DNA from: an uncultured Pelagibacteraceae bacterium
GTDB taxonomy: Bacteria; Pseudomonadota; Alphaproteobacteria; Pelagibacterales; Pelagibacteraceae
DNA length: 58,915 nucleotides
Direction: 5' to 3'
Assembly (NCBI GenBank): GCA_902574695.1
Contig: CACGON010000006.1
Span: 1 to 58,915, forward strand
This document shows positions 1 to 58,915 of this stretch, piece after piece. A program made the translations under genes and the position numbers. Positions within the stretch are counted from its first letter, which is position 1. Every line of letters starts with the position of its first letter. Under the pieces are notes generated by a model, which was not told where the DNA came from, searched no databases, and was given only the letters and a program-made list of their open reading frames with translations.

Positions 1-2
1 TA

Positions 3-539
3 GTGCATTTTGATGCTCATACTGATTGTTTTGAGAAACTAGATCATTTTTTAGGCGCAAAAAAATCAGCAGCTCACTGGGCTTCATATTTAGTCAAACA
101 AGGTAACGTTGATCCCCATACAAGCACACAAATTGGTATTAGGGGAAATCCAAGAACTTTGGATTGGCTTCAGGCAAGTTATGATGTTGGATATCAAGTG
201 ATTACAATGGATGAATTTAGATCTCTTGGACAAAAAAAATGTTCTGAAATGATAATAGATAAATTTGGTGATAATCCAATTTATATTACTTTTGATTTAG
301 ACTGTTTGGATCCTAGTGTCGCTCCAGGCGTTGCCAATATAGAGCCAGCTTACAATGGTTTTAATATGGATGAAGTTAGAAAACTTTTACAAAGTTTAAA
401 AGGTAAAAATGTAATAGGTGGGGATGTAGTTTGCTTAATGCCAACAAAAGATAGTCCAAATCAAATTACAGCAATGGTTGCTGCTTCAGTGATGTTTGAA
501 ATAATTTGTTTAATCTCAATTAATTTAGGAAAAAAATAA
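3..539 (+). CDS. Ureohydrolase (agmatinase/arginase family), 5' end missing
   Basis: This is the C-terminal part of an arginase-fold hydrolase that cleaves a guanidino or amidino substrate. The reading frame enters the window open, and the first visible residues are the VHFDAHTD metal motif. The second metal motif, TFDLDCLDP, lies at about residues 96-104 of the visible part. Family members are usually about 310-330 residues, so roughly 130-150 residues lie upstream. The helix that normally reads DVVEV-P reads DVVCLMP here (residue 144 of the visible part), replacing the Glu that contacts the guanidinium group in arginase. The metal centre looks intact, so the protein is probably active, but the substrate cannot be named. 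It is followed after two bases by a methyltransferase, as first visible member of a dense plus-strand gene run. Confidence 0.85.
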   Translation: MHFDAHTDCFEKLDHFLGAKKSAAHWASYLVKQGNVDPHTSTQIGIRGNPRTLDWLQASYDVGYQVITMDEFRSLGQKKCSEMIIDKFGDNPIYITFDLDCLDPSVAPGVANIEPAYNGFNMDEVRKLLQSLKGKNVIGGDVVCLMPTKDSPNQITAMVAASVMFEIICLISINLGKK

Positions 540-541
540 TT

Positions 542-1171
542 ATGTCTCAAAAAGATGTCGGAAACAAAGTACCCATATATAAATTAAAAAAAACAGATGA
601 AGTAATGAGATATTACGATGAATGGGGAGAAGGAAATAAATATGATAAAGATATGGTTGATTGGAATTATACTGGTCCAAAAGAAACAACCGAAGTTTAT
701 ATAAAGTACGAGAAAAATAAAAATTCAAAAATTTATGATGCTGGATGCGGCACAGGCTTAGTGGGTGTTGAACTGAAAAAGCATGGTTTTTCTAATTTTT
801 ATGGAGCAGATTTATCACAAAAACTTTTAGACTTAGTACCAAAAGGTCTTTATCACAAATTAGATAAAGTTGATTTAAATAAGCCCATTAATGAAAAAGA
901 CAATTCTTTTGATGCTGTAATGTGTGTGGGTACTTTCACTTTTGGTCACGTTAAACCGCCTGCTTTAGATGAATTTATAAGAATTACAAAAGATAAAGGG
1001 TTAATTTGTTTCACAATAAATGAGGGAATTCACGAAGAATATGGTTTTGATAAAAAAATTGATCAATTAAACAAAGATAATAAATGGAAAGAGATTGAAT
1101 TTTTCAAATCAGATTATATTGCCAGTAAGGACGTAAACGCTTGGCTTGGGTTGTATGAAGTGATAAAATAA
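542..1171 (+). CDS. Class I SAM-dependent methyltransferase
   Basis: A 209-residue protein with a Rossmann-type methyltransferase fold. The SAM-binding glycine motif DAGCGTG is at residues 66-72, an acidic residue closing strand 2 is in the GAD at 88-90, and a strand 4 region lies around 'DAVMCVGTFTFGH'. The substrate is not evident. The ATG is two bases after the ureohydrolase stop, and the Rieske oxygenase starts three bases after its own stop, so it is probably cotranscribed with both. Small free-standing methyltransferases of this kind act on metabolites; a link to the neighbouring nitrogen and sulfur metabolites is inference only. Confidence 0.8.
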   Translation: MSQKDVGNKVPIYKLKKTDEVMRYYDEWGEGNKYDKDMVDWNYTGPKETTEVYIKYEKNKNSKIYDAGCGTGLVGVELKKHGFSNFYGADLSQKLLDLVPKGLYHKLDKVDLNKPINEKDNSFDAVMCVGTFTFGHVKPPALDEFIRITKDKGLICFTINEGIHEEYGFDKKIDQLNKDNKWKEIEFFKSDYIASKDVNAWLGLYEVIK

Positions 1172-1174
1172 GTC

Positions 1175-2350
1175 ATGTCTGATATTTATAATATTATAAA
1201 TAAAGAAAAACTTGATATTGTAAGTAAGCCCATTAAAGATGCTCACGGACTTCCAAATGAGTGTTACACTAGTAAAGAATATACTTTAATTGAAAGAAAA
1301 AAGTTATTTGAAGATAAATGGATGGTAATAGGGGTTGCAAGCTCTTTACCAAATGTTGGAGACGCAAAACCTGTAGATATTCTAGGTATGCCAATACTTC
1401 TTGTTAGAGGTAAAGATAAAAAAATAAGAGTCTTCCATAATGTTTGTAGCCATAGAGGACTTAAATTAGTAACTAAATCAGGAAATATTAAAAACGTTAT
1501 TAGATGTCCTTATCATTCTTGGTCTTATAATTTTGATGGTGAATTAGTTGCAACACCACATATTGGTGGTATGAATATCCACCAAACAAAAGATTTTGAA
1601 AGATCTAAAAGCAATCTTAAAGAAATACGATCATATATTTGGCTAGATTTAATAATGATTAATATAAATAATAATGAAATGTCTTTTGAAGAATATATTA
1701 AACCTCTCAGTGATCGATGGGAGGAATTTTGGCCAATAAAAGATAGAGAGCTTATCAACCACTCAAATGACTTTGGCTATTTTAAATTAAATGCAAATTG
1801 TAATTGGAAGTTTGCAATTGAAAATTATTGTGAAAGCTATCATTTGCCATGGGTACATCCAGGCTTAAATTCATATTCTAAAATAGAAGATCACTATCAT
1901 ATTCAGGGATTACCAAATAGGTTTGCTGGACAAGGAACAGTTGTTTATAATCCAAGATTTGAGGGAAAAGAAAAATTTCCGTGTTTTCCTAATTGGCCAA
2001 AAAATAAAGAAAATATTGCAGAGTATGTAGCTTTATTTCCAAATGTAATGCTTGGTATACATAAAGATCATTATTACGCTTATTGGTTAGAACCAATTAA
2101 CAATGAATTCACACTAGAACATATGGAATTGTATTATGTTGGAGAAGAAGCAGCTAATTCAAAAAAATTCGAGTCATTAAGAAAACAAAATCACAAACAA
2201 TGGGAAGATATTCAAAAAGAAGATGTTGATATTATACAAGGTATGCAAATTGGAAGAAACTCGCCGGTTTATAATGGTGGTAATTTTTCTCCAGTTATGG
2301 ATAATCCAACTCATCATTTTCATAAATGGGTAGTACAAAATTTAATTTAA
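1175..2350 (+). CDS. Rieske non-haem iron oxygenase, large (alpha) subunit
   Basis: A 391-residue ring-hydroxylating-type oxygenase. The Rieske [2Fe-2S] ligands are C91-x-H93 and C111-xx-H114. The mononuclear iron site is in the ENYCESYHLPWVHP segment, with H223 and H228 as likely ligands. This architecture is shared by aromatic-ring dioxygenases and by the monooxygenases that attack quaternary amines (choline monooxygenase, GbcA, CntA), so the substrate is open. No small (beta) subunit or dedicated reductase is adjacent. It sits between a methyltransferase and a DddP-like enzyme with gaps of 1-3 bases. In a window rich in methylated-amine and sulfonium genes, a demethylating or quaternary-amine role is a reasonable guess but not shown. 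Confidence 0.85.
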   Translation: MSDIYNIINKEKLDIVSKPIKDAHGLPNECYTSKEYTLIERKKLFEDKWMVIGVASSLPNVGDAKPVDILGMPILLVRGKDKKIRVFHNVCSHRGLKLVTKSGNIKNVIRCPYHSWSYNFDGELVATPHIGGMNIHQTKDFERSKSNLKEIRSYIWLDLIMININNNEMSFEEYIKPLSDRWEEFWPIKDRELINHSNDFGYFKLNANCNWKFAIENYCESYHLPWVHPGLNSYSKIEDHYHIQGLPNRFAGQGTVVYNPRFEGKEKFPCFPNWPKNKENIAEYVALFPNVMLGIHKDHYYAYWLEPINNEFTLEHMELYYVGEEAANSKKFESLRKQNHKQWEDIQKEDVDIIQGMQIGRNSPVYNGGNFSPVMDNPTHHFHKWVVQNLI

Positions 2351-2351
2351 A

Positions 2352-3587
2352 ATGAAATTTAAAAGAAAAATTGCTCCAGAAATAAAATCCTCACCAAAGT
2401 TTATTACAAAAAAAAGATTAAGAGAGGATGAAATTAATTTTAGTAAATTAAGATCATATCGACTAGATCGAGTTAAAAAAGAACTTGAAAAAAATAATTT
2501 AGAAGCTTGCATACTGTTTGATCCAGTAAATGTTCGATATGCATTGGATACAGTAAATATGAGTGTTTATAATATGCATAATCTGACTAGATATTGTTTT
2601 GTACCAGTTGATGGACCTACAATTTTATACGAATATTTTAACTGTGAAATTTTATCCAAAGATTTAAATTTAATTGATGAAATTAGACCTGCAATAACTT
2701 GGGATTATTTTAGTAATGGTGATCAAGCCAATGCACAATTAAAAAAATGGGTACATGAGATTGAAGATCTCTCAAAAAATTATTTTAAAAGTAAAAAAGT
2801 TGCCATTGATGTCATAAATGGACCAGCAGTAACAGCATTAAATAATGCAGGTATAAAAGTTGTAGATGCTAAACTTATTTTAGAACAAGCAAGAGTAATA
2901 AAATCAGCTGAGGAATTGAAATGCATGAAAGCAGCTCTAGAAGTTGCGGAAATAGGAGTTGCTAAAATGAGGGAAGAGATGAAAGCTGGCATGACAGAAG
3001 ATGAGCTTTGGTCTATTTTACATAAAACTAATATTGAACATGGGGGAGAGTGGATTGAATGTAGAATTCTTTCATCAGGCGAAAGAACTAATCCATGGAT
3101 GCAAGAGAGTAGTAATAAAGTAATTCAAAATAGTGAAATTGTATCCTTTGATACCGACATGGTTGGTCCCTACGGATATTGTGCAGATATATCGAGAGCT
3201 TTTGTTGTTGGACATAAATTTAATGATGAACAAAAAAAACTTTATTCAATGGCTATGGATCAAATAGATCATAATTTTAGATTAATTAAACCTGGAATGA
3301 CATTTAAAGAATTTGTAAAAAAATCTTGGGTGCTTCCAGAAGAGTATTATGGAAATAGATATTCATGTATGGTTCATGGAATTGGTTTATGTGATGAGTG
3401 GCCACAAATAAAATATCCAACTGATGGAGGCGAACAAGGTGGATCTTTTGAAAAAAATATGACAATTACTCTTGAGAGTTATATTGGAAAAGTTGGTGGC
3501 AAAGAAGGTGTTAAACTCGAGCAACAATATTTAGTTGGTCAAAATGGTTTAGAGCTGATGTCACATCATCCTTTAGAAAAAATTTAA
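2352..3587 (+). CDS. dddP: M24-family metalloenzyme, closely DddP-like (putative DMSP lyase)
   Basis: A 411-residue creatinase/prolidase-fold protein. All six metal ligands expected for DddP are present: D267, D269, D279, H342, E375 and E390. Their spacings (2, 10, 63, 33, 15) nearly match those I recall for Ruegeria DddP (2, 10, 64, 35, 15). The residue proposed as catalytic base in DddP (Asp six after the His ligand) is D348 in HGIGLCDEW, and the active-site Tyr five before that His is Y337. Segments such as GGEWIE and SFDTD also match DddP as I remember it. If the call is right it cleaves DMSP to DMS and acrylate in the cytoplasm. Related M24 paralogues with other substrates exist, so function is probable rather than certain. 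The gene symbol is tentative. An AcuI-like acrylyl-CoA reductase lies at 24475. Confidence 0.65.
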   Translation: MKFKRKIAPEIKSSPKFITKKRLREDEINFSKLRSYRLDRVKKELEKNNLEACILFDPVNVRYALDTVNMSVYNMHNLTRYCFVPVDGPTILYEYFNCEILSKDLNLIDEIRPAITWDYFSNGDQANAQLKKWVHEIEDLSKNYFKSKKVAIDVINGPAVTALNNAGIKVVDAKLILEQARVIKSAEELKCMKAALEVAEIGVAKMREEMKAGMTEDELWSILHKTNIEHGGEWIECRILSSGERTNPWMQESSNKVIQNSEIVSFDTDMVGPYGYCADISRAFVVGHKFNDEQKKLYSMAMDQIDHNFRLIKPGMTFKEFVKKSWVLPEEYYGNRYSCMVHGIGLCDEWPQIKYPTDGGEQGGSFEKNMTITLESYIGKVGGKEGVKLEQQYLVGQNGLELMSHHPLEKI

Positions 3588-4003
3588 TGAAAATTATTTT
3601 GATAATGGGTCTCCCGGGCGCAGGGAAAACGACTTTAGCAAACGAACTTGCACCAATGATTAAAGCTAAAAGATTAAATGCCGATGAAGTTAGGAAAGTT
3701 GCTGATGATTGGGATTTTTCTGAAGAAGGAAGAAAAAGACAATCTAAAAGAATGGCAGATTTTGCACTTAAGTTTAAAGAGGAGGGACATAATGTAGTTG
3801 CTGATTTTATTTGTCCAACACCTGATGCAAGAAATCTATTTCCTGCAGATTACATTATTTGGGTAGATACAATTAAACAAGGAAGGTTTGAAGACACTAA
3901 TCAAATGTTTGTTAAACCAGAAAAATTTAATTTTCATGTTACCTCACAAGATGCTAAGAGTTGGGCTACAAAAATATTAAAGGATTTAAAAAATGACTTA
4001 TAA
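3587..4003 (+). CDS. Small P-loop kinase, APS-kinase-like
   Basis: A 138-residue ATP-binding kinase. The Walker A motif GLPGAGKTT is at residues 8-16. RLNADEVRK near residue 33 and the 'ADFICPTPDAR' stretch near residue 73 resemble the Asp/Arg substrate region of adenylylsulfate kinase (CysC), although it is shorter than most CysC proteins (about 170-200). The start overlaps the preceding stop (TAATG) and its end overlaps the next gene by 11 bases, so it is translationally coupled on both sides. Its partner is a nucleotidyltransferase. No ATP-sulfurylase or sulfate-reduction genes are in view, so it is more likely to phosphorylate a metabolite alcohol than APS. Confidence 0.7.
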   Translation: MKIILIMGLPGAGKTTLANELAPMIKAKRLNADEVRKVADDWDFSEEGRKRQSKRMADFALKFKEEGHNVVADFICPTPDARNLFPADYIIWVDTIKQGRFEDTNQMFVKPEKFNFHVTSQDAKSWATKILKDLKNDL

Positions 4004-4367
4004 ATGGGATAACAAAAAACCAACAGCTCAAATGCTTGGAAGGTGGCAACCTTTCCATGATGGACACTACGCATTATTTAAAGAAATTATAAAAAAAACA
4101 GGCCAGGTTTGTATTCAAATAAGAGACGTACAAGGTGTTGACGATAATCCTTTTGATTTTGAGACAGTAAAAAAGAAAATTGAGGAAAGATTAAATCCAG
4201 AGTTCGGGGGAAGATTTAAAGTTATCTTAGTTCCAAATATTACTAATATTTGTTACGGAAGGGGAGTTGGATATAAAATTGAGGAAATAGTACTCTCTGA
4301 AGAAATTCAAAAAATTTCAGCTACAAAAATAAGAGCAAAAATGCGAGAGGATGGGGATTTAAAGTGA
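3993..4367 (+). CDS. Small nucleotidyltransferase (HxGH / ISxTxxR fold)
   Basis: A 124-residue cytidylyltransferase/adenylyltransferase-like protein. It has the nucleotide-binding motif H22-D-G-H25 within GRWQPFHDGH and the second motif ISATKIR at residues 108-114. Both are hallmarks of the HIGH nucleotidyltransferase superfamily, which includes NMN adenylyltransferase, PPAT, CTP:glycerol-3-phosphate cytidylyltransferase and ATP sulfurylase. It is too short for ATP sulfurylase. It overlaps the kinase by 11 bases and the following 2OG oxygenase by 4 bases. The kinase plus nucleotidyltransferase pairing suggests phosphorylation followed by NMP transfer to make an activated metabolite. The substrate is unknown. 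Confidence 0.7.
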   Translation: MTYKWDNKKPTAQMLGRWQPFHDGHYALFKEIIKKTGQVCIQIRDVQGVDDNPFDFETVKKKIEERLNPEFGGRFKVILVPNITNICYGRGVGYKIEEIVLSEEIQKISATKIRAKMREDGDLK

Positions 4368-5215
4368 ATGAAAGATTAAGATCTATTGTAGATTTAGATA
4401 AATACCCAATTCATGACTTAAATTCACCAATCATTAAAGGTCTAATTAAAAGATGCAAAAAAGAGCTAGATGAAAATAGCTGTTCAACTATTCCTAATTT
4501 TATATTACCAAAATCATTAAAAATCATGAATCAAGAGCTGGAGAAGCAGTTAGACGAAGTTTATATGTCTAACGAGAGTATAAACGCTTATTTATACGCT
4601 AAAGATGATCCATCATTACCTATTGATCATCCTAAACGGATATTTATGAATAGATATAACGGCTATCTTAACTCTAATTGTTTTTCTAAAAACTCTGAAA
4701 TGAAATATTTATATGAAACAGAGGAACTATTGAAATTTGTTTCTGCCTGTCTTGGCGTTTCACCAATTTATAGATGGGCAGACCCATTAGCCTGTCATGC
4801 ATATAATGTTATGAAACCAGACGGAATACTTCCATGGCATTTTGATAGTTGTGAATTCACATTAAGCCTAATGATACAAAAACCTGAAAATGGAGGAATA
4901 TTTGAATACTGTCCAAATATCAGGGAGCCAGGAAATGAAAATTTTGATGAGGTTAAAAAAGTTTTAGATGGAGATAGAGCAAGAGTTAAACAACTTAAAT
5001 TAGAACCTGGGGATCTTCAGATATTTAAAGGTAGATTTACTTTACATAGGGTAACAAAAATTGAGGGAAATAAATCAAGATATATGTGTATCCCAGCATA
5101 TGTTCTAGACCCTTGGAGAGTAAATACTCCTGAACACTCAAAAGCTATTTATGGCAAAGTGTTACCAATTCATTTAGAGAGAAACAACGCAAGGTCGGAT
5201 GGTTTAGCAGATTAA
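4364..5215 (+). CDS. 2-oxoglutarate/Fe(II)-dependent oxygenase-like protein
   Basis: A 283-residue protein with a double-stranded beta-helix iron site. The facial triad is predicted as H159-x-D161 (in PWHFDSCE) and distal H228, with the 2-oxoglutarate-binding Arg at about R239. An EPGD turn (LEPGDLQIFKG) precedes the distal His, as is common in the superfamily. The start is GTG, chosen because GTGA overlaps the stop of the nucleotidyltransferase by 4 bases and no better start is nearby. The substrate is unknown; its coupling to the kinase/nucleotidyltransferase pair suggests it acts on the same metabolite. It could hydroxylate or desaturate. Confidence 0.75.
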   Translation: MNERLRSIVDLDKYPIHDLNSPIIKGLIKRCKKELDENSCSTIPNFILPKSLKIMNQELEKQLDEVYMSNESINAYLYAKDDPSLPIDHPKRIFMNRYNGYLNSNCFSKNSEMKYLYETEELLKFVSACLGVSPIYRWADPLACHAYNVMKPDGILPWHFDSCEFTLSLMIQKPENGGIFEYCPNIREPGNENFDEVKKVLDGDRARVKQLKLEPGDLQIFKGRFTLHRVTKIEGNKSRYMCIPAYVLDPWRVNTPEHSKAIYGKVLPIHLERNNARSDGLAD

Positions 5216-5218
5216 ATT

Positions 5219-5578
5219 GTGAATAAAAAAAAAACTTTATTAGAGTGCCATTGTAAAAAAATAAAAATTGAAATCCAATCTTCAGATATTTTGAGCGATT
5301 TCACAAGATGTGATTGCTCATTATGTATCAAAAGAGGATCAATAATGGCAGTAGTTTTACTAGAGGAATTAAGTATTTTAAAAGGTGAGGAGAGTTTGAT
5401 CATGTATAAATTTGGAAAAAATCAAGCTTCTCATTATTTTTGTTCGATCTGTGGGATTTATACGCACCATAGATCTTTTACTAGTCCAAATAAATATTGT
5501 ATTAACCTAGGGTGTATAGATGACATTGATTATTTTAAATTTAAAAAAGTTCCAATATTTAATGGAAAAGGTATTTAA
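5219..5578 (+). CDS. GFA / CENP-V family zinc protein (copy 1)
   Basis: A 119-residue protein of the family named for 'glutathione-dependent formaldehyde-activating' enzymes, a Cys-rich zinc fold. Visible metal motifs are CHCKK near residue 10, CDCSLC near residue 32 and FCSICGIYTHH near residue 72. The start is GTG three bases after the previous stop. The family name over-states function: most members have no proven activity, though they are commonly linked to formaldehyde or S-adduct chemistry. Two more copies lie at 9968 and 40586, and the copy at 40586 is the closer match (shared ICGI-TH segment). It is probably cotranscribed with the oxygenase upstream and the enoyl-CoA hydratase downstream. 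Confidence 0.8.
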   Translation: MNKKKTLLECHCKKIKIEIQSSDILSDFTRCDCSLCIKRGSIMAVVLLEELSILKGEESLIMYKFGKNQASHYFCSICGIYTHHRSFTSPNKYCINLGCIDDIDYFKFKKVPIFNGKGI

Positions 5579-6364
5579 ATGACAAATTTTGAAACAGTTA
5601 AATTAAAAAAGATTTATGAGGGAATTAGTTTAGTTTCGATAAATGATCCAAAGTCATATAACTCTTTATCTTTCAAAACTTTAAATTCATTAATTTTAAC
5701 TTTTAAAAAACTTGATAGAGATAACTCAACTAAAGTTATTATTATAGAAGGCACAGGAAAAGGCTTTAGCGCTGGTCATAATTTAAAAGAGGTAAGAGGT
5801 TTAAAAAAAAAGAGTAAATATCAAAAATTATTCAATCTTTGCTCAAAATTGATGCTTCAAATAGTTGATGGAAGAAAACCAGTTATAGCTAAAGTTCATG
5901 GAGCTGCATTTGCTGCTGGCTGCCAATTGGTAGCAAGTTGCGATTTAGCATACAGCACCAAAGATGCGATCTTTGCCACTCCAGGAGTTAACATAGGACT
6001 TTTTTGCAGCACACCAATGGTTGCTGTAAGTCGTAAAATAAATAGAAAAGTGATGATGAAAATGCTTTTAACTGGAGAACCTATTAAAGCAAATTATGCA
6101 AAAGAAATTGGATTAATAAATGATTGTTATTCTAGAAGTATACTTAATAAAGAAGTTTTAAAAATAGCAAAACAAATTGCCTCTAAATCGAACTTAACTA
6201 TTAAAATTGGAAAAAAAGCTTTTTATAAGCAATTAGAAATGCCACTTAGCAAAGCCTATGCTTACACAAGTAAAATGATGACATTAAATATGATGGCAAG
6301 AGATGCAAAAGAGGGAATATCAGCATTTATTGAGAAAAGAAAACCGAATTGGAAAAACAAATAG
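5579..6364 (+). CDS. Enoyl-CoA hydratase/isomerase family protein
   Basis: A 261-residue crotonase-fold protein. The first oxyanion-hole segment is GFSAGHNLKE and the second is HGAAFAAGCQLVASCDLAY. The GHNLKE segment is like the ECHDC3 subgroup, whose catalytic activity is uncertain. Position and likely cotranscription with a CoA-binding-domain protein downstream suggest acyl-CoA chemistry, but the acyl group is unknown. The ATG immediately follows the preceding stop. A role in handling acryloyl-CoA from DMSP cleavage would fit the DddP-like gene upstream but is speculative. Confidence 0.85.
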   Translation: MTNFETVKLKKIYEGISLVSINDPKSYNSLSFKTLNSLILTFKKLDRDNSTKVIIIEGTGKGFSAGHNLKEVRGLKKKSKYQKLFNLCSKLMLQIVDGRKPVIAKVHGAAFAAGCQLVASCDLAYSTKDAIFATPGVNIGLFCSTPMVAVSRKINRKVMMKMLLTGEPIKANYAKEIGLINDCYSRSILNKEVLKIAKQIASKSNLTIKIGKKAFYKQLEMPLSKAYAYTSKMMTLNMMARDAKEGISAFIEKRKPNWKNK

Positions 6365-6366
6365 CA

Positions 6367-6828
6367 ATGGAAAATATTGAAAGAGTTTTAAAAAATTCAA
6401 AAACTATCGCAATGATTGGTGTTAGTTCTTTAAAAAAAAAAGAAGATCCAAAGAATCTTAAAAGAAAACCATCAACAATTGTTATGAAATATATGCAAGA
6501 TTTTGGTTACAAAGTAATACCTGTAAATCCTTTTGCTAAAGATGAAATAATTCATGGAGAAAAAGTTTTTGGTGACTTAAAAGATATTAAATTCGAGATT
6601 GATATTGTTGATGTATTTCGCCCATCCAATGAAACCCCAGTAATTGCAAAACAAGCTGTAGAGATTGGAGCAAAAACACTTTGGTTACAATATGGAATAC
6701 AACATGAAGAAGCAAAAAAAATTGCATCTGAAAATAAGATGAATTATTTTGAAAATTTATGCATTAAACAAGAGTACCAAAAAATTTTTGAAAAAATGAA
6801 CCCAGTTTTTCCTGTTTTAAAAAAATAA
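6367..6828 (+). CDS. CoA-binding domain protein (YccU-like)
   Basis: About 153 residues making a single Rossmann-type CoA-binding domain (CoA_binding_2) like that of succinyl-CoA ligase alpha. It opens MENIERVLKNSKTIAMIGVS and contains VIPVNP and the DIVDVFRPS turn typical of the family. A TTG at 6349 is in frame, but the ATG at 6367 is preferred because it follows the stop of the hydratase (6362-6364) and matches the usual N-terminus. Function of these single-domain proteins is not established; binding of CoA or a nucleotide is expected. Confidence 0.85.
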   Translation: MENIERVLKNSKTIAMIGVSSLKKKEDPKNLKRKPSTIVMKYMQDFGYKVIPVNPFAKDEIIHGEKVFGDLKDIKFEIDIVDVFRPSNETPVIAKQAVEIGAKTLWLQYGIQHEEAKKIASENKMNYFENLCIKQEYQKIFEKMNPVFPVLKK

Positions 6829-6839
6829 ATAAAACGTAA

Positions 6840-7418
6840 ATGCTAAGGAAAATTTATATTTTGTTATTCTCAATTATATTTTCTACAAATTCATTTAGTC
6901 AAGAAATAGAAAAGGTATATTTCGCCGGTGGATGTTTTTGGTGTATGGAGGAGTCGTTCGAAAAACTAGAAGGGGTGATCGAGGTAATTTCTGGTTATTC
7001 TGGAGGTACCACTTCAAATCCAACATATAAAGAAGTTACTTATGGGGACACAGGCCACTTTGAAACTGTAGAAATAATTTATGATAAATCATTAATAAAC
7101 TTTGAAAAATTACTAAAAATTTTTTGGATAAATATCGACCCTTTTGATGCAAAAGGACAGTTTTGTGACAAAGGATATAGTTACAGATCTGTAGCATTCT
7201 TCAAAACTGAGGATCAAAAAAATCAAATAATAAATAGTATTAAAAAAATTGAAAAGGATTTTAACAAAGAAGTAGTTACTTATGTCCGAAAATTTGATAA
7301 ATTTTACAAAGCTGAGGATAGCCATCAAAATTATTACCAAGAGTATTTTGTGAATTATTTGTTGTATAAAAAAGGATGTGGAAGAGAAAAAAGGTTAAAT
7401 AGTATTTGGAAAAAATGA
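6840..7418 (+). CDS. msrA: Peptide methionine-S-sulfoxide reductase MsrA, exported
   Basis: A 192-residue MsrA that reduces methionine S-sulfoxide in oxidised proteins. The catalytic motif GGCFWCMEE places the nucleophile at C32. The SGYSGG, TGHFETV and YYQEYF blocks are conserved, and a likely recycling Cys is in the C-terminal KKGCGRE. Residues 1-20 form a hydrophobic signal peptide, so it probably acts in the periplasm. The following reductase starts inside its stop codon (ATGA). The preceding gap is only 11 bases. Confidence 0.95.
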   Translation: MLRKIYILLFSIIFSTNSFSQEIEKVYFAGGCFWCMEESFEKLEGVIEVISGYSGGTTSNPTYKEVTYGDTGHFETVEIIYDKSLINFEKLLKIFWINIDPFDAKGQFCDKGYSYRSVAFFKTEDQKNQIINSIKKIEKDFNKEVVTYVRKFDKFYKAEDSHQNYYQEYFVNYLLYKKGCGREKRLNSIWKK

Positions 7419-7984
7419 AAAAAATATTCTTAGTTTACAGTCACTATAATAATAGTTCTTTTAATGCCTCTATAAAAGAAACTTTCATGAAATGTTTAAA
7501 AGAAAGAGGGCATCAAGTAGATTGTGTAGATTTATACAAGGAAAAATTCAATCCAGTATTTGCGGGAGAGAAGCCTGACAGTGTAGTATTGGATCATAGA
7601 CATAGAATTGAACAAAGCGATATAATTGCAATGATAGCCCCAATTTGGAATTTTAGACTTCCCGCAATAGCAGAAGGGTGGATAGATAAAGTTTTAGCTC
7701 CTCCCTGGGCTTTCACTTTTAAAAAACTTGTGGGAAATTATGGATATCCAGTTGGAAACTTAAAAGGAAAAAAAGCAATTATATTTTGCACTTATGGCTC
7801 TCCTCAGTTTGCGATAAGAACTTTTTTTTTAAATATGCCTACTAAAAGATTAAAAAGAGGTGTTTTTAATCTTTGTGGTATTTCCGATATAACATATAAA
7901 AGATTTTTTTCAGTTCCTTTTGTCTCAGATGAGAAAAGAAAAAAATTTTTGAAAGTTGTTGCTGATACAGCTAATAAAATTTAG
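7415..7984 (+). CDS. NAD(P)H dehydrogenase (quinone)-like flavodoxin-fold protein
   Basis: A protein of about 189 residues with the flavodoxin-like fold of the NQO1/MdaB/KefF group. It opens with KKIFLVYSHYNNSSFN (phosphate-binding loop) and has the APIWNFRLPAIAEGWIDKV block and the 'CTYGSPQF' loop that binds flavin. The ATG at 7415 is chosen over the in-frame TTG at 7406 because it gives an ATGA overlap with msrA. It probably reduces quinones or similar electrophiles in the cytoplasm. It closes the plus-strand run; the next gene converges on it with only 3 bases between. Confidence 0.8.
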   Translation: MKKIFLVYSHYNNSSFNASIKETFMKCLKERGHQVDCVDLYKEKFNPVFAGEKPDSVVLDHRHRIEQSDIIAMIAPIWNFRLPAIAEGWIDKVLAPPWAFTFKKLVGNYGYPVGNLKGKKAIIFCTYGSPQFAIRTFFLNMPTKRLKRGVFNLCGISDITYKRFFSVPFVSDEKRKKFLKVVADTANKI

Positions 7985-7987
7985 TGA

Positions 7988-8956
7988 TTACCTTTGATAT
8001 TCAACAAATTTTTTCAAGGATTTATTTAAAAATTTTTCAAAAATAATTCCTTTATTATTATTTTGTTTTTTTGTGAAAAAATTTTTATTCATTTTAAAAT
8101 CATATGAAGGCTCAAAGAAAAATGGAATAGAAAGTCTTTTTGTCTTATTCCATAGAACTCTATGATTTGTTGCTTTAAATCTTCCTTTGCTAAGATATTC
8201 CAGTGCGAGACCAGTATTTACGATTAAAGCATTTTTATTAAATGGCACATCGTACCATTTTCTATTTTTTCTATTCTGAACTTGTAGCCCACCTTTTTTA
8301 TCTTGATAAAGAATTGTAAATATCCCACTATCAACATGTGTTTCACAACCAAGTGCTACACCATCTTGTTCAGATATTTCAACAGGCTTTGATTGATTCG
8401 GATAATAGTTAAATCTTAAAGTGCTAAGTGTTTTTAGTCTTTTAAATGCAATTTTTGAAGTTTTAATATCAAGATTATAAATTCTAATAATACTTTTGAA
8501 TAATATTTCGCCTAAATCAAATATTTCATTATAATAGGTTTTTAAAATATTAATCGATCTTTTATTTAACGCTTTATTTAAATTTAAATACTCTATGTAT
8601 TGATTATTAATTTTCGTAGCATATTTTTTTGTAACTTTTAAATCTCCAATATCCAAACCTTCTTTACCATTAACATCGTTTGGAAAGTATCCTCTATATA
8701 AATTTTTATTTAATTTATTCCACTTCTTTGGAGCTAATTTCATTTTATTTAATTTTGTAGATGCAAAGAATTTTTTTCCAACATTAGTTATATTTTTAAT
8801 ACTTTTTTCACTTATTCCATGACCAACTATTTGAAAAAAACCAACATGGACGGATGCTTTTTCGATTTCTCTTAGAATTTTCATTTCTTTTTGATTTCTA
8901 AATTTTCCATCAAGTAATGCTGAAATATTAATTGTAGGAATGTAATCTTTTTTCAT
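7988..8956 (-). CDS. Isopenicillin-N-synthase-like 2OG/Fe(II) dioxygenase
   Basis: A 322-residue protein of the plant/bacterial IPNS-like oxygenase family. The N-terminal DIOX_N-type part contains VGFFQIVGHGIS, and the catalytic part has H207-x-D209 (ETHVDSG), H265 (ATNHRV) and the R274-x-S276 motif that binds 2-oxoglutarate. Its start overlaps the stop of the upstream EamA-family gene by 4 bases, so the two are translationally coupled on the minus strand. The substrate is unknown. Relatives act on small molecules, so the coupled permease may move the substrate or product. Confidence 0.85.
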   Translation of the reverse strand: MKKDYIPTINISALLDGKFRNQKEMKILREIEKASVHVGFFQIVGHGISEKSIKNITNVGKKFFASTKLNKMKLAPKKWNKLNKNLYRGYFPNDVNGKEGLDIGDLKVTKKYATKINNQYIEYLNLNKALNKRSINILKTYYNEIFDLGEILFKSIIRIYNLDIKTSKIAFKRLKTLSTLRFNYYPNQSKPVEISEQDGVALGCETHVDSGIFTILYQDKKGGLQVQNRKNRKWYDVPFNKNALIVNTGLALEYLSKGRFKATNHRVLWNKTKRLSIPFFFEPSYDFKMNKNFFTKKQNNNKGIIFEKFLNKSLKKFVEYQR

Positions 8957-9909
8957 CTTCTCGCTGGTGTCTCAGTTGCAATATATTGATCCCTTACTTT
9001 TTCTCTAAAATAAATATAAACGCCAGCACTTATAATGCAAGCTACACCAATAAACGTTCTTGCTGATGGTATTTCATTAAACAACAAGTATCCAGGTATC
9101 ATTGACATAATTATTAGAGAATATTCAAATAATGAAACCACGGATGGAGAAGCAACTATATATGCTGAAAAAATACATACAAATGCTACACAAGCAGCAA
9201 CACCGAAAAATAAAATAAATTTCCAAGTATAATCAAAGTTTGAAAACCAATCTCTAAATATAAATTGCATTGTAGGGTCGTAATTTAAATTATTAAATTG
9301 TCCTTGTCCCATTATTAAAAATATTACAATTAAAATTGTTATAGAAATTAGATAAAAATAAAATAACTGAGTATATACATCGTCCTTTACCGAGGTGTAC
9401 TTTGTAATCACCATTGATGATGCATAAAAAAACGCACTTGCTACTGGAAGTAAATTTTTATATTCGAAATCTGAAAAGTTTGGATTCAGAACTACATATA
9501 CACCTATAAATCCAAATACAATTGCTGACCATCTCCGCACACCTATGAATTCTTTTAAGAAAAATTTTGCAAATATTGAAACAAAGAAAGGACTAGAAAA
9601 AAATAACGCATTTGCTGTTGCAAGAGGCATAAAAGTTAAAGAAATAAAAAAAGCAGAGAATGCTAAAAAGTGAAGAACTACTCTTAAAATTGTTAAAAAG
9701 GGATATTGGGTTTTAAGAGAGACCTTTTTTTTTGTAACTATAATAAAACAAAATAACAAAAAGGCTGCAACAATATATCTTCCGAAAAATATTTCATACA
9801 AAGCAGATTTTTCAAAAATAAATTTTATAAGTGAGTCTTGTATAGCAAATAAAGACATTGCAAATACAACGAGTATTATACCTCTAGGATTATCATTTTT
9901 AGAATTCAT
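8953..9909 (-). CDS. EamA/DMT-family transporter
   Basis: A 318-residue membrane protein with about ten hydrophobic segments arranged as two EamA repeats (for example GIILVVFAMSLFAIQDSLIK at the N-terminus and 'VASPSVVSLFEYSLIIMSMI' in the second half). This family exports or imports metabolites such as amino acids and nucleotide sugars. It is first in a two-gene minus-strand unit with the IPNS-like oxygenase. The 58 bases between its start and the plus-strand GFA gene must carry divergent promoters. Confidence 0.85.
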   Translation of the reverse strand: MNSKNDNPRGIILVVFAMSLFAIQDSLIKFIFEKSALYEIFFGRYIVAAFLLFCFIIVTKKKVSLKTQYPFLTILRVVLHFLAFSAFFISLTFMPLATANALFFSSPFFVSIFAKFFLKEFIGVRRWSAIVFGFIGVYVVLNPNFSDFEYKNLLPVASAFFYASSMVITKYTSVKDDVYTQLFYFYLISITILIVIFLIMGQGQFNNLNYDPTMQFIFRDWFSNFDYTWKFILFFGVAACVAFVCIFSAYIVASPSVVSLFEYSLIIMSMIPGYLLFNEIPSARTFIGVACIISAGVYIYFREKVRDQYIATETPARR

Positions 9910-9967
9910 AAATTAAATTATCACTTTTTTTATTTTAAAAAATAAAAATTTATGAGACTATACATCA

Positions 9968-10378
9968 ATGTCTGAAAAAATATTTGTAAATAAAAAAGGA
10001 AGTTGTATTTGTGGTGCAATTAATTTTACAGTTAAACTTGATGAAATACCTAGAGTTTTTAATTGCCATTGCCAAGATTGTAGAAAAAAAATAGGTGGAA
10101 TGATTTCAATAATTGAGCTCAGAGAAAATGCTATTCAGATAGATATGGAGAGATTATCAATTTATGAACATAGTGGAGGAAGTGATAAAAAAATAAAAAA
10201 ATATTTTTGTAAAAAATGCGCAGCTCCCGTACTCACTTATGTAGAGAGATGGAATAAATACTATTTATATGCTGGATTACTTGACGATATTAGTATTTTA
10301 AAAAAAGCAATTAACATTTTTTATGAGAATTCTCATTTTCCTTTTATGGATATTGAAGATAATAAAATAAAAGTATAA
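9968..10378 (+). CDS. GFA / CENP-V family zinc protein (copy 2)
   Basis: A 136-residue Cys-rich protein of the GFA family. Metal ligand motifs are CICGAINF (C13, C15), NCHCQDCRKK near residue 35, and FCKKCAAPV near residue 80. It stands alone on the plus strand between two minus-strand units and ends 4 bases before the convergent ProV stop. It differs clearly from the copies at 5219 and 40586, which lack the CxCGAI opening, so it is likely a separate subfamily. Activity is not established. Confidence 0.85.
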   Translation: MSEKIFVNKKGSCICGAINFTVKLDEIPRVFNCHCQDCRKKIGGMISIIELRENAIQIDMERLSIYEHSGGSDKKIKKYFCKKCAAPVLTYVERWNKYYLYAGLLDDISILKKAINIFYENSHFPFMDIEDNKIKV

Positions 10379-10382
10379 ATTT

Positions 10383-11411
10383 TTATTTGCCTTTAGTCAG
10401 AGACTCTTTTAACTCTTTATTAGTAATATATCCTTTAATGTTACCTTTTTTATCCACAACTTCACAATTTGCATTGGTACAAACAACTTGGGGCAAGAAT
10501 TCTTCAATAAATTGATCTTCTTGAACTCTTAGAAGGTTAGATTTATCAATTCCATTAACCTTTTCCTTTGGAGTCATTATAACCTTAGCTTTAATTACTT
10601 TGGATCTATTTACATCTTTAACAAATGCAGCAACATATTCATCTGCAGGATTCATTATAATATCAACTGGGGTTCCAACCTGTACAAGTTTTCCCGCATT
10701 GAGTATTCCGATGTGATCACCTAGCCTAAGAGATTCATCCAAGTCATGAGTAATAAAAACAATTGTTTTTTTTAATTGGTCCTGTAAATCTAATAGTTGC
10801 TTCTGCATATCACTTCTTATTAGCGGATCCAAAGCAGAAAATGCTTCGTCCATTAACATTATATCAGTATTTGTTGCAAGTGCTCTAGCTAAACCAACTC
10901 TTTGCTGCATACCCCCAGATAATTGATTTGGATATTGATTTTCAAACCCACTTAATCCAACGGCCTCTATCTTTTCCATACAAATTTTATTTGTCTCTTC
11001 CTCACTAATTCCCTGTATCTCTAAACCGTAACCAACATTTTGGATTACTGTTTTGTGAGGAAACAAACCAAATCTTTGAAATACCATGCTCATTTTGTGA
11101 CGTCTAAAATCAATAAGTTTTTCTTGGCTTAATGTCATAACATCTGTTCCTTCGACCAAAATTTCACCCTCAGTTGGATCAATTAATCTGTTCAGGTGTC
11201 TAATTAATGTAGATTTACCTGATCCAGATAAACCCATACAAACAAATATTTCGCCTTCTTCAATTTTCATTGAAACATTGTCTAACCCAACTGTATGGCT
11301 AGTTTTTTCTAAAATTTCCTCTTTTGATGATCCATCTTTAACCATTGGCAAGACAGATTTTGGATTGCTACCAAATATCTTGTAGACATTATTTATTTCA
11401 ATCTTTGACAT
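10383..11411 (-). CDS. Glycine betaine/proline-type ABC transporter ATPase (ProV/OpuAA-like)
   Basis: A 342-residue ATPase for quaternary-amine uptake. It has Walker A GLSGSGKST (60-68), signature LSGGMQQRV, Walker B IMLMDEAFSALDP and a C-terminal CBS-like regulatory tail. The family-specific SHTVGLDNVS stretch precedes Walker A. The ATG at 11411 (MSKIEINNVYKIFG) is chosen over the in-frame ATG at 11450, which would add 13 unconserved residues. No ProW permease or ProX binding protein is adjacent: both neighbours are on the opposite strand, so it is an orphan that must pair with subunits encoded elsewhere. It diverges from the aldolase gene across a palindrome at 11472-11495. Confidence 0.9.
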   Translation of the reverse strand: MSKIEINNVYKIFGSNPKSVLPMVKDGSSKEEILEKTSHTVGLDNVSMKIEEGEIFVCMGLSGSGKSTLIRHLNRLIDPTEGEILVEGTDVMTLSQEKLIDFRRHKMSMVFQRFGLFPHKTVIQNVGYGLEIQGISEEETNKICMEKIEAVGLSGFENQYPNQLSGGMQQRVGLARALATNTDIMLMDEAFSALDPLIRSDMQKQLLDLQDQLKKTIVFITHDLDESLRLGDHIGILNAGKLVQVGTPVDIIMNPADEYVAAFVKDVNRSKVIKAKVIMTPKEKVNGIDKSNLLRVQEDQFIEEFLPQVVCTNANCEVVDKKGNIKGYITNKELKESLTKGK

Positions 11412-11471
11412 TTTCTCATAATACTTAACAGCTTGAAGAGAGTGATGCAAAAATAAATAAATACAACTTTT

Positions 11472-11495
11472 AATTGAAATATTATTATTTCAATT
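11472..11495. promoter_or_regulatory. Palindrome between divergent proV-like and aldolase genes
   Basis: The arms AATTGAAATA and TATTTCAATT are a perfect 10-base inverted repeat with a 4-base centre. It is placed 60 bases before the ProV-like start and 33 before the aldolase start. That placement suits an operator for a dimeric regulator controlling both directions, and it could also act as an RNA hairpin. No regulator gene is adjacent. In DNA this AT-rich a 10-base palindrome can arise by chance. Confidence 0.35.
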
Positions 11496-11528
11496 TATTT
11501 TAAGTTAAAATATATTAATTTTATAAAG

Positions 11529-12260
11529 ATGACTGATAAAGATTTTAAAATAAGATGCGAACTAGCTGCGCTTTACAGAATTTTACATATGTACGGCATG
11601 ACTGATCTTGCAAATCAATGTGCAGGAGCCCGTTCAATTGAAAATAAAGATAACTCATATGTTCATCCCTATGGAATGTTTTATGAAGAAATTACAGCAT
11701 CTTCACTCGTTAAAATAAATAAAGAAGGTAAAGCCATTGAAAATGATAATCCTTGGCTTAATGATGGATGTAATAATCTTGCAAAATGGATTTTTAATGC
11801 AAGAGATGACGTCAATTTTTATGTCCATGGACATGCAAATGATGTAATGGCAGTTGGCGGAACCAAAGAAGGATTAATGTACTTATCGCAAGCTGCAGTT
11901 TATCTTAATCATCTAATTGGATATGTAGACTATGAATTTGTAGAGGATAAAGATTATGGAAGCAAGTTTATGTCTTTGATAAAGCAACATGACATATTAA
12001 TCACAAGAAACCATGGATATTATACAGTTGGCAAAACTGCATCCGAAGCTTTCTTTAGGGCATATTATTTAGAGCAAGCCTGCACAGTTCAAGTAAAGAA
12101 TTTATCTATGGGATTAAAAGTGCACGAAATTGATAAGCAAAAGGCAGCTTTCTTTTGGGAGAATATGGACAAATCAGATGATTATAATTATGATGGTAAA
12201 ACAGAGTGGGCTGCACTTTTAAGAAAATTGGATAGAGAGAAATCAAACTATAAAAATTAA
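11529..12260 (+). CDS. Class II aldolase/adducin family protein
   Basis: A 243-residue zinc aldolase-fold protein. Likely Zn ligands are H100 and H102 (VHGHAND) and H162 (TRNHGYYTVG), with a conserved SYVHPYG substrate loop near residue 43. Relatives include fuculose-phosphate aldolase and several decarboxylases or aldolases of unknown substrate. The next gene, a gamma-butyrobetaine-hydroxylase-like oxygenase, starts within its stop codon (TAATG), so the two are coupled. Retro-aldol cleavage of a hydroxylated amino or quaternary compound is a plausible joint role, but it is inferred from context alone. Confidence 0.85.
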   Translation: MTDKDFKIRCELAALYRILHMYGMTDLANQCAGARSIENKDNSYVHPYGMFYEEITASSLVKINKEGKAIENDNPWLNDGCNNLAKWIFNARDDVNFYVHGHANDVMAVGGTKEGLMYLSQAAVYLNHLIGYVDYEFVEDKDYGSKFMSLIKQHDILITRNHGYYTVGKTASEAFFRAYYLEQACTVQVKNLSMGLKVHEIDKQKAAFFWENMDKSDDYNYDGKTEWAALLRKLDREKSNYKN

Positions 12261-13408
12261 TGCAAAACTTTACTATAAAAAATATAACAAAAAACTCAAA
12301 TTGTCTTGAGGTTCTTTGGGATGATGGAAAAAAAAGTAAATTTAATTATATGTGGTTAAGAGATAATTGCCCAACAGCTCATGATAAGGACTCACGACAC
12401 AGAATGTTTAATATTTTAAAGGTATCAAACCAAATTAATCCAAAGAAATACTCTATAAATAGCACAGGTAAATTAGAAATTGAGTGGAGTGAGGGAAATC
12501 ACACAAGTTATTACGATCAAAACTGGCTAAGAGAAAATTGTTACACTATAAAAAATAACTCTCAGTATATTTCACCATACAAACTGTGGGACAATTCCCT
12601 TCAACAAAATCTTAAATCAATAGAGATTAAGCATGATGAGATAATGAATTCTGAAGCTGGTTTAATAAAATGGTTAGAACTCCTTCATCATACCGGTATT
12701 GCAATTGTTAAAAATGCACCCGTTGAAAAAAAATCTGGTTTTAGTGTATTAAATAGGATAAGCCACACACGCGAAACTTTTTTCAAGACACCATTTGAGG
12801 TCATTAATATTCCAAAACCAAACAACTCTGCTTACACAGCTCATGCACTTAGAAACCATATGGATTTACCATGGTTTGAAACCCCTCCAGGTTACCAGTT
12901 CTTACATTGTTTAATTAATTCAGCTGAGGGTGGAGAATCATCAGCAGTTGATGGCTTTGCAGTTGCAGATTATCTTAGAAAAAATGAGCCAGAAATATTT
13001 GACACTCTAATAAATGTTCATTTAAAGTTTAGAGACATGGATTATACGCAAGAGGCAGTTAGAAGTTATTATGCTCCCGCTGTATCACTTACTAAAGATA
13101 AGGATTATCATGATATAAGATTTAGTGTTGCAACAATGGATGCATTAGATTGCCATCCAGATTTAATGGATAAAGTTTATAAAGCACATCATAGATTTGG
13201 TAATCTTTTGCACGATGATAAATTTCAAATTAAGTTTAGGTTAGAACCAGGGGATATTTTTTCCTTTAATAACAGACGATTATTACATGGAAGAACTGAA
13301 TTTGACCCAAATTCTGGTCATAGACATTTACAGGGATATTATATGGATAGAGATGAAATCATAGGAAGATTAAAATATTTAAAAAATAAATCTAATTCCA
13401 ACCAGTAA
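12260..13408 (+). CDS. Gamma-butyrobetaine hydroxylase-like 2OG/Fe(II) dioxygenase
   Basis: A 382-residue protein with the two-domain layout of gamma-butyrobetaine and trimethyllysine dioxygenases. An N-terminal GBBH-like domain (LEVLWDDGKKSKFNYMWLRDNC) is followed by a TauD-like catalytic domain. Iron ligands are predicted as H200-x-D202 (RNHMDLPW) and H343 (LLHGRTEF), with a 2OG-binding Arg in the following GHRHLQG. Bacterial members hydroxylate gamma-butyrobetaine to carnitine or act on related trimethylamines. It overlaps the aldolase by one base and its end overlaps the convergent aldehyde dehydrogenase by 17 bases. The exact substrate is unproven. Confidence 0.85.
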   Translation: MQNFTIKNITKNSNCLEVLWDDGKKSKFNYMWLRDNCPTAHDKDSRHRMFNILKVSNQINPKKYSINSTGKLEIEWSEGNHTSYYDQNWLRENCYTIKNNSQYISPYKLWDNSLQQNLKSIEIKHDEIMNSEAGLIKWLELLHHTGIAIVKNAPVEKKSGFSVLNRISHTRETFFKTPFEVINIPKPNNSAYTAHALRNHMDLPWFETPPGYQFLHCLINSAEGGESSAVDGFAVADYLRKNEPEIFDTLINVHLKFRDMDYTQEAVRSYYAPAVSLTKDKDYHDIRFSVATMDALDCHPDLMDKVYKAHHRFGNLLHDDKFQIKFRLEPGDIFSFNNRRLLHGRTEFDPNSGHRHLQGYYMDRDEIIGRLKYLKNKSNSNQ

Positions 13409-14822
13409 CTGTTTTTACTTCTAGAAATTCTTCAAGACCCCAAACACCTCCTTCTCGACCATTTCCAGATTGTTTGTAACCTCCAAAAGGTGTACCAGCA
13501 TCAGCACTGTTTCCATTTATGTAAACACAGCCAGATCTCAATTTTTTTGCAACTCTTTTTGCTTTTTCTTTATCTTCAGTTTGCAAATAATTTCCTAAAC
13601 CATATGAGGTATCATTTACAATTTTAATAGCTTCATCCTCAGTATCAAATGGAATAATTGACAACACTGGTCCAAAAATTTCTTCTTTTGCAATCGTCAT
13701 TTCATTTGTAACATCAGTAAATATTGTAGGTTTTATAAAGTATCCTTTATTTAATCCTGGAGGCAATTCAGGTCCACCCGCTGCAAGCGTTGCACCTTCT
13801 TTAATACCACTTTTAATTAATTTAATTATTTTATCGTACTGAATTTTAGATACTACTGGCCCTATATGATCTCCTTTTTTAGAAGCTAAATCTACTTTGA
13901 TTTTATTTGCCTCATCAACTGCTTCATCAACTGCTTTTTTGTATATAGATTTTTCTACCAACATTCTTGTAGGAGCATCGCATGATTGACCAGAATTGCT
14001 CATTACATTTCTAATTCCATCCCGTACAGCATTTGGGTAAGCATCAGCAAAAACTATATTGCCTCCCTTTCCACCAAGTTCTAAACAAACTTTTTTAATA
14101 GTATCAGCTGCATTCTTTGAAATAAGTCGTCCAGCTCTTGTAGATCCAGTAAATGAAATCATATCTACATCAGGATGACTAGATAATTGAGTTCCAACAC
14201 CAGCACCATCTCCATTAATTAAATTAAATACTCCTTTCGGAAATTTAGCTTCATCAATCATTTCTGCGAATACCATTCCTGACAAAGGGGATATTTCAGA
14301 TGGTTTAAGTATCAATGTGCAACCTGTTGCTAGAGCCGGAATTACTTTGAGAGCTATTTGGTTTATTGGCCAGTTCCAAGGAGTTATTAATGCACAAACG
14401 CCCACTGGTTCATAACAAATATGATTATTGGATTTTTTATCAAATTGCTTATCAAAACTAAAATTTTTTAATCTTAAAATAAAGTCTTCTATATGTGTTT
14501 GACCAGATGCGGTTTGTACGTCTTTAGCCCAATCAATAGGAGCACCCATCTCAGTTGAAATAGCCTCGGACATTAGATTAAATTTTTTTTTATAAATCGT
14601 AAGTAACTTTTCAAGTAAATTAATCTTCTCATCTTTTGGCACATCTTTCCAACTTGCAAAAGCTTTTTTTGCAGTTTGAACTGCTTTATCAACGTCTTCT
14701 TTTGATCCTAAAGAAATTTTTGCAAAACACTCCTCATTTGATGGATTGATTACTTCAAAGTCATTATCTCTATGTGGATCTACCCATTTTCCATCAATAT
14801 AGAATTTTTTTTTTTCTAACAT
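13392..14822 (-). CDS. NAD(P)-dependent aldehyde dehydrogenase
   Basis: A 476-residue aldehyde dehydrogenase. Catalytic Cys is C281 (NSGQSC), general base E248 (LELGGKG), and there are the conserved TPWNWPINQ and LKPSEISPL cofactor segments and FGGYKQSG near the C-terminus. The ATG at 14822 is chosen because it follows the upstream stop by one base and matches the family start (KKFYIDGKWV); the longer frame to 14855 overlaps the upstream gene. It is coupled to a hydroxyisobutyrate-dehydrogenase-like gene and converges on the GBBH-like gene. Possible substrates include betaine-type aldehydes and malonate semialdehydes; the sequence does not decide. Confidence 0.9.
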   Translation of the reverse strand: MLEKKKFYIDGKWVDPHRDNDFEVINPSNEECFAKISLGSKEDVDKAVQTAKKAFASWKDVPKDEKINLLEKLLTIYKKKFNLMSEAISTEMGAPIDWAKDVQTASGQTHIEDFILRLKNFSFDKQFDKKSNNHICYEPVGVCALITPWNWPINQIALKVIPALATGCTLILKPSEISPLSGMVFAEMIDEAKFPKGVFNLINGDGAGVGTQLSSHPDVDMISFTGSTRAGRLISKNAADTIKKVCLELGGKGGNIVFADAYPNAVRDGIRNVMSNSGQSCDAPTRMLVEKSIYKKAVDEAVDEANKIKVDLASKKGDHIGPVVSKIQYDKIIKLIKSGIKEGATLAAGGPELPPGLNKGYFIKPTIFTDVTNEMTIAKEEIFGPVLSIIPFDTEDEAIKIVNDTSYGLGNYLQTEDKEKAKRVAKKLRSGCVYINGNSADAGTPFGGYKQSGNGREGGVWGLEEFLEVKTVTGWN

Positions 14823-14823
14823 T

Positions 14824-15765
14824 TTAAATTTCGTAACCTTTTTCCTCTTTTTCATTATCTATTAATTCCTCAGGGAAATTTGGAGCTCTAAAATTAATAC
14901 CTAATTTGTCCTCAAATCTTTTTACAACCATTGAAGACCAAGCTCTTGATCCATATTTTTTTTTAGCATCTTTAAAAATATTTAAAATCAAAGGTGAAAT
15001 TTCTAAATTTGTATCTAATTTTTTTGATAACTCATTAAATAAACCAACATCCTTTTCAACCAAATCCATGGTAAAGTTAATATTATACGAACCATTTAAA
15101 ATAACTTGACTTTCTGTTTCGTGAACAAAAGAATTTCCAGATGATACTGAAATACCTTTGAAAGTTTTTGCAAGATCTAAATTTGATTTTTTCGCAACAG
15201 CCCAAGCCTCGCCTAATGCTGCCAAATGAGCTGAAGCAAGATAATTTGTAATTACCTTGAGAACAGAAGCACTACCTAAACCACCTGTATGAAGAATTTT
15301 TCGTCCCATTGATGAAAGTGCTGGTAAAATTTTTTCAAAAGCCTGTCTTTCTCCACCAACAAAGATTGCAATATTTCCTGTTGCTGCTCTATGACATCCT
15401 CCACTTACAGGACCATCAAGCGGGATACCACCTTTTTTTAATACGAGCTTACCAATTCTTTTGACCTCTGACTCATCTGTTGTACTCATTTCTAGCCAAA
15501 TTTTGTCTTTTGCAATACCTTCAAGAATACCATTAGGACCCTCCATAACTTCTGCGCAAATTTTTGGAGAAGGAAGACATGTAATTATAAGATCAACATT
15601 TTCCGCAAGTTCTTTAGAATTATCTGCGACCTTTGCTCCATTTTTTTCAAATTCATTTGTTAATTTTTTGTCTAAGTCTCTTACAATTAAGTCAAATTTA
15701 TTTCTTAGCAAGCTTCCAGCTAATTTCCCTCCAACATTTCCTAGTCCTATAAAACCTATTTTCAT
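14824..15765 (-). CDS. 3-hydroxyisobutyrate dehydrogenase family oxidoreductase
   Basis: A 313-residue beta-hydroxyacid dehydrogenase. It has the N-terminal Rossmann motif GFIGLGNVGG, the substrate-binding block LDGPVSGG and the catalytic Lys in SVLKVITNYLAS. Family members oxidise beta-hydroxyacids or reduce the matching semialdehydes. The ATG at 15765 (MKIGFIGLG) is the natural start; an upstream in-frame start at 15783 adds six residues before the Rossmann fold. It leads the two-gene minus-strand unit with aldehyde dehydrogenase, which could run hydroxyacid to semialdehyde to acid. Confidence 0.9.
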   Translation of the reverse strand: MKIGFIGLGNVGGKLAGSLLRNKFDLIVRDLDKKLTNEFEKNGAKVADNSKELAENVDLIITCLPSPKICAEVMEGPNGILEGIAKDKIWLEMSTTDESEVKRIGKLVLKKGGIPLDGPVSGGCHRAATGNIAIFVGGERQAFEKILPALSSMGRKILHTGGLGSASVLKVITNYLASAHLAALGEAWAVAKKSNLDLAKTFKGISVSSGNSFVHETESQVILNGSYNINFTMDLVEKDVGLFNELSKKLDTNLEISPLILNIFKDAKKKYGSRAWSSMVVKRFEDKLGINFRAPNFPEELIDNEKEEKGYEI

Positions 15766-15823
15766 GTGCGTCCTAATTAGCAAATTAATAATTTTTTAAA
15801 CATGATATAGATTATTAGCTAAA

Positions 15824-16306
15824 ATGTATTTAAATAAAATTAAAATAACTATAAGTTTTTTTTTAGTATTATTAGCAATTTCAATAAACAATTCTGTTTT
15901 CGCTGAGATTATAAAGCCAAATAATGGAATAGAACCTCTGCAAGTTGTTAAAATTCAATTAAAAAGTTTGAAGAATAATAATAAAAAATTTACGGATTAT
16001 GGTATTGAGCAAACATGGGCATTTGCCCATCCTGACAATCAAAGATACACAGGTCCTCTTGAGAAGTTTAAAATTATGCTAAAGGGAAAAGCATATTCAA
16101 TGTTGCTGAACCACAAAGAGCATAACATTAAAGAAATTTTTTTATCAGAAGATGTTGCCACATTTGAAGTGATTATTCTAAACACAGATAAAGAATATTT
16201 TAAATTTAAATGGCAAGTTGAAAAGTTTAAAAAAGATGGTCCTCTCAAAGACTGTTGGTTAACTACAGCAGTATCCTCACCAATATCTATGGGGTCATCA
16301 ATCTGA
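15824..16306 (+). CDS. Exported DUF4864-like protein
   Basis: A 160-residue protein with an N-terminal signal peptide or membrane anchor (residues 6-26). The rest resembles DUF4864: a start like EPLQVVKIQLKSL, the WAFAHPDNQ and TGPLEKF motifs and a C-terminal strand region ending in DCWLTT. It is probably a small periplasmic protein with an NTF2-like fold of unknown role. Its stop overlaps the start of a small membrane protein (TGATG), and the DMGDH gene follows, but a role in that pathway is not shown. Confidence 0.7.
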   Translation: MYLNKIKITISFFLVLLAISINNSVFAEIIKPNNGIEPLQVVKIQLKSLKNNNKKFTDYGIEQTWAFAHPDNQRYTGPLEKFKIMLKGKAYSMLLNHKEHNIKEIFLSEDVATFEVIILNTDKEYFKFKWQVEKFKKDGPLKDCWLTTAVSSPISMGSSI

Positions 16307-16512
16307 TGCCAAAAATTCCTGATTACATAAGGGTAGTGATTTTGATGGGAATATTATGCATCCCTCCTATTGCGGCAACTCAAATTGGATGGTTTTTATG
16401 GGGTAAAGAAGCTGGTATTAATTGCGGCATGGTTGTGGGAGTAATCAGTGTTACTGTGGCAGCGTATCTTATGTATCAAAAGGGGTGGAGAGATTCTGAT
16501 GATGATTATTAA
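16306..16512 (+). CDS. Small two-TM membrane protein, unknown function
   Basis: A 68-residue protein starting MPKIPDYIRVV. It has two hydrophobic segments (about residues 8-28 and 38-57) and an acidic tail, DSDDDY. The ATG overlaps the preceding stop by one base, which supports this start over the longer frame from 16255. I do not recognise a family. It sits just upstream of the DMGDH-ETF cluster with a 43-base gap. Confidence 0.6.
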   Translation: MPKIPDYIRVVILMGILCIPPIAATQIGWFLWGKEAGINCGMVVGVISVTVAAYLMYQKGWRDSDDDY

Positions 16513-16555
16513 ATTTATGTTTCGTTAACATGAGAAATTTAGTAGAAATCCAATT

Positions 16556-18988
16556 ATGAAATCAAAAGCTAAAGTTGTTGTAGTCGGCGGTGGAGTTGTT
16601 GGTGTAAGTGCTCTTTATCATTTAGCAAAAAAAGGTTGGTCAGATGTTGTTCTTGTAGAGAGAAAAGAACTAACCTCAGGCTCAACGTGGCACGCTGCTG
16701 GTTTATTACCTTTATTCAATATGAGTTACTCAGTAGGCCAATTACACAAATATGCAGTCAACCTTTATAAAAAATTAGAGGAAGAGACTGGAAAAAATGT
16801 TGGGTTTAGCGTTGTTTCAAATATCAGGTTGGCAAACAATAAAGATAGAATGGATGAGTATCATCAGTATGCAGGTGTTGCTCAAACTATCGGGGTAAAT
16901 GTAAAATTTTTAACACCCGATCAAGTTAAGGAAATATGGCCACTATGTAATACTTCTGATTTAGTTGGTGCTATTCAACATCCTGATGATGGATATATTC
17001 AGCCAGCTGATCTAACACAAGCTTTAGCTACAGGCGCAAGGAACAAAGGTGCAGAAATTTATAGAAACACAACAGTTGTTGGAATTAAACAAACAAAAGA
17101 TGGTTGGGTAGTTGAAACTGACAAAGGATCAATAGAGTGCGAACATGTGATTTCATGTTCAGGGAACTTTGCAAGACAAACTGGAAAAATGGTTGGCTTA
17201 GATATTCCTGTAATGCCAGTTGAACATCAATATATTGTAACAGAGCCACATCCTGAAATTCAAAAAAGAAAAAAAGATGGATTACCAGAGATGGGCGTTT
17301 TAAGAGATAGTGATAGCAGATGGTATATGAGAGAAGAGGCTGGTGGTTTAATATTAGGACCTTATGAAGATGGAGCTCCAGCTTGTTATGTTGATGGACC
17401 TTCAAAAGATTCTGAGTATGAATTATTTCAAGAAGATCTCGACAGACTTGCACCACACATAGAGGGCGCTATTCACAGGGTTCCTGCTTTTGGTGAAGTC
17501 GGTGTTAAAAAAGTTTATAATGGCGCGATATGTTATACTCCTGACGGAAATCCGATTGTTGGTCCTGCTTGGGGATTGAAAAATTTTTGGATTAATGAAG
17601 GACATAGTTTTGGTATTACAGCTGCTGGTGGAGCAGGATGGCAATTAGCTGAATGGATTGTTGATGGAGAGCCAACTATTGATATGTTAGGCGTTGAACC
17701 TAGAAGATATGGGGATTATTGCTCTAAATCATATTTAAAAGAAAAAAATGAAGAGGCTTATAGTCATGTCTTTATAAACCATTTTCCAGATGAAGAAAGA
17801 CCGGCTGCAAGACCATTAAGAACAGCACCATGTTATGATCGGATGAAAAAAATGGGAGCAGTTTTTGGTCAAAAATTTGGATGGGAGAGACCGAATTTTT
17901 TTGCAACAGATGGCATGGAACAAAAAGATGACTGGTCTTTTAGAAGGTCAAAATGGTTTGAGGCAATTAAAAAAGAGTGCAAAAATGTAAAAGAAAATGT
18001 TGGACTTTTAGATATGTCCGCTTTTGCTAAATGTAGAATTAAAGGTCCAAAAGCTGAAGAATTTTTAGATAAATTAGTTGCAAATAAACTTCCAAAAAAA
18101 GTTGGAAGAATTAATTTATGCCATGCTCTAAATACTAAGGGTGGAGTTCATTCTGAATTTACAATAATGAGAGAGGCAGAGGATAGTTTTTATCTTGTCT
18201 CTGCTGGTGCTTTCCAAAGACTTGATCATGATTGGATATTAAAATGGATGCCCTCAGATGGTTCAGTCCAATTTGAAAATCTAACAAACAGCATGGGTGT
18301 TTTAGTAGTGTCAGGCCCTAAAGCACGTGAACTAATGCAAAGAGTTTCGAAAGATGATTTTTCAAAAGAGAATTTTAAATGGTTAAGCGCAAAAAATGTT
18401 GATGTTGGTTATGCTCCAGTCAATGCAATGCGGGTAAATTTTGTAGGAGAATTGGGTTGGGAACTACATCACCCAATCGAGTATCAAAATCATATATTTG
18501 ATAAATTGGTAGAAGCAGGCAATGATCTAAAATTAAAACCTTATGGTATTAGGGCAATGAATAGTTTAAGAGTAGAAAAATCTTATAAACTAGTTGGTAC
18601 TGAGTTATCAATTGAGTATTCCCCATATGAAAGTGGTCTAGATAGATTTGTTCATCCCAACAAAGGAAATTTTATTGGACTAGATGCTTTAAATAAATGG
18701 CGTGAAAAAGGTTTTGATAATAAATTAATTACACTTGAAGTTCACAATACTACAGATGCAGATGTTTTAGGAAACAATCCAATCTATGAAAATGGATCAG
18801 TAATTGGAAGAGCAACAGGTGGAGATTTTGGTTTTAGACTTGGAAAATCAATTGCATTAGGAATGGTTAAACCAGAGCTTGCAAATGTAGGCCAAAAATT
18901 AAAAATTGATATACTTGGTAAAATGCATGAGGCAACAATACTTGAGGAAAGTCCTTATGATCCTGAAAATAAACTATTGAGAGCATAA
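16556..18988 (+). CDS. Dimethylglycine/sarcosine dehydrogenase, FAD- and folate-type
   Basis: An 810-residue fusion: an N-terminal DAO-type FAD oxidoreductase ([17 protein letters not shown] near residue 11; the STWHAAG motif carries the His that binds FAD covalently in mammalian DMGDH) and a C-terminal GcvT-like tetrahydrofolate domain from about residue 430. It demethylates dimethylglycine or sarcosine, passing the methyl carbon to THF and electrons to ETF. EtfB starts inside its stop (TAATG), then EtfA and ETF-QO follow, so the whole electron path is encoded in one unit. Dimethylglycine is the expected product of betaine demethylation. Which of the two amines it prefers cannot be decided from sequence. 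Confidence 0.9.
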
Positions 18989-19737
18989 TGAAAATATTAG
19001 TCGCAGTAAAAAGAGTAATTGATTACAATGTGCAAGTTAGGGTCAAAGAAGATGGCACAGGGGTTGTGACTGACAATGTTAAAATGTCAACTAATCCACC
19101 TGACGATAATGCCGTAGAGGAGGCTGTAAAAATTAAAGAGGCTGGAAAAGCTACAGAGGTAGTAGCTATTACTATTGGTGAGGAAAAAGCTCAAGAAACT
19201 GTAAGAAAAGCCTTAGCAGTTGGCGCTGATAGAGGTATCCATGTAAAAGCAGAGGGAATTTTGGAACCGTTAGCAGTTTCAAAAATTTTACAAAAGGTTG
19301 TGGACAAGGAAAAACCTGATTTAGTATTTATGGGTAAACAAGCAATTGATGATGATTGTAATCAAACTGGACAAATGCTTGCCGCATTATTAAATTGGCC
19401 ACAAGCAACTTTTGCATCAAAGATTGAGGTAAAAGATAAGTCTTTAGAAGTTACAAGAGAAGTCGATGAGGGATTAGAGACTATAGTGGTTAATGTTCCG
19501 GCAATAGTTACCTGTGATTTAAGGCTAAATGAGCCAAGGTATGCTTCTTTACCAAATATTATGAAGGCTAAAAAGAAGCCTTTAGAGCAATTAAGTGCTA
19601 CAGATTTAGGCATTGATACTAAACCAAGAATCGAGCAAATTAAGGTCGAGGAACCTCCTAAACGGAAAGCTGGTATTAAAGTAGCAAGTGTTTCGGAGTT
19701 AGTACAAAAATTAAAAAATGAGGCTAAAGTAATATAA
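18988..19737 (+). CDS. etfB: Electron transfer flavoprotein beta subunit
   Basis: A 249-residue EtfB. It opens [19 protein letters not shown], has the [11 protein letters not shown] segment and the AMP-binding [17 protein letters not shown] motif, and ends with a Lys-rich tail. With EtfA it carries electrons from flavin dehydrogenases to ETF-quinone oxidoreductase. It overlaps the dehydrogenase before it and EtfA after it by one base each (TAATG), so translation is coupled at near-equal dosage. Confidence 0.97.
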
Positions 19738-20690
19738 TGTCGGTTTTATTAATTGCAGAACATAATAATAAAGAGTTAAGACCTTTTACGCTTAACGCAA
19801 TAACTGCAGCATCTCAAATAGATCAAGATTTACATATATTAGTAATAGGTCATAACGCTGATGGAGCAGCAAAAGCAGCTTCATCCGTTCCATTAGTAAA
19901 AAAAGTAATTCATATTGATAACTCAATTTATGAAAATTATTTAGCCGAAAATTTTACTCCAGTGATATTAAAACATGCTGAAAGTTATTCACATATAGTT
20001 TGCTCTGCAAACACATTTGGAAAAAATTTGATGCCAAGAATTGCCGCTTTATTGGATTGTTCCCAGGTAAGTGATATTATTAAAGTTATTTCACCAGATA
20101 CTTTTTTACGACCAATTTATGCCGGCAATGCATTTGCAACAGTAAAGAGTTCAGATAAAAAAAAATGTGTAACCATCAGACCAACATCTTTTGATGCCGC
20201 ACCCTCAGATGGTGGCTCAGCTGAAATAGTTAAAGGTGATGGTGCTGATGAGTTTACCTTAACTAAATTTGTAAAAAAAGAGGAAATCAAATCTGACAGA
20301 CCTGAACTTGGAACTGCAAGGATTGTTATTTCAGGTGGTAGAGGAATGCAAAGTGGTGATAACTTTAAACTAATCACAGCAATAGCTGATAAATTGAATG
20401 CAGCAATAGGAGCGTCAAGAGCTGCTGTAGATGCAGGATATATTACAAACGATCATCAGGTGGGCCAAACCGGTAAAGTTGTTGTCCCTGATCTGTATAT
20501 TGCGGTAGGAATTTCTGGAGCTATACAACATCTTGCTGGGATGAAAGAAAGCAAAGTAATTGTCGCTATAAATAAAGATGGCGAAGCACCTATATTTAGT
20601 GTTGCAGACTATGGACTTGAGGCAGATTTATTCGAAGCATTACCTCAATTTCTCGAAGAATTGAACAAATTAAACACTATACAAAAATAA
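19737..20690 (+). CDS. etfA: Electron transfer flavoprotein alpha subunit
   Basis: A 317-residue EtfA. The C-terminal FAD-binding domain shows [23 protein letters not shown] and the QVGQTGKVV and [19 protein letters not shown] blocks. It forms the ETF heterodimer with EtfB and accepts electrons from the dimethylglycine dehydrogenase and probably from acyl-CoA dehydrogenases encoded elsewhere. It is coupled to etfB by a one-base overlap and followed after 23 bases by ETF-QO. Confidence 0.97.
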
Positions 20691-20713
20691 CAAATATTGT
20701 AAAAATTTCCAGT

Positions 20714-22333
20714 ATGTCTAGAGAAGTAATGGAGTATGATGTTGTTATAGTTGGAGGTGGTCCATCTGGGCTATCAAGTGCAATAAAACTAAAACAGTTA
20801 AATCCAGAAATTAATGTTTGTATATTAGAAAAAGCTGCTGAGATAGGTGCGCATATACTTTCAGGTAATGTTTTTGAGACAAGAGCCTTAGACGAGTTAA
20901 TACCTAATTGGAAAGAATTAAATTCCCCAATAAAAACTAAAGTTTCAAAAGAAAAATTTTTATTTTTAGGTAAATCAAAATCTTTAAGTTGGCCAACCTG
21001 GTTATTACCGAAAGTACAACAAAATCATAAAAATTACATTATAAGTCTTGCCAACTTATGCAGATGGTTAGCTGAGCAGGCTGAGTCACTTGGAGTTGAG
21101 ATTTTCCCTGGCTTTCCCGCAAGTGAAATTTTATATAATGATGATGGATCAGTTAAAGGCGTAGCCACTCAAGATATGGGTATTGATAAAGAGGGAAATA
21201 AAAAAGATAGCTTTGAGTCTGGAATTGAATTACACGCAAAGGTAACAATCTTTGCAGAAGGATGTCGAGGACACTTAGGAAAAGAACTAATTAAAAAATT
21301 TGATCTAGATAAAGATAAAGATCCCCAACAATATGGAATTGGTTTCAAAGAAATTTGGGAAGTGAAAGATACTAATCATGATGAAGGTTTAGTGATGCAT
21401 ACTGCTGGATGGCCGCTTGATAGCAAAACTTATGGTGGTAGTTTCATGTACCATGCAGAAAATAAACAAATATTTTTAGGATATGTAATAGGTTTAGATT
21501 ATCAAAATCCACATTTATCACCATTTGATGAATTTCAGAGGTTTAAAACTCATCCTGCAATTAGAAAAATAATAGAAGGTGGTAAAAGAATTTCTTACGG
21601 AGCAAGGGCATTGATAGAAGGGGGATTACAAAGCTTACCTCGAATGTATATGCCTGGAGCATTATTAGTAGGCTGTGATGCTGGCACTTTAAATATGCCT
21701 AAAATAAAAGGTTCACATACCGCGATGAAGAGTGGCATTATAGCTGCAGAGGTCATAAATGATTATATTAAAGAAAGTAAAGATTTATCAAGCTACGAGG
21801 AAAAATTTAAGAATAGCTGGGTTTTCGAAGAGTTACATGCTGCTAGAAATGTAAAACCAAGTTTCAGTTGGGGACTTATTTTAGGGATAATTTTTACAGG
21901 TATTGATCAAATTCTTTTTAGAGGCAAACTACCTTTCACTTTGAAGCATAAACATGCTGATCATGAGTGTTTAAAACCGGCTAACGAAATGCCTAAAATT
22001 GAATACCCCAAACCCGATAATGTAATTACATTTGATAAAACAAGCTCAGTCTACCTAACAGGAACTAATCATGCAGATAATCAACCTGTACATTTAAAAC
22101 TCAAAGATAAAGATTTACCTATTAAATATACATTAGAAAAGTTTGATGAACCTGCACAAAGGTATTGTCCAGCTGGTGTTTATGAAGTTCAAATGGAAAG
22201 CAATATTCCTAAATTTGTAATTAATGCGCAAAACTGTATTCATTGCAAAACATGTGATATAAAAGAACCATCTCAAAATATCACTTGGGTTACCCCAGAG
22301 GGCAGCGGTGGACCAAGATATGGAAATATGTAA
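20714..22333 (+). CDS. Electron transfer flavoprotein-ubiquinone oxidoreductase
   Basis: A 539-residue ETF-QO. An N-terminal FAD motif (VVIVGGGPSGLSSAIKL) is followed by a GCRGHLGK segment, a central quinone- and membrane-associating region, and a C-terminal ferredoxin-like segment, CIHCKTCDIKEP, binding one 4Fe-4S cluster. It oxidises reduced ETF at the inner membrane and reduces ubiquinone, so it completes the route from dimethylglycine to the respiratory chain in this operon. Its stop directly abuts the convergent DUF2237 stop, with no visible terminator hairpin. Confidence 0.95.
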   Translation: MSREVMEYDVVIVGGGPSGLSSAIKLKQLNPEINVCILEKAAEIGAHILSGNVFETRALDELIPNWKELNSPIKTKVSKEKFLFLGKSKSLSWPTWLLPKVQQNHKNYIISLANLCRWLAEQAESLGVEIFPGFPASEILYNDDGSVKGVATQDMGIDKEGNKKDSFESGIELHAKVTIFAEGCRGHLGKELIKKFDLDKDKDPQQYGIGFKEIWEVKDTNHDEGLVMHTAGWPLDSKTYGGSFMYHAENKQIFLGYVIGLDYQNPHLSPFDEFQRFKTHPAIRKIIEGGKRISYGARALIEGGLQSLPRMYMPGALLVGCDAGTLNMPKIKGSHTAMKSGIIAAEVINDYIKESKDLSSYEEKFKNSWVFEELHAARNVKPSFSWGLILGIIFTGIDQILFRGKLPFTLKHKHADHECLKPANEMPKIEYPKPDNVITFDKTSSVYLTGTNHADNQPVHLKLKDKDLPIKYTLEKFDEPAQRYCPAGVYEVQMESNIPKFVINAQNCIHCKTCDIKEPSQNITWVTPEGSGGPRYGNM

Positions 22334-22708
22334 TTAAGAAAGATCTATTGCAAACTTTTTTAAAGTTTCAATAGAAATTAATTTCAAAGTATTTTCGTGT
22401 GTTTTTTTTAAATAAATAGGACAACCTTTTCCTGCCTCAACTGCTTTTGCATACCATCCAGCACAAACACACCAACTATCACCATTTTTTAAACCAGGAA
22501 AACCAAATTCTGGATGTGGTGTGATTAGATCATTACCTGCCTGCTTGCACCATTCTAAAAAATCATCATTGACTTTAGCACAAACAGTATGAACACCTTT
22601 ATCGTTTTCATCAGTTTTACAGCAACCATCTCTATACCAACCAGTTAATGGATCTAATGAACAATCTTCTAAAGTTTCTCCCAAAACATTTTTTTGAATT
22701 TTTGACAT
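22334..22708 (-). CDS. DUF2237 family protein
   Basis: A 124-residue protein matching DUF2237: LTGWYRDGCC near residue 21, HTVCAKVNDDFL, and the 'GDSWCVCAGWYAKA' block. The many Cys and Trp residues suggest a metal or cofactor site, but the function is unknown. The ATG at 22708 overlaps the stop of the upstream 2OG oxygenase (TGATG) and is preferred over the TTG at 22711. It is last in a hisI-oxygenase-DUF2237 minus-strand unit. Confidence 0.85.
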   Translation of the reverse strand: MSKIQKNVLGETLEDCSLDPLTGWYRDGCCKTDENDKGVHTVCAKVNDDFLEWCKQAGNDLITPHPEFGFPGLKNGDSWCVCAGWYAKAVEAGKGCPIYLKKTHENTLKLISIETLKKFAIDLS

Positions 22709-23310
22709 CAAATAGTTTTTGAAATTTTTTTGTCAACCTCAAGATTAAAAGAGAAAGATCTTCTTTCTCCATCCACAGAAAATGGATATGCAGTATGCAT
22801 CAAATAATTTGGAAAAAGTATCATATCACCAACTTTAGGTATATGATTATGAATACTGTTTGAAAGAAATGATTTTTGACCATTTATGAAATCTATTGTT
22901 CCATTTGTTTTTATTTTTTTTTTATTCTTTGTTAAATTTTTCGGTACCTTTAGATATCCAACACCAGATATATCACCATCATGAAAATGAATAGGATTAT
23001 ATTCATTTTTAAATTGTCTCACTACCCAAAAATTTTTTATTTTAATTGTATTCGTATTTTTATTTGTAGACTTCTTTATGTATGAAGAAATATTTTTTAA
23101 TAAAAACTTTTTAATTACTTTGCTCGTAAACTTATCTGATAATCTTATTTCTTGATAAACCTGACCCACAACTCTTTTTGAATAATCATTTTTTTTTGTT
23201 AATTTTTTACTCAAAATTATTCTATCGACTTCTAAATTTATTTTATTAACAATTTTTTTTGGAACTTTAACTTTTGCTAGAGCTGGCCCAAAAGGATTAA
23301 TAATTTTCAT
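22708..23310 (-). CDS. Putative 2OG-Fe(II) oxygenase (small, P4H-like)
   Basis: A 200-residue double-stranded beta-helix protein. The metal motif is HFHDGDISGVGYL, giving H-x-D; the distal His is in FPNYLMHTAYPF, followed by RRSFSFN with the 2OG-binding Arg. This is the layout of the short 'putative 2OG-Fe(II) oxygenase' family found in marine bacteria and their phages. The substrate is unknown. It lies 2 bases downstream of hisI and overlaps DUF2237 by one base, so cotranscription is likely, though no link to histidine synthesis is evident. Confidence 0.8.
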   Translation of the reverse strand: MKIINPFGPALAKVKVPKKIVNKINLEVDRIILSKKLTKKNDYSKRVVGQVYQEIRLSDKFTSKVIKKFLLKNISSYIKKSTNKNTNTIKIKNFWVVRQFKNEYNPIHFHDGDISGVGYLKVPKNLTKNKKKIKTNGTIDFINGQKSFLSNSIHNHIPKVGDMILFPNYLMHTAYPFSVDGERRSFSFNLEVDKKISKTI

Positions 23311-23312
23311 TT

Positions 23313-23780
23313 TTATATTTTAGTAGGATTTGGCTGACCTTTATAAACTTTCTCTGGATCAAACTTTTTTTCTTTTTCTTCAAAATTCATTTTTATATCT
23401 CTTGCATTATCTATTTTTCCAAGTGGTATAGATCTATAAAAACATGATCTATATCCAACATGGCAACTTGACCCATCACCAATGTCAACACTTAACCAGA
23501 CGGAATCTTGATCATCATCAATTCTTATTTCTTTAATTTTTTGGACAAATCCACTTGTTTTACCTTTGTGCCAAATTTGTTTTCTTGATCTACTCCAATA
23601 GTGAGCTTCTTTTGTTTCAATTGAAAGTTTGAAAGCTTCTACATTCATATATCCATGCATTAAAATTTCTTTGGTTTTTGCGCAAGTTGTCACAACAGGT
23701 ATCAAACCATCATTATCAAATTTTGGTGATAATAGGCTACCTTCCTCAATTTCAGCGACATTTTCTCTTTTTTTAAACAT
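23313..23780 (-). CDS. hisI: Phosphoribosyl-AMP cyclohydrolase HisI
   Basis: A 155-residue HisI catalysing the third step of histidine synthesis, opening the purine ring of phosphoribosyl-AMP. Diagnostic blocks are GLIPVVTTCAKTKEILMHGY, EAHYWSRSRKQIWHKG and the zinc-binding GDGSSCHVGYRSCFYR. The C-terminal PRA-PH (HisE) domain is absent, so HisE must be separate. No other his gene is in the window. It is divergent from folE with a 76-base AT-rich gap. Confidence 0.95.
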   Translation of the reverse strand: MFKKRENVAEIEEGSLLSPKFDNDGLIPVVTTCAKTKEILMHGYMNVEAFKLSIETKEAHYWSRSRKQIWHKGKTSGFVQKIKEIRIDDDQDSVWLSVDIGDGSSCHVGYRSCFYRSIPLGKIDNARDIKMNFEEKEKKFDPEKVYKGQPNPTKI

Positions 23781-23856
23781 ATGGTAGTTTATTTAATATA
23801 TCAGAGAATATAATAAATATTTTAAAATATAATAATTAATATATATAGTTTGTCTA

Positions 23857-24459
23857 ATGAAATTAGTTAAAAACGAAAACGAAAAAAAACAAGAAAAAGT
23901 TACAGACGAAGAGGCTAAAGAAGCATTTGTAAAAATACTAAAATGGATAGGTGAAGACCCTAATAGAGAGGGGCTTCTTGAAACTCCAAAAAGAGTAACA
24001 AAGGCATTCAAAGAATACTTTGCAGGATATCAAGAGGATCCGAAAGAGATACTAAATAAAACTTTTGGAGATGTTGAAGGTTATAGCGACATGGTAGTCC
24101 AAAAGAATATTTCAGTACAAAGTCACTGCGAGCATCATATGGCACCTATAATTGGAATTGCTCATGTAGCATATATTCCAAATCAAAGAGTGGTAGGATT
24201 AAGTAAGATTGCAAGGGTAGTTGAGGTATTTTCAAAAAGATTACAAACTCAAGAGAGATTAACAGTCCAAATAGCAAATACCTTAATGGAGTCATTGGAT
24301 GCAAAAGGAGTTGCGGTCACAATAGATTCAACCCACCAGTGTATGACAATGAGGGGAATTAAAAAAGAACAAGCAACAACTGTTACGAACTTTTACTTAG
24401 GCCAATTTAAGGATGATTTAAGTTATCAAAATAGATATTTGAGATTCATCGCAAAATAA
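23857..24459 (+). CDS. folE: GTP cyclohydrolase I
   Basis: A 200-residue FolE that converts GTP to 7,8-dihydroneopterin triphosphate for folate. Visible family motifs are GEDPNREGLLETPKRV, SVQSHCEHHMAPIIG (zinc ligands Cys and His), RVVGLSKIARVV and QCMTMRGI (third zinc ligand Cys). The N-terminal 20 residues are highly charged and unconserved. Folate supply matters here because DMGDH uses tetrahydrofolate and pabBAC lies at 46430, though these are not one operon. Confidence 0.96.
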   Translation: MKLVKNENEKKQEKVTDEEAKEAFVKILKWIGEDPNREGLLETPKRVTKAFKEYFAGYQEDPKEILNKTFGDVEGYSDMVVQKNISVQSHCEHHMAPIIGIAHVAYIPNQRVVGLSKIARVVEVFSKRLQTQERLTVQIANTLMESLDAKGVAVTIDSTHQCMTMRGIKKEQATTVTNFYLGQFKDDLSYQNRYLRFIAK

Positions 24460-24474
24460 TATTAATTAGCATAA

Positions 24475-25479
24475 ATGCCAGATAAATTTAAAGCCTTGGT
24501 TTTAAACCAGGAAGGTGAAAACTTTACTAGAGAAGTAAAAGAATTAGATAAAAGCTTTTTAAAGCATGGAGATGTTTTAGTAAAAGTTGAATATTCTTCA
24601 TTAAATTACAAAGATGCATTAATTTTAAAAAACGGTGCAAGATTAGTAAAAGAATTTCCACATATTCCAGGTATAGATTTTTCAGGTACTGTTGTAGAAA
24701 GTCAAAATCAAAAGTTTAAAGAAGGCGATGAAATAATTCTTACAGGATGGAGAGTTGGTGAGATTTATTTTGGTGGATATTCTCAATATGCAAAAGTTAA
24801 TGGAGATTTTCTTGTTAAAAAACCAAAATCTCTTACATCTAAACAAGCCATGATACTAGGCACCGCAGGGTTTACTGCGTTACAGTGCGCGTTTACTACA
24901 AAACAAACAAGAGAGGTTTTACTGTTAGGAGAAAAAGTTCAAGATGTTTTGGTTACAGGAGCATCAGGCGGCGTTGGAAGTATTGCTACAATGATTTTAA
25001 GTAAATTAGGATGCAATGTTACTGCGGTAACAGGAAAAGATAGTAACAAAGAATATTTAAAATCAATTGGTGCAAAAAATGTTATAAATACTAGTGAATT
25101 AGATAAAGAAGCAAGACCCTTGGATAAAGGTATTTACGATGGTGCGGTTGATACAGTTGGAGGAAACGTTCTATCAAATGTTTTATCTCATATTAGAGAT
25201 GCTGGAATAGTAGCTGCTTGTGGAAATGCATCAGGAATTAAATTAAACACTACTGTAATGCCTTTTATTATAAGAGGTGTTAAGTTATGGGGCATAAATT
25301 CAGTTACAGCATCAATTAAAAGAAGAGAATTTTTGTGGGAAGAGGCTGGCAAACTAGTCGATTTCGCTTTATTAGAAAAATCTATAAAAGAGGTAAGTCT
25401 TGGCGAATTGATTGATGTATACCCAAAAATGTTACAAGGGAAAACATCAGGAAGATATATAGTCAATTTAAATAAATAA
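24475..25479 (+). CDS. acuI: Acrylyl-CoA reductase-like MDR oxidoreductase (AcuI/YhdH family)
   Basis: A 334-residue medium-chain reductase without zinc ligands. Diagnostic segments are SSLNYKDALILKNG, FPHIPGIDFSGTV, the NADPH-binding VTGASGGVGSIA and the C-terminal LQGKTSGRYIV. AcuI reduces acryloyl-CoA to propionyl-CoA and protects cells from acrylate made during DMSP breakdown. YhdH paralogues have the same layout, so the substrate is probable rather than proven. The LysR gene after it starts inside its stop (TAATG). A DddP-like gene at 2352 would supply the acrylate. Confidence 0.8.
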   Translation: MPDKFKALVLNQEGENFTREVKELDKSFLKHGDVLVKVEYSSLNYKDALILKNGARLVKEFPHIPGIDFSGTVVESQNQKFKEGDEIILTGWRVGEIYFGGYSQYAKVNGDFLVKKPKSLTSKQAMILGTAGFTALQCAFTTKQTREVLLLGEKVQDVLVTGASGGVGSIATMILSKLGCNVTAVTGKDSNKEYLKSIGAKNVINTSELDKEARPLDKGIYDGAVDTVGGNVLSNVLSHIRDAGIVAACGNASGIKLNTTVMPFIIRGVKLWGINSVTASIKRREFLWEEAGKLVDFALLEKSIKEVSLGELIDVYPKMLQGKTSGRYIVNLNK

Positions 25480-26369
25480 TGGATTGGGATAAATTAAAAA
25501 TTTTTCATGCTGTTGCTGAAGCTGGAAGTTTTACAAGTGCCACAGTTAATTTGAACCTTAGTCAGTCAGCTATTAGTAGACAAATTCAATCATTAGAGGA
25601 AGATTTAAAAGTAAAACTCTTCGAAAGACATGCGCGTGGTCTGACTCTAACAGAAAATGGTGAATATGTTTTTAAAACTGCACACGAGGTTATAAGTAAA
25701 TTAAAAGAAGTTGAAACATCATTATCGGATCAAAAAAATCATCCAACTGGAAAAATTACTATTACTACAGTAAGAAGTTTTGGTACTCACTGGTTAACGC
25801 CAAGAATTCAAGAATTTATGCAACTTCATCCAGAAATAGAAGTTGAATTAATATTTGATGATAAAGAATTGGATTTAAGTACAAGGCAAGCTGATATCGG
25901 AATTTTTATGAGAAGACCTAAGCAGCTTAACTATATCCAAAAAAAGTTAATTGATATTAATTACCATATTTATGGTTCAACGAAATATTTGGAGAGGTAC
26001 GGTATGCCAAAAACTATCACAGATTTAAATAAGCATCGATTTATATCTTTTGGTAGAGGCACACCCTCTCCCGTTTACAATCCAGATTGGGCTCTTAAAA
26101 TAGGAATGAAAGAGAATAAAAAAAGAAAATCTATTATGAAAGTGAATAGCGTTATGGGCTTATTATTAGCTGTTGAAAGTGGAGTAGGGCTGGCTGCGTT
26201 ACCAGACTACTTAAGCTATCAATCAAAGAATATAATTAAAGTATTGCCAAAAGTAGAGGGTCCAATTACAGAAGCACATTTTGTATACCCACAATCGATG
26301 AAAAACGTTGCTCGAGTCCAAGCTTTTAGAAACTTCTTATATAGCAAGATTTCAGAGTGGGAGTTCTAG
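25479..26369 (+). CDS. LysR-family transcriptional regulator
   Basis: A 296-residue LysR protein. A winged helix-turn-helix occupies residues 1-60 (FHAVAEAGSFTSATVNLNLS, QSAISRQIQSLEEDLKVKLF) and a periplasmic-binding-like effector domain follows. It overlaps the AcuI-like gene by one base, which is unusual for LysR genes (usually divergent from targets), and suggests co-expression with the reductase. The effector is unknown. A hairpin at 26380-26396 may end this transcript. Confidence 0.92.
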   Translation: MDWDKLKIFHAVAEAGSFTSATVNLNLSQSAISRQIQSLEEDLKVKLFERHARGLTLTENGEYVFKTAHEVISKLKEVETSLSDQKNHPTGKITITTVRSFGTHWLTPRIQEFMQLHPEIEVELIFDDKELDLSTRQADIGIFMRRPKQLNYIQKKLIDINYHIYGSTKYLERYGMPKTITDLNKHRFISFGRGTPSPVYNPDWALKIGMKENKKRKSIMKVNSVMGLLLAVESGVGLAALPDYLSYQSKNIIKVLPKVEGPITEAHFVYPQSMKNVARVQAFRNFLYSKISEWEF

Positions 26370-26379
26370 CATAGGTTTA

Positions 26380-26396
26380 AAGGGTGCGACACCCTT
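26380..26396 (+). terminator. Possible terminator hairpin after LysR gene
   Basis: AAGGGTG and CACCCTT form a perfect 7-bp stem around a CGA loop, beginning 11 bases after the LysR stop. No T-run follows, so it is a weak candidate for intrinsic termination. It separates the LysR transcript from the iron operon. Confidence 0.4.
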
Positions 26397-26401
26397 GCAA
26401 T

Positions 26402-26435
26402 TGATAATCATTATCATTGCGAATAATTATCATTA
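26402..26435. promoter_or_regulatory. Fur-type iron operator upstream of futA
   Basis: The stretch contains the perfect palindrome GATAATCATTATC (26403-26415), followed by a second half-site-like AATTATCATT. It closely resembles the classical Fur box built of GATAAT repeats. It lies 55-67 bases before the FutA start, where repression by a Fur-family protein would control the whole iron ABC operon. Alphaproteobacteria also use Fur relatives (Mur) and Irr, so the exact regulator is open. Confidence 0.75.
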
Positions 26436-26469
26436 ACAATTAACAATAAAAAACTAAAAAGGGATAATT

Positions 26470-27498
26470 ATGAAAAAAATAAGTATTTCTGCATTGATTG
26501 CAATTTTGTTTGCATCGACATTTGCTATCGCAAATGAAGTTAACGTTTTCAATGCAAGACACTACAAAGCAGACGGAGAGCTTTATAGTAAATTTACTAA
26601 CAAGACAGGTATAAAAGTTAATCTGATAAATGGAAAATCAGGTGCTTTAGAGAAAAGAATACTTGAAGAGGGTGCTGATGCTACTGCTGACCTTTACATC
26701 ACAGCAGATGCTGGAAGATGTGGAGCTATGGATGCAAAAGGTGCGCTACAAGGTGGTTTAACATCTAAGGCTATTAGCGCAGCTGTTCCAAAAAGCTTTA
26801 GAACAAGTAAGTGGGTTGGTATCGCTAAAAGAGCAAGAATAATTTATTATTCACCTGAAAGAGTTACTGGTGCTGAATTATCAGGAATGACTTATGAAGG
26901 TTTAGCTGATCCTAAATGGAAAGGAAGACTAGTAATAAGAAAATCAAGCAATATTTATAATAAATCACTTGTAGCATCATTGATTAAAAACAACGGAAAA
27001 GCTGCAACAGCTGCATGGGCTGAAGGCGTTGTTGCTAACATGGCAAGAACACCAACAGGTAATGACAGAGCGCAGATTATGGCAGTTGCTGCTGGTGAAG
27101 CTGATATCGCTGTAGCAAATACTTACTACTTAGCACTTATGTTATCTGGTAAAAAAGGTGCAGAACAACAAGAAGCTGCTAAAAAAGTTAAAGCTTTTTT
27201 CCCTAATCAAAACGATAGAGGAACGCATATGAATGTAAGTTGTGCAGCTTTAGTAAAAGGTGCGCCAAATAAAGATAACGCTGTCAAACTTGTAGAGTTT
27301 TTATTAACTCCAGAGTCTCAAGAGCATTTTACAAATAATACTTTTGAGTTTCCAATGATTGATGGTGTTTCACCAAGTCCATTAGTAGTCAACAACTTAG
27401 GATTAGATTTCAAACAAGATATGAAAACTAAACTTGCTTCTTATGGAAAAAATCAAGCTGCTGCAGTTGAAGTAATGACAGCCGCAGGTTGGAAATAA
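26470..27498 (+). CDS. Iron(III) ABC transporter substrate-binding protein (FutA/FbpA-like)
   Basis: A 342-residue periplasmic Fe(III)-binding protein with a signal peptide (residues 1-21, ending AIA). Conserved segments are VNVFNARHYKADGELY, the RARIIYYSPERV tyrosine-bearing block and VANTYYLALML, whose tandem tyrosines bind iron in FutA/FbpA. It is preceded by AAGGGATAATT as ribosome-binding site and by a Fur-type operator. Permease and ATPase follow after a small Cys-rich ORF and a structured intergenic RNA. In Pelagibacter this protein is among the most abundant periplasmic proteins, as known from the lineage. Confidence 0.93.
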   Translation: MKKISISALIAILFASTFAIANEVNVFNARHYKADGELYSKFTNKTGIKVNLINGKSGALEKRILEEGADATADLYITADAGRCGAMDAKGALQGGLTSKAISAAVPKSFRTSKWVGIAKRARIIYYSPERVTGAELSGMTYEGLADPKWKGRLVIRKSSNIYNKSLVASLIKNNGKAATAAWAEGVVANMARTPTGNDRAQIMAVAAGEADIAVANTYYLALMLSGKKGAEQQEAAKKVKAFFPNQNDRGTHMNVSCAALVKGAPNKDNAVKLVEFLLTPESQEHFTNNTFEFPMIDGVSPSPLVVNNLGLDFKQDMKTKLASYGKNQAAAVEVMTAAGWK

Positions 27499-27502
27499 GA
27501 TT

Positions 27503-27673
27503 GTGAATAAAAAAAATTTATTTGAGGTTGATTTAAATAAATCTTCTAAAGCGTGCGATCCGTGCGCATTAGAGTGTGAAAAAACCAATCAAAAAATAAA
27601 TAACAGAAAATTATCTGAACTCAAAAATAATGAGGTTGCACATATCCTAGAAATTTTTGAAGATAAAGAGTAA
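27503..27673 (+). CDS. 56-residue Cys-containing small protein between FutA and FutB
   Basis: A GTG-started ORF of 56 residues with a C-x2-C-x3-C cluster (C18, C21, C25 in SSKACDPCALECE) and a charged, mostly hydrophilic C-terminus (ending LEIFEDKE). The GTG is 4 bases after the FutA stop, so it would be cotranscribed and under iron control. There is no signal peptide or membrane segment, so it would be cytoplasmic. The Cys arrangement suggests metal or Fe-S binding. I do not recognise a family. Support is positional and compositional only. Confidence 0.6.
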   Translation: MNKKNLFEVDLNKSSKACDPCALECEKTNQKINNRKLSELKNNEVAHILEIFEDKE

Positions 27674-27684
27674 TTTTCTCATAT

Positions 27685-27749
27685 AAGTGCCTGTGATCAT
27701 TTGGTATTACCCCCTTTTAATCACAGGCGCTTAATATTATAAGGGGGTA
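27685..27749 (+). promoter_or_regulatory. Predicted pseudoknot over the FutB ribosome-binding site
   Basis: Stem 1 pairs 27685-27697 (AAGTGCCTGTGAT) with 27720-27732 (ATCACAGGCGCTT): 13 bp with one wobble. Its loop contains TACCCCCTT (27708-27716), which is the exact complement of AAGGGGGTA at 27741-27749. That purine run is the ribosome-binding site for the TTG start at 27760. The two pairings do not share bases, so together they form an H-type pseudoknot that would hide the Shine-Dalgarno sequence. This is a candidate regulator of permease translation relative to FutA. It matches no riboswitch class I know. Confidence 0.6.
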
Positions 27750-27759
27750 GGGTAATATT

Positions 27760-29385
27760 TTGACAAAAAAAATTAACATCTGGCTTTTACTATCTTTTTT
27801 AATTTCAGTATTTGTTTGTATTCCTATTTTAACTGTTTTCATAAGTTTTTTTGAAAACACCACAAACTATTATGAAATACTAAAAAAAACTTTTTTAGTC
27901 GAATATATTTTAAATTCTCTAACTCTTCTTGGGCTAGTTTTAATATTTACATTTATAATAGGAACTGGAACCGCTTATTTAGTATCATTTTTTAAATTTC
28001 CTTTTAGTGATTTCTTTAAATGGGCGCTCATTTTATCTTTTGCAGTTCCACCATATATTTACGCTTACTCTTTAACAGCATTTTTTGACAATTATGGAAC
28101 TGCTTTTACTATATTAACAAATTTATTTGGCGAAAGTGATTATAACAAAAGTATTCCAAAATTTGATGGTATGCTTGGCGCAACTTTATCAATGACCTTC
28201 TCTCTTTTTGCTTATGTATACATATTATCAAGAGCATCATTTTTGTACCAATCTCAAAACCTTATTGATTTAGGCAAAAACCTTGGTTTTTCTAAATTTA
28301 AATCGTTTTATAATATTATATTGCCAGCTGCACGTCCTGCAATTGTTGCTGGCTTATCTTTAGTTGCTATGGAAACATTAGCAGAATTTGGTGCAGTAGA
28401 TTTTTTCTCAATAAATACTTTAACAACAGGTATTTATAATTCTTGGATTGCATTTGATGATCTAGCATTTGCTAACAGAATTGCTGCATTGCTATTAGTC
28501 TTTATATTTTCCTTGTTCATAATAGAGAACTTATCTAGAAAAAAAGCAAAATATCACTTCAATATAAAAGGCGGATTCAAACAAAAGGAAAAAATTAATC
28601 TTTATGGCTCCAAATCTTTTTTTGCTTTTATTTTTTGTTTTTTTGTTTTCTTTATGAGTTTTTTGTTTCCATTGAGTCAAATGCTATATTGGACAATAAA
28701 GTTTCCTGAAAACTTATTTGATTTACAAGTTATTAATCTTTTAGTGAATACACTCTATCTAGCTTTAATATCTAGTTTTGTACTAATAATATTTTCATTA
28801 ATATCTAACTATGGAAATAGAGTAACAGACAATAAAGCACTTAATATACTATCGACTTTGTCAATTTCAGGATATGCAATACCAGGTGTAATATTAGCTG
28901 TTGCATTTATAACATTCATTGCATGGTTTGATAATACTATAATAAAGGCGCTTGGTTTTTTATCGATTAAAAAAATGTTTATTGGTTCAATCCTAGGTTT
29001 GATTATAGTTTATTTTATAAGATTTTACTCTTTAGCATTTAATGGAATTAAATCTGGTTATGAAAAAATAAATATTGCTGTTGATGAAAGTGCTTATTTA
29101 CTTGGTTATTCAAAAAGAAAAACATTTATAAATATACATGTTCCTTTTTTAAGAAATTCTCTATTATTTATAATAATATTAATTTCTTTAGAAATAATAA
29201 GAGAGCTTCCTATCACTTTAATTTTAAGACCATTTAATTTTGAAACTTTTGCTACCACAGCATATATTTCAGCATCAGAGGATCTACTTGAAGCTGCTGC
29301 GGTGCCTTCTTTATTTTTAATATTAATTGCCTCAATCTTCATTATAATTGCCTCAAAATATATATTAAGAGAAAATAATGAATAA
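27760..29385 (+). CDS. Iron(III) ABC transporter permease (FutB/FbpB-like)
   Basis: A 541-residue fused permease with about twelve membrane segments in two halves. Each half carries a cytoplasmic EAA-type loop (LGKNLGFSKFKSFYNIILPA in the first, 'ESAYLLGYSKRKTFINIHVP' in the second). This double-domain design is standard for Fe(III) permeases of the FbpB type. The start is TTG, 7 bases after an AAGGGGGTAGGG ribosome-binding site; no closer ATG exists. Its end overlaps the ATPase gene by 8 bases. A weak start codon plus a structured leader would keep its level far below that of FutA. Confidence 0.93.
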   Translation: MTKKINIWLLLSFLISVFVCIPILTVFISFFENTTNYYEILKKTFLVEYILNSLTLLGLVLIFTFIIGTGTAYLVSFFKFPFSDFFKWALILSFAVPPYIYAYSLTAFFDNYGTAFTILTNLFGESDYNKSIPKFDGMLGATLSMTFSLFAYVYILSRASFLYQSQNLIDLGKNLGFSKFKSFYNIILPAARPAIVAGLSLVAMETLAEFGAVDFFSINTLTTGIYNSWIAFDDLAFANRIAALLLVFIFSLFIIENLSRKKAKYHFNIKGGFKQKEKINLYGSKSFFAFIFCFFVFFMSFLFPLSQMLYWTIKFPENLFDLQVINLLVNTLYLALISSFVLIIFSLISNYGNRVTDNKALNILSTLSISGYAIPGVILAVAFITFIAWFDNTIIKALGFLSIKKMFIGSILGLIIVYFIRFYSLAFNGIKSGYEKINIAVDESAYLLGYSKRKTFINIHVPFLRNSLLFIIILISLEIIRELPITLILRPFNFETFATTAYISASEDLLEAAAVPSLFLILIASIFIIIASKYILRENNE

Positions 29386-30436
29386 TTTTTTTGAAGTACA
29401 AAACGTTGATTTTGTTGTTGGTGGAAAAACAAAAGTTAAAAATATGTCATTCTCTATTGAGAAAGAGGGAGATGTCATTTGTTTGTTAGGTCCATCTGGA
29501 ATTGGAAAAACTACGATACTTAGAGCTATTGCTGGATTGCAAAAAATTAAAAACGGTCAAATAAAACTAAAAGGAAAAGTTTTATCGTCTGACGAAGTAA
29601 ACATTGAACCTGAAAATAGAAATATATCATTAGCTTTCCAGGAAAATAGTTTGTTTCCCCATTATACTGTAGAAAAAAATATATTATTAGGTGCAGAAAA
29701 AAATTCAGATAATAAAGAAAAACAAATCACTCTTAAAGAGATTGTGGATTTACTAGATATTTCTCATATATTAAATCAATATCCACATCAAATTAGTGCT
29801 GGAGAAGCTCAAAGAGCCTCTCTTGCAAGATCGCTTTTATCTAAACCAGATTTACTTTTATTGGATGAGCCTTTATCGAATGTTGACCAAAGCCATAAAG
29901 AAGACATTCAAGAAAAATTAAAAAAAATGCTTTCAAAACTTAAAATCACAACAATTATTGTAACACATGATTCTTATGAAGCTTTTTATTTGGGATCAAA
30001 ATGTGGAATAATCTTGAATAATCAGCTTAAACAATATGATGATCCTTACAATGTTTATCACCTACCTAATTCTATTGAGGTTGTTAATTTTTTAAATAGA
30101 GGAATTCTGATACCAGCAAAAGTAACAAGCCCAAAAAGTTTAGAAAACGAGGAACTAGGAACCATAACTGGAAATTTTGTAAAACAATTTCCATTAGGTG
30201 CAGATGTAAAACTTTTGATACAACCAGAGGATTTAGAACATGACGACAAAAGTAACCTTCAGTTAGAAGTTGTTGATAGAAAGTTTAGAGGCACAAACTT
30301 TATTTACACTTTAAAAACTTTAAAAAATTTACTTATACCTGTCTTTGTTCACTCGCACCATATTCACCAACATGATGTACAAGAAAAATTTGGCATTAAA
30401 AGACCAATTCATATTGAGCATTTGGTTTGTTTTTAA
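29378..30436 (+). CDS. Iron(III) ABC transporter ATP-binding protein (FutC/FbpC-like)
   Basis: A 352-residue ABC ATPase. Walker A is GPSGIGKTT (about 39-47), the signature region is ISAGEAQRASLARSL (ISAGE in place of the usual LSGGQ), Walker B is LLLLDEPLSNVD, and the H-loop is VTHDSYEA. The C-terminal quarter forms an OB/TOBE-like regulatory domain (LIQPEDLEHDD). It energises FutB. The start overlaps the permease by 8 bases. The next gene converges 3 bases after its stop. Confidence 0.93.
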   Translation: MNNFFEVQNVDFVVGGKTKVKNMSFSIEKEGDVICLLGPSGIGKTTILRAIAGLQKIKNGQIKLKGKVLSSDEVNIEPENRNISLAFQENSLFPHYTVEKNILLGAEKNSDNKEKQITLKEIVDLLDISHILNQYPHQISAGEAQRASLARSLLSKPDLLLLDEPLSNVDQSHKEDIQEKLKKMLSKLKITTIIVTHDSYEAFYLGSKCGIILNNQLKQYDDPYNVYHLPNSIEVVNFLNRGILIPAKVTSPKSLENEELGTITGNFVKQFPLGADVKLLIQPEDLEHDDKSNLQLEVVDRKFRGTNFIYTLKTLKNLLIPVFVHSHHIHQHDVQEKFGIKRPIHIEHLVCF

Positions 30437-30439
30437 TTT

Positions 30440-31867
30440 TTATTTATCACTTACGTAAACAGAAACACCTCGAGCATTTATATCTACATCAAATTTTTTA
30501 TGTAATGGTGGGAATGCTCTTTGAGAACAATCTAATCTATCACAAGTTCTACAAGAAACACCGATTGGGATTTCAGTTTTTTTGTCATTAAGATTTAAGT
30601 TTTCTGTGTAAACAAATTCTTTTGCATATTTCGCTTCACATCCCAAACCTATTGACAAAATACTTTTTGATTGACCAAATCTTCCAACTCCTTTTTCAAC
30701 TGTTCTAGCTATACAAACGTATTTTTCACCATTTGTCATTTTACTTACAGCTGCCTGTATAACACCTGGTCTTGTAAACGCTGAATATACATTCCATCTA
30801 GGACATGCTCCACCATATCTTGGTATTTCAATTCCTGACAAGGAAAATCTTTTTGAAATATTTCCTGCAACGTCAACCCTTAACATATGAAAAGGAATAC
30901 CTGGCAGTTTAGGATCTTGTAGACATGTAACTCTGTGTGCTACTTGTTCAAATGAAGTAGCAAATGTATTTTGTAAAAGCTCTAAATCATATTTTAATTT
31001 TTTACACTCTGAATGAAAAAGTTTGTAGGGCATTAGTATTGCTGCACCGCAATAGTTCAACAAAGCTATTTGAGTTAGACTTTTTGACTCATCAGAGGGA
31101 AATTTAAATTCGGATAAATAATTATTAATTATATCCAAAGCTCCTTCCTGAGCAATTTGTGCAGCCGCATGAAGTTTTTTTGTTTCTAATGAATTATAAT
31201 CACTTAATAAAAGTTCTTTTTTATTTTTGTTATAAATCTTTGAAAATGGCTTTGACTCTTCTGGAATTATATCTTTAACAGTAATTGAATATTCTGTTCT
31301 AAGAAATTCGCAAAGGGCAATGTATCTCGTACGGTTATTTTTCTGAACTTTTTCGAAAACTTTATTTGCAAAATCTTCAAGTTTTGGAAAGTAATTTTTC
31401 TTTTCTTGAAGAAAGTCAGAAATCACCTCTCCTGGAAAACTTGTTTTTCTACTATCAATTATTTTTCCTGAAAGGCTTTCGACCTTATTAATCATTTCAT
31501 GATCTTTTTCTTTAAATTGATCTCCAAGCTTTATTAATGCTTTAGCAATCTTAGGATTTGTATTAACAAGGTCCTTTACTTCTGGACCAACAATGTCTAA
31601 ATCTTCAAATAATTGGTCATCTAATAGTTCAGAAATATCATTTACCAGATTTAAATCAGATTTTTTTGTTAAATCGGAGAGCTCAATTTTTAATTCTTCA
31701 CAAACTTTAAGAAGTAAATCTCCATCAATTTTTCTTTTTCCACTTTCAATAAGATTGAGGTAACTAGCTGATATACCCAATTGTTCTGCTAACCTATTGG
31801 CCTGAAGCCCAAGTTGACGTCTAAAAGACTTGATTTTAGGGCCTATTTTTAAATCTAATTGACTCAT
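30440..31867 (-). CDS. XRE-family regulator with ScfR domain (RamB/MccR type)
   Basis: A 475-residue regulator. It has an N-terminal HTH (FRRQLGLQANRLAEQLGISA), a central ImmA/IrrE-type region (KKLHAAAQIAQEGAL) and a C-terminal short-chain-fatty-acyl-regulator domain ending in the cysteine motif CRTCDRLDCSQRAFPPL. Relatives RamB and MccR control isocitrate lyase, propionate and acetate genes in response to acyl-CoA state. The ATG at 31867 (MSQLDLKIGPKI) is chosen; the longer frame to 32050 would run through the operator array. It is divergent from aceA, its most likely target, with TTTGTAAA repeats between them. Confidence 0.9.
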   Translation of the reverse strand: MSQLDLKIGPKIKSFRRQLGLQANRLAEQLGISASYLNLIESGKRKIDGDLLLKVCEELKIELSDLTKKSDLNLVNDISELLDDQLFEDLDIVGPEVKDLVNTNPKIAKALIKLGDQFKEKDHEMINKVESLSGKIIDSRKTSFPGEVISDFLQEKKNYFPKLEDFANKVFEKVQKNNRTRYIALCEFLRTEYSITVKDIIPEESKPFSKIYNKNKKELLLSDYNSLETKKLHAAAQIAQEGALDIINNYLSEFKFPSDESKSLTQIALLNYCGAAILMPYKLFHSECKKLKYDLELLQNTFATSFEQVAHRVTCLQDPKLPGIPFHMLRVDVAGNISKRFSLSGIEIPRYGGACPRWNVYSAFTRPGVIQAAVSKMTNGEKYVCIARTVEKGVGRFGQSKSILSIGLGCEAKYAKEFVYTENLNLNDKKTEIPIGVSCRTCDRLDCSQRAFPPLHKKFDVDINARGVSVYVSDK

Positions 31868-31875
31868 ATTTTCTA

Positions 31876-31979
31876 TTTGTAAATTTTGTAAATTATTATT
31901 TACAATAAATTTCCATATTTTACAAGCTTTTTTAAAAAAAAAGTAGATTTTGTAAACTCTGTAAATTATAAAGTTTACA
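31876..31979. promoter_or_regulatory. Array of TTTGTAAA operator-like repeats
   Basis: Direct TTTGTAAA copies start at 31876, 31885 and 31949. Inverted TTTACAA copies lie at 31899-31905 and 31919-31925. An inverted pair TGTAAA/TTTACA spans 31960-31979. The motif resembles the TTTGCAAA-type sites known for RamB/MccR-class regulators, and the array lies between such a regulator and isocitrate lyase. It probably controls both directions: autoregulation on the minus strand and aceA (plus the small ORF) on the plus strand. Confidence 0.65.
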
Positions 31980-32146
31980 TGAACGACAAAAACAAGATCA
32001 AAAACCAAGATAATAAGGCTCAAAACTACAATAACGAGCCTCAGAATCACGAAAATAGATCAGGTATTTATTTGAGAGATGATCATTGTGATTGGGGTTC
32101 AAGCGGTATGAATGAATTTACCAACGAGTTTGGTAAAGACAATTAA
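31979..32146 (+). CDS. 55-residue hypothetical protein upstream of isocitrate lyase
   Basis: An ATG-started ORF of 55 residues, rich in Asn, Asp, Lys and Gln in its first half and ending with HCDWGSSGMNEFTNEFGKDN. There is no signal peptide or membrane segment. The ATG sits at the edge of the operator array (TTTACATG) with no clear Shine-Dalgarno, so the transcript may be leaderless or this may not be translated. The stop is 39 bases before the aceA ATG. No family recognised. It explains the otherwise 318-base gap between the regulator and aceA. Confidence 0.45.
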   Translation: MNDKNKIKNQDNKAQNYNNEPQNHENRSGIYLRDDHCDWGSSGMNEFTNEFGKDN

Positions 32147-32185
32147 TACTACAGTCTTAAAAATCTAACAAAATAGGAATTTAAA

Positions 32186-33463
32186 ATGAGCTCAGAAACT
32201 AAAGTTTCTTACGACTTAAAAAGGTTTGCCGGTATTAAAAGAGATTATACTCCAGAGGAAGTTGAAAGATTAAGGGGCTCAATAAAAATCGAATATTCAA
32301 TGTGTAAACATCAATCCCAAAAACTTTGGAGATTATTAAATACAGAACCGTACGTAAATACATTAGGATCACTATCGGGAAACCATGCAGTTCAACACGC
32401 AAAAGCTGGTCTTAAAGCAATTTATTTAAGTGGTTGGCAGGTTGCTGCAGACGCTAATAGCGCAGGAGAAATGTATCCTGATCAATCATTATATCCATAT
32501 GACAGTGCTCCAAAGCTAGTAGAGTCCATGAATAATGCTTTAACTAGAGCTGACCAAATTCAACACATGGAAATCAAAGATGGAGAAATGAATTCAAAGG
32601 ATAGAGTTGATTATATGTTACCAATTATTGCTGACGGTGAAGCAGGATTTGGTGGACCGCTAAACGTCTTTGAATTAGCTAAAAAATTTATAAGAGCAGG
32701 AGCAGCTGGAGTTCATTTTGAAGATCAGTTAGCAAGTGAAAAAAAATGTGGCCATATGGGTGGTAAAGTTTTGGTACCAACTGGAACAATGATAAAAAAT
32801 TTAAAAGCAGCAAGATTAGCTGCTGATATTGCAGATGTTCCTTTGATAATTTTAGCCAGAACAGATGCAAATGCAGCAAAACTAATTACTAACGACCATG
32901 ATGAAAATGATAAACCATTTTTAACTGGAGAAAGATCACCAGAAGGTTTTTATTATGTTAAACATGGAATAGAACAAGCAATATCGAGAGGTTTAGCATA
33001 CGCACCTTACTCAGATCTAATTTGGTGTGAGACAGCTACTCCTAATTTAGAAGAAGCTAAAAAATTTGCTGATGCAATACATGCTAAATATCCAGGAAAG
33101 CTATTAGCATATAATTGCTCTCCATCTTTTAACTGGAAGAAACATTTGTCAGATGCAGAAATTGCAACATTCCAACAAAAGATAAGTGAGATGGGATATA
33201 AATTTCAATTTATTACATTAGCAGGTTTTCATACTCAAAATATTGCTATATTTGAACTGGCTGAAAAATACAAAAAAGAAGGCATGACTGCCTATTCAAG
33301 AATTCAGCAACAAGAATTTGCAAGAGAAAAAGATGGTTACACTAGTGTAAAACATCAAAGGGAAGTTGGAACTTCATACTTTGATGCAGTTTCTAACACT
33401 ATAAGTGGTGGACAAAGCTCTACAACTGCAATGGAAGGCTCAACAGAGTCCGAACAATTTTAA
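32186..33463 (+). CDS. aceA: Isocitrate lyase
   Basis: A 425-residue isocitrate lyase that splits isocitrate to glyoxylate and succinate, first step of the glyoxylate shunt. The catalytic motif KKCGHMGGK is at about residues 187-195, with [15 protein letters not shown], the metal-binding ADGEAGFGG segment and [13 protein letters not shown] also present. AGGAATTT precedes the ATG. Divergent placement from an ScfR/RamB-type gene suggests control by acyl-CoA or acetate state. A strong hairpin follows at 33488. Malate synthase is not in the window. Confidence 0.97.
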
Positions 33464-33487
33464 TTAACAAAAAATAAAAGATTTTAA

Positions 33488-33511
33488 TAACCCTAGTTTT
33501 TACTAGGGTTA
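33488..33511 (+). terminator. Terminator hairpin after aceA
   Basis: TAACCCTAGT and ACTAGGGTTA form a perfect 10-bp stem around a TTTT loop, 25 bases after the aceA stop. Only a short, interrupted T-rich tail follows. It separates aceA from the riboswitch-controlled symporter. Confidence 0.7.
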
Positions 33512-33536
33512 TAACTTAATTGTGTTATAATTATTA

Positions 33537-33598
33537 AAGGGGTGTCTTATTAGACTGAGAATATACCCTAAGAACCTGTCCGGTAATTCAGAAAGGGA
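33537..33598 (+). ncRNA. TPP riboswitch (THI element)
   Basis: The segment contains GGGGTG, the CTGAGA core (33555-33560) followed by ATACCC, then GAACCTG and a closing AAAGGGA, in the order and spacing of a thiamine-pyrophosphate aptamer. P2 is GGGT/ACCC; P3 is reduced to about 3 bp (GTC/GAC) with a 6-base loop, and the P4-P5 arm is compact. The closing AAAGGG is also the ribosome-binding site of the ATG at 33602, so TPP binding would block translation. This matches the known TPP-riboswitch control of thiV in Pelagibacter. Confidence 0.88.
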
Positions 33599-33601
33599 AA
33601 A

Positions 33602-35038
33602 ATGGATAAAATATACTTTCTAAGCCAATCAACATCATTAACAATAGTTATAATTATAAGCCTAATCTTTACATTAGTCGGATTAGCTTATTCAAAAAAG
33701 TATAAAGGTATCAACAATTATTTAACAGCAAATAGAAATGTTGGTTTTTTTTCATTAAGCACAAGTTTGATAGCTTCAGCTCTTGGAGCATGGATATTGT
33801 TTGGTCCAGCTTCAGCAGCAACTTGGGGAGGAATTGGAGCTGTAATTGGATATTCTTTAGGAACAGCATTTCCAATGATAATTTTAATTTTTCTAGGAAA
33901 AACTATTAGAAAAAATTTTCCTAAAGGATCAACTTTAATTGAATTCTTAAGAAAAAGATTTCGTAAGAGTTTATTTAAATTAATTTTATTAATGACTATG
34001 TTTTATATGTTTATTTTTTTATGTGCAGAAGTGACAGCAGTTGCAATTTTAATTAATTATATATCTGGAACCGAATTATGGATTACAGCACTAATAATAC
34101 TAGTAGGAACTTTAACATATACTCTTTATGGCGGGTTAAGAGCCTCAATATTTACTGACAATATACAGATGGTAGTAATTATAGTTCTTTTTTTTATTTC
34201 TGTTTTTTACTTAACTTCATTTACCGGTGACCAATTTTCATTTTCATTCATTAAAGAGAAAAATCCACAATTGTTAAGTAGCAACTATATTCCTAATTAT
34301 ACTGCGGGATTAACTTTTTTTATAGCAGTGGCCGCTACAAATTTATTTCATCAAGGTAACTGGCAAAGAGTTTATGCAGCTAAAAATAATGAAATATTAG
34401 TTAAAAGTTTAATCGTTGCCTTCATAGCGATTATTCCAATTGTATTTTTTATGGGTTTTAGTGGCTTGGTAGCAGTATCATTAGATCCAAGTGTTACACC
34501 TGACCTAGGATATTTTTCATTATTATTAAAAGATCAAACCAAGTTTTTATCATTAATTATTATTATTTTAGGTTTATCATTAACAATTAGCACTGTTGAT
34601 ACTTTGATAAATGCAATTTCAAGTTTGATAGTTGTTGATGGTAAGGCAACATTTAATTTTGAGACTAAAATTGATTATTTAAGACTATCTAAATATTTTA
34701 TAATCATCTTATCAATTGTTGCATTTTTTATTGCATCAAAAGGATTTAGTGTTTTATATTTATTCTTATTGGCAGATTTATTTTGTTGTGCATTTGTACT
34801 TACAGTTTTTTATAGTTTTTATAATAAAAAACTAAACGAAAAAGTTGCATACATATCTATAATTACTGGTTTAGTCGGTGGTTTTCTTTTATTTCCAATG
34901 CCTGATTTTTCAAAAAGTTTATTAGTTGGATATATTTTGCCTGTAGAATTTTTTCCTGTATTTGTTTCACAATCTTTATTATTTTTATCATTTATAATAG
35001 CCACTTTTTTTCCAGTGATAATTTGGAAGTTGAGATAA
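33602..35038 (+). CDS. thiV: Sodium:solute symporter, ThiV-like thiamine-precursor transporter
   Basis: A 478-residue SSS-family protein with about 13 membrane segments. It begins SLIFTLVGLAYSKKYKGINN and has the SSS core LIASALGAWILFGPASAATW and TLYGGLRASIFTD. A TPP riboswitch lies directly in front with its closing arm as ribosome-binding site, which ties the gene to thiamine supply. In Pelagibacter the riboswitch-linked SSS protein ThiV is proposed to import the thiamine precursor HMP. Xsc in this window is a ThDP enzyme. Confidence 0.85.
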   Translation: MDKIYFLSQSTSLTIVIIISLIFTLVGLAYSKKYKGINNYLTANRNVGFFSLSTSLIASALGAWILFGPASAATWGGIGAVIGYSLGTAFPMIILIFLGKTIRKNFPKGSTLIEFLRKRFRKSLFKLILLMTMFYMFIFLCAEVTAVAILINYISGTELWITALIILVGTLTYTLYGGLRASIFTDNIQMVVIIVLFFISVFYLTSFTGDQFSFSFIKEKNPQLLSSNYIPNYTAGLTFFIAVAATNLFHQGNWQRVYAAKNNEILVKSLIVAFIAIIPIVFFMGFSGLVAVSLDPSVTPDLGYFSLLLKDQTKFLSLIIIILGLSLTISTVDTLINAISSLIVVDGKATFNFETKIDYLRLSKYFIIILSIVAFFIASKGFSVLYLFLLADLFCCAFVLTVFYSFYNKKLNEKVAYISIITGLVGGFLLFPMPDFSKSLLVGYILPVEFFPVFVSQSLLFLSFIIATFFPVIIWKLR

Positions 35039-35063
35039 TTTTAAAAATATATATGATAAATCT

Positions 35064-36173
35064 ATGTTGAGTACAATTGTACCTTTTATAATACTTATTT
35101 TAGTTGTTGTCTTTATTCATGAATATGGACATTATTATTTTGCTAAAAAATACGGTGTTGGTGTTACAGATTTTTCAATAGGTTTTGGTAAAGAAATATT
35201 TGGATGGAATGATAAGTCAGGCACAAGATGGAAAATTTGCTGGATACCACTAGGCGGTTACGTAAAATTTTTTGGTGATAGAAATGTATTTTCACAAGCT
35301 GACCACGCAGAAATACTTAAAAAATACAATGAAGAGGAAAGGGAAAAACTTTTTATACTTAAACCTCTATACCAAAGAGCAATTATTGTTGCTGCTGGCC
35401 CAATTGCAAACTTTATATTAGCCGCTGTAATTTTTTTATTTATATATATGTTTGTTGGAAAAGATTTTACTCCTGCTGTTATAAACGAAGTTCAATTAGA
35501 AAGTCCCGCTGCCGAAGCTGGATTAAAAAAAAATGATATTATTATAGAAATTGACGGTACAGAAGTGAAAAGTATCTTAGATGTCTCAAAATTAATTACA
35601 ATGTCTACTTCTGAATTTATTGATTTTACAGTGTCAAGATATGACCAAGAGGTGATGGTTAAAGTTAAGCCAAATATTATTGCTTCTGAAGACAACCTAG
35701 GTAACAAAATCAATAAAAGAGTTGTTGGCATCATTTTGGGTGCTTATAATGATAAGGTAAATCACGTAAAACTAGGACCTGTAAAAGCATTTTATTACTC
35801 AATTAACGAAGTCTATTTTGTAACTACATCTACTCTAAGCTATCTTGGTTCTATGATTTTTGGAAATGCGGATACATCACAACTTGGAGGGCCAATTCGT
35901 ATTGCTAAAATCTCTGGTCAGGTTGCTCAATTTGGCATTATACCTTTTTTAAGCATGATGGCGTATATCTCAATAAGTTTAGGTTTAATTAATTTGTTTC
36001 CAATACCTCTACTAGATGGAGGACATTTAATGTTTTACACTTTTGAAAAAATTTTGGGACAACCTTTAAGCCAAAAAACGCAAGAAGGTTTTTTTCGAAT
36101 CGGAATGTTTTTATTATTATCTTTAATGTTTTTTGCTACCTTTAATGATCTAAAAGATTTAGGTCTATTTTAA
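35064..36173 (+). CDS. rseP: Site-2 zinc metalloprotease RseP
   Basis: A 369-residue M50 intramembrane protease. The HEYGH zinc motif is at residues 19-23, a PDZ domain occupies about 125-205 (ESPAAEAGLKKNDIIIEIDG), and the third zinc ligand is in NLFPIPLLDGGHL near the C-terminus, with four predicted membrane segments. It cleaves anti-sigma factors or signal peptides within the membrane. Unlike many genomes it is not next to dxr, bamA or cdsA here; the neighbours are ThiV and HU. Confidence 0.95.
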   Translation: MLSTIVPFIILILVVVFIHEYGHYYFAKKYGVGVTDFSIGFGKEIFGWNDKSGTRWKICWIPLGGYVKFFGDRNVFSQADHAEILKKYNEEEREKLFILKPLYQRAIIVAAGPIANFILAAVIFLFIYMFVGKDFTPAVINEVQLESPAAEAGLKKNDIIIEIDGTEVKSILDVSKLITMSTSEFIDFTVSRYDQEVMVKVKPNIIASEDNLGNKINKRVVGIILGAYNDKVNHVKLGPVKAFYYSINEVYFVTTSTLSYLGSMIFGNADTSQLGGPIRIAKISGQVAQFGIIPFLSMMAYISISLGLINLFPIPLLDGGHLMFYTFEKILGQPLSQKTQEGFFRIGMFLLLSLMFFATFNDLKDLGLF

Positions 36174-36322
36174 AGGGTTTTATAGCAATCAAAAAAGGCA
36201 ATAAAATCAACATTTTTGAACTACAATATATTGTGTTAACAAACACATTACATACTAAAAAAAAGCTTGATAAATAGCGGATTTTGTTAAGTATATAAAT
36301 AACCTTTAAAACCGGAGCTAAA

Positions 36323-36598
36323 ATGAACAAAAAACAACTAGTAGCAAAGCTTTCAGGAAGCTTGAATTTAAGTAAAGCTGATGCAGAGCGAACTTTTGAT
36401 ACTATTACCAACACAATACTGGACGCTCTAAAAGGCGATGATTCAGTAAAAATTGCTGGTTTTGGTACTTATAAAGTAGCTAAAAGAAAAGCTCGAATTG
36501 GACGTAACCCTAGAACAGGAGAGCAAATCCAAATCGCTGCATCACAAAAAGTAAAATTTTTGCCTGCAAAAGCATTAAAAGAAATATTTAACAAATAA
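36323..36598 (+). CDS. hup: HU-family DNA-binding protein
   Basis: A 91-residue HU. It opens MNKKQLVAKLSGSLNLSKAD, has GFGTYKVAKRKARIGRNPRTG (the DNA-binding beta arm with the conserved RNPxTG) and a C-terminal FLPAKALKEIF. It is a small histone-like nucleoid protein. An ACCGGAGC stretch precedes the ATG. The 149-base upstream gap is AT-rich and presumably holds its own promoter; no RNA gene is seen there. A strong hairpin follows at 36607. Confidence 0.96.
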   Translation: MNKKQLVAKLSGSLNLSKADAERTFDTITNTILDALKGDDSVKIAGFGTYKVAKRKARIGRNPRTGEQIQIAASQKVKFLPAKALKEIFNK

Positions 36599-36606
36599 TT
36601 TCTTCC

Positions 36607-36642
36607 AACAGCCTTTATTAATTAAAATTGATAAAGGCTGTT
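36607..36642 (+). terminator. Terminator hairpin after HU gene
   Basis: AACAGCCTTTAT and ATAAAGGCTGTT form a perfect 12-bp stem with a 12-base loop, 9 bases after the HU stop. No long T-run follows, but stem length and position support a transcript end. The remaining 96 bases to amt contain a GGGAGAA ribosome-binding site and presumably the amt promoter. Confidence 0.75.
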
Positions 36643-36738
36643 GCTATATGCATAAACTGCATACCTAATTTTTCCAATCAACATTAGTTTTCAGAAAAAA
36701 AAAAATTATAAGAGTCTTTTTAATAACAGGGAGAACTT

Positions 36739-38040
36739 ATGACAAAACATTTTAAAAAACTGGTTGGTCCTTTAATAAGTTTATTTTTCTTATTAAATAT
36801 GACAAGTACCGGTTACGCAGAGACAACAGTTTCTGCAGAAGTTGGATTCATTTTTAATACTCTCCTATTCTTAATTTGTGGATTTTTAGTCATGTTTATG
36901 GCTGCAGGTTTTGCAATGTTGGAAGCAGGAATGGTAACATCAAAAAGTGTATCCGTAATTTGTGCAAAGAATATAGGATTGTTTTCAATCGCTGGAATTA
37001 TGTTCTGGATGGTTGGATACAATTTAGCATATGGAATTCCAGAAGGTGGCTACATTGGTAGTTTTACACCATGGTCTGATTCAAGTGCGGTTGATACTGG
37101 CTATTCAGATGGATCTGATTGGTACTTTCAAATGGTTTTTTGTGCAACAACTGTATCAATTGTATCAGGAACTATGGCTGAGAGAATTAAACTTTGGCCA
37201 TTTTTCTTATTTGCAGCAATTTTATCAGGAGTTATTTATCCAATCGTAATGGGTTGGCAGTGGGGTGGTGGCTGGTTAGCTGCTGCTGGATTCTCAGATT
37301 TTGCAGGATCTACACTTGTTCACTCAACTGGAGGAGCAGCAGCATTAGCTGGTGCAATAATTATAGGGCCAAGACTTGGTAGATTTACTAAATCTGGCGC
37401 TCCAGCTCCATTAAAACCTTTTGCCGCTTCATCAATTCCTTTAGTAACAATAGGAATATTTATACTGTGGTTGGGTTGGTTTGGATTTAATGGTGGTTCA
37501 CAACTTGCAATGGGAACAGCAGATGACGCAATTGCAGTTTCAACTATCTTTATTAATACATTCCTTGCAGGAGCGGGTGGTGTAATGGCCGCAGCGCTTG
37601 TAACAAGATTAGGTTTTGGAAAAACTGATGTTGTACAAATGTTAAATGGATGTATTGGTGGATTAGTTGCAATTACAGCAGAACCATTAATGCCATCTCC
37701 ATTAGCTGCAATTTTAATAGGTGCAGTTGGAGGTATAATAGTGGTTTACGGAACTAAATTTTTATTTGCCATGAAAATTGATGATGTAGTCGGGGCAGTA
37801 CCAGCTCACTTGTTCGCTGGTATTTGGGGTACATTAGCAGTTCCAATTACAAATCCTGATACCTCGTTTGGTACACAATTATTAGGGGTCATATCAATCA
37901 ACGCATTTGTGTTTATTGTTGCGTATATTGTATGGAGCATAATGAAAGCTACAGTTGGTATTAGATTAAGTAAAGAAGGAGAAACCAAAGGTACTGACGT
38001 AACTGAGACAGGCGTAATTGCTTACGCAATAAGAGATTAG
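36739..38040 (+). CDS. amt: Ammonium transporter Amt
   Basis: A 433-residue ammonium channel with a cleavable signal peptide (residues 1-27, ending TGYA) and about eleven membrane segments. Pore residues are seen in FAMLEAGM (conserved Asp/Glu entry region), HSTGGAAAL (first pore His) and VPAHLFAGIWG (second pore His). No glnK gene is adjacent, unlike in most proteobacteria. A strong intrinsic terminator follows. Confidence 0.96.
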   Translation: MTKHFKKLVGPLISLFFLLNMTSTGYAETTVSAEVGFIFNTLLFLICGFLVMFMAAGFAMLEAGMVTSKSVSVICAKNIGLFSIAGIMFWMVGYNLAYGIPEGGYIGSFTPWSDSSAVDTGYSDGSDWYFQMVFCATTVSIVSGTMAERIKLWPFFLFAAILSGVIYPIVMGWQWGGGWLAAAGFSDFAGSTLVHSTGGAAALAGAIIIGPRLGRFTKSGAPAPLKPFAASSIPLVTIGIFILWLGWFGFNGGSQLAMGTADDAIAVSTIFINTFLAGAGGVMAAALVTRLGFGKTDVVQMLNGCIGGLVAITAEPLMPSPLAAILIGAVGGIIVVYGTKFLFAMKIDDVVGAVPAHLFAGIWGTLAVPITNPDTSFGTQLLGVISINAFVFIVAYIVWSIMKATVGIRLSKEGETKGTDVTETGVIAYAIRD

Positions 38041-38079
38041 TTAACAAATAAATTTCCCTTTTTAGTTAACAATAAAAGG

Positions 38080-38106
38080 AGGCCCGAGAAATCGGGCCTT
38101 TTTTTT
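38080..38106 (+). terminator. Intrinsic terminator after amt
   Basis: AGGCCCGA and TCGGGCCT form an 8-bp GC-rich stem with a GAAA tetraloop followed by a run of eight T. It is a textbook rho-independent terminator, 40 bases after the amt stop and reaching the stop of the convergent gene. It is the clearest terminator in the window. Confidence 0.93.
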
Positions 38107-39097
38107 ATTCGTAGTTATTTTCTTCCCAAAGTTTTTTGTAATCTATAAAAGGAGAAAGTCCATAACCTGAGTTAATATTTGTAATATGCACAGCAAGAGA
38201 TTTTATAGGCGAAATACAAACCTCCTTTTCATAAATATCATTAAAATATTTTTCCCATGGATCGTTTAAATCTTCACAAGTTTTTCGGAAAATATCCCAA
38301 TATTTTTCAACAAATTCCTTTGAAACCATAAAAGTCATAAGTGTTTTAGATACGGTTCTCCAATGTCTTTTGCTACCAATTAAGAGGTTGGTTTTTTCGT
38401 TATCCATATACAAGAATGGATAATCAGCAGGGCAAATAAACAATTCTTTATTTAATTGAGAAGAAATTCTCTCATAAGAAGAAACCATCTCGTCTAATGC
38501 GCTCTCAAAATGAATATAATCGTCTTCTAAAAAATAAATTAAATCCTCACCTTGATCTTTACCTATTTCAAATGCACGAAGTAGTGTTGATAAATTAGAG
38601 AAAGTCTCCCTCTTATCTTGCTTTTTTATGATATTTTCATGAATAGAAAGTTCATGTTTTATTAGTTCTGAATTGATTTTACTATTGTCCAATAACCTTT
38701 GGATTTTACTTAAATTTTCATTAGTAGAATTATCATCGATTACTTTTAAACTAACTTTAACTAGTGGATTACTTTTATTTAAAAACTCAATTGATTTAAT
38801 TAAAGAATATAGAGCCCTACAGACATACTCAATTTTAGGTTTATCAAAAATTCTCTTTCTATTTTGATTCCACATTTCAACATTCGTATTAGTCCTAAAA
38901 ATTATCAATAAAGATTTCACCTTTCTTGTTAACTTTACTTCTCCCAAAGGTAAAATAATCGATTTTTTAATATTTGATAAATTTTCGTTTAAATTTTTAT
39001 TTAGTGTTGGGGATTTAAATTCATTTTGATCTATAAGCTCAAAATCAAGAGCCTTAGCTATTTTGATAAAAAGTTTTTTTAGGATGTTTTTTTTCAT
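38105..39097 (-). CDS. Glycosyltransferase-like protein of unknown substrate
   Basis: A protein of about 330 residues. The middle resembles a GT-A type glycosyltransferase: SLKVIDDNSTNEN early, and an acidic LIYFLEDDYIHFESAL as a DxD-like nucleotide-sugar and metal site. The rest lacks clear motifs and there is no membrane segment. The ATG at 39097 is preferred over 39115 because the extra six residues are unconserved in look. It is Lys/Asn-rich like surface-polysaccharide genes. It is alone on the minus strand, with a rhodanese gene divergent. Confidence 0.5.
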   Translation of the reverse strand: MKKNILKKLFIKIAKALDFELIDQNEFKSPTLNKNLNENLSNIKKSIILPLGEVKLTRKVKSLLIIFRTNTNVEMWNQNRKRIFDKPKIEYVCRALYSLIKSIEFLNKSNPLVKVSLKVIDDNSTNENLSKIQRLLDNSKINSELIKHELSIHENIIKKQDKRETFSNLSTLLRAFEIGKDQGEDLIYFLEDDYIHFESALDEMVSSYERISSQLNKELFICPADYPFLYMDNEKTNLLIGSKRHWRTVSKTLMTFMVSKEFVEKYWDIFRKTCEDLNDPWEKYFNDIYEKEVCISPIKSLAVHITNINSGYGLSPFIDYKKLWEENNYE

Positions 39098-39126
39098 TTT
39101 TTTTGATATTAACAACTTAAGTTATT

Positions 39127-39510
39127 ATGACTATAAAATCATCACAAAATCTTGTTGAAGAAGCACTAAAAGAGGTAAACACTATTTCACCAGATGAGGC
39201 ATTAAAAAAACTTAATGATAACAACTGTAATTTAATTGATATAAGAGACATTAGAGAACTTCAAAAATCAGGTAAGGTTGAAAACTCTTTACATATACCC
39301 AGAGGAATGTTGGAATTTTGGATGGATCCAACTAGCGCTTATTTTAAAGAAGGTAAGATTGACATGAAGAAAGAAATTGTTTTGTTTTGCGCAGGAGGAC
39401 TTCGATCTGCTCTCGGGGCCAAGTCACTAAAAGAGATGGGTTTTGAAAAGGTATCACATATAGACGGTGGTTTTGGTGCAATGAAAAATAAAGGATTTAA
39501 AATAACTTAA
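39127..39510 (+). CDS. Rhodanese-like sulfurtransferase
   Basis: A 127-residue single rhodanese domain. NLIDIRDIRELQKSGKVENS is the typical first block, HIPRGMLEFW the second, and the active-site loop is C88-AGGLRS. The persulfide-forming Cys is present, so sulfur transfer is plausible; acceptor unknown. Its stop is two bases from the convergent ABA4-like gene. Confidence 0.9.
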   Translation: MTIKSSQNLVEEALKEVNTISPDEALKKLNDNNCNLIDIRDIRELQKSGKVENSLHIPRGMLEFWMDPTSAYFKEGKIDMKKEIVLFCAGGLRSALGAKSLKEMGFEKVSHIDGGFGAMKNKGFKIT

Positions 39511-39512
39511 AT

Positions 39513-39986
39513 CTATTCTATCAAAGATATTCTTTTTGCGTAAAAAATTCTAATAACCCAATATAGAAATATCCCTAACACTCCAATGAAGTAAGTTATA
39601 ACCAAAGGTAATATTACGAGAAATTTATTTATTAATAACTTTTGACTATCTTTTACTATCCACGATCCACAAAATAAATTTATTGCTAGAAAATGAGTCC
39701 AGAAAGTTATAAGGAAAAAATTATCATTAAATAATTCACTTAATTCTCCCATGCCTAAATATAATTTAAAGTTATCTAAAAAATTATAATCAAAGTTATA
39801 TAAAAGGTATAAAAGGTAGACATATACCGAGCCTAAAACAAAGTATGGAAAAATTGAAATTACAAAATACCTACAAATATTTGATTGTGGAAAAATAATT
39901 AATATAAGCCAGAAAGGTAAAACACCCAAGTTCAACCAGAGATATATCATTTCCATGCTAAAAAAATCAGAAATTTGTTCGATCAT
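39513..39986 (-). CDS. ABA4-like (DUF4281) membrane protein
   Basis: A 157-residue protein with four hydrophobic segments. The NLGVLPFWLILIIFPQS region and FFLITFWTHFLAINLFCGSW match the plant ABA4/DUF4281 family, which in plants is needed for neoxanthin formation. Bacterial function is not established. It is alone on the minus strand, divergent from recX. Confidence 0.7.
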   Translation of the reverse strand: MIEQISDFFSMEMIYLWLNLGVLPFWLILIIFPQSNICRYFVISIFPYFVLGSVYVYLLYLLYNFDYNFLDNFKLYLGMGELSELFNDNFFLITFWTHFLAINLFCGSWIVKDSQKLLINKFLVILPLVITYFIGVLGIFLYWVIRIFYAKRISLIE

Positions 39987-40014
39987 AAAAAAATATAATA
40001 TATTAAATCATTAA

Positions 40015-40578
40015 ATGATTCCTATTAAAAATAAAAAAAAAACTTTAGAGGTCACAGTTGATGAAATGCGTAATTTTTCATTGGTTTATATAGAAAAATA
40101 TGCTCCTTCAAAGCAGCAACTAAAAACTTACCTGTTAAAAAAATATCTAAAGACCAAAATACCAAATATTAACAAAAAAAATATCAGCGATTTAATAGAT
40201 GTCGTATTGGAGGATCTTGAAAAATCAAAGTTTGTAAATGATAAATTTTACTCAAAATCAAAGGCTCAAAGTTTGATTAGAAGAGGGAGCTCAATTAATA
40301 AAATTCGAAATTATTTAATTTCAAAAGGGGTAAATGATAAGTACATAACAGATACAATTGACGAAATTAAAGATAAAAATGAGGACCAAGATTTTTTTTC
40401 AGCAATTAAAATTTGTAAAAAAAAAAGAATAGGTCCTGCAAGAGTAGAGGCTAATAGACCATTATTTTATAAAAAAGATATTGCTGTCCTCGCAAGAGCT
40501 GGATTTGATTTTGAAATATCAAGAAAAGTTATGGACATGACTGATGATGAATATTCAAAAATTATAAATTTGTTGTAA
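40015..40578 (+). CDS. recX: RecX family regulatory protein
   Basis: A 187-residue all-helical protein with RecX repeats: YIEKYAPSKQQLKTYLLKKY, KFVNDKFYSKSKAQSLIRRG and ISKGVNDKYITDTIDEI. RecX modulates RecA filaments. It is not next to recA here. The C-terminal repeat 'ARAGFDFEISRKVMDM' is also typical. Confidence is good despite strong AT bias. Confidence 0.85.
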   Translation: MIPIKNKKKTLEVTVDEMRNFSLVYIEKYAPSKQQLKTYLLKKYLKTKIPNINKKNISDLIDVVLEDLEKSKFVNDKFYSKSKAQSLIRRGSSINKIRNYLISKGVNDKYITDTIDEIKDKNEDQDFFSAIKICKKKRIGPARVEANRPLFYKKDIAVLARAGFDFEISRKVMDMTDDEYSKIINLL

Positions 40579-40585
40579 TAAACAA

Positions 40586-41086
40586 TTACTTTTGATCTTT
40601 TATATGATTTTGACCATCATTAACTCTCACATTAAGCTCAAAAAGTTCTTGTGGACTAATTCCATCAAGGCATCCTACATTAATACCAAAAGTATTTGGA
40701 TCACTTCTTCTTTGACTGTGCGTATTAATTCCACAAATTTCACAAAAGTAGTGCTTAGCAACATTTGTATTAAATTGGTAAAATTTAATATGATTTTCTC
40801 CTTTTATAATTTTAAGACCATTTTTTGGAATAACAGCAGTTATTGCACCTTTTCTTTTACACATAGAACAATTGCATCTGTAAAGATTATTTAAACCATT
40901 TATGAGCATTATGTCTATTTCAATCTTATTGCAATGACATGTTAATTTATGATGAATATTATTTTTTACATTTAAATAATAATTAATTTTATTTTTAATA
41001 TAATTTTTTACAAAAACAAAAATTAATAATCCAAAAATAGATACTGAGATAATTATTATTAATATTATTCTTAATTGTTCACTCAT
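40586..41086 (-). CDS. GFA / CENP-V family protein with N-terminal membrane anchor (copy 3)
   Basis: A 166-residue protein. Residues 7-29 form one hydrophobic segment, then a GFA zinc domain with CHCNKIEIDI, CNCSMCKRKG and FCEICGINTHSQRR follows. The domain is close to the 5219 copy (shared Cx2CGI-TH block). The membrane anchor is unusual for the family, and it is 4-base overlapped with cysQ (ATGA), suggesting coexpression. Function unknown. Confidence 0.8.
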   Translation of the reverse strand: MSEQLRIILIIIISVSIFGLLIFVFVKNYIKNKINYYLNVKNNIHHKLTCHCNKIEIDIMLINGLNNLYRCNCSMCKRKGAITAVIPKNGLKIIKGENHIKFYQFNTNVAKHYFCEICGINTHSQRRSDPNTFGINVGCLDGISPQELFELNVRVNDGQNHIKDQK

Positions 41087-41859
41087 AACAAATTTTTAGA
41101 TCTTCTTAAAATTAACCCTGGATTTTTAAAATTTGTTTTCCCATACAAAATTTCTTTACCTTGATGATCCGTAATTATGCCTCCAGCATTCGCTAGAATT
41201 GCATGTCCAGCTGCAATATCCCACTCAGAAGCCCTTGGTTCAGCGACATACAAATCATATTCTCCAGTTGCAATAACACAAAATTTAAGAGAACTTTTCA
41301 TTCTAACATGATTATTTACACCATACTTTTTATGTATATTAGAAATTTCAGGTTTTAAATTTTTAGAGTAGGCGACAGCTATTACTTCACCTTTAGGTGT
41401 TTTTTTTTCACATTTAATCTTATTCTCTTTTCCTTCTGAGAATTCATAGCTAAAGTTTGCTCCGTAACTATAGAATAATCTTTTTTTAGCTGGCGCATAA
41501 ATAATTCCCATAACTGCTTTTTTGTCAACAATTAGTCCAGCATTAAGTGTAAACTCATCTCCATTATTCATGTAATCATAGGTTCCATCAATTGGATCGA
41601 TAAGCCAAAAAGTATTCAAATTTGAGTTTGATTTATTTTTTGAACTTTCTTCAGAAACTATAGGTATCCCAGGAGTAATATTTATAATCTTTTCAGTCAA
41701 TATTTTATTAATTTCAATATCACCATTTGTTACAGGTGTTTGATCTTCTTTTGTTTCTTCTTTAAGTCCTTTCTTTCTAAGCTCTAAACACAATTCACCA
41801 GCGGAAAGAAAAGTATCAATTAATTCATAGTTGATTTTTTTAAGATCTTTTTGTTCCAT
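41083..41859 (-). CDS. cysQ: 3'(2'),5'-bisphosphate nucleotidase CysQ-like
   Basis: A 258-residue inositol-monophosphatase-fold phosphatase. Metal motifs are VSEESS, the diagnostic WLIDPIDGTYDYMN and the late EWDIAAGHAIL. CysQ removes the 3'-phosphate of pAp formed from PAPS use or from ACP phosphopantetheinylation. Since no sulfate-assimilation genes are visible, the second source is more likely. Its start overlaps the DUF3553 gene by 20 bases and it is followed by the anchored GFA gene with a 4-base overlap. Confidence 0.9.
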   Translation of the reverse strand: MEQKDLKKINYELIDTFLSAGELCLELRKKGLKEETKEDQTPVTNGDIEINKILTEKIINITPGIPIVSEESSKNKSNSNLNTFWLIDPIDGTYDYMNNGDEFTLNAGLIVDKKAVMGIIYAPAKKRLFYSYGANFSYEFSEGKENKIKCEKKTPKGEVIAVAYSKNLKPEISNIHKKYGVNNHVRMKSSLKFCVIATGEYDLYVAEPRASEWDIAAGHAILANAGGIITDHQGKEILYGKTNFKNPGLILRRSKNLL

Positions 41860-42022
41860 TTACTTTTTCTAATTGTATATTTTTAGCGTTGATTACTTTT
41901 TTTCCAGCATTTTCAAAATTAACAGTTACTTTTCCATTTATTATTGATTGAACTTGGCCTATTCCCCAATCTTTATTATTGGGATGTATCACTTTTTCAC
42001 CTGGCTCATAATCTAAAATCAT
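41840..42022 (-). CDS. DUF3553 small protein
   Basis: A 60-residue protein matching DUF3553: YEPGEKVIHPNNKDWGIGQV followed by KVTVNFENAGKKVIN. It looks like a small SH3-like beta-barrel of unknown role; similar modules occur as a tail on some helicases. It overlaps cysQ by 20 bases and diverges from mnmA with a 42-base gap. Confidence 0.85.
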   Translation of the reverse strand: MILDYEPGEKVIHPNNKDWGIGQVQSIINGKVTVNFENAGKKVINAKNIQLEKVNGTKRS

Positions 42023-42064
42023 TTAATATAATTTATATTAGAAATAAGTATAAATACCAACATT

Positions 42065-43183
42065 ATGAGTTTAAAAAAAAATTTATTAGGGATAAATAAA
42101 GACCCAAAGGATACAAAAATAGTTGTTGCAATGTCTGGGGGTGTTGACTCATCCACTGTAGCAGGAATGATGAAAAAAGAGGGTTTTAATGTTATTGGCA
42201 TAACTTTAAAACTTTACGATGACAGTAAAGAGTCTGCTCATTCAAAACAGTGCTGTGCTGGGCAAGATATTATGGATGCAAAAAGAGTAGCTGACAAATT
42301 AAATATTGAGCACAAAATATTATATTACCAAAGTAAATTTAAAGAAGGGGTAATTGATAACTTTGTTGACAGCTATTTAAAAGGAGAGACGCCCGTGCCA
42401 TGTATTCAATGTAACAAAACTGTTAAATTCAATGATCTATTCAGCGAGGCAAAAAAATTAAAAGCAGACGCGCTGGTAACCGGACATTATGTTAAAAGTA
42501 TAACTAACAACGATGTTACAGACATGTATAGGGCAATTGATGAAAACAGAGACCAAAGTTATTTTTTATTTAATACTACCAGGGAACAATTAAATTTTTT
42601 ACGTTTTCCTTTAGGCAGTATGATGAAATCAGAAACAAGAGAGATTGCAAAAAATTTAAATCTTAACGTAGCAGATAAACCAGATAGTCAGGATATATGC
42701 TTTGTACCAAATGGAGATTATGTATCAGTAATAAGCAAGCTTAAACCTGACTCATTTAAAAAAGGAAATATAAAAGATAAAAATGGAAAAGTAGTAGGTG
42801 TTCACGATGGTATTATTAATTTTACAATTGGTCAAAGAAGAGGCATTAAAATTGCTGCTGAGGAACCTTTGTATGTTGTAGACATTAATCCTAATTTAAA
42901 TGAAATAATAGTTGGGACTAGAAAAGATTTGATCAAAAGAAACATATTATTAAAAGATATAAACCTTCTTTGTGAAAAAAATGTATTTGATAATGAAATT
43001 TTTGTTAAAATAAGATCAACTGGAAAACTCATTAAATCAAAATTAAATTTTAAAAGAGATAATGCAGAATTAGAACTGATGGAAGATGAGTATGGTATTT
43101 CTCCAGGCCAAGCTTGTGTATTTTACACTAAAGATAAATATGGAGATAAAGTACTTGGTGGAGGCTGGATTTCTAAGAGTTAG
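42065..43183 (+). CDS. mnmA: tRNA-specific 2-thiouridylase MnmA
   Basis: A 372-residue MnmA that thiolates U34 of tRNA for Lys, Glu and Gln. The PP-loop is SGGVDSS at residues 24-30; catalytic cysteines are in [11 protein letters not shown] and [18 protein letters not shown] lies in the C-terminal half. It ends with the beta-barrel segment typical of the family (SPGQACVFY). Its last 11 bases overlap the convergent membrane protein gene. Confidence 0.96.
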
Positions 43184-43889
43184 TCTTATTCCACATAAAA
43201 TAAGTTAATAAATAAAAAGTTATAACTCCAATAAAATAATCCCATTCTAGAGCATGTTTAAATGATTTTAAATTAAATCCTAAAAAATCATCACCAGGCA
43301 AACTCACAATTGGTATACTTATTACTGCCACAACAATCAAAATTGAAACCAAACATATTTTAGCGATTAATATTTTTGGATTTATAAATCTAATTAATTT
43401 ATCTTTAAATGAGTACAATGCCGAAACCAGATATGCCTGAGCTACAATTTCAAATATTATAAATATAAGCATTACAACTCTTCTGAAAAGTTTATACAAA
43501 TCATTATCAAATTTTACACCTAAAAAAATTGAATGAAGAACTAAAAATATAGCTGATCCAATACCAAAAAATAAAAATTTTTTTATATTTTTATGATCAC
43601 CATTGATACTTTCCACAATTGACTTATTGTAAATCCAATATCTTATTAAGAGATAGGCAGTGAAAAACATTGCTGGTTTAAAAATTAAGTATGTCGGAAA
43701 AACTCTTGCGGTTCGGCTTATTGATGCTCCTCCATCAATGTATGGAAAAATAAATCCTACTAGTACATCTTCTCTATTAGGAAAAAGGTCGTGAAAATTT
43801 GTTATTAATATTAGACATGCATTTACTGCAACTAGAGGTATGATAAAAATCCAAACACTTATGGATCTTACCTTCTTAATACTATCCAT
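43173..43889 (-). CDS. Six-TM membrane protein, unknown function
   Basis: A 238-residue protein with six hydrophobic segments (about residues 10-30, 66-84, 103-123, 133-155, 172-195 and 214-233). [16 protein letters not shown] after the first loop is vaguely like the Frag1/DRAM/Sfk1 membrane family, but I cannot confirm this. It is followed convergently by mnmA (11-base overlap). A tiny basic ORF lies 11 bases upstream on the same strand. Confidence 0.6.
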
Positions 43890-43900
43890 TTTGAGTTAGA

Positions 43901-43984
43901 TTATTTTTTCTTATTCTTTTTTCTTGCTCTTCTCTTTTTAGAGCCCATTTTTCTTCGGCCTCTATGTTTTTTAGGATATCCCAT
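43901..43984 (-). CDS. 27-residue extremely basic peptide
   Basis: An ORF of 27 residues, MGYPKKHRGRRKMGSKKR then RARKKNKKK, of which 18 are Lys, Arg or His. It has a good ribosome-binding site (AAAGGTAATT before the ATG). Composition and length resemble small ribosomal proteins such as Thx-type or AURKAIP1/COX24-type peptides, but it matches neither exactly. It lies 11 bases upstream of the membrane protein gene on the same strand. Too short for standard gene finding; the ribosome-binding site and low-degeneracy composition support it. Confidence 0.6.
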   Translation of the reverse strand: MGYPKKHRGRRKMGSKKRRARKKNKKK

Positions 43985-44059
43985 AATTACCTTTTTTTTA
44001 ATATTTTATTGACTTATTTGTGGGATATAGCATTGTCATTAAAACATATCAATTTTTTT

Positions 44060-45235
44060 ATGGATAAATCATTCAAAACTTTCTTAAAACACACAGCAAA
44101 AGATTTTCATAATCATGCTGTAAACCCACCTGTTGTAAGAGCTTCTACAATAATTTTTAAATCAATGAATGATATTAGAAGAACTCAAGCTAAACATAAA
44201 AGAGATCCAAGAGGTGGTCACTTTGATTACGGTCGTCAAGGCACCTCTACTACTCACATACTTTCTAAAATTTTGACCAGGCTAGAGGAATCTTATCATG
44301 TATTTTTAACGCCGACTGGTTTCGGAGCAGTCTTTCTAGCAATATTTAGTATGGTAAGGCCTGGTGATGAAATTTTAACTGCAGATCCAGTTTATAATCC
44401 AACAAGAATGCTAACCCAGGATTACCTCAAAGAATTTGGAATTAAAACTACTTTTTATAATCCCCATGATTTAAATTCTATAAAAAAAAATATTACAAAA
44501 AAAACGAAGTTAATTTTTGTAGAAAACCCAGGTAGTAATACATTTGAATTTCAAGATTTATCTAAAATAATTAGTATTGCAAAAAAACATAAAATTTTAA
44601 CAGCAATTGATAATACATGGGCTACACCATATTTTTTTAAACCGATTAAGTTAGGATTTGATATGGCAATTGTATCTGCTACCAAATACTATTCAGGACA
44701 TTCTGATGTAATGGGAGGGACTTTAGCTGTTAATCAAAAAGTTTTTAAACATATTGAAAAAGCTCAAAAAATAACTGGACTTAGGTTAGGTCCTGATGAC
44801 GCTTATTTAATTACTCGAGGACTTAGAACTCTTGATGTTAGACTAGATAAACATGAGGATAACGCTAAAAAGGTGGCTGCATTTTTGTCAAAAAATAAAA
44901 AAGTAAAACTTTTATATCCTTATAAAAAAGGGTCCTTTAATTATAAAATGTGGAAAAAATATTACTCAGGAGCATCAGGCTTAATGGGTTTAAAAATAAA
45001 AGCTAAAAATAAAAAGTCAGTTATAAAGTTTGTAAATTCCTTAAAATTATTTGGTTATGGGTATAGCTGGGGAGGTTTTGAAAGCCTTGCCTTGCACCAA
45101 GGAAAATCAGAAAGAGGTAATAGAAAATTTTTAAATCTAGAAAAAGATGAAAGATTAGTAAGACTACACATAGGCCTTGAGGATCCCAAAGATTTAATTG
45201 AAGATTTAAGGAAATCCCTTAAATTTGTTAAATGA
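44060..45235 (+). CDS. metC: Cystathionine beta-lyase (PLP trans-sulfuration family)
   Basis: A 391-residue Cys/Met-metabolism PLP enzyme. Key segments are FDYGRQGTSTTHIL, the LTPTGFGAVFLAIFSMVRPG phosphate loop, AIDNTWATPYFF and the Lys-bearing SATKYYSGHSDVMGG. SWGGFESL near the C-terminus is typical of cystathionine beta-lyase. The ATG at 44060 is chosen; the longer frame from 43964 would antisense-overlap the basic peptide. It makes homocysteine from cystathionine. The MFS gene overlaps its stop (ATGA). Confidence 0.88.
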   Translation: MDKSFKTFLKHTAKDFHNHAVNPPVVRASTIIFKSMNDIRRTQAKHKRDPRGGHFDYGRQGTSTTHILSKILTRLEESYHVFLTPTGFGAVFLAIFSMVRPGDEILTADPVYNPTRMLTQDYLKEFGIKTTFYNPHDLNSIKKNITKKTKLIFVENPGSNTFEFQDLSKIISIAKKHKILTAIDNTWATPYFFKPIKLGFDMAIVSATKYYSGHSDVMGGTLAVNQKVFKHIEKAQKITGLRLGPDDAYLITRGLRTLDVRLDKHEDNAKKVAAFLSKNKKVKLLYPYKKGSFNYKMWKKYYSGASGLMGLKIKAKNKKSVIKFVNSLKLFGYGYSWGGFESLALHQGKSERGNRKFLNLEKDERLVRLHIGLEDPKDLIEDLRKSLKFVK

Positions 45236-46452
45236 CATCTGAAAAATTTATCAGAAATAATAGAGCTTTAATTACACTTATAGCAGCTTGTTTAGTTGTT
45301 CTAATTTCCCTTAGCGTAAGACAAGTCTTTGGCATGTTCTTTATAGACTTTAATGCAGATTTAGGAGTATCTAATACTGAATTTGGATTAGCAATAGGTA
45401 TTCAAATGCTAGGTTGGGGCCTTTCAGGTCCAATATTTGGTGCAATTGCAGATAAGTACGGCGGACATAAAGCAATAAGTTTAGCTTTTTTATTTTATAT
45501 ATTAGGAATTTATTTCTTATTTGCTGGCCCTAATACAGGAATTTACTTTCAAATGAGTTTAGGTGTATTGATTGGAATTGGTTGTGGGGGAACCGCTATA
45601 AGTATCCCAATGTCAGTTGTTGGTAAACATTTTCCATTATCCAATAGAACAATTGCAATGAGCATTGTTACAGCTGTTGGCTCATTTGGCTATTTTATTT
45701 CACCACTTTATACAAACTATTCATTAGAAAATAATGGTTGGGTTCAAACTTTATTTTATTTTATGATTTTTTTAGCCGTAGGACTTATAGTATCTTTCTT
45801 TGTAAGATCACCGGAATTAAGTGAGTCCATAGAAAAACCAAACAATCAAAACACATTAGCTGCTTTAAAAGAGGCGTTTCAAACAAAAAGCTACATACTT
45901 CTCGTTGCTGGATTTTTCGTATGTGGATTCCACATCACTTTGGTAGGAACTCACGTCCCAAAGTATGTAATTGACAGAGGTCTTGATGATTGGACTGCAG
46001 CAATGATTTTATCTTTAATAGGTTTATTCAATATCTTTGGATCACTTTTAAGTGGTTATCTTTCAACTAAAATGAGCAAAAAGATAATTTTAAGTTCAAT
46101 TTATTTACTAAGGGGTATCTCAATTTGTCTTTTTATATTTACTCCACCAAGCACAATTAGCTCAATTATTTTTGGAGCTAGCTTCGGTTTTTTATGGTTA
46201 TCAACTGTTCCAGCAACAAGTGGGATAGTAGCGCATATATTTGGAACGAAATATTTAGGACTGCTTTATGGGCTGGTTTTTCTAAGTCACCAGATAGGTT
46301 CATTTTTTGGAGCTTATCTAGGTGGTTTGTTTTACGATCTTCACGGATCTTATGATTATGCGTGGTATTTGGCAATTGCATTGTCTATATTTGCTGGTTT
46401 AATACACCTACCAATAAAAGAGAAACCAGTTGAAAGATTACAAGAAGCATAA
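45232..46452 (+). CDS. MFS transporter
   Basis: A 406-residue major facilitator with about twelve membrane segments and the loop 2-3 motif GAIADKYGGHKA. The N-terminal half resembles the OFA/monocarboxylate-like group (SVRQVFGMFFIDFN). The substrate is unknown. It overlaps metC by 4 bases and pabB by 23 bases. Confidence 0.88.
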   Translation: MTSEKFIRNNRALITLIAACLVVLISLSVRQVFGMFFIDFNADLGVSNTEFGLAIGIQMLGWGLSGPIFGAIADKYGGHKAISLAFLFYILGIYFLFAGPNTGIYFQMSLGVLIGIGCGGTAISIPMSVVGKHFPLSNRTIAMSIVTAVGSFGYFISPLYTNYSLENNGWVQTLFYFMIFLAVGLIVSFFVRSPELSESIEKPNNQNTLAALKEAFQTKSYILLVAGFFVCGFHITLVGTHVPKYVIDRGLDDWTAAMILSLIGLFNIFGSLLSGYLSTKMSKKIILSSIYLLRGISICLFIFTPPSTISSIIFGASFGFLWLSTVPATSGIVAHIFGTKYLGLLYGLVFLSHQIGSFFGAYLGGLFYDLHGSYDYAWYLAIALSIFAGLIHLPIKEKPVERLQEA

Positions 46453-47644
46453 ACTTAAATTTAATCCTTTTTTAGAAAGGCTTTATGAGTCTGATAAGCC
46501 TTTGATAATATATAAAGTAAATGGTGGGTATAATATTTATACAGATTTCTCAAAAAGAATTATCCTTACTAATAAAAATATCAACAATTTTTTAAATAAG
46601 TTTAACAAAAAAAAAATATCTAAAGAAACAGATTTATTTATAGGTTTTTTTGGTTATGAAATTTTATGTAACTTATTAAATATAAAAATTAAAAATCAAA
46701 AGAAAATCAATTTTTATAAAGGTGTATTTTATAAGCCAGAAACAGTAATTAAAATTAGAAAAGATATAAGAATAATTTCAACAATAAAAAATTTTAAATT
46801 TAAAAAATCATTTACTGATACACAAATACTTTCTTCTTTTAAGCTTAATATTGATTACGAAAAGTATAATAAAATATTTAATCTTTTTTCAAAAAAAATA
46901 AGACAAGGAGAAACTTACCAAATTAAAATATGCACAAAATACAAAAATAAATCGAAAATTAACCCAATAAATTTCTTCTGGAAATTAATGAAGGTTAATG
47001 CTGCACCCGAGTCATTTATGATTAGAGATAAAAATTATTCTATTGTAAGTTGCTCACCTGAAACATTAATAGATAAATTTAATAATAAAATCATTACAAA
47101 ACCGATCGCTGGAACTTTAAAAAAACAAAATAAAACAAATCTAAAGAAAGCTCTGAACTTTTTTAAAAATAACGATAAAGAAACAAAAGAGCATAATATG
47201 ATTGTTGACATGGAAAGAAACGACCTCTCTAGAATATGTATACCCGGTTCAGTAAAAATCCTTAAAGAAAAATTTGTCGAAGAGTATAAGCATTTATTCC
47301 ATTATGTGACATCAATTCAAGGAACTCTTAAGAAAGAAATAAAAATAAAAGAAATTATAAAATCAATGATGCCAGGTGGATCGGTAATTGGTTGTCCTAA
47401 AATTAGAACACTTGAACTTTTAAATAATCAAGAAAAAGAAGATAGAAATATATTTACCGGAAGTTTTGGGTACATTAAATTTAATCAAGATATGAGATTT
47501 AATATAATTATTAGATCAATTTTAAACTTTAAAAATATTTCTGAAATATCAGCTGCATCAGGTGTTGTTTTAGATAGTTCTTCAAAAAAAGAGTTTAATG
47601 AGAATTTTATTAAAGCTAAATCATTATTGGAATTGTACAAATGA
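46430..47644 (+). CDS. pabB: Aminodeoxychorismate synthase component I (PabB)
   Basis: A 404-residue chorismate-binding enzyme. Motifs are RQGETYQIKICTKY, SFMIRDKNYSIVSCSPETL, KPIAGT, MPGGSVIGCPKIRTLELL and the final ASGVVLDSS. It is followed by PabA and an aminodeoxychorismate-lyase-like gene, which supports a PABA role for folate. The motif that reads PIKGT in classical PabB reads PIAGT here (Ala at 227), as in anthranilate synthase TrpE. The start is TTG, within the end of the MFS gene. Confidence 0.82.
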   Translation: MKDYKKHKLKFNPFLERLYESDKPLIIYKVNGGYNIYTDFSKRIILTNKNINNFLNKFNKKKISKETDLFIGFFGYEILCNLLNIKIKNQKKINFYKGVFYKPETVIKIRKDIRIISTIKNFKFKKSFTDTQILSSFKLNIDYEKYNKIFNLFSKKIRQGETYQIKICTKYKNKSKINPINFFWKLMKVNAAPESFMIRDKNYSIVSCSPETLIDKFNNKIITKPIAGTLKKQNKTNLKKALNFFKNNDKETKEHNMIVDMERNDLSRICIPGSVKILKEKFVEEYKHLFHYVTSIQGTLKKEIKIKEIIKSMMPGGSVIGCPKIRTLELLNNQEKEDRNIFTGSFGYIKFNQDMRFNIIIRSILNFKNISEISAASGVVLDSSSKKEFNENFIKAKSLLELYK

Positions 47645-48198
47645 TTTATATAATTGATCACAAGGACTCCTTTACATGGAATGTGGTTCATCAATTTTCA
47701 AAATTTGATGATGTATATTGTTCCAATTATAATGAAATAAGTGAAAAAAAAATTAAACAAAGTCATACCATTGTACTCTCCCCAGGACCAGGTTCTCCTA
47801 AGGATTATCCCGCTACCTCAAAAATTTATAAAAAATTTAAAAATAAAAAAAAAATAATTGGTATTTGTTTGGGATATCAGCAAATTTTATTTTGTGAAAA
47901 AGGGAAAATAGTTCAACAAAAAAGAATTTACCATGGATATCAGTCAAAAATTAAAACTACATCAGAAAGTGAAATATTTAAAAAAAATAAAACATTTTAT
48001 GTTGGAAGATACCATTCGCTTAAATTATATGAACCCTATAACTCAAAAAATATTAAAATTACAATGAGATGCTCAAAAACAGATATAGCTATGGGTTTCG
48101 AAGATAATAAAAATAATGTATATGGTTTCCAATTTCATCCAGAATCTTTTTTAACTAAAAATGGTGACTTTATTATTAAAAAAATCTTATCAACATAA
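47641..48198 (+). CDS. pabA: Glutamine amidotransferase component II (PabA/TrpG)
   Basis: A 185-residue class I glutaminase. The nucleophile is C76 in GICLGYQQ, and the His-Glu pair is H166 and E168 in FQFHPES; the N-terminal block is IIDHKDSFTWN and an SPGPGSP loop precedes the nucleophile. It supplies ammonia to the PabB subunit. It overlaps pabB by 4 bases (ATGA) and the next gene by 38 bases. Confidence 0.92.
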   Translation: MIYIIDHKDSFTWNVVHQFSKFDDVYCSNYNEISEKKIKQSHTIVLSPGPGSPKDYPATSKIYKKFKNKKKIIGICLGYQQILFCEKGKIVQQKRIYHGYQSKIKTTSESEIFKKNKTFYVGRYHSLKLYEPYNSKNIKITMRCSKTDIAMGFEDNKNNVYGFQFHPESFLTKNGDFIIKKILST

Positions 48199-48907
48199 AG
48201 ATCTTAAAGAAGTTAAATTCAAAGATCTTTGGAATGACTATGGTGTTTTTACAACCATGCGCGTTGTTGGAAAAAATAAAAAAATTATCTTTTTTAAAAA
48301 CCATATTGATAATCTTATTAAGTCACTTAAAATTTATAAGCTAAGTAGAAAAAATTTAAAAAGAAATATTCTTAAACTTATTAAGATAAATTTGTCTAAA
48401 ATAAAAACTATTGATCATCTTTTAAGAGTGGCCGTAAATAGTAAAATGATTTCAATTTCTTTAAGAAAAAGAAACAGGATAAAGAAAAATTTTAAATTAA
48501 AACTATTAGATTATAAAAGAGTAGATCCAGAACATAAAAATTTAAAATATAAAAAAATATTAACTTATTTAAAAAAACTGGATAATCGTGAATACGATAT
48601 TGCTTTACATAAAAATAATAAATTTTTAGAAACTGGTACATCAAATCTTTTATTTATTGAAAATAATAAATTATATTCACCTAAAAATAACTTTTATAAA
48701 GGTACTACTTTTAAATTTTTTAGTAAAAAAATAAAAATATCATTTAGAGATATATATTTAAAAAATATTCATAATTATGATGAAGTAATACTTATTGGAT
48801 CAGGTAAAGTAGTAACCTCAGTTTATAAGATAGATGATCTTAGATGGAAAAGAAAAAGTTTTAAAATTTTTAATAAACTAAATAAAATTTATCACAGAGA
48901 AGTTTAA
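48161..48907 (+). CDS. pabC: Class IV aminotransferase, aminodeoxychorismate lyase (PabC)
   Basis: A 248-residue fold-type IV PLP protein: NDYGVFTTMRVVG near residue 25, a Lys-rich middle with NLKYKKILTYLKKL holding the likely PLP Lys, and FLETGTSNLLFIENNKL with the conserved Glu. With PabA and PabB it would complete p-aminobenzoate synthesis. The sequence is unusually Lys-rich and divergent, and the start within pabA is uncertain (GTG at 48164 is also possible). Confidence 0.8.
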   Translation: MVTLLLKKSYQHKDLKEVKFKDLWNDYGVFTTMRVVGKNKKIIFFKNHIDNLIKSLKIYKLSRKNLKRNILKLIKINLSKIKTIDHLLRVAVNSKMISISLRKRNRIKKNFKLKLLDYKRVDPEHKNLKYKKILTYLKKLDNREYDIALHKNNKFLETGTSNLLFIENNKLYSPKNNFYKGTTFKFFSKKIKISFRDIYLKNIHNYDEVILIGSGKVVTSVYKIDDLRWKRKSFKIFNKLNKIYHREV

Positions 48908-48910
48908 ATT

Positions 48911-49309
48911 ATGAGCGATCCAAACAATCCTTGTATATTTTGCAATATAAAAGATAGCGATATAGTTTTTGATAATGAATATGCAATTGCTAGTTTTGAT
49001 AGTTATCCTGTTTCAAAATTTCACTCGTTAATTTTTCCAAGAAGACATATTGTTAATTATTTTGATCTAACTGATAATGAGTTAATCGCTTGTAATGATT
49101 TAATAAAAAAATTAAAAAATAAAATTACAACCGAGGATAAAATGGTCGAGGGTTTCAATATTGGAACGAATTCGGGTATGGTGGCTGGACAGTCTATCAT
49201 GCATTGTCATATTCATTTGATTCCAAGACGAAAAGGCGACGTCGACAATCCCCAAGGTGGTGTAAGATCAGTAATACCCTCAAAACAGCATTATATAAGA
49301 AAAAAGTAA
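48911..49309 (+). CDS. HIT-family nucleotide hydrolase/transferase
   Basis: A 132-residue histidine-triad protein. The triad H98-x-H100-x-H102 is in MHCHIHLIPRRKGD, and CIFCNIKD near the N-terminus is a zinc-type motif. Members split AMP-lysine, ApnA or similar nucleotides. It follows pabC by 3 bases and ends the folate unit; the next gene starts 85 bases later. Confidence 0.92.
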   Translation: MSDPNNPCIFCNIKDSDIVFDNEYAIASFDSYPVSKFHSLIFPRRHIVNYFDLTDNELIACNDLIKKLKNKITTEDKMVEGFNIGTNSGMVAGQSIMHCHIHLIPRRKGDVDNPQGGVRSVIPSKQHYIRKK

Positions 49310-49394
49310 ATATTTATTGATTTTTAACAATATAAAAATGTGTCTATAACACTGTTGAACTAAAACTTTATCTGTATTAGAAAGTCCAAATATT

Positions 49395-50189
49395 ATGATT
49401 ACAACTAATCCATTTTCTATTCTTTCAGAAACAGTGCCATCGTTGATACTACAGGTATTTGTTTTGATTATGGTTGGACTAGTAGTTATAGGGACTCTCA
49501 TAGATATAATTCACAAAAAAAATGTTAAGTATTTTTTTAATAATGCTAAAAAAGCAAAAAAAAATGCAACTAGAGAATTAGGAACAGGTGAACGGATTGC
49601 AATAATTGGTAAAACAATTGTTCATGATATCGGAACAACAGCAGAGCTAGGAATGGGTAAAAGAAGAATTGCTCACGTTTTAGGAATGTATGGAACAATC
49701 TTATTTTGGGCAGGCTCAGCTGTTATGATTTTTTGTTACTCATCTGTAAATGCAGATACACCAAATTTCTGGCCTGCTATTTGGCACATTGGTGCAATTA
49801 TGACATGTGTTGGTGGTTTTTGGTTTTGGTTTTTTTTAAGAGTAGATGTTGCAGCTGAGGCACATTCAGTTTTTAGAATCATCAAAGCAGATTTATTTGT
49901 TCTTGCACTTCTTGCATCCTCTTTATTTGGATTATTATGGTCATTTTTCCAGTCAAAAGGGATTTTTGGATGGGACACTTTATTTCTAGTTCTATTTGCA
50001 ATTTCAAATATAGTTCTTTTTGGGGGGGTATATTGGTCTAAATTTGCTCACATGTTTTATAAACCTGGAGCAGCTTTACAAAAAAACCTGGCAGAAGCAG
50101 ATGGCTCAAGAGATAACTTACCAGCACCTGCAGATGCACCTGAACAGTTTGGGTTAGGTATTAAAAGAGAACAACCTAAACATTATTAA
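49395..50189 (+). CDS. aprM: AprM-like membrane anchor for APS reductase
   Basis: A 264-residue membrane protein with five or six segments; it shares the NarI/HdrE-like fold of QmoC-type cytochrome subunits (RIAIIGKTIVHDIGTTAELG, VLGMYGTILFWAGSAVMIF). It is directly upstream of aprB and aprA, and in SAR11 and other Apr-carrying lineages AprM is the suggested membrane electron connection. Its role is to link AprBA to the quinone pool. Confidence 0.85.
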   Translation: MITTNPFSILSETVPSLILQVFVLIMVGLVVIGTLIDIIHKKNVKYFFNNAKKAKKNATRELGTGERIAIIGKTIVHDIGTTAELGMGKRRIAHVLGMYGTILFWAGSAVMIFCYSSVNADTPNFWPAIWHIGAIMTCVGGFWFWFFLRVDVAAEAHSVFRIIKADLFVLALLASSLFGLLWSFFQSKGIFGWDTLFLVLFAISNIVLFGGVYWSKFAHMFYKPGAALQKNLAEADGSRDNLPAPADAPEQFGLGIKREQPKHY

Positions 50190-50220
50190 TATGATACAAC
50201 ATAAAGGAAAAAATTAAATT

Positions 50221-50691
50221 ATGTCAACTTTTGTATATATGACTAGATGTGATGGATGTGGACATTGTGTAGATATTTGTCCCTCAGACATCATGCACAT
50301 TGATGAAACAATTAGAAGAGCAAAAAATATAGAGCCAAATTTTTGTTGGGAGTGTTATTCGTGTGTGAAGGCTTGTCCTAACCATGCAATAGATGTCAGA
50401 GGTTATGCAGACTTTGCCCCGATGGGTCATAGTGTGAGAGTAAGAAGAGAAGAAGAAAAAGGAACAATCTCTTGGAGAATAAAATTTAGAAATGGAACTG
50501 AAAAAAATTTCGTTTCACCAATTACAACAAAACCTTGGGGAAAATTTATACCAAAACTTGCAGAGGCAGACACACCAAATCAAGGTGAGATCAATTCACA
50601 AATACTTTATAACGAGCCACATGGATTAAATACAAACAAAGATTTACCAAAAGTTGATAAGAGCGCATTTAAAAAAGGAGTCTACTATTAA
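50221..50691 (+). CDS. aprB: Adenylylsulfate reductase beta subunit
   Basis: A 156-residue protein with two 4Fe-4S clusters: CDGCGHCVDICPSDIMHID near residue 10 and CWECYSCVKACPNHAIDVRG near residue 42. The C-terminal tail that wraps around AprA is present. It carries electrons between AprA and the membrane anchor. Its stop overlaps the aprA start (TAATG). In this lineage AprBA is considered to work in the sulfite-oxidising direction. Confidence 0.95.
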   Translation: MSTFVYMTRCDGCGHCVDICPSDIMHIDETIRRAKNIEPNFCWECYSCVKACPNHAIDVRGYADFAPMGHSVRVRREEEKGTISWRIKFRNGTEKNFVSPITTKPWGKFIPKLAEADTPNQGEINSQILYNEPHGLNTNKDLPKVDKSAFKKGVYY

Positions 50692-52550
50692 TGCCAAAAT
50701 CAAAAACAGTTTACGAAGAATGTGATGTTCTTGTTGTTGGCGGAGGTATGGCAGGAACTGGTGCAACGTTTGAAGCTAGACACTGGGGAAGAGATTTAAA
50801 AATAATTTGTGTAGAAAAAGCAAACATCGATAGAAGTGGAGCAGTTGCTCAAGGATTGTATGCTATTAACTGCTATATGGGCATGCAGTGGAATGAAAAT
50901 CAGCCTGAAGATCATGTAAGGTATGCAAGAAATGATTTAATGGGTCTTGTAAGGGAAGATTTAGGTTACGATATGGCTCGTCATGTTGACTCAACAGTTC
51001 ATATGTTTGATGAGTGGGGTTTGCCAATGATGAAAAATAAAGAAACGGGCAGATATCAAAGAGAAGGTAAATGGCAAATAATGATCCATGGCGAAAGCTA
51101 CAAACCAATTGTTGCAGAAGCTGCAAAAAAATCAGCAGATAAAATTTATAATAGAATAATGGTAACTCATTTATTAATGGATGAGACTAAAGAAAATAGA
51201 GTAGGCGGCGCAGTAGGATTTAATATGAGAACTGGTGATTATCATGTTTTTAGATCAAAAACAGTAATAGTAGCAGCAGGTGGAGCGTCTCATATATTTA
51301 AACCAAGAGCAGTTGGAGAAGGAATGGGTAGAACATGGTATGCGCCATGGTCTAATGGATCAGCATACGCATTGCCAATTGCGGCTGGAGCAAAGATGAC
51401 TCAAATGGAAAACAGAATTGTTTTATGTAGATTTAAAGATGGGTATGGTCCAGTTGGAGCTTATTTTTTACATTTAAAAACATATACTCAAAATGCAAAT
51501 GGGGAAAATTATGAAAAAAAATGGTACAACCAAACAAAAGAATTAGTTGGTGAATATATCGATCATCATCCAACACCAACATGTTTAAGAAACCATGCAT
51601 TTGTTCAAGAGGTAATGTCTGGTAATGGCCCTATTCACATGGTTACGAAAGAAGCTTTTCAGGATCCACATTTAGAAACTGTTGGATGGGAAAACTTTTT
51701 AGGAATGACGGTAGGCCAAGCTGTAGTTTGGGCCTCTCAAAATATTGATCCAAAATATACCAATCCAGAATTAACTACGTCCGAGCCATACGTAATGGGT
51801 TCTCATGCAACTTGTTCAGGAGCATGGGTAAGTGGACCAGAAGATATCTCACCACCTGAATATTTTTGGGGCTACAATAGAATGACAACTGTTGAAGGAC
51901 TTTTTGGAGCTGGAGATACTGTTGGTGGAAGTGCTCATAAATTTTCATCAGGTTCTTTCACTGAAGGAAGATTAGCTGCAAAAGCAGCTGTAAAATATAT
52001 TGAAGAGCAAAAAGCCAAAGACTTAAAAGTGTCAGATAAACAATGTGAAGATTTTAGAGAAGTTATTTATAAGCCATTAGATAATTATACTATTGGAAGA
52101 AATGAGATCACAGGTGGAACTGTTTCACCTAGTTATATTTCTCCAATACAAGGTCTACAGAGATTACAGAAAATTATGGACGAATATGTGGGTGGTATTT
52201 CAGTAAACTATATGACTAATGAAAATCTTCTTAAAAAAGGACTTGAATTACTAGATTGGCTGACTGAGGATTTAGAAAACGTAGGTGCTGAAGATTATCA
52301 CCAGTTAATGAGAGCTTGGGAACTGAAACATAGAACACTAACTTCACAATGTGTAACTGAACATACCCTCTTTAGAAAAGAAACACGTTGGCCAGGTTAT
52401 TACTACAGAGGTGATTATATGAAGCTTGATGACGAAAATTGGCATTGTCTAACTGTTTCAAGAAGAGATCCTAAGACAGGAAAGTTTACAATGGAGAAAC
52501 AACCTGTTTATCATATAATTGACGAAAAAGAGAAAAAGCAAGCTTCTTAA
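50691..52550 (+). CDS. aprA: Adenylylsulfate reductase alpha subunit
   Basis: A 619-residue FAD protein. The FAD motif is CDVLVVGGGMAGTGATFEA at about residues 10-28; SGAVAQGLYAINCYMG, HGESYKPIVAEAAKK and the active-site area FKDGYGPVGAYFL with RNHAFVQEV are also visible. It interconverts APS with sulfite plus AMP. Next to sulfonate-degradation genes that release sulfite it should run oxidatively. It starts inside the aprB stop. Confidence 0.95.
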   Translation: MPKSKTVYEECDVLVVGGGMAGTGATFEARHWGRDLKIICVEKANIDRSGAVAQGLYAINCYMGMQWNENQPEDHVRYARNDLMGLVREDLGYDMARHVDSTVHMFDEWGLPMMKNKETGRYQREGKWQIMIHGESYKPIVAEAAKKSADKIYNRIMVTHLLMDETKENRVGGAVGFNMRTGDYHVFRSKTVIVAAGGASHIFKPRAVGEGMGRTWYAPWSNGSAYALPIAAGAKMTQMENRIVLCRFKDGYGPVGAYFLHLKTYTQNANGENYEKKWYNQTKELVGEYIDHHPTPTCLRNHAFVQEVMSGNGPIHMVTKEAFQDPHLETVGWENFLGMTVGQAVVWASQNIDPKYTNPELTTSEPYVMGSHATCSGAWVSGPEDISPPEYFWGYNRMTTVEGLFGAGDTVGGSAHKFSSGSFTEGRLAAKAAVKYIEEQKAKDLKVSDKQCEDFREVIYKPLDNYTIGRNEITGGTVSPSYISPIQGLQRLQKIMDEYVGGISVNYMTNENLLKKGLELLDWLTEDLENVGAEDYHQLMRAWELKHRTLTSQCVTEHTLFRKETRWPGYYYRGDYMKLDDENWHCLTVSRRDPKTGKFTMEKQPVYHIIDEKEKKQAS

Positions 52551-52564
52551 TTTAATTATTTACA

Positions 52565-52915
52565 ATGAGTTTAATTGAAAAGTCAGATGAGGATATCATC
52601 AAGCTAGCTGATCCAATTTGGAATAATCTAGTTAAATCATCAAATATTAAAGATTATGGTGGGTTTACCAAAGATTTCTCATCACAAATGCTTTATGGAG
52701 CTAATGAGGTTGAGCTCGGTAAGCAATGGGCAAATAATGAACTTATATCAAGTTTAAAAGAAAATTGTGAACCTATGGGTTGTCTTAGAAGGGGCGCCTA
52801 TGTAACTGTAATTTATAAACAAAATAGCTCAAAGATTCCTGGAGATTTTATAGGTAGACTTGTTTTAGGCGAAGAGGGTGGAGAGGTTAAGGTCTTTGGA
52901 GCTACAATATTTTAA
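52565..52915 (+). CDS. 116-residue protein of unknown function in apr cluster
   Basis: The protein begins MSLIEKSDEDIIKLADPIWN and has two Cys (CEPMGCLRRGAYVTV) in a middle segment, with a C-terminal beta-rich part ending VKVFGATIF. There is no signal peptide or membrane segment. It lies 14 bases after aprA, so it is probably cotranscribed with it. No family recognised. The GCLRRGAYVTV motif near its centre is the best handle for a search. Confidence 0.7.
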   Translation: MSLIEKSDEDIIKLADPIWNNLVKSSNIKDYGGFTKDFSSQMLYGANEVELGKQWANNELISSLKENCEPMGCLRRGAYVTVIYKQNSSKIPGDFIGRLVLGEEGGEVKVFGATIF

Positions 52916-52969
52916 AAATCTTGTAAATTAAACTTGCAAATATAGGTACACTTGTGTTATTTCGCAATT

Positions 52970-53113
52970 ATGCTTAATAATTTTAATATAAAAAAAACTT
53001 TTAAGCATATACCTCAAAATTTAAATTCATTTAATTCTAAAATATTAGTGTACATTGGATTAGTTGCTTATTGGGGGGTTATACTAGTCGGGACTTTCTT
53101 TCAAATAAATTAG
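52970..53113 (+). CDS. 47-residue single-TM small protein before TauE-type exporter
   Basis: An ATG-started ORF of 47 residues with a basic N-terminal part (NIKKTFKHIPQN) and one membrane segment, ILVYIGLVAYWGVILVGTFF. It lies in the 243-base gap between the unknown apr-cluster gene and the TauE/SafE gene. The pattern (soluble start then TM helix) suggests an accessory subunit of a membrane protein such as AprM or TauE. No clear Shine-Dalgarno. No family recognised. Confidence 0.5.
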   Translation: MLNNFNIKKTFKHIPQNLNSFNSKILVYIGLVAYWGVILVGTFFQIN

Positions 53114-53158
53114 CAATCATAAGTTGACTTTAATATTTTACAGGAATACTTATCCCTT

Positions 53159-54256
53159 ATGGAATATTTTCTTCCAATTGCAGAAGTATACGTAAGTTTA
53201 CCTTTAATATTTCTTTTAAGTCTAGTTGTAGGAGTTTTATCAGGCCTTTTTGGAGTAGGAGGGGGTTTTTTAATGACACCTTTTTTAATTTTTATGGGTA
53301 TACCGCCCGCATACGCTGTTCCAAATGAAGCAAATAATATTTTAGGAACATCTATATCAGGCTCAACAACACATTATCTTAAAGGCACTTTAGATTATAA
53401 AATGGGACTAATGATTGTAGTAGGAGGAGCAGCAGGGACTATTTTAGGAATTTTAACCTTCACATACTTTAAAGATATAGGAAAAATTAATGTGGTGATT
53501 TCACTATCATATATGTACATCCTTGCAATAATTGGAACCTTGATGCTTGTTCAGGGTATAACTGAAATCGACAGAGCTCGAAAAAAAATAGTAGTTAAAA
53601 AAAAATTGCATGAACATTATTGGATTCATGGATTACCACTAAGAATGAAATTTAAAAAATCAAAATTATACGAAAGTGCTTTCACTCCAATTATCATAGG
53701 ATTAATAGTAGGATTTATTGCTGCAATAATGGGTATTGGAGGTGCATTTATTCTTGTACCAGCTATGATTTATATAATTGGTATGCCAACAAAGTTAATT
53801 CCAGGTACATCATTGTTTGTCACAATTTTTGTTAGTGCAATAGTAACTGTCTTACATGCATTTAATTATGGATCAATAGATCTTATTTTAGTTACAGTTT
53901 TAATATTAGGCTCCATTTTAGGTGTTCAAATAGGACAAAAGGTTGGAGAAAGAGTTGATAGCTCCCAATTTAAAACAATATTAGCAATTCTGCTACTTTT
54001 AGTTGGTATTGCAGTTGCATATGACTCTTTTTTTGCCGATCATTCCGCAAGAGCCATTCAGGCTAAAGGAGCAGACTCATTAACACCAATAGCGCTGTTT
54101 GTTAGAAATTTGTTAAAAGATGCACCAATTTTATATGGAATGTTTTCAATTGTTCTAGCACTAGTATTAGGTGTGGGTGCGGCAATTATAAGGAGATTTT
54201 TATCAAATTTAAAAAAGAAATACGTTCATACACCACCACCTGCTTCACAAAAGTAA
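53159..54256 (+). CDS. TauE/SafE-family sulfite/sulfonate exporter
   Basis: A 365-residue membrane protein with eight or nine segments and two internal repeats of the family motif (GVLSGLFGVGGGFLMTPFLI and GFIAAIMGIGGAFILVPAMI). TauE/SafE proteins are proposed exporters of sulfite, sulfoacetate or related anions. It is placed between aprMBA and suyAB/xsc, in keeping with removing sulfite that exceeds the oxidation rate. Substrate is inferred. Confidence 0.88.
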   Translation: MEYFLPIAEVYVSLPLIFLLSLVVGVLSGLFGVGGGFLMTPFLIFMGIPPAYAVPNEANNILGTSISGSTTHYLKGTLDYKMGLMIVVGGAAGTILGILTFTYFKDIGKINVVISLSYMYILAIIGTLMLVQGITEIDRARKKIVVKKKLHEHYWIHGLPLRMKFKKSKLYESAFTPIIIGLIVGFIAAIMGIGGAFILVPAMIYIIGMPTKLIPGTSLFVTIFVSAIVTVLHAFNYGSIDLILVTVLILGSILGVQIGQKVGERVDSSQFKTILAILLLLVGIAVAYDSFFADHSARAIQAKGADSLTPIALFVRNLLKDAPILYGMFSIVLALVLGVGAAIIRRFLSNLKKKYVHTPPPASQK

Positions 54257-54289
54257 TTTAAATATAATTTATTTTTGTTAGATAGAATT

Positions 54290-54658
54290 ATGAAAAAAAT
54301 CTTAATTTTTATATTTTGTGTTTTAAGTTTTCAGGCATTTGCTATGGAAAAAAAGACAACTTTTGATGCCGATTTATTTAAAAAAGCACAATCAGAAGGA
54401 AAAATAGTAGTAGTAAGCTCATGGATAAAATATTGTAGCTCTTGTGCAAGCCAGATGAAAGTTCTTAATAAGGTTGAAGATGATTTTAAAAATATAGTTT
54501 ATCTTAACTTTGATGTAAGGAACAAAGATATTTCAAATTTATTGAAAGTTGAATATCAAACAACACTATTAATTTTCAAAGATAATAAAGAAGTTTATAG
54601 AAGTATAGGTGAAACTACTAAAGAAAAAATATATAAAGCTATAAATTCTTCAATTTAA
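54290..54658 (+). CDS. Periplasmic thioredoxin-like protein
   Basis: A protein of about 122 residues with a signal peptide (residues 1-18) and a thioredoxin fold carrying C49-S-S-C52 in WIKYCSSCASQ. The ATG at 54290 (MKKILIFIFC) is preferred over the in-frame TTG at 54275. It resembles the DsbD C-terminal/TlpA-like group. It follows the TauE gene by 33 bases; a role in redox of periplasmic sulfur compounds is only contextual. It converges on suyB. Confidence 0.85.
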   Translation: MKKILIFIFCVLSFQAFAMEKKTTFDADLFKKAQSEGKIVVVSSWIKYCSSCASQMKVLNKVEDDFKNIVYLNFDVRNKDISNLLKVEYQTTLLIFKDNKEVYRSIGETTKEKIYKAINSSI

Positions 54659-54661
54659 AAA

Positions 54662-55828
54662 TTAAGCACTTCTATAAAGTTTAGTCATTACAAACTCTTT
54701 ATGACCAAGGGCTTCTGCGCAAGTAAGTCTGCCGTTTGCAACTCTGACCGTTGCTTTGATAAGTTCATCTCCAGCTTGATCTAAGTTCATTTGACGTGAA
54801 AGTATTTTTGAGACGTCTACATCTATATGTTCACTCATAGTTTTTGCAGTTAACGGATTTGCTGTAAGTTTAATTACTGGCTCAATAGGATTTCCGATAA
54901 TATTTCCTTGTCCAGTAGGGAATAGATGAATATTAAAACCACCAGCAGCTTGTAAGGTTACACATTCAGCTGCTGCGGAAGAAGTATCCATAAAATATAA
55001 ACCTTTGCCTTTTGTAGGTTCTTCTGCAGGTTCTAAAACATCTATAAATTGTCTAGAGCCAATTTTTTGAAAATTTCCAAAAGCTTTTTCCTCAATTGTG
55101 GTAAGTCCACCAGCAATATTACCTGCTGTAGGTTGGCTTTCTGATAAATCATCAGTTGCTTCTTTTAATATAAAGTCATTATAGTCATTCCAAGTCTTCA
55201 TAAATTTTTTTTGAGCTTCAGGTGTTTTTCCTCTTTTAGCACAGACTGTCTCAGCACCTGTTAATTCTGATGTTTCTCCAAAACATAAATGAACTCCAAA
55301 GGGTTCTAACTTATCCATTAAATTTCCAACAGTTGGATTAGATGCAAGACCAGACGTAGTATCTGACTCTCCACATTTTACCGAAATCCAAAGATCACTC
55401 ATTGGACATTCTTCTCTTTGTTTTTCGGAAGCCCACATAGAAAACTCTTGTGCCTTTTTGGAAACTTTTGCGATTGTATCTATGTCTCCAACTCCCTCTA
55501 TACTAAAACCCTCGACTGGCTTTCCAGTTTTTGCGATAGCGTCTACAATTCTTTTAGTCCACTTAGGTTCAATTCCAATTACGATTACTGCTGCAACATT
55601 TGGATTTTTTCCAGTACCGATCATTGTTCTAAAATGTAATTCTAAGTCTGCACCAAATTGAAGTCTTCCATATGAGTGAGGAAGGGCAATCGTACCTTTA
55701 ATATTATTAGCCACAGCTTCAGCGCATGCATTTGAAATATCATCAACTGGTAAAATAATTACATGATTTCTAGTACCAGCTCTACCATTCTCTCTTTTGT
55801 ATCCTAAAAAACTTTTTGGAATTTCCAT
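54662..55828 (-). CDS. suyB: (2R)-3-sulfolactate sulfo-lyase large subunit (SuyB)
   Basis: A 388-residue UxaA-family lyase. Blocks such as [52 protein letters not shown] and [15 protein letters not shown] match SuyB as I recall it more closely than altronate dehydratase, and the paired small subunit is separate as in SuyAB. It splits sulfolactate to pyruvate and sulfite. Stop is 3 bases from the convergent thioredoxin gene. Altronate/galactarate dehydratase is the alternative. Confidence 0.85.
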
Positions 55829-55829
55829 T

Positions 55830-56117
55830 TTACCACTTTTTTGTTTTTACATTATGAACATGAACATGTTCACCCATTTTTATACTTTTAACTACTTTAC
55901 CAATATCATGACCATATTTTAGAATAGTGTCTCCTTCTTTCAAATCTGTCATTGCTATCTTATGTCCCAGGGGTATTTCACTAATAGATTTAATTTTTGC
56001 TGACTTATCATTCTCCATAATCCAGCAATTACACTCCTGATTTGGCTTAATTTTTTCAATTACAACCACTCCTACATTATCCTTTTCATCGTGGATTATG
56101 ACTTCTGTACTGCTCAT
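55830..56117 (-). CDS. suyA: (2R)-3-sulfolactate sulfo-lyase small subunit (SuyA)
   Basis: A 95-residue SAF-domain protein: [40 protein letters not shown]-like stretch (residues 44-63) and [20 protein letters not shown]. This is the separate small subunit of SuyAB-type sulfo-lyases. One base separates it from suyB. It is divergent from xsc with an 81-base gap that holds both promoters. Confidence 0.87.
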
Positions 56118-56198
56118 TATTTATTTCTTGTTTGAAATTCTTTAGATCTTATATATTAATCACATTCATTAACAAATAAAAAATTATAGAGAATTATT

Positions 56199-57986
56199 AT
56201 GAGTAAAATGACTACAGAAGAAGCTTTCATCAAAGTTCTTCAAATGCATGGCATAGAACATGCCTTTGGTATTATTGGATCAGCATTTATGCCTATCTCA
56301 GATTTATTTCCTAAAGCTGGAATTACTTTCTGGGATGTTGCGCATGAAACTAATGGTGGATTAATAGCTGATGGATATACAAGAGCAACAGGAAAAATGT
56401 CGATGGTCATTGCTCAAAACGGTCCTGGAATTACTGGACTTGTGACTCCTATAAAAACAGCTTATTGGAATCATACACCACTTTTATTAGTGACACCTCA
56501 AGCAGCAAACAAAACAATGGGGCAAGGTGGTTTCCAAGAAGTAGAACAGATGAATTTATTTAAAGATATGGTTTGCTATCAAGAGGAAGTAAGAGATCCC
56601 TCAAGAATGGCAGAAGTGCTAAATAGAGTAATTGAAAAAGCAATAAGAGGATCTGCGCCCGCTCAAATAAATGTACCAAGAGATTATTGGACTCAAGTAA
56701 TAGATATTGATTTACCTCCAATAGTAAGGTTTGAAAGACAAGGTGGAGGAAAAGATGCTATTGATCGTGCTGCTAAATTATTGTCTGAAGCAAAGTTTCC
56801 AGTGATATTGTCTGGTGCTGGAGTAGTTATTGGAAATGCTATTGAAGACTGTAAAAAATTAGCTGAAAAACTAGATGCTCCTGTTTGTAACGGGTATCAA
56901 CACAATGATAGCTTTCCAGGAAGTCATCCTTTAGCAGTTGGACCTTTAGGATACAATGGATCAAAAGCAGGTATGCAACTAATATCAAAAGCAGATGTAG
57001 TTTTAGCTTTAGGAACAAGATTAAACCCTTTTTCAACTCTGCCTGGTTATGGCATAGATTATTGGCCAAAAAACGCAAAGATTATTCAAGTTGATATGAA
57101 CCCAGATAGAATAGGTCTTACAAAAAAGGTAACAGTTGGAATTTGTGGTGATGCAAAAATGGTTGCTCAACAAATTTTAGAAAAATTATCAAAAAATGCA
57201 GGGGATAGTGGAAGAGAAGAAAGAAAAAATTTAATTCACCAAACAAAATCAGCTTGGCTGCAAACTTTAACTGGATTAGACCATGAGGATGACGATCCAG
57301 GTACTGTTTGGAACAAGGAAGCCAGAGAAAGAGATAAAGATAGAATGTCACCTCGTCAAGCGTGGAGAGCAATTCAAGAAGCAATGCCGACTGATGCAAT
57401 TATTTCAAGCGATATTGGAAATAATTGTGCAATTGGAAATGCATACCCAACATTTGAAAAAGGAAGAAAATATTTAGCACCTGGTTTATTTGGTCCATGT
57501 GGATATGGTTTTCCAGCAATTCTTGGAGCAAAAATTGGATGTCCTGAAATACCAGTGATTGGTTTTGCTGGGGATGGCGCCTTTGGTATAAGCATGAATG
57601 AAATGAGTTCCTGTGCAAGGAAAGAATGGCCAGCAATTACTATGGTTATTTTTAGAAATTATCAGTGGGGTGCTGAAAAAAGAAATTCAATTTTATGGTT
57701 TGATGATAACTTTGTTGGCACTGAATTAGATCCAGAACTAAGTTATGCAAAAGTAGCAGATGCTTGTGGATTAAAGGGTGTTACAGTGAAAACAATGGCA
57801 GAAACCACAACAGCTATAAAGCAATCATGTGAGGATCAAAAAAAAGGAATTACAACTTTTATTGAAATTATTCTTAATCAGGAATTAGGGGAACCTTTTA
57901 GACGAGATGCAATGAAAAAACCTGTTGAGGTTGCAGGTATTAAAAAAGAGGATATGAAGCCCCAGATTTCTGAAAATAATAGATGA
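56199..57986 (+). CDS. xsc: Sulfoacetaldehyde acetyltransferase Xsc
   Basis: A 595-residue ThDP enzyme that splits sulfoacetaldehyde with phosphate to acetyl phosphate and sulfite, the central step of taurine and isethionate breakdown. It has the N-terminal Glu region VAHETNGGLIADGYTRATG, IAQNGPGITGLVTPI, and the ThDP-Mg motif GDGAFGISMNEMSSCARKEW with NYQWGAEKRNS. Length and the WGAEKRN segment are Xsc-like. Divergent from suyAB; the DegT-like gene starts in its stop codon. Taurine-pyruvate aminotransferase (Tpa) or phosphotransacetylase are not in view. Confidence 0.93.
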   Translation: MSKMTTEEAFIKVLQMHGIEHAFGIIGSAFMPISDLFPKAGITFWDVAHETNGGLIADGYTRATGKMSMVIAQNGPGITGLVTPIKTAYWNHTPLLLVTPQAANKTMGQGGFQEVEQMNLFKDMVCYQEEVRDPSRMAEVLNRVIEKAIRGSAPAQINVPRDYWTQVIDIDLPPIVRFERQGGGKDAIDRAAKLLSEAKFPVILSGAGVVIGNAIEDCKKLAEKLDAPVCNGYQHNDSFPGSHPLAVGPLGYNGSKAGMQLISKADVVLALGTRLNPFSTLPGYGIDYWPKNAKIIQVDMNPDRIGLTKKVTVGICGDAKMVAQQILEKLSKNAGDSGREERKNLIHQTKSAWLQTLTGLDHEDDDPGTVWNKEARERDKDRMSPRQAWRAIQEAMPTDAIISSDIGNNCAIGNAYPTFEKGRKYLAPGLFGPCGYGFPAILGAKIGCPEIPVIGFAGDGAFGISMNEMSSCARKEWPAITMVIFRNYQWGAEKRNSILWFDDNFVGTELDPELSYAKVADACGLKGVTVKTMAETTTAIKQSCEDQKKGITTFIEIILNQELGEPFRRDAMKKPVEVAGIKKEDMKPQISENNR

Positions 57987-58915
57987 ATTATAATAAAAAA
58001 CTTCAACTAATAAAAAAAATATTTATTCAAAAAAAAAGCAAGAACAAAAAATTTACTTATCCTCTTTTAACAGATGGATACTCAAGTTCTGATTTACAAG
58101 AGGCATCAAAAGTATTGTTAAATGGTAGACTGACCATGTCTAATATTACAAAAAAGTTTGAAAAGTATTTTGCAAAAAAAATCGGTTCGAAGTATGCCCT
58201 GATGGTAAATTCAGGCTCATCTGCAAACTTACTAGCTTTATTTTGTTTAATTAATCCATATAAAAAAAAAAGACTTAAAAAAGGTGATGAGTGCATTATC
58301 CCATCACTATGCTGGTCTACATCTTTATGGCCAGTTATTCAGGCTGGTTTAAGTCCTGTTTTTGCTGATGTGAATCTTGAAACATTTACACTAGACTTAA
58401 AAAATATAAAAAAAAATATTACCAAAAAAACTAAAGCCATAATGATATTGAATGTTCTTGGTAATTGCTCTGAGCTGGATAAAATCAAAAAATTTTGTAA
58501 TAAAAAAAATATTTATTTGATCGAAGACTCTTGCGAGGCACTTGGTTCAAAATATAAAAATAAATATCTTGGAACTTTTGGTAATTTTGGAACCTTTTCT
58601 TTTTATTATTCGCATCAAATTACATCTGGAGAGGGAGGAATGATAGTTTGCGACTCCAAACAAGATTTTAATATATTAAAATCACTCAGAGCACATGGTT
58701 GGGACAGAGAAATAAATCAAAAAAACGTTAAAGATTTTAATTTTATAAATGAGGGTTTTAACTTAAGACCATTAGACTTAACAGCTTCTATTGGATTAAA
58801 TCAATTTAAAAGATTAAATAAATTAAAAAACACAAGAGCTAAAAATAGAGATAATTTAATTAAATCCTTAAAATTATCAAAAAAATGGAACAATCAATTT
58901 TCATTTTTTAATCCT
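57983..58915 (+). CDS. DegT/DnrJ-family sugar PLP enzyme with His at the PLP-Lys position, 3' end missing
   Basis: The ORF starts at an ATG overlapping the xsc stop by 4 bases and runs off the window end (311 residues seen). It has MVNSGSSANLLALFCL (phosphate-binding loop), the EDSCEALGSKY Asp region and FSFYYSHQITSGEGGMIV. In aminotransferases of this family that last motif has a Lys that binds PLP; here H211 takes the place, as in the RfbH/E1 and ColD 3-dehydrases, which use PMP and remove the sugar C-3 hydroxyl. It is probably a nucleotide-sugar 3-dehydrase for surface glycan sugars. E1 also binds a 2Fe-2S cluster through C-terminal cysteines, which are not in view. Confidence 0.8.
   Translation, partial: MNYNKKLQLIKKIFIQKKSKNKKFTYPLLTDGYSSSDLQEASKVLLNGRLTMSNITKKFEKYFAKKIGSKYALMVNSGSSANLLALFCLINPYKKKRLKKGDECIIPSLCWSTSLWPVIQAGLSPVFADVNLETFTLDLKNIKKNITKKTKAIMILNVLGNCSELDKIKKFCNKKNIYLIEDSCEALGSKYKNKYLGTFGNFGTFSFYYSHQITSGEGGMIVCDSKQDFNILKSLRAHGWDREINQKNVKDFNFINEGFNLRPLDLTASIGLNQFKRLNKLKNTRAKNRDNLIKSLKLSKKWNNQFSFFNP

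Follow-up and report, generated by a model that had tools for sequence, protein, structure and literature searches.

The question raised by this locus is what a small kinase and an even smaller nucleotidyltransferase, encoded by overlapping genes in an uncultured Pelagibacteraceae bacterium, accomplish together, and whether the oxygenase gene behind them belongs to the same pathway. In the window, i.e. the whole stretch of 58,915 nucleotides that was analysed (contig CACGON010000006.1), the three genes are arranged as follows:

3587..4003, + strand: APS-kinase-like P-loop kinase, 138 aa, ATG start; proposed APS kinase step (APS + ATP -> PAPS)
3993..4367, + strand: minimal HxGH nucleotidyltransferase, 124 aa, ATG start; proposed ATP sulfurylase, in either direction
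4364..5215, + strand: HalD-like Fe(II)/2-oxoglutarate oxygenase with an HxD motif, 283 aa, GTG start; optional neighbour

These reading frames, with overlaps of 11 bases (kinase/nucleotidyltransferase) and 4 bases (nucleotidyltransferase/oxygenase), agree with the initial annotation, which had interpreted the trio as a single pathway for a small molecule and had considered sulfate activation unlikely. Our data lead to a different reading: on the basis of its genomic context, the nucleotidyltransferase is very probably a minimal ATP sulfurylase built on an NMNAT-like scaffold, which serves both an APS kinase and AprBA.

That the kinase resembles APS kinases, as had been proposed, is borne out by its match to the Pfam family APS_kinase (PF01583, 42.9 bits; gathering score 21.1) and by a predicted fold, which was assessed on the model of L120, a fused relative from a virus (pLDDT 92.8). 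The kinase domain of this relative is nearest to APS kinases, with the first 28 rows of the VIA comparison all being APS-kinase-bearing; the match to 1m8p, whose matched C-terminal domain we take to be APS-kinase-like, has a Z of 18.6 (rmsd 1.9, 139 aligned), and the next fold match after the APS kinases is gluconate kinase (Z 16.1). The top NCBIfam matches of the kinase are adenylyl-sulfate kinases as well, under the equivalog cut-off, with TIGR00455 falling far short at 34.7 bits (cut-off 138.7), which counts against our reading. With CysC the kinase shares the P-loop, D-x-V-R (NADEVR, at the position of presumably DGDNIR in CysC), FS-x-x-x-R, the fold and the PF01583 score over cut-off, and the D, R, F and R of its motif, which presumably include APS-binding residues, are invariant across 10 aligned sequences. 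It differs from CysC not only in the missed TIGR00455 cut-off and a shorter C-terminal part, but also in DFSxxGRxRQ in place of GFSxxDRxEN, presumably the CysC form; LGFSxxDRIEQ is retained in three fused alphaproteobacterial proteins (L203-L205). Judged from sequence and model, the window kinase is most likely an APS kinase, which would turn APS into PAPS.

The nucleotidyltransferase carries GRWQPFHDGH...ISATKIR within its 124 aa, in keeping with its earlier designation as an HxGH enzyme; its residues H22, H25, R44, R90 and R114 are invariant. It scores narrowly below the cut-off of CTP_transf_like (PF01467, 19.9 bits; cut-off 21), and its predicted structure has the fold of NMNATs and PPATs. 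Its nearest sequence and Foldseek matches are NMNATs, whereas in the VIA-align fold comparison PPATs rank first (Z 11.8, rmsd 2.6, 113 aligned), with NMNAT tied within 1 (Z 10.9). That the protein is nearest to NMNAT/PPAT and not to Sat, by sequence as well as by fold, is an observation that counts against a sulfurylase. With NadM-type NMN adenylyltransferases it has in common the fold and the N-terminal GRxQPxHxGH half, to which the coverage by NMNAT models is restricted, but the stretch from there to ISxTxIR is shorter, the gene contexts are different and the scores stay under the family cut-offs (PRK01153, 28.1 bits vs 127; TIGR01527, 24.2 vs 181.2). With Sat/Met3 (PF01747), presumably members of the same nucleotidyltransferase superfamily, it shares the proposed reaction and the ISxTxIR motif, but compared with two Sat proteins from the order, it lacks roughly two thirds of the length as well as the HTRNVPH and GRDHAG motifs. 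Membership in Sat/Met3 was rejected, since the window protein did not match PF01747 in Pfam at E 0.5 and hhalign against these two Sat proteins aligned only the ISATKIR stretch, with a probability of 2.3%; weak hits to PF01747 do occur among relatives (17 of 61, best E 0.002). Sat chains were not among the 50 fold matches listed for the nucleotidyltransferase, such absence proving nothing. Common ground with CysD/CysN lies in the proposed reaction and the operon position described below, but the NCBIfam matches of the nucleotidyltransferase up to E 1 did not include CysD (TIGR02039), and the two never occur together in our sample of the order.

The pairing of kinase and nucleotidyltransferase exceeds chance, given its recurrence in the SAR11 order, in viral loci and in the phage family phrog_10255, in which both are fused. 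In the SAR11 order, 99 of 110 nucleotidyltransferase-positive genomes also carry the kinase. Viral contigs contain at least 593 candidate relatives, and among the best 80 of these loci, which the viral counts cover, the kinase was found in 79 and is fused to the nucleotidyltransferase in 19. Fusions also occur in the cellular genomes G384, G186, G115 and G470. Because of the overlapping genes, the fusions in viruses and other alphaproteobacteria and the co-occurrence, the two can be regarded as functionally coupled, as had been suggested; in the window they are separate overlapping genes and not a one-chain bifunctional PAPS synthetase. Furthermore, 36 of the best 80 viral loci (in 11 clusters at 50% identity) include a member of a sulfotransferase family, which was verified by Pfam for one such gene and by homology to it for the others; in 28 loci this gene is immediately upstream, in 7 it is two genes upstream. 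This family was not seen in the remaining 44 of the best 80, a point against our reading; for 41 of these, a Pfam scan of 96 of the 134 genes located within two genes of the pair (the remainder having been dropped by eye, mainly as near-duplicates) returned no sulfotransferase among 25 listed of 40 families.

The gene neighbourhoods in cellular genomes bear directly on the substrate. The initial annotation had seen no reductive sulfate genes, and indeed none adjoins the trio, but the contig also encodes AprB and AprA, at a distance of 46 kb from it:

49395..50189, + strand: AprM-like membrane protein, 264 aa, 70% identical to the reading frame between nucleotidyltransferase and aprB in locus L213
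50221..50691, + strand: AprB, adenylyl-sulfate reductase beta subunit (TIGR02060, 191.6 bits; cut-off 135.65)
50691..52550, + strand: AprA, adenylyl-sulfate reductase alpha subunit (TIGR02061, 1000.8 bits; cut-off 641.75)
52565..52915, + strand: 116-aa protein directly after aprA, 67% identical to the reading frame after aprA in L213

The first of these proteins, which had no family match in the profile search, and its L213 counterpart we take to be AprM; the 116-aa protein had no Pfam match. In L213 (genome G414), a nucleotidyltransferase without the kinase is located immediately upstream of aprM-aprB-aprA. In two groups of the order (g279 and f174), AprA occurs in 38 of 41 nucleotidyltransferase-positive genomes, at a distance of 366-1421 bp from the nucleotidyltransferase in 37 of the 38 and on a different contig in the 38th. 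In the genus to which the window belongs, 46 kb (window), about 47 kb (G207) and 390 kb (G391) lie between the pair and aprA, and this remoteness counts against the sulfurylase reading.

In locus L209 (G253), genes for a SUMT/CysG-type methyltransferase (E 4e-83), CysI (6e-213), CysH (2e-75) and a DUF2061 protein precede kinase and nucleotidyltransferase, and by sequence reading the gene order in L208 (G023) is the same. Behind cysG-cysI-cysH, the nucleotidyltransferase stands where cysDNC would be expected, and CysD was found in none of the four genomes of this family (68-89% complete). In L207 of another alphaproteobacterium (G381, one contig), the kinase-nucleotidyltransferase pair has a divergently oriented TPR-sulfotransferase gene (E 2e-40) beside it, and CysD was not found in G381. 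It is because of these neighbours, i.e. the cysG-cysI-cysH operon, in which it replaces CysDN, aprA-aprB-aprM and the sulfotransferases, that sulfate appears as the most likely substrate of the nucleotidyltransferase, and the earlier objection that the protein is too short for sulfate activation has to be given up.

At the scale of the order (147 genomes, 110 with and 37 without the nucleotidyltransferase), AprA is present in 101 of the 110 positive vs 7 of the 37 negative genomes (Fisher p 8e-17, kinship ignored), and CysD in 0/110 vs 9/37 (Fisher p 2e-6, again with kinship ignored). Two aspects of this distribution are points against a sulfurylase, i.e. the 7 genomes having AprA without a detected nucleotidyltransferase and 5 nucleotidyltransferase-positive genomes in which Sat is also present. 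Sulfotransferases of the PF13469 family show no association with the nucleotidyltransferase overall (65/110 vs 23/37 genomes), a further point against; among nucleotidyltransferase-positive genomes they occur in 65 of 99 with the kinase vs none of 11 without it. Fifteen genomes of the order have PF13469 sulfotransferases, yet no detected nucleotidyltransferase, CysD or Sat, which likewise counts against our reading. The genome of the window (G000, 88% complete) contains three PF13469 matches over cut-off and no match to CysD or Sat. Its single match to PAPS_reduct (PF01507, 27.2 bits, cut-off 22.5, in a 523-aa frame) tells nothing, because this family also matches 14 of 14 control genomes.

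The direct basis of our reading consists of gene linkage, fusions, co-occurrence, the absence of CysD from nucleotidyltransferase-positive genomes and predicted folds, from which we infer substrates, reactions and direction for both enzymes. The nucleotidyltransferase would stand in for both known kinds of ATP sulfurylase, Sat and CysDN, and interconvert ATP plus sulfate and APS plus pyrophosphate. With the APS-phosphorylating kinase it would form a miniature PAPS synthetase, often as one viral polypeptide, and sulfotransferases would draw on the PAPS so formed. The SAR11 nucleotidyltransferase most likely operates in reverse as well, following AprBA, which would generate APS from AMP and the sulfite released in organosulfur breakdown, with APS and pyrophosphate then being converted to ATP and sulfate. 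In more general terms, it seems likely that there is a third class of ATP sulfurylase, NMNAT-like and of approximately 120 residues, which supplies and consumes APS in most SAR11, where it closes the AprBA pathway with substrate-level ATP formation, and which many viruses carry together with a matching APS kinase, the two acting as a pocket-sized PAPS synthetase for viral sulfotransferases. Human PAPSS1/2 and the Aquifex SAT/APS kinase similarly unite the roles of an APS kinase and an HxGH-superfamily sulfurylase, in one chain or, as here, in overlapping genes, and the viral fusions, like PAPSS1, have the kinase first. The pair totals only about 260 aa, however, as compared with 630 aa for PAPSS1, and the sulfurylase portion, some 115 aa, comprises a single NMNAT-like domain that is unrecognizable as Sat. 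A sulfate-activating system this small would, to our knowledge, be unusual.

The aprA linkage and the kinase-free genomes would fit equally well with an adenylylsulfate:phosphate adenylyltransferase, i.e. with a nucleotidyltransferase acting on APS with ADP/phosphate, for which only the AprBA-linked direction would be physiological. This seems very unlikely, since HxGH and ISxTxIR are motifs of pyrophosphate-releasing NTP transferases, and both the cysH-cysI operon and the PAPS context call for an enzyme that works in the forward direction.

A different alternative includes the oxygenase. This protein matches HalD (PF23169, 46.5 bits; cut-off 26), but at its metal site the sequence itself shows HFD, in agreement with the H-x-D noted before, and not HxG, which in the HalD/BesD halogenases presumably substitutes for the HxD with its metal-binding carboxylate. 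Because of this HFD, the oxygenase is predicted to be a hydroxylase rather than a halogenase. That one organic metabolite is phosphorylated by the kinase, activated by the nucleotidyltransferase and oxidized by the oxygenase would suit the overlap of all three genes in the window as well as the position of the oxygenase gene, which, where present, lies directly 3' of the nucleotidyltransferase gene (34/34, with all 80 SAR11 loci counted). Among the 77 SAR11 loci with at least 1.2 kb downstream, however, the oxygenase is present in 33 and absent in 44, so the three genes do not stay together, and the pair persists among sulfur genes at loci without an adjoining oxygenase. A joint pathway for an organic metabolite thus appears highly improbable, and the trio as a single pathway was rejected. 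What remains of it is the coupling of kinase and nucleotidyltransferase, an activation system that looks unrecognized so far, whereas the HalD-like oxygenase, a neighbour in only some of the loci, lies outside the conserved unit and has no part in the mechanism of sulfate activation.

Alternatively, the pair could be a NadR-like combination of nicotinamide-riboside kinase and NMN adenylyltransferase, operating in NAD synthesis or repair and perhaps in phage counter-defence. The proximity of the nucleotidyltransferase to NMNATs in sequence and Foldseek comparisons, a weak NadR match of the kinase (E 0.0096, NCBIfam) and phage Bhz60, in which a NADAR-annotated gene that would fit a NAD/ADP-ribose role precedes the fused pair, all point in this direction. 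The restriction of the NMNAT matches to the N-terminal half, at 28.1 vs 127 bits, and the ranking of the kinase fold with APS kinases argue against it, and it leaves unexplained the cysG-cysI-cysH operon, the aprA linkage, the absence of CysD and the adjacent sulfotransferases, which makes it quite implausible. A fused CoA synthase, i.e. a phosphopantetheine adenylyltransferase with a dephospho-CoA or pantothenate kinase, is extremely unlikely, as the PPATs, although being the best VIA-align matches, show only 11-18% identity among the matches listed, and it was rejected, like the NadR-like pair, in view of the APS kinase fold and the sulfur gene contexts.

SAR11 bacteria rank among the most numerous cells of the ocean. 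According to passages of the respective publications, neither sat nor cysDN accompanies AprBA in P. ubique (PMC5069961), and ATP sulfurylase is missing from most SAR11 (PMC10356861; see also PMC12636525), although most SAR11 are described as having AprBA. Pelagibacter AprBA has been modelled in a study whose passages on it contain nothing on its sulfurylase (PMC2211403), and cysC, cysD and cysH annotations are reported for Lake Baikal viruses (PMC8066274). Listings and abstract openings of the open-licence literature contained no recognition of a minimal or NMNAT-like ATP sulfurylase, of such a viral PAPS synthetase or of the missing SAR11 ATP sulfurylase. If our reading is true, a tiny ATP sulfurylase completes the SAR11 route from organosulfur-derived sulfite to sulfate and ATP, thereby filling a gap noted in SAR11 sulfur metabolism; it would also account for how PAPS for sulfation could arise in SAR11 and some viruses, and would provide the kinase, a solitary cysC in publications, with a partner.

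With respect to wider distribution, 22 of 385 genomes in a sample of the class match the nucleotidyltransferase at E 1e-4, with only 12 doing so at E 1e-30 or better and the rest being far weaker; the reading of loci left out G095, which has a strong match. In a sample of the phylum, the nucleotidyltransferase occurs in 2 of 398 genomes, both of which were already known positives.

The three open reading frames under study are present in the window, the first two sharing 11 bases and the last two 4:

3587-4003, kinase (APS-kinase-like P-loop protein)
3993-4367, nucleotidyltransferase (small HxGH protein)
4364-5215, oxygenase (HalD-like 2OG protein)

The initial annotation had read them as a trio acting on some small molecule and had called sulfate activation unlikely. 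That they include an unrecognised activation system is borne out, but the substrate then excluded, sulfate, is the most likely one according to the sulfur gene contexts. Genomic context strongly suggests that the nucleotidyltransferase and the APS kinase represent a miniature ATP sulfurylase, of a third type, and its partner kinase.

The conserved unit is this pair and not the trio. The kinase was present in 70 of 80 SAR11 loci, adjoining the nucleotidyltransferase in 51 and lying 2.3-4.6 kb off in 19. The oxygenase was seen in only 33 of the 77 SAR11 loci having enough downstream sequence, i.e. the three genes are not kept together as had been proposed, and the oxygenase is a passenger. In the five loci with a kinase–nucleotidyltransferase gap that were read, the gap is occupied by one large gene or by two (about 590-770 aa), which by sequence reading have a secreted or outer-membrane surface look and split an otherwise overlapping pair.

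Large intervening gene(s) in SAR11 relatives
L002, 3410-7960
L009, 5720-7960
L012, 2205-6277
L014, 5735-7969
L019, 3837-7957

In one single-contig genome (G297:C1:283955-284301), the nucleotidyltransferase match is split between two open frames just downstream of a full-length kinase match, possibly reflecting a frameshift.

In cells, the pair is found in several sulfur gene contexts. In another alphaproteobacterial family, f24, one locus (L209, genome G253) has the order uroporphyrinogen-III methyltransferase, sulfite reductase hemoprotein, PAPS reductase, DUF2061, kinase and nucleotidyltransferase; the order reads the same in L208 (G023), and no CysD was found in the four f24 genomes searched (68-89% complete). 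In L213 (genome G414), a kinase-free nucleotidyltransferase gene lies immediately 5' of aprM-aprB-aprA, and in two loci of family f174 of the SAR11 order (L210, L211), as read from the sequence, the pair converges on a 116-aa gene and aprA-aprB-aprM, with an AprA match in both genomes. In groups g279 and f174 of this order together, the nucleotidyltransferase occurs in 41 genomes and AprA in 38 of these, 37 having both genes 366-1421 bp apart on one contig. A TPR-sulfotransferase gene (E 2e-40) is divergent from the pair in G381, a single-contig genome with no CysD match, and in G186, which also has a sub-cut-off CysD match, the distance between a fused gene and a gene for Sulfotransfer_3 is 2.7 kb.

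The window is the entire contig C6 of a 1.04-Mb genome, in which, at 88% completeness, neither CysD nor Sat was matched and three Sulfotransfer_3 matches exceeded the cut-off. It encodes AprB (191.6 bits, cut-off 135.65) and AprA (1000.8 bits, cut-off 641.75) within 50221-52550, with an AprM-like and a 116-aa neighbour 70% and 67% identical to their L213 counterparts. In the window's genus, pair and aprA are not neighbours, their distance being 46 kb in the window, ~47 kb in G207 and 390 kb in G391.

The DUF2061 small membrane protein (L209 8526-8798), encoded next to the pair in the cysG-cysI-cysH operon, has relatives in seven viral loci (L128, L169, L171, L174, L177, L179 and L184; Pfam match checked for L177) and is perhaps a sulfate-related membrane partner.

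Co-occurrence was assessed in an identical draw of 147 genomes of the SAR11 order in every search. The nucleotidyltransferase was found in 110, AprA in 108, the kinase in 100, Sulfotransfer_3 in 88, CysD in 9 and Sat-type ATP sulfurylase in 6 (G404, G460, G468, G481, G433, G407). AprA was present in 101/110 nucleotidyltransferase-positive versus 7/37 negative genomes (Fisher 8e-17) and CysD in 0/110 versus 9/37 (Fisher 2e-6), with both tests ignoring relatedness and draft incompleteness. Within f174 (47 genomes in the outputs, from which matchless genomes may be missing), AprA occurs in 32/33 positive and 0/14 negative genomes, and CysD in 0/33 and 7/14, respectively. The kinase accompanies the nucleotidyltransferase in 99 of the 110 genomes, of which 92 have AprA and 65 Sulfotransfer_3; the corresponding numbers for the 11 kinase-free genomes are 9 and 0. 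Thus, the nucleotidyltransferase tracks AprA, and all genomes that have it but not the kinase are ones in which Sulfotransfer_3 was not found. Counting against this are the missing overall association of nucleotidyltransferase and Sulfotransfer_3 (65/110 versus 23/37), 7 genomes with AprA in which no nucleotidyltransferase was detected, 15 with Sulfotransfer_3 in which nucleotidyltransferase, CysD and Sat all went undetected, and 5 with both nucleotidyltransferase and Sat. The Sat proteins of G468 and G481 (L201, L202), when read, have ~350 aa and contain the motifs HTRNVPH and GRDHAG; G481 also has a below-cut-off Sulfotransfer_3 match 1.6 kb from Sat.

The pair also occurs in viruses. In phrog_10255, a PHROG family called kinase, the first half matches the window kinase (E 1e-29) and the second half the nucleotidyltransferase (E 2e-24), which makes them a single protein in phages; by tblastn, five records of Stenotrophomonas, Xanthomonas and Clavibacter phages contain the pair, with identities of 42-47%. 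An IMG/VR scan gave at least 593 nucleotidyltransferase relatives among 600 stretches, and all counts for viral loci refer to the best 80 of these. A kinase match is present in 79 of the 80, fused to the nucleotidyltransferase in 19; the sole kinase-free locus (L111, a 6-kb contig, 91% identity) may be cellular DNA. By neighbour clustering, the commonest neighbour family (36/80) has a representative matching Sulfotransfer_3 (E 1e-11) and Sulfotransfer_1, and a sulfotransferase-family gene stands immediately 5' in 28 loci and two genes upstream in 7. Since clustering at 50% identity divides the viral sulfotransferases into 11 groups and the loci have a mean of 14.3 picked genes each, this is not one virus repeated. 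Small 2OG-Fe(II) oxygenases are common near the viral pair as well (L111-L190; one cluster 33/80, another 30/80), but their representatives match PF13640 and PF13759, i.e. families different from that of the window oxygenase. In phage Bhz60 (L083 6559-7735), the fused gene shares 8 bases with the 3' end of a gene annotated as NADAR, and genes further upstream are annotated as MazG-like pyrophosphatase and cysteine dioxygenase, so that a link to ADP-ribose chemistry or to sulfur oxidation is conceivable; L084 and L085 carry a gene of equal size at the corresponding position.

A 259-aa viral fusion confidently modelled from a 56-row alignment of relatives of both proteins (pLDDT 92.8, pTM 0.85) has a first half for which APS kinases/PAPS synthetases fill the first 18 Foldseek rows (best E 1.9e-6) and the first 28 VIA-align rows (Z 18.6, rmsd 1.9, 139 residues), with gluconate kinase next at 16.1. 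The modelled window nucleotidyltransferase (61-row alignment, pLDDT 92.4) most resembles NMN and phosphopantetheine adenylyltransferases in fold (Foldseek 1ej2 E 7e-5; VIA 5h16 Z 11.8, rmsd 2.6, 113 residues; NMNAT 4yp6 Z 10.9, tied within 1); nearest in sequence, chiefly in the N-terminal half, are NadM-type NMNATs (1f9a E 3e-10). Invariants among 61 relatives include R17, H22, H25, R44, N52, R90, Y94 and I-S-A-T-x-I-R to R114. Membership in the Sat family was rejected, because only the ISATKIR region aligned in a comparison with two of the order's Sat proteins; nevertheless, the nucleotidyltransferase very probably performs Sat's job. A YGRxVGY motif shortly N-terminal of ISATKIR might, as a guess, be the counterpart of the Sat GRDHAG loop.

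The nucleotidyltransferase would thus catalyse ATP + sulfate = APS + PPi, as suggested by its f24 operon position, its AprBA linkage and the absence of CysD, and the kinase would catalyse APS + ATP -> PAPS + ADP, as suggested by its family, fold, fusion and sulfotransferase neighbours. In the f24 operon, both steps would run forward, into CysH and CysI. In SAR11, the first would probably run mainly in reverse behind AprBA, from sulfite to sulfate with a gain of ATP, a direction derived from the view, given in excerpts of PMC5069961 and PMC12636525, that AprBA removes sulfite in SAR11. The former excerpt also describes P. ubique as having AprBA and lacking cysDNCHIJ and sat, and its Table 3 gives cysC and aprA in the same 5/7 strains, cysN in two and cysD in HIMB59 only; this cysC is probably the kinase described here. 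ATP sulfurylase is absent from most SAR11 according to an excerpt of PMC10356861, and one of PMC8066274 reports viral cysC, cysD and cysH annotations for Lake Baikal. No description of the nucleotidyltransferase as a sulfurylase was found among the open-licence papers searched.

The best 80 public matches of the nucleotidyltransferase all belong to Pelagibacteraceae/Pelagibacter (SAR11; 91-98% identity). In the window, the trio is flanked 5' by genes for an arginase-family protein, a methyltransferase, a Rieske oxygenase and a DddP-like M24 protein, and 3' by a GFA-family and an enoyl-CoA hydratase gene. The methyltransferase, GbcA-like Rieske oxygenase and DddP-like M24 genes (542-3587), directly 5' of the kinase and matched in 51, 64 and 32 of 80 SAR11 loci, respectively, perhaps form a separate catabolic module.
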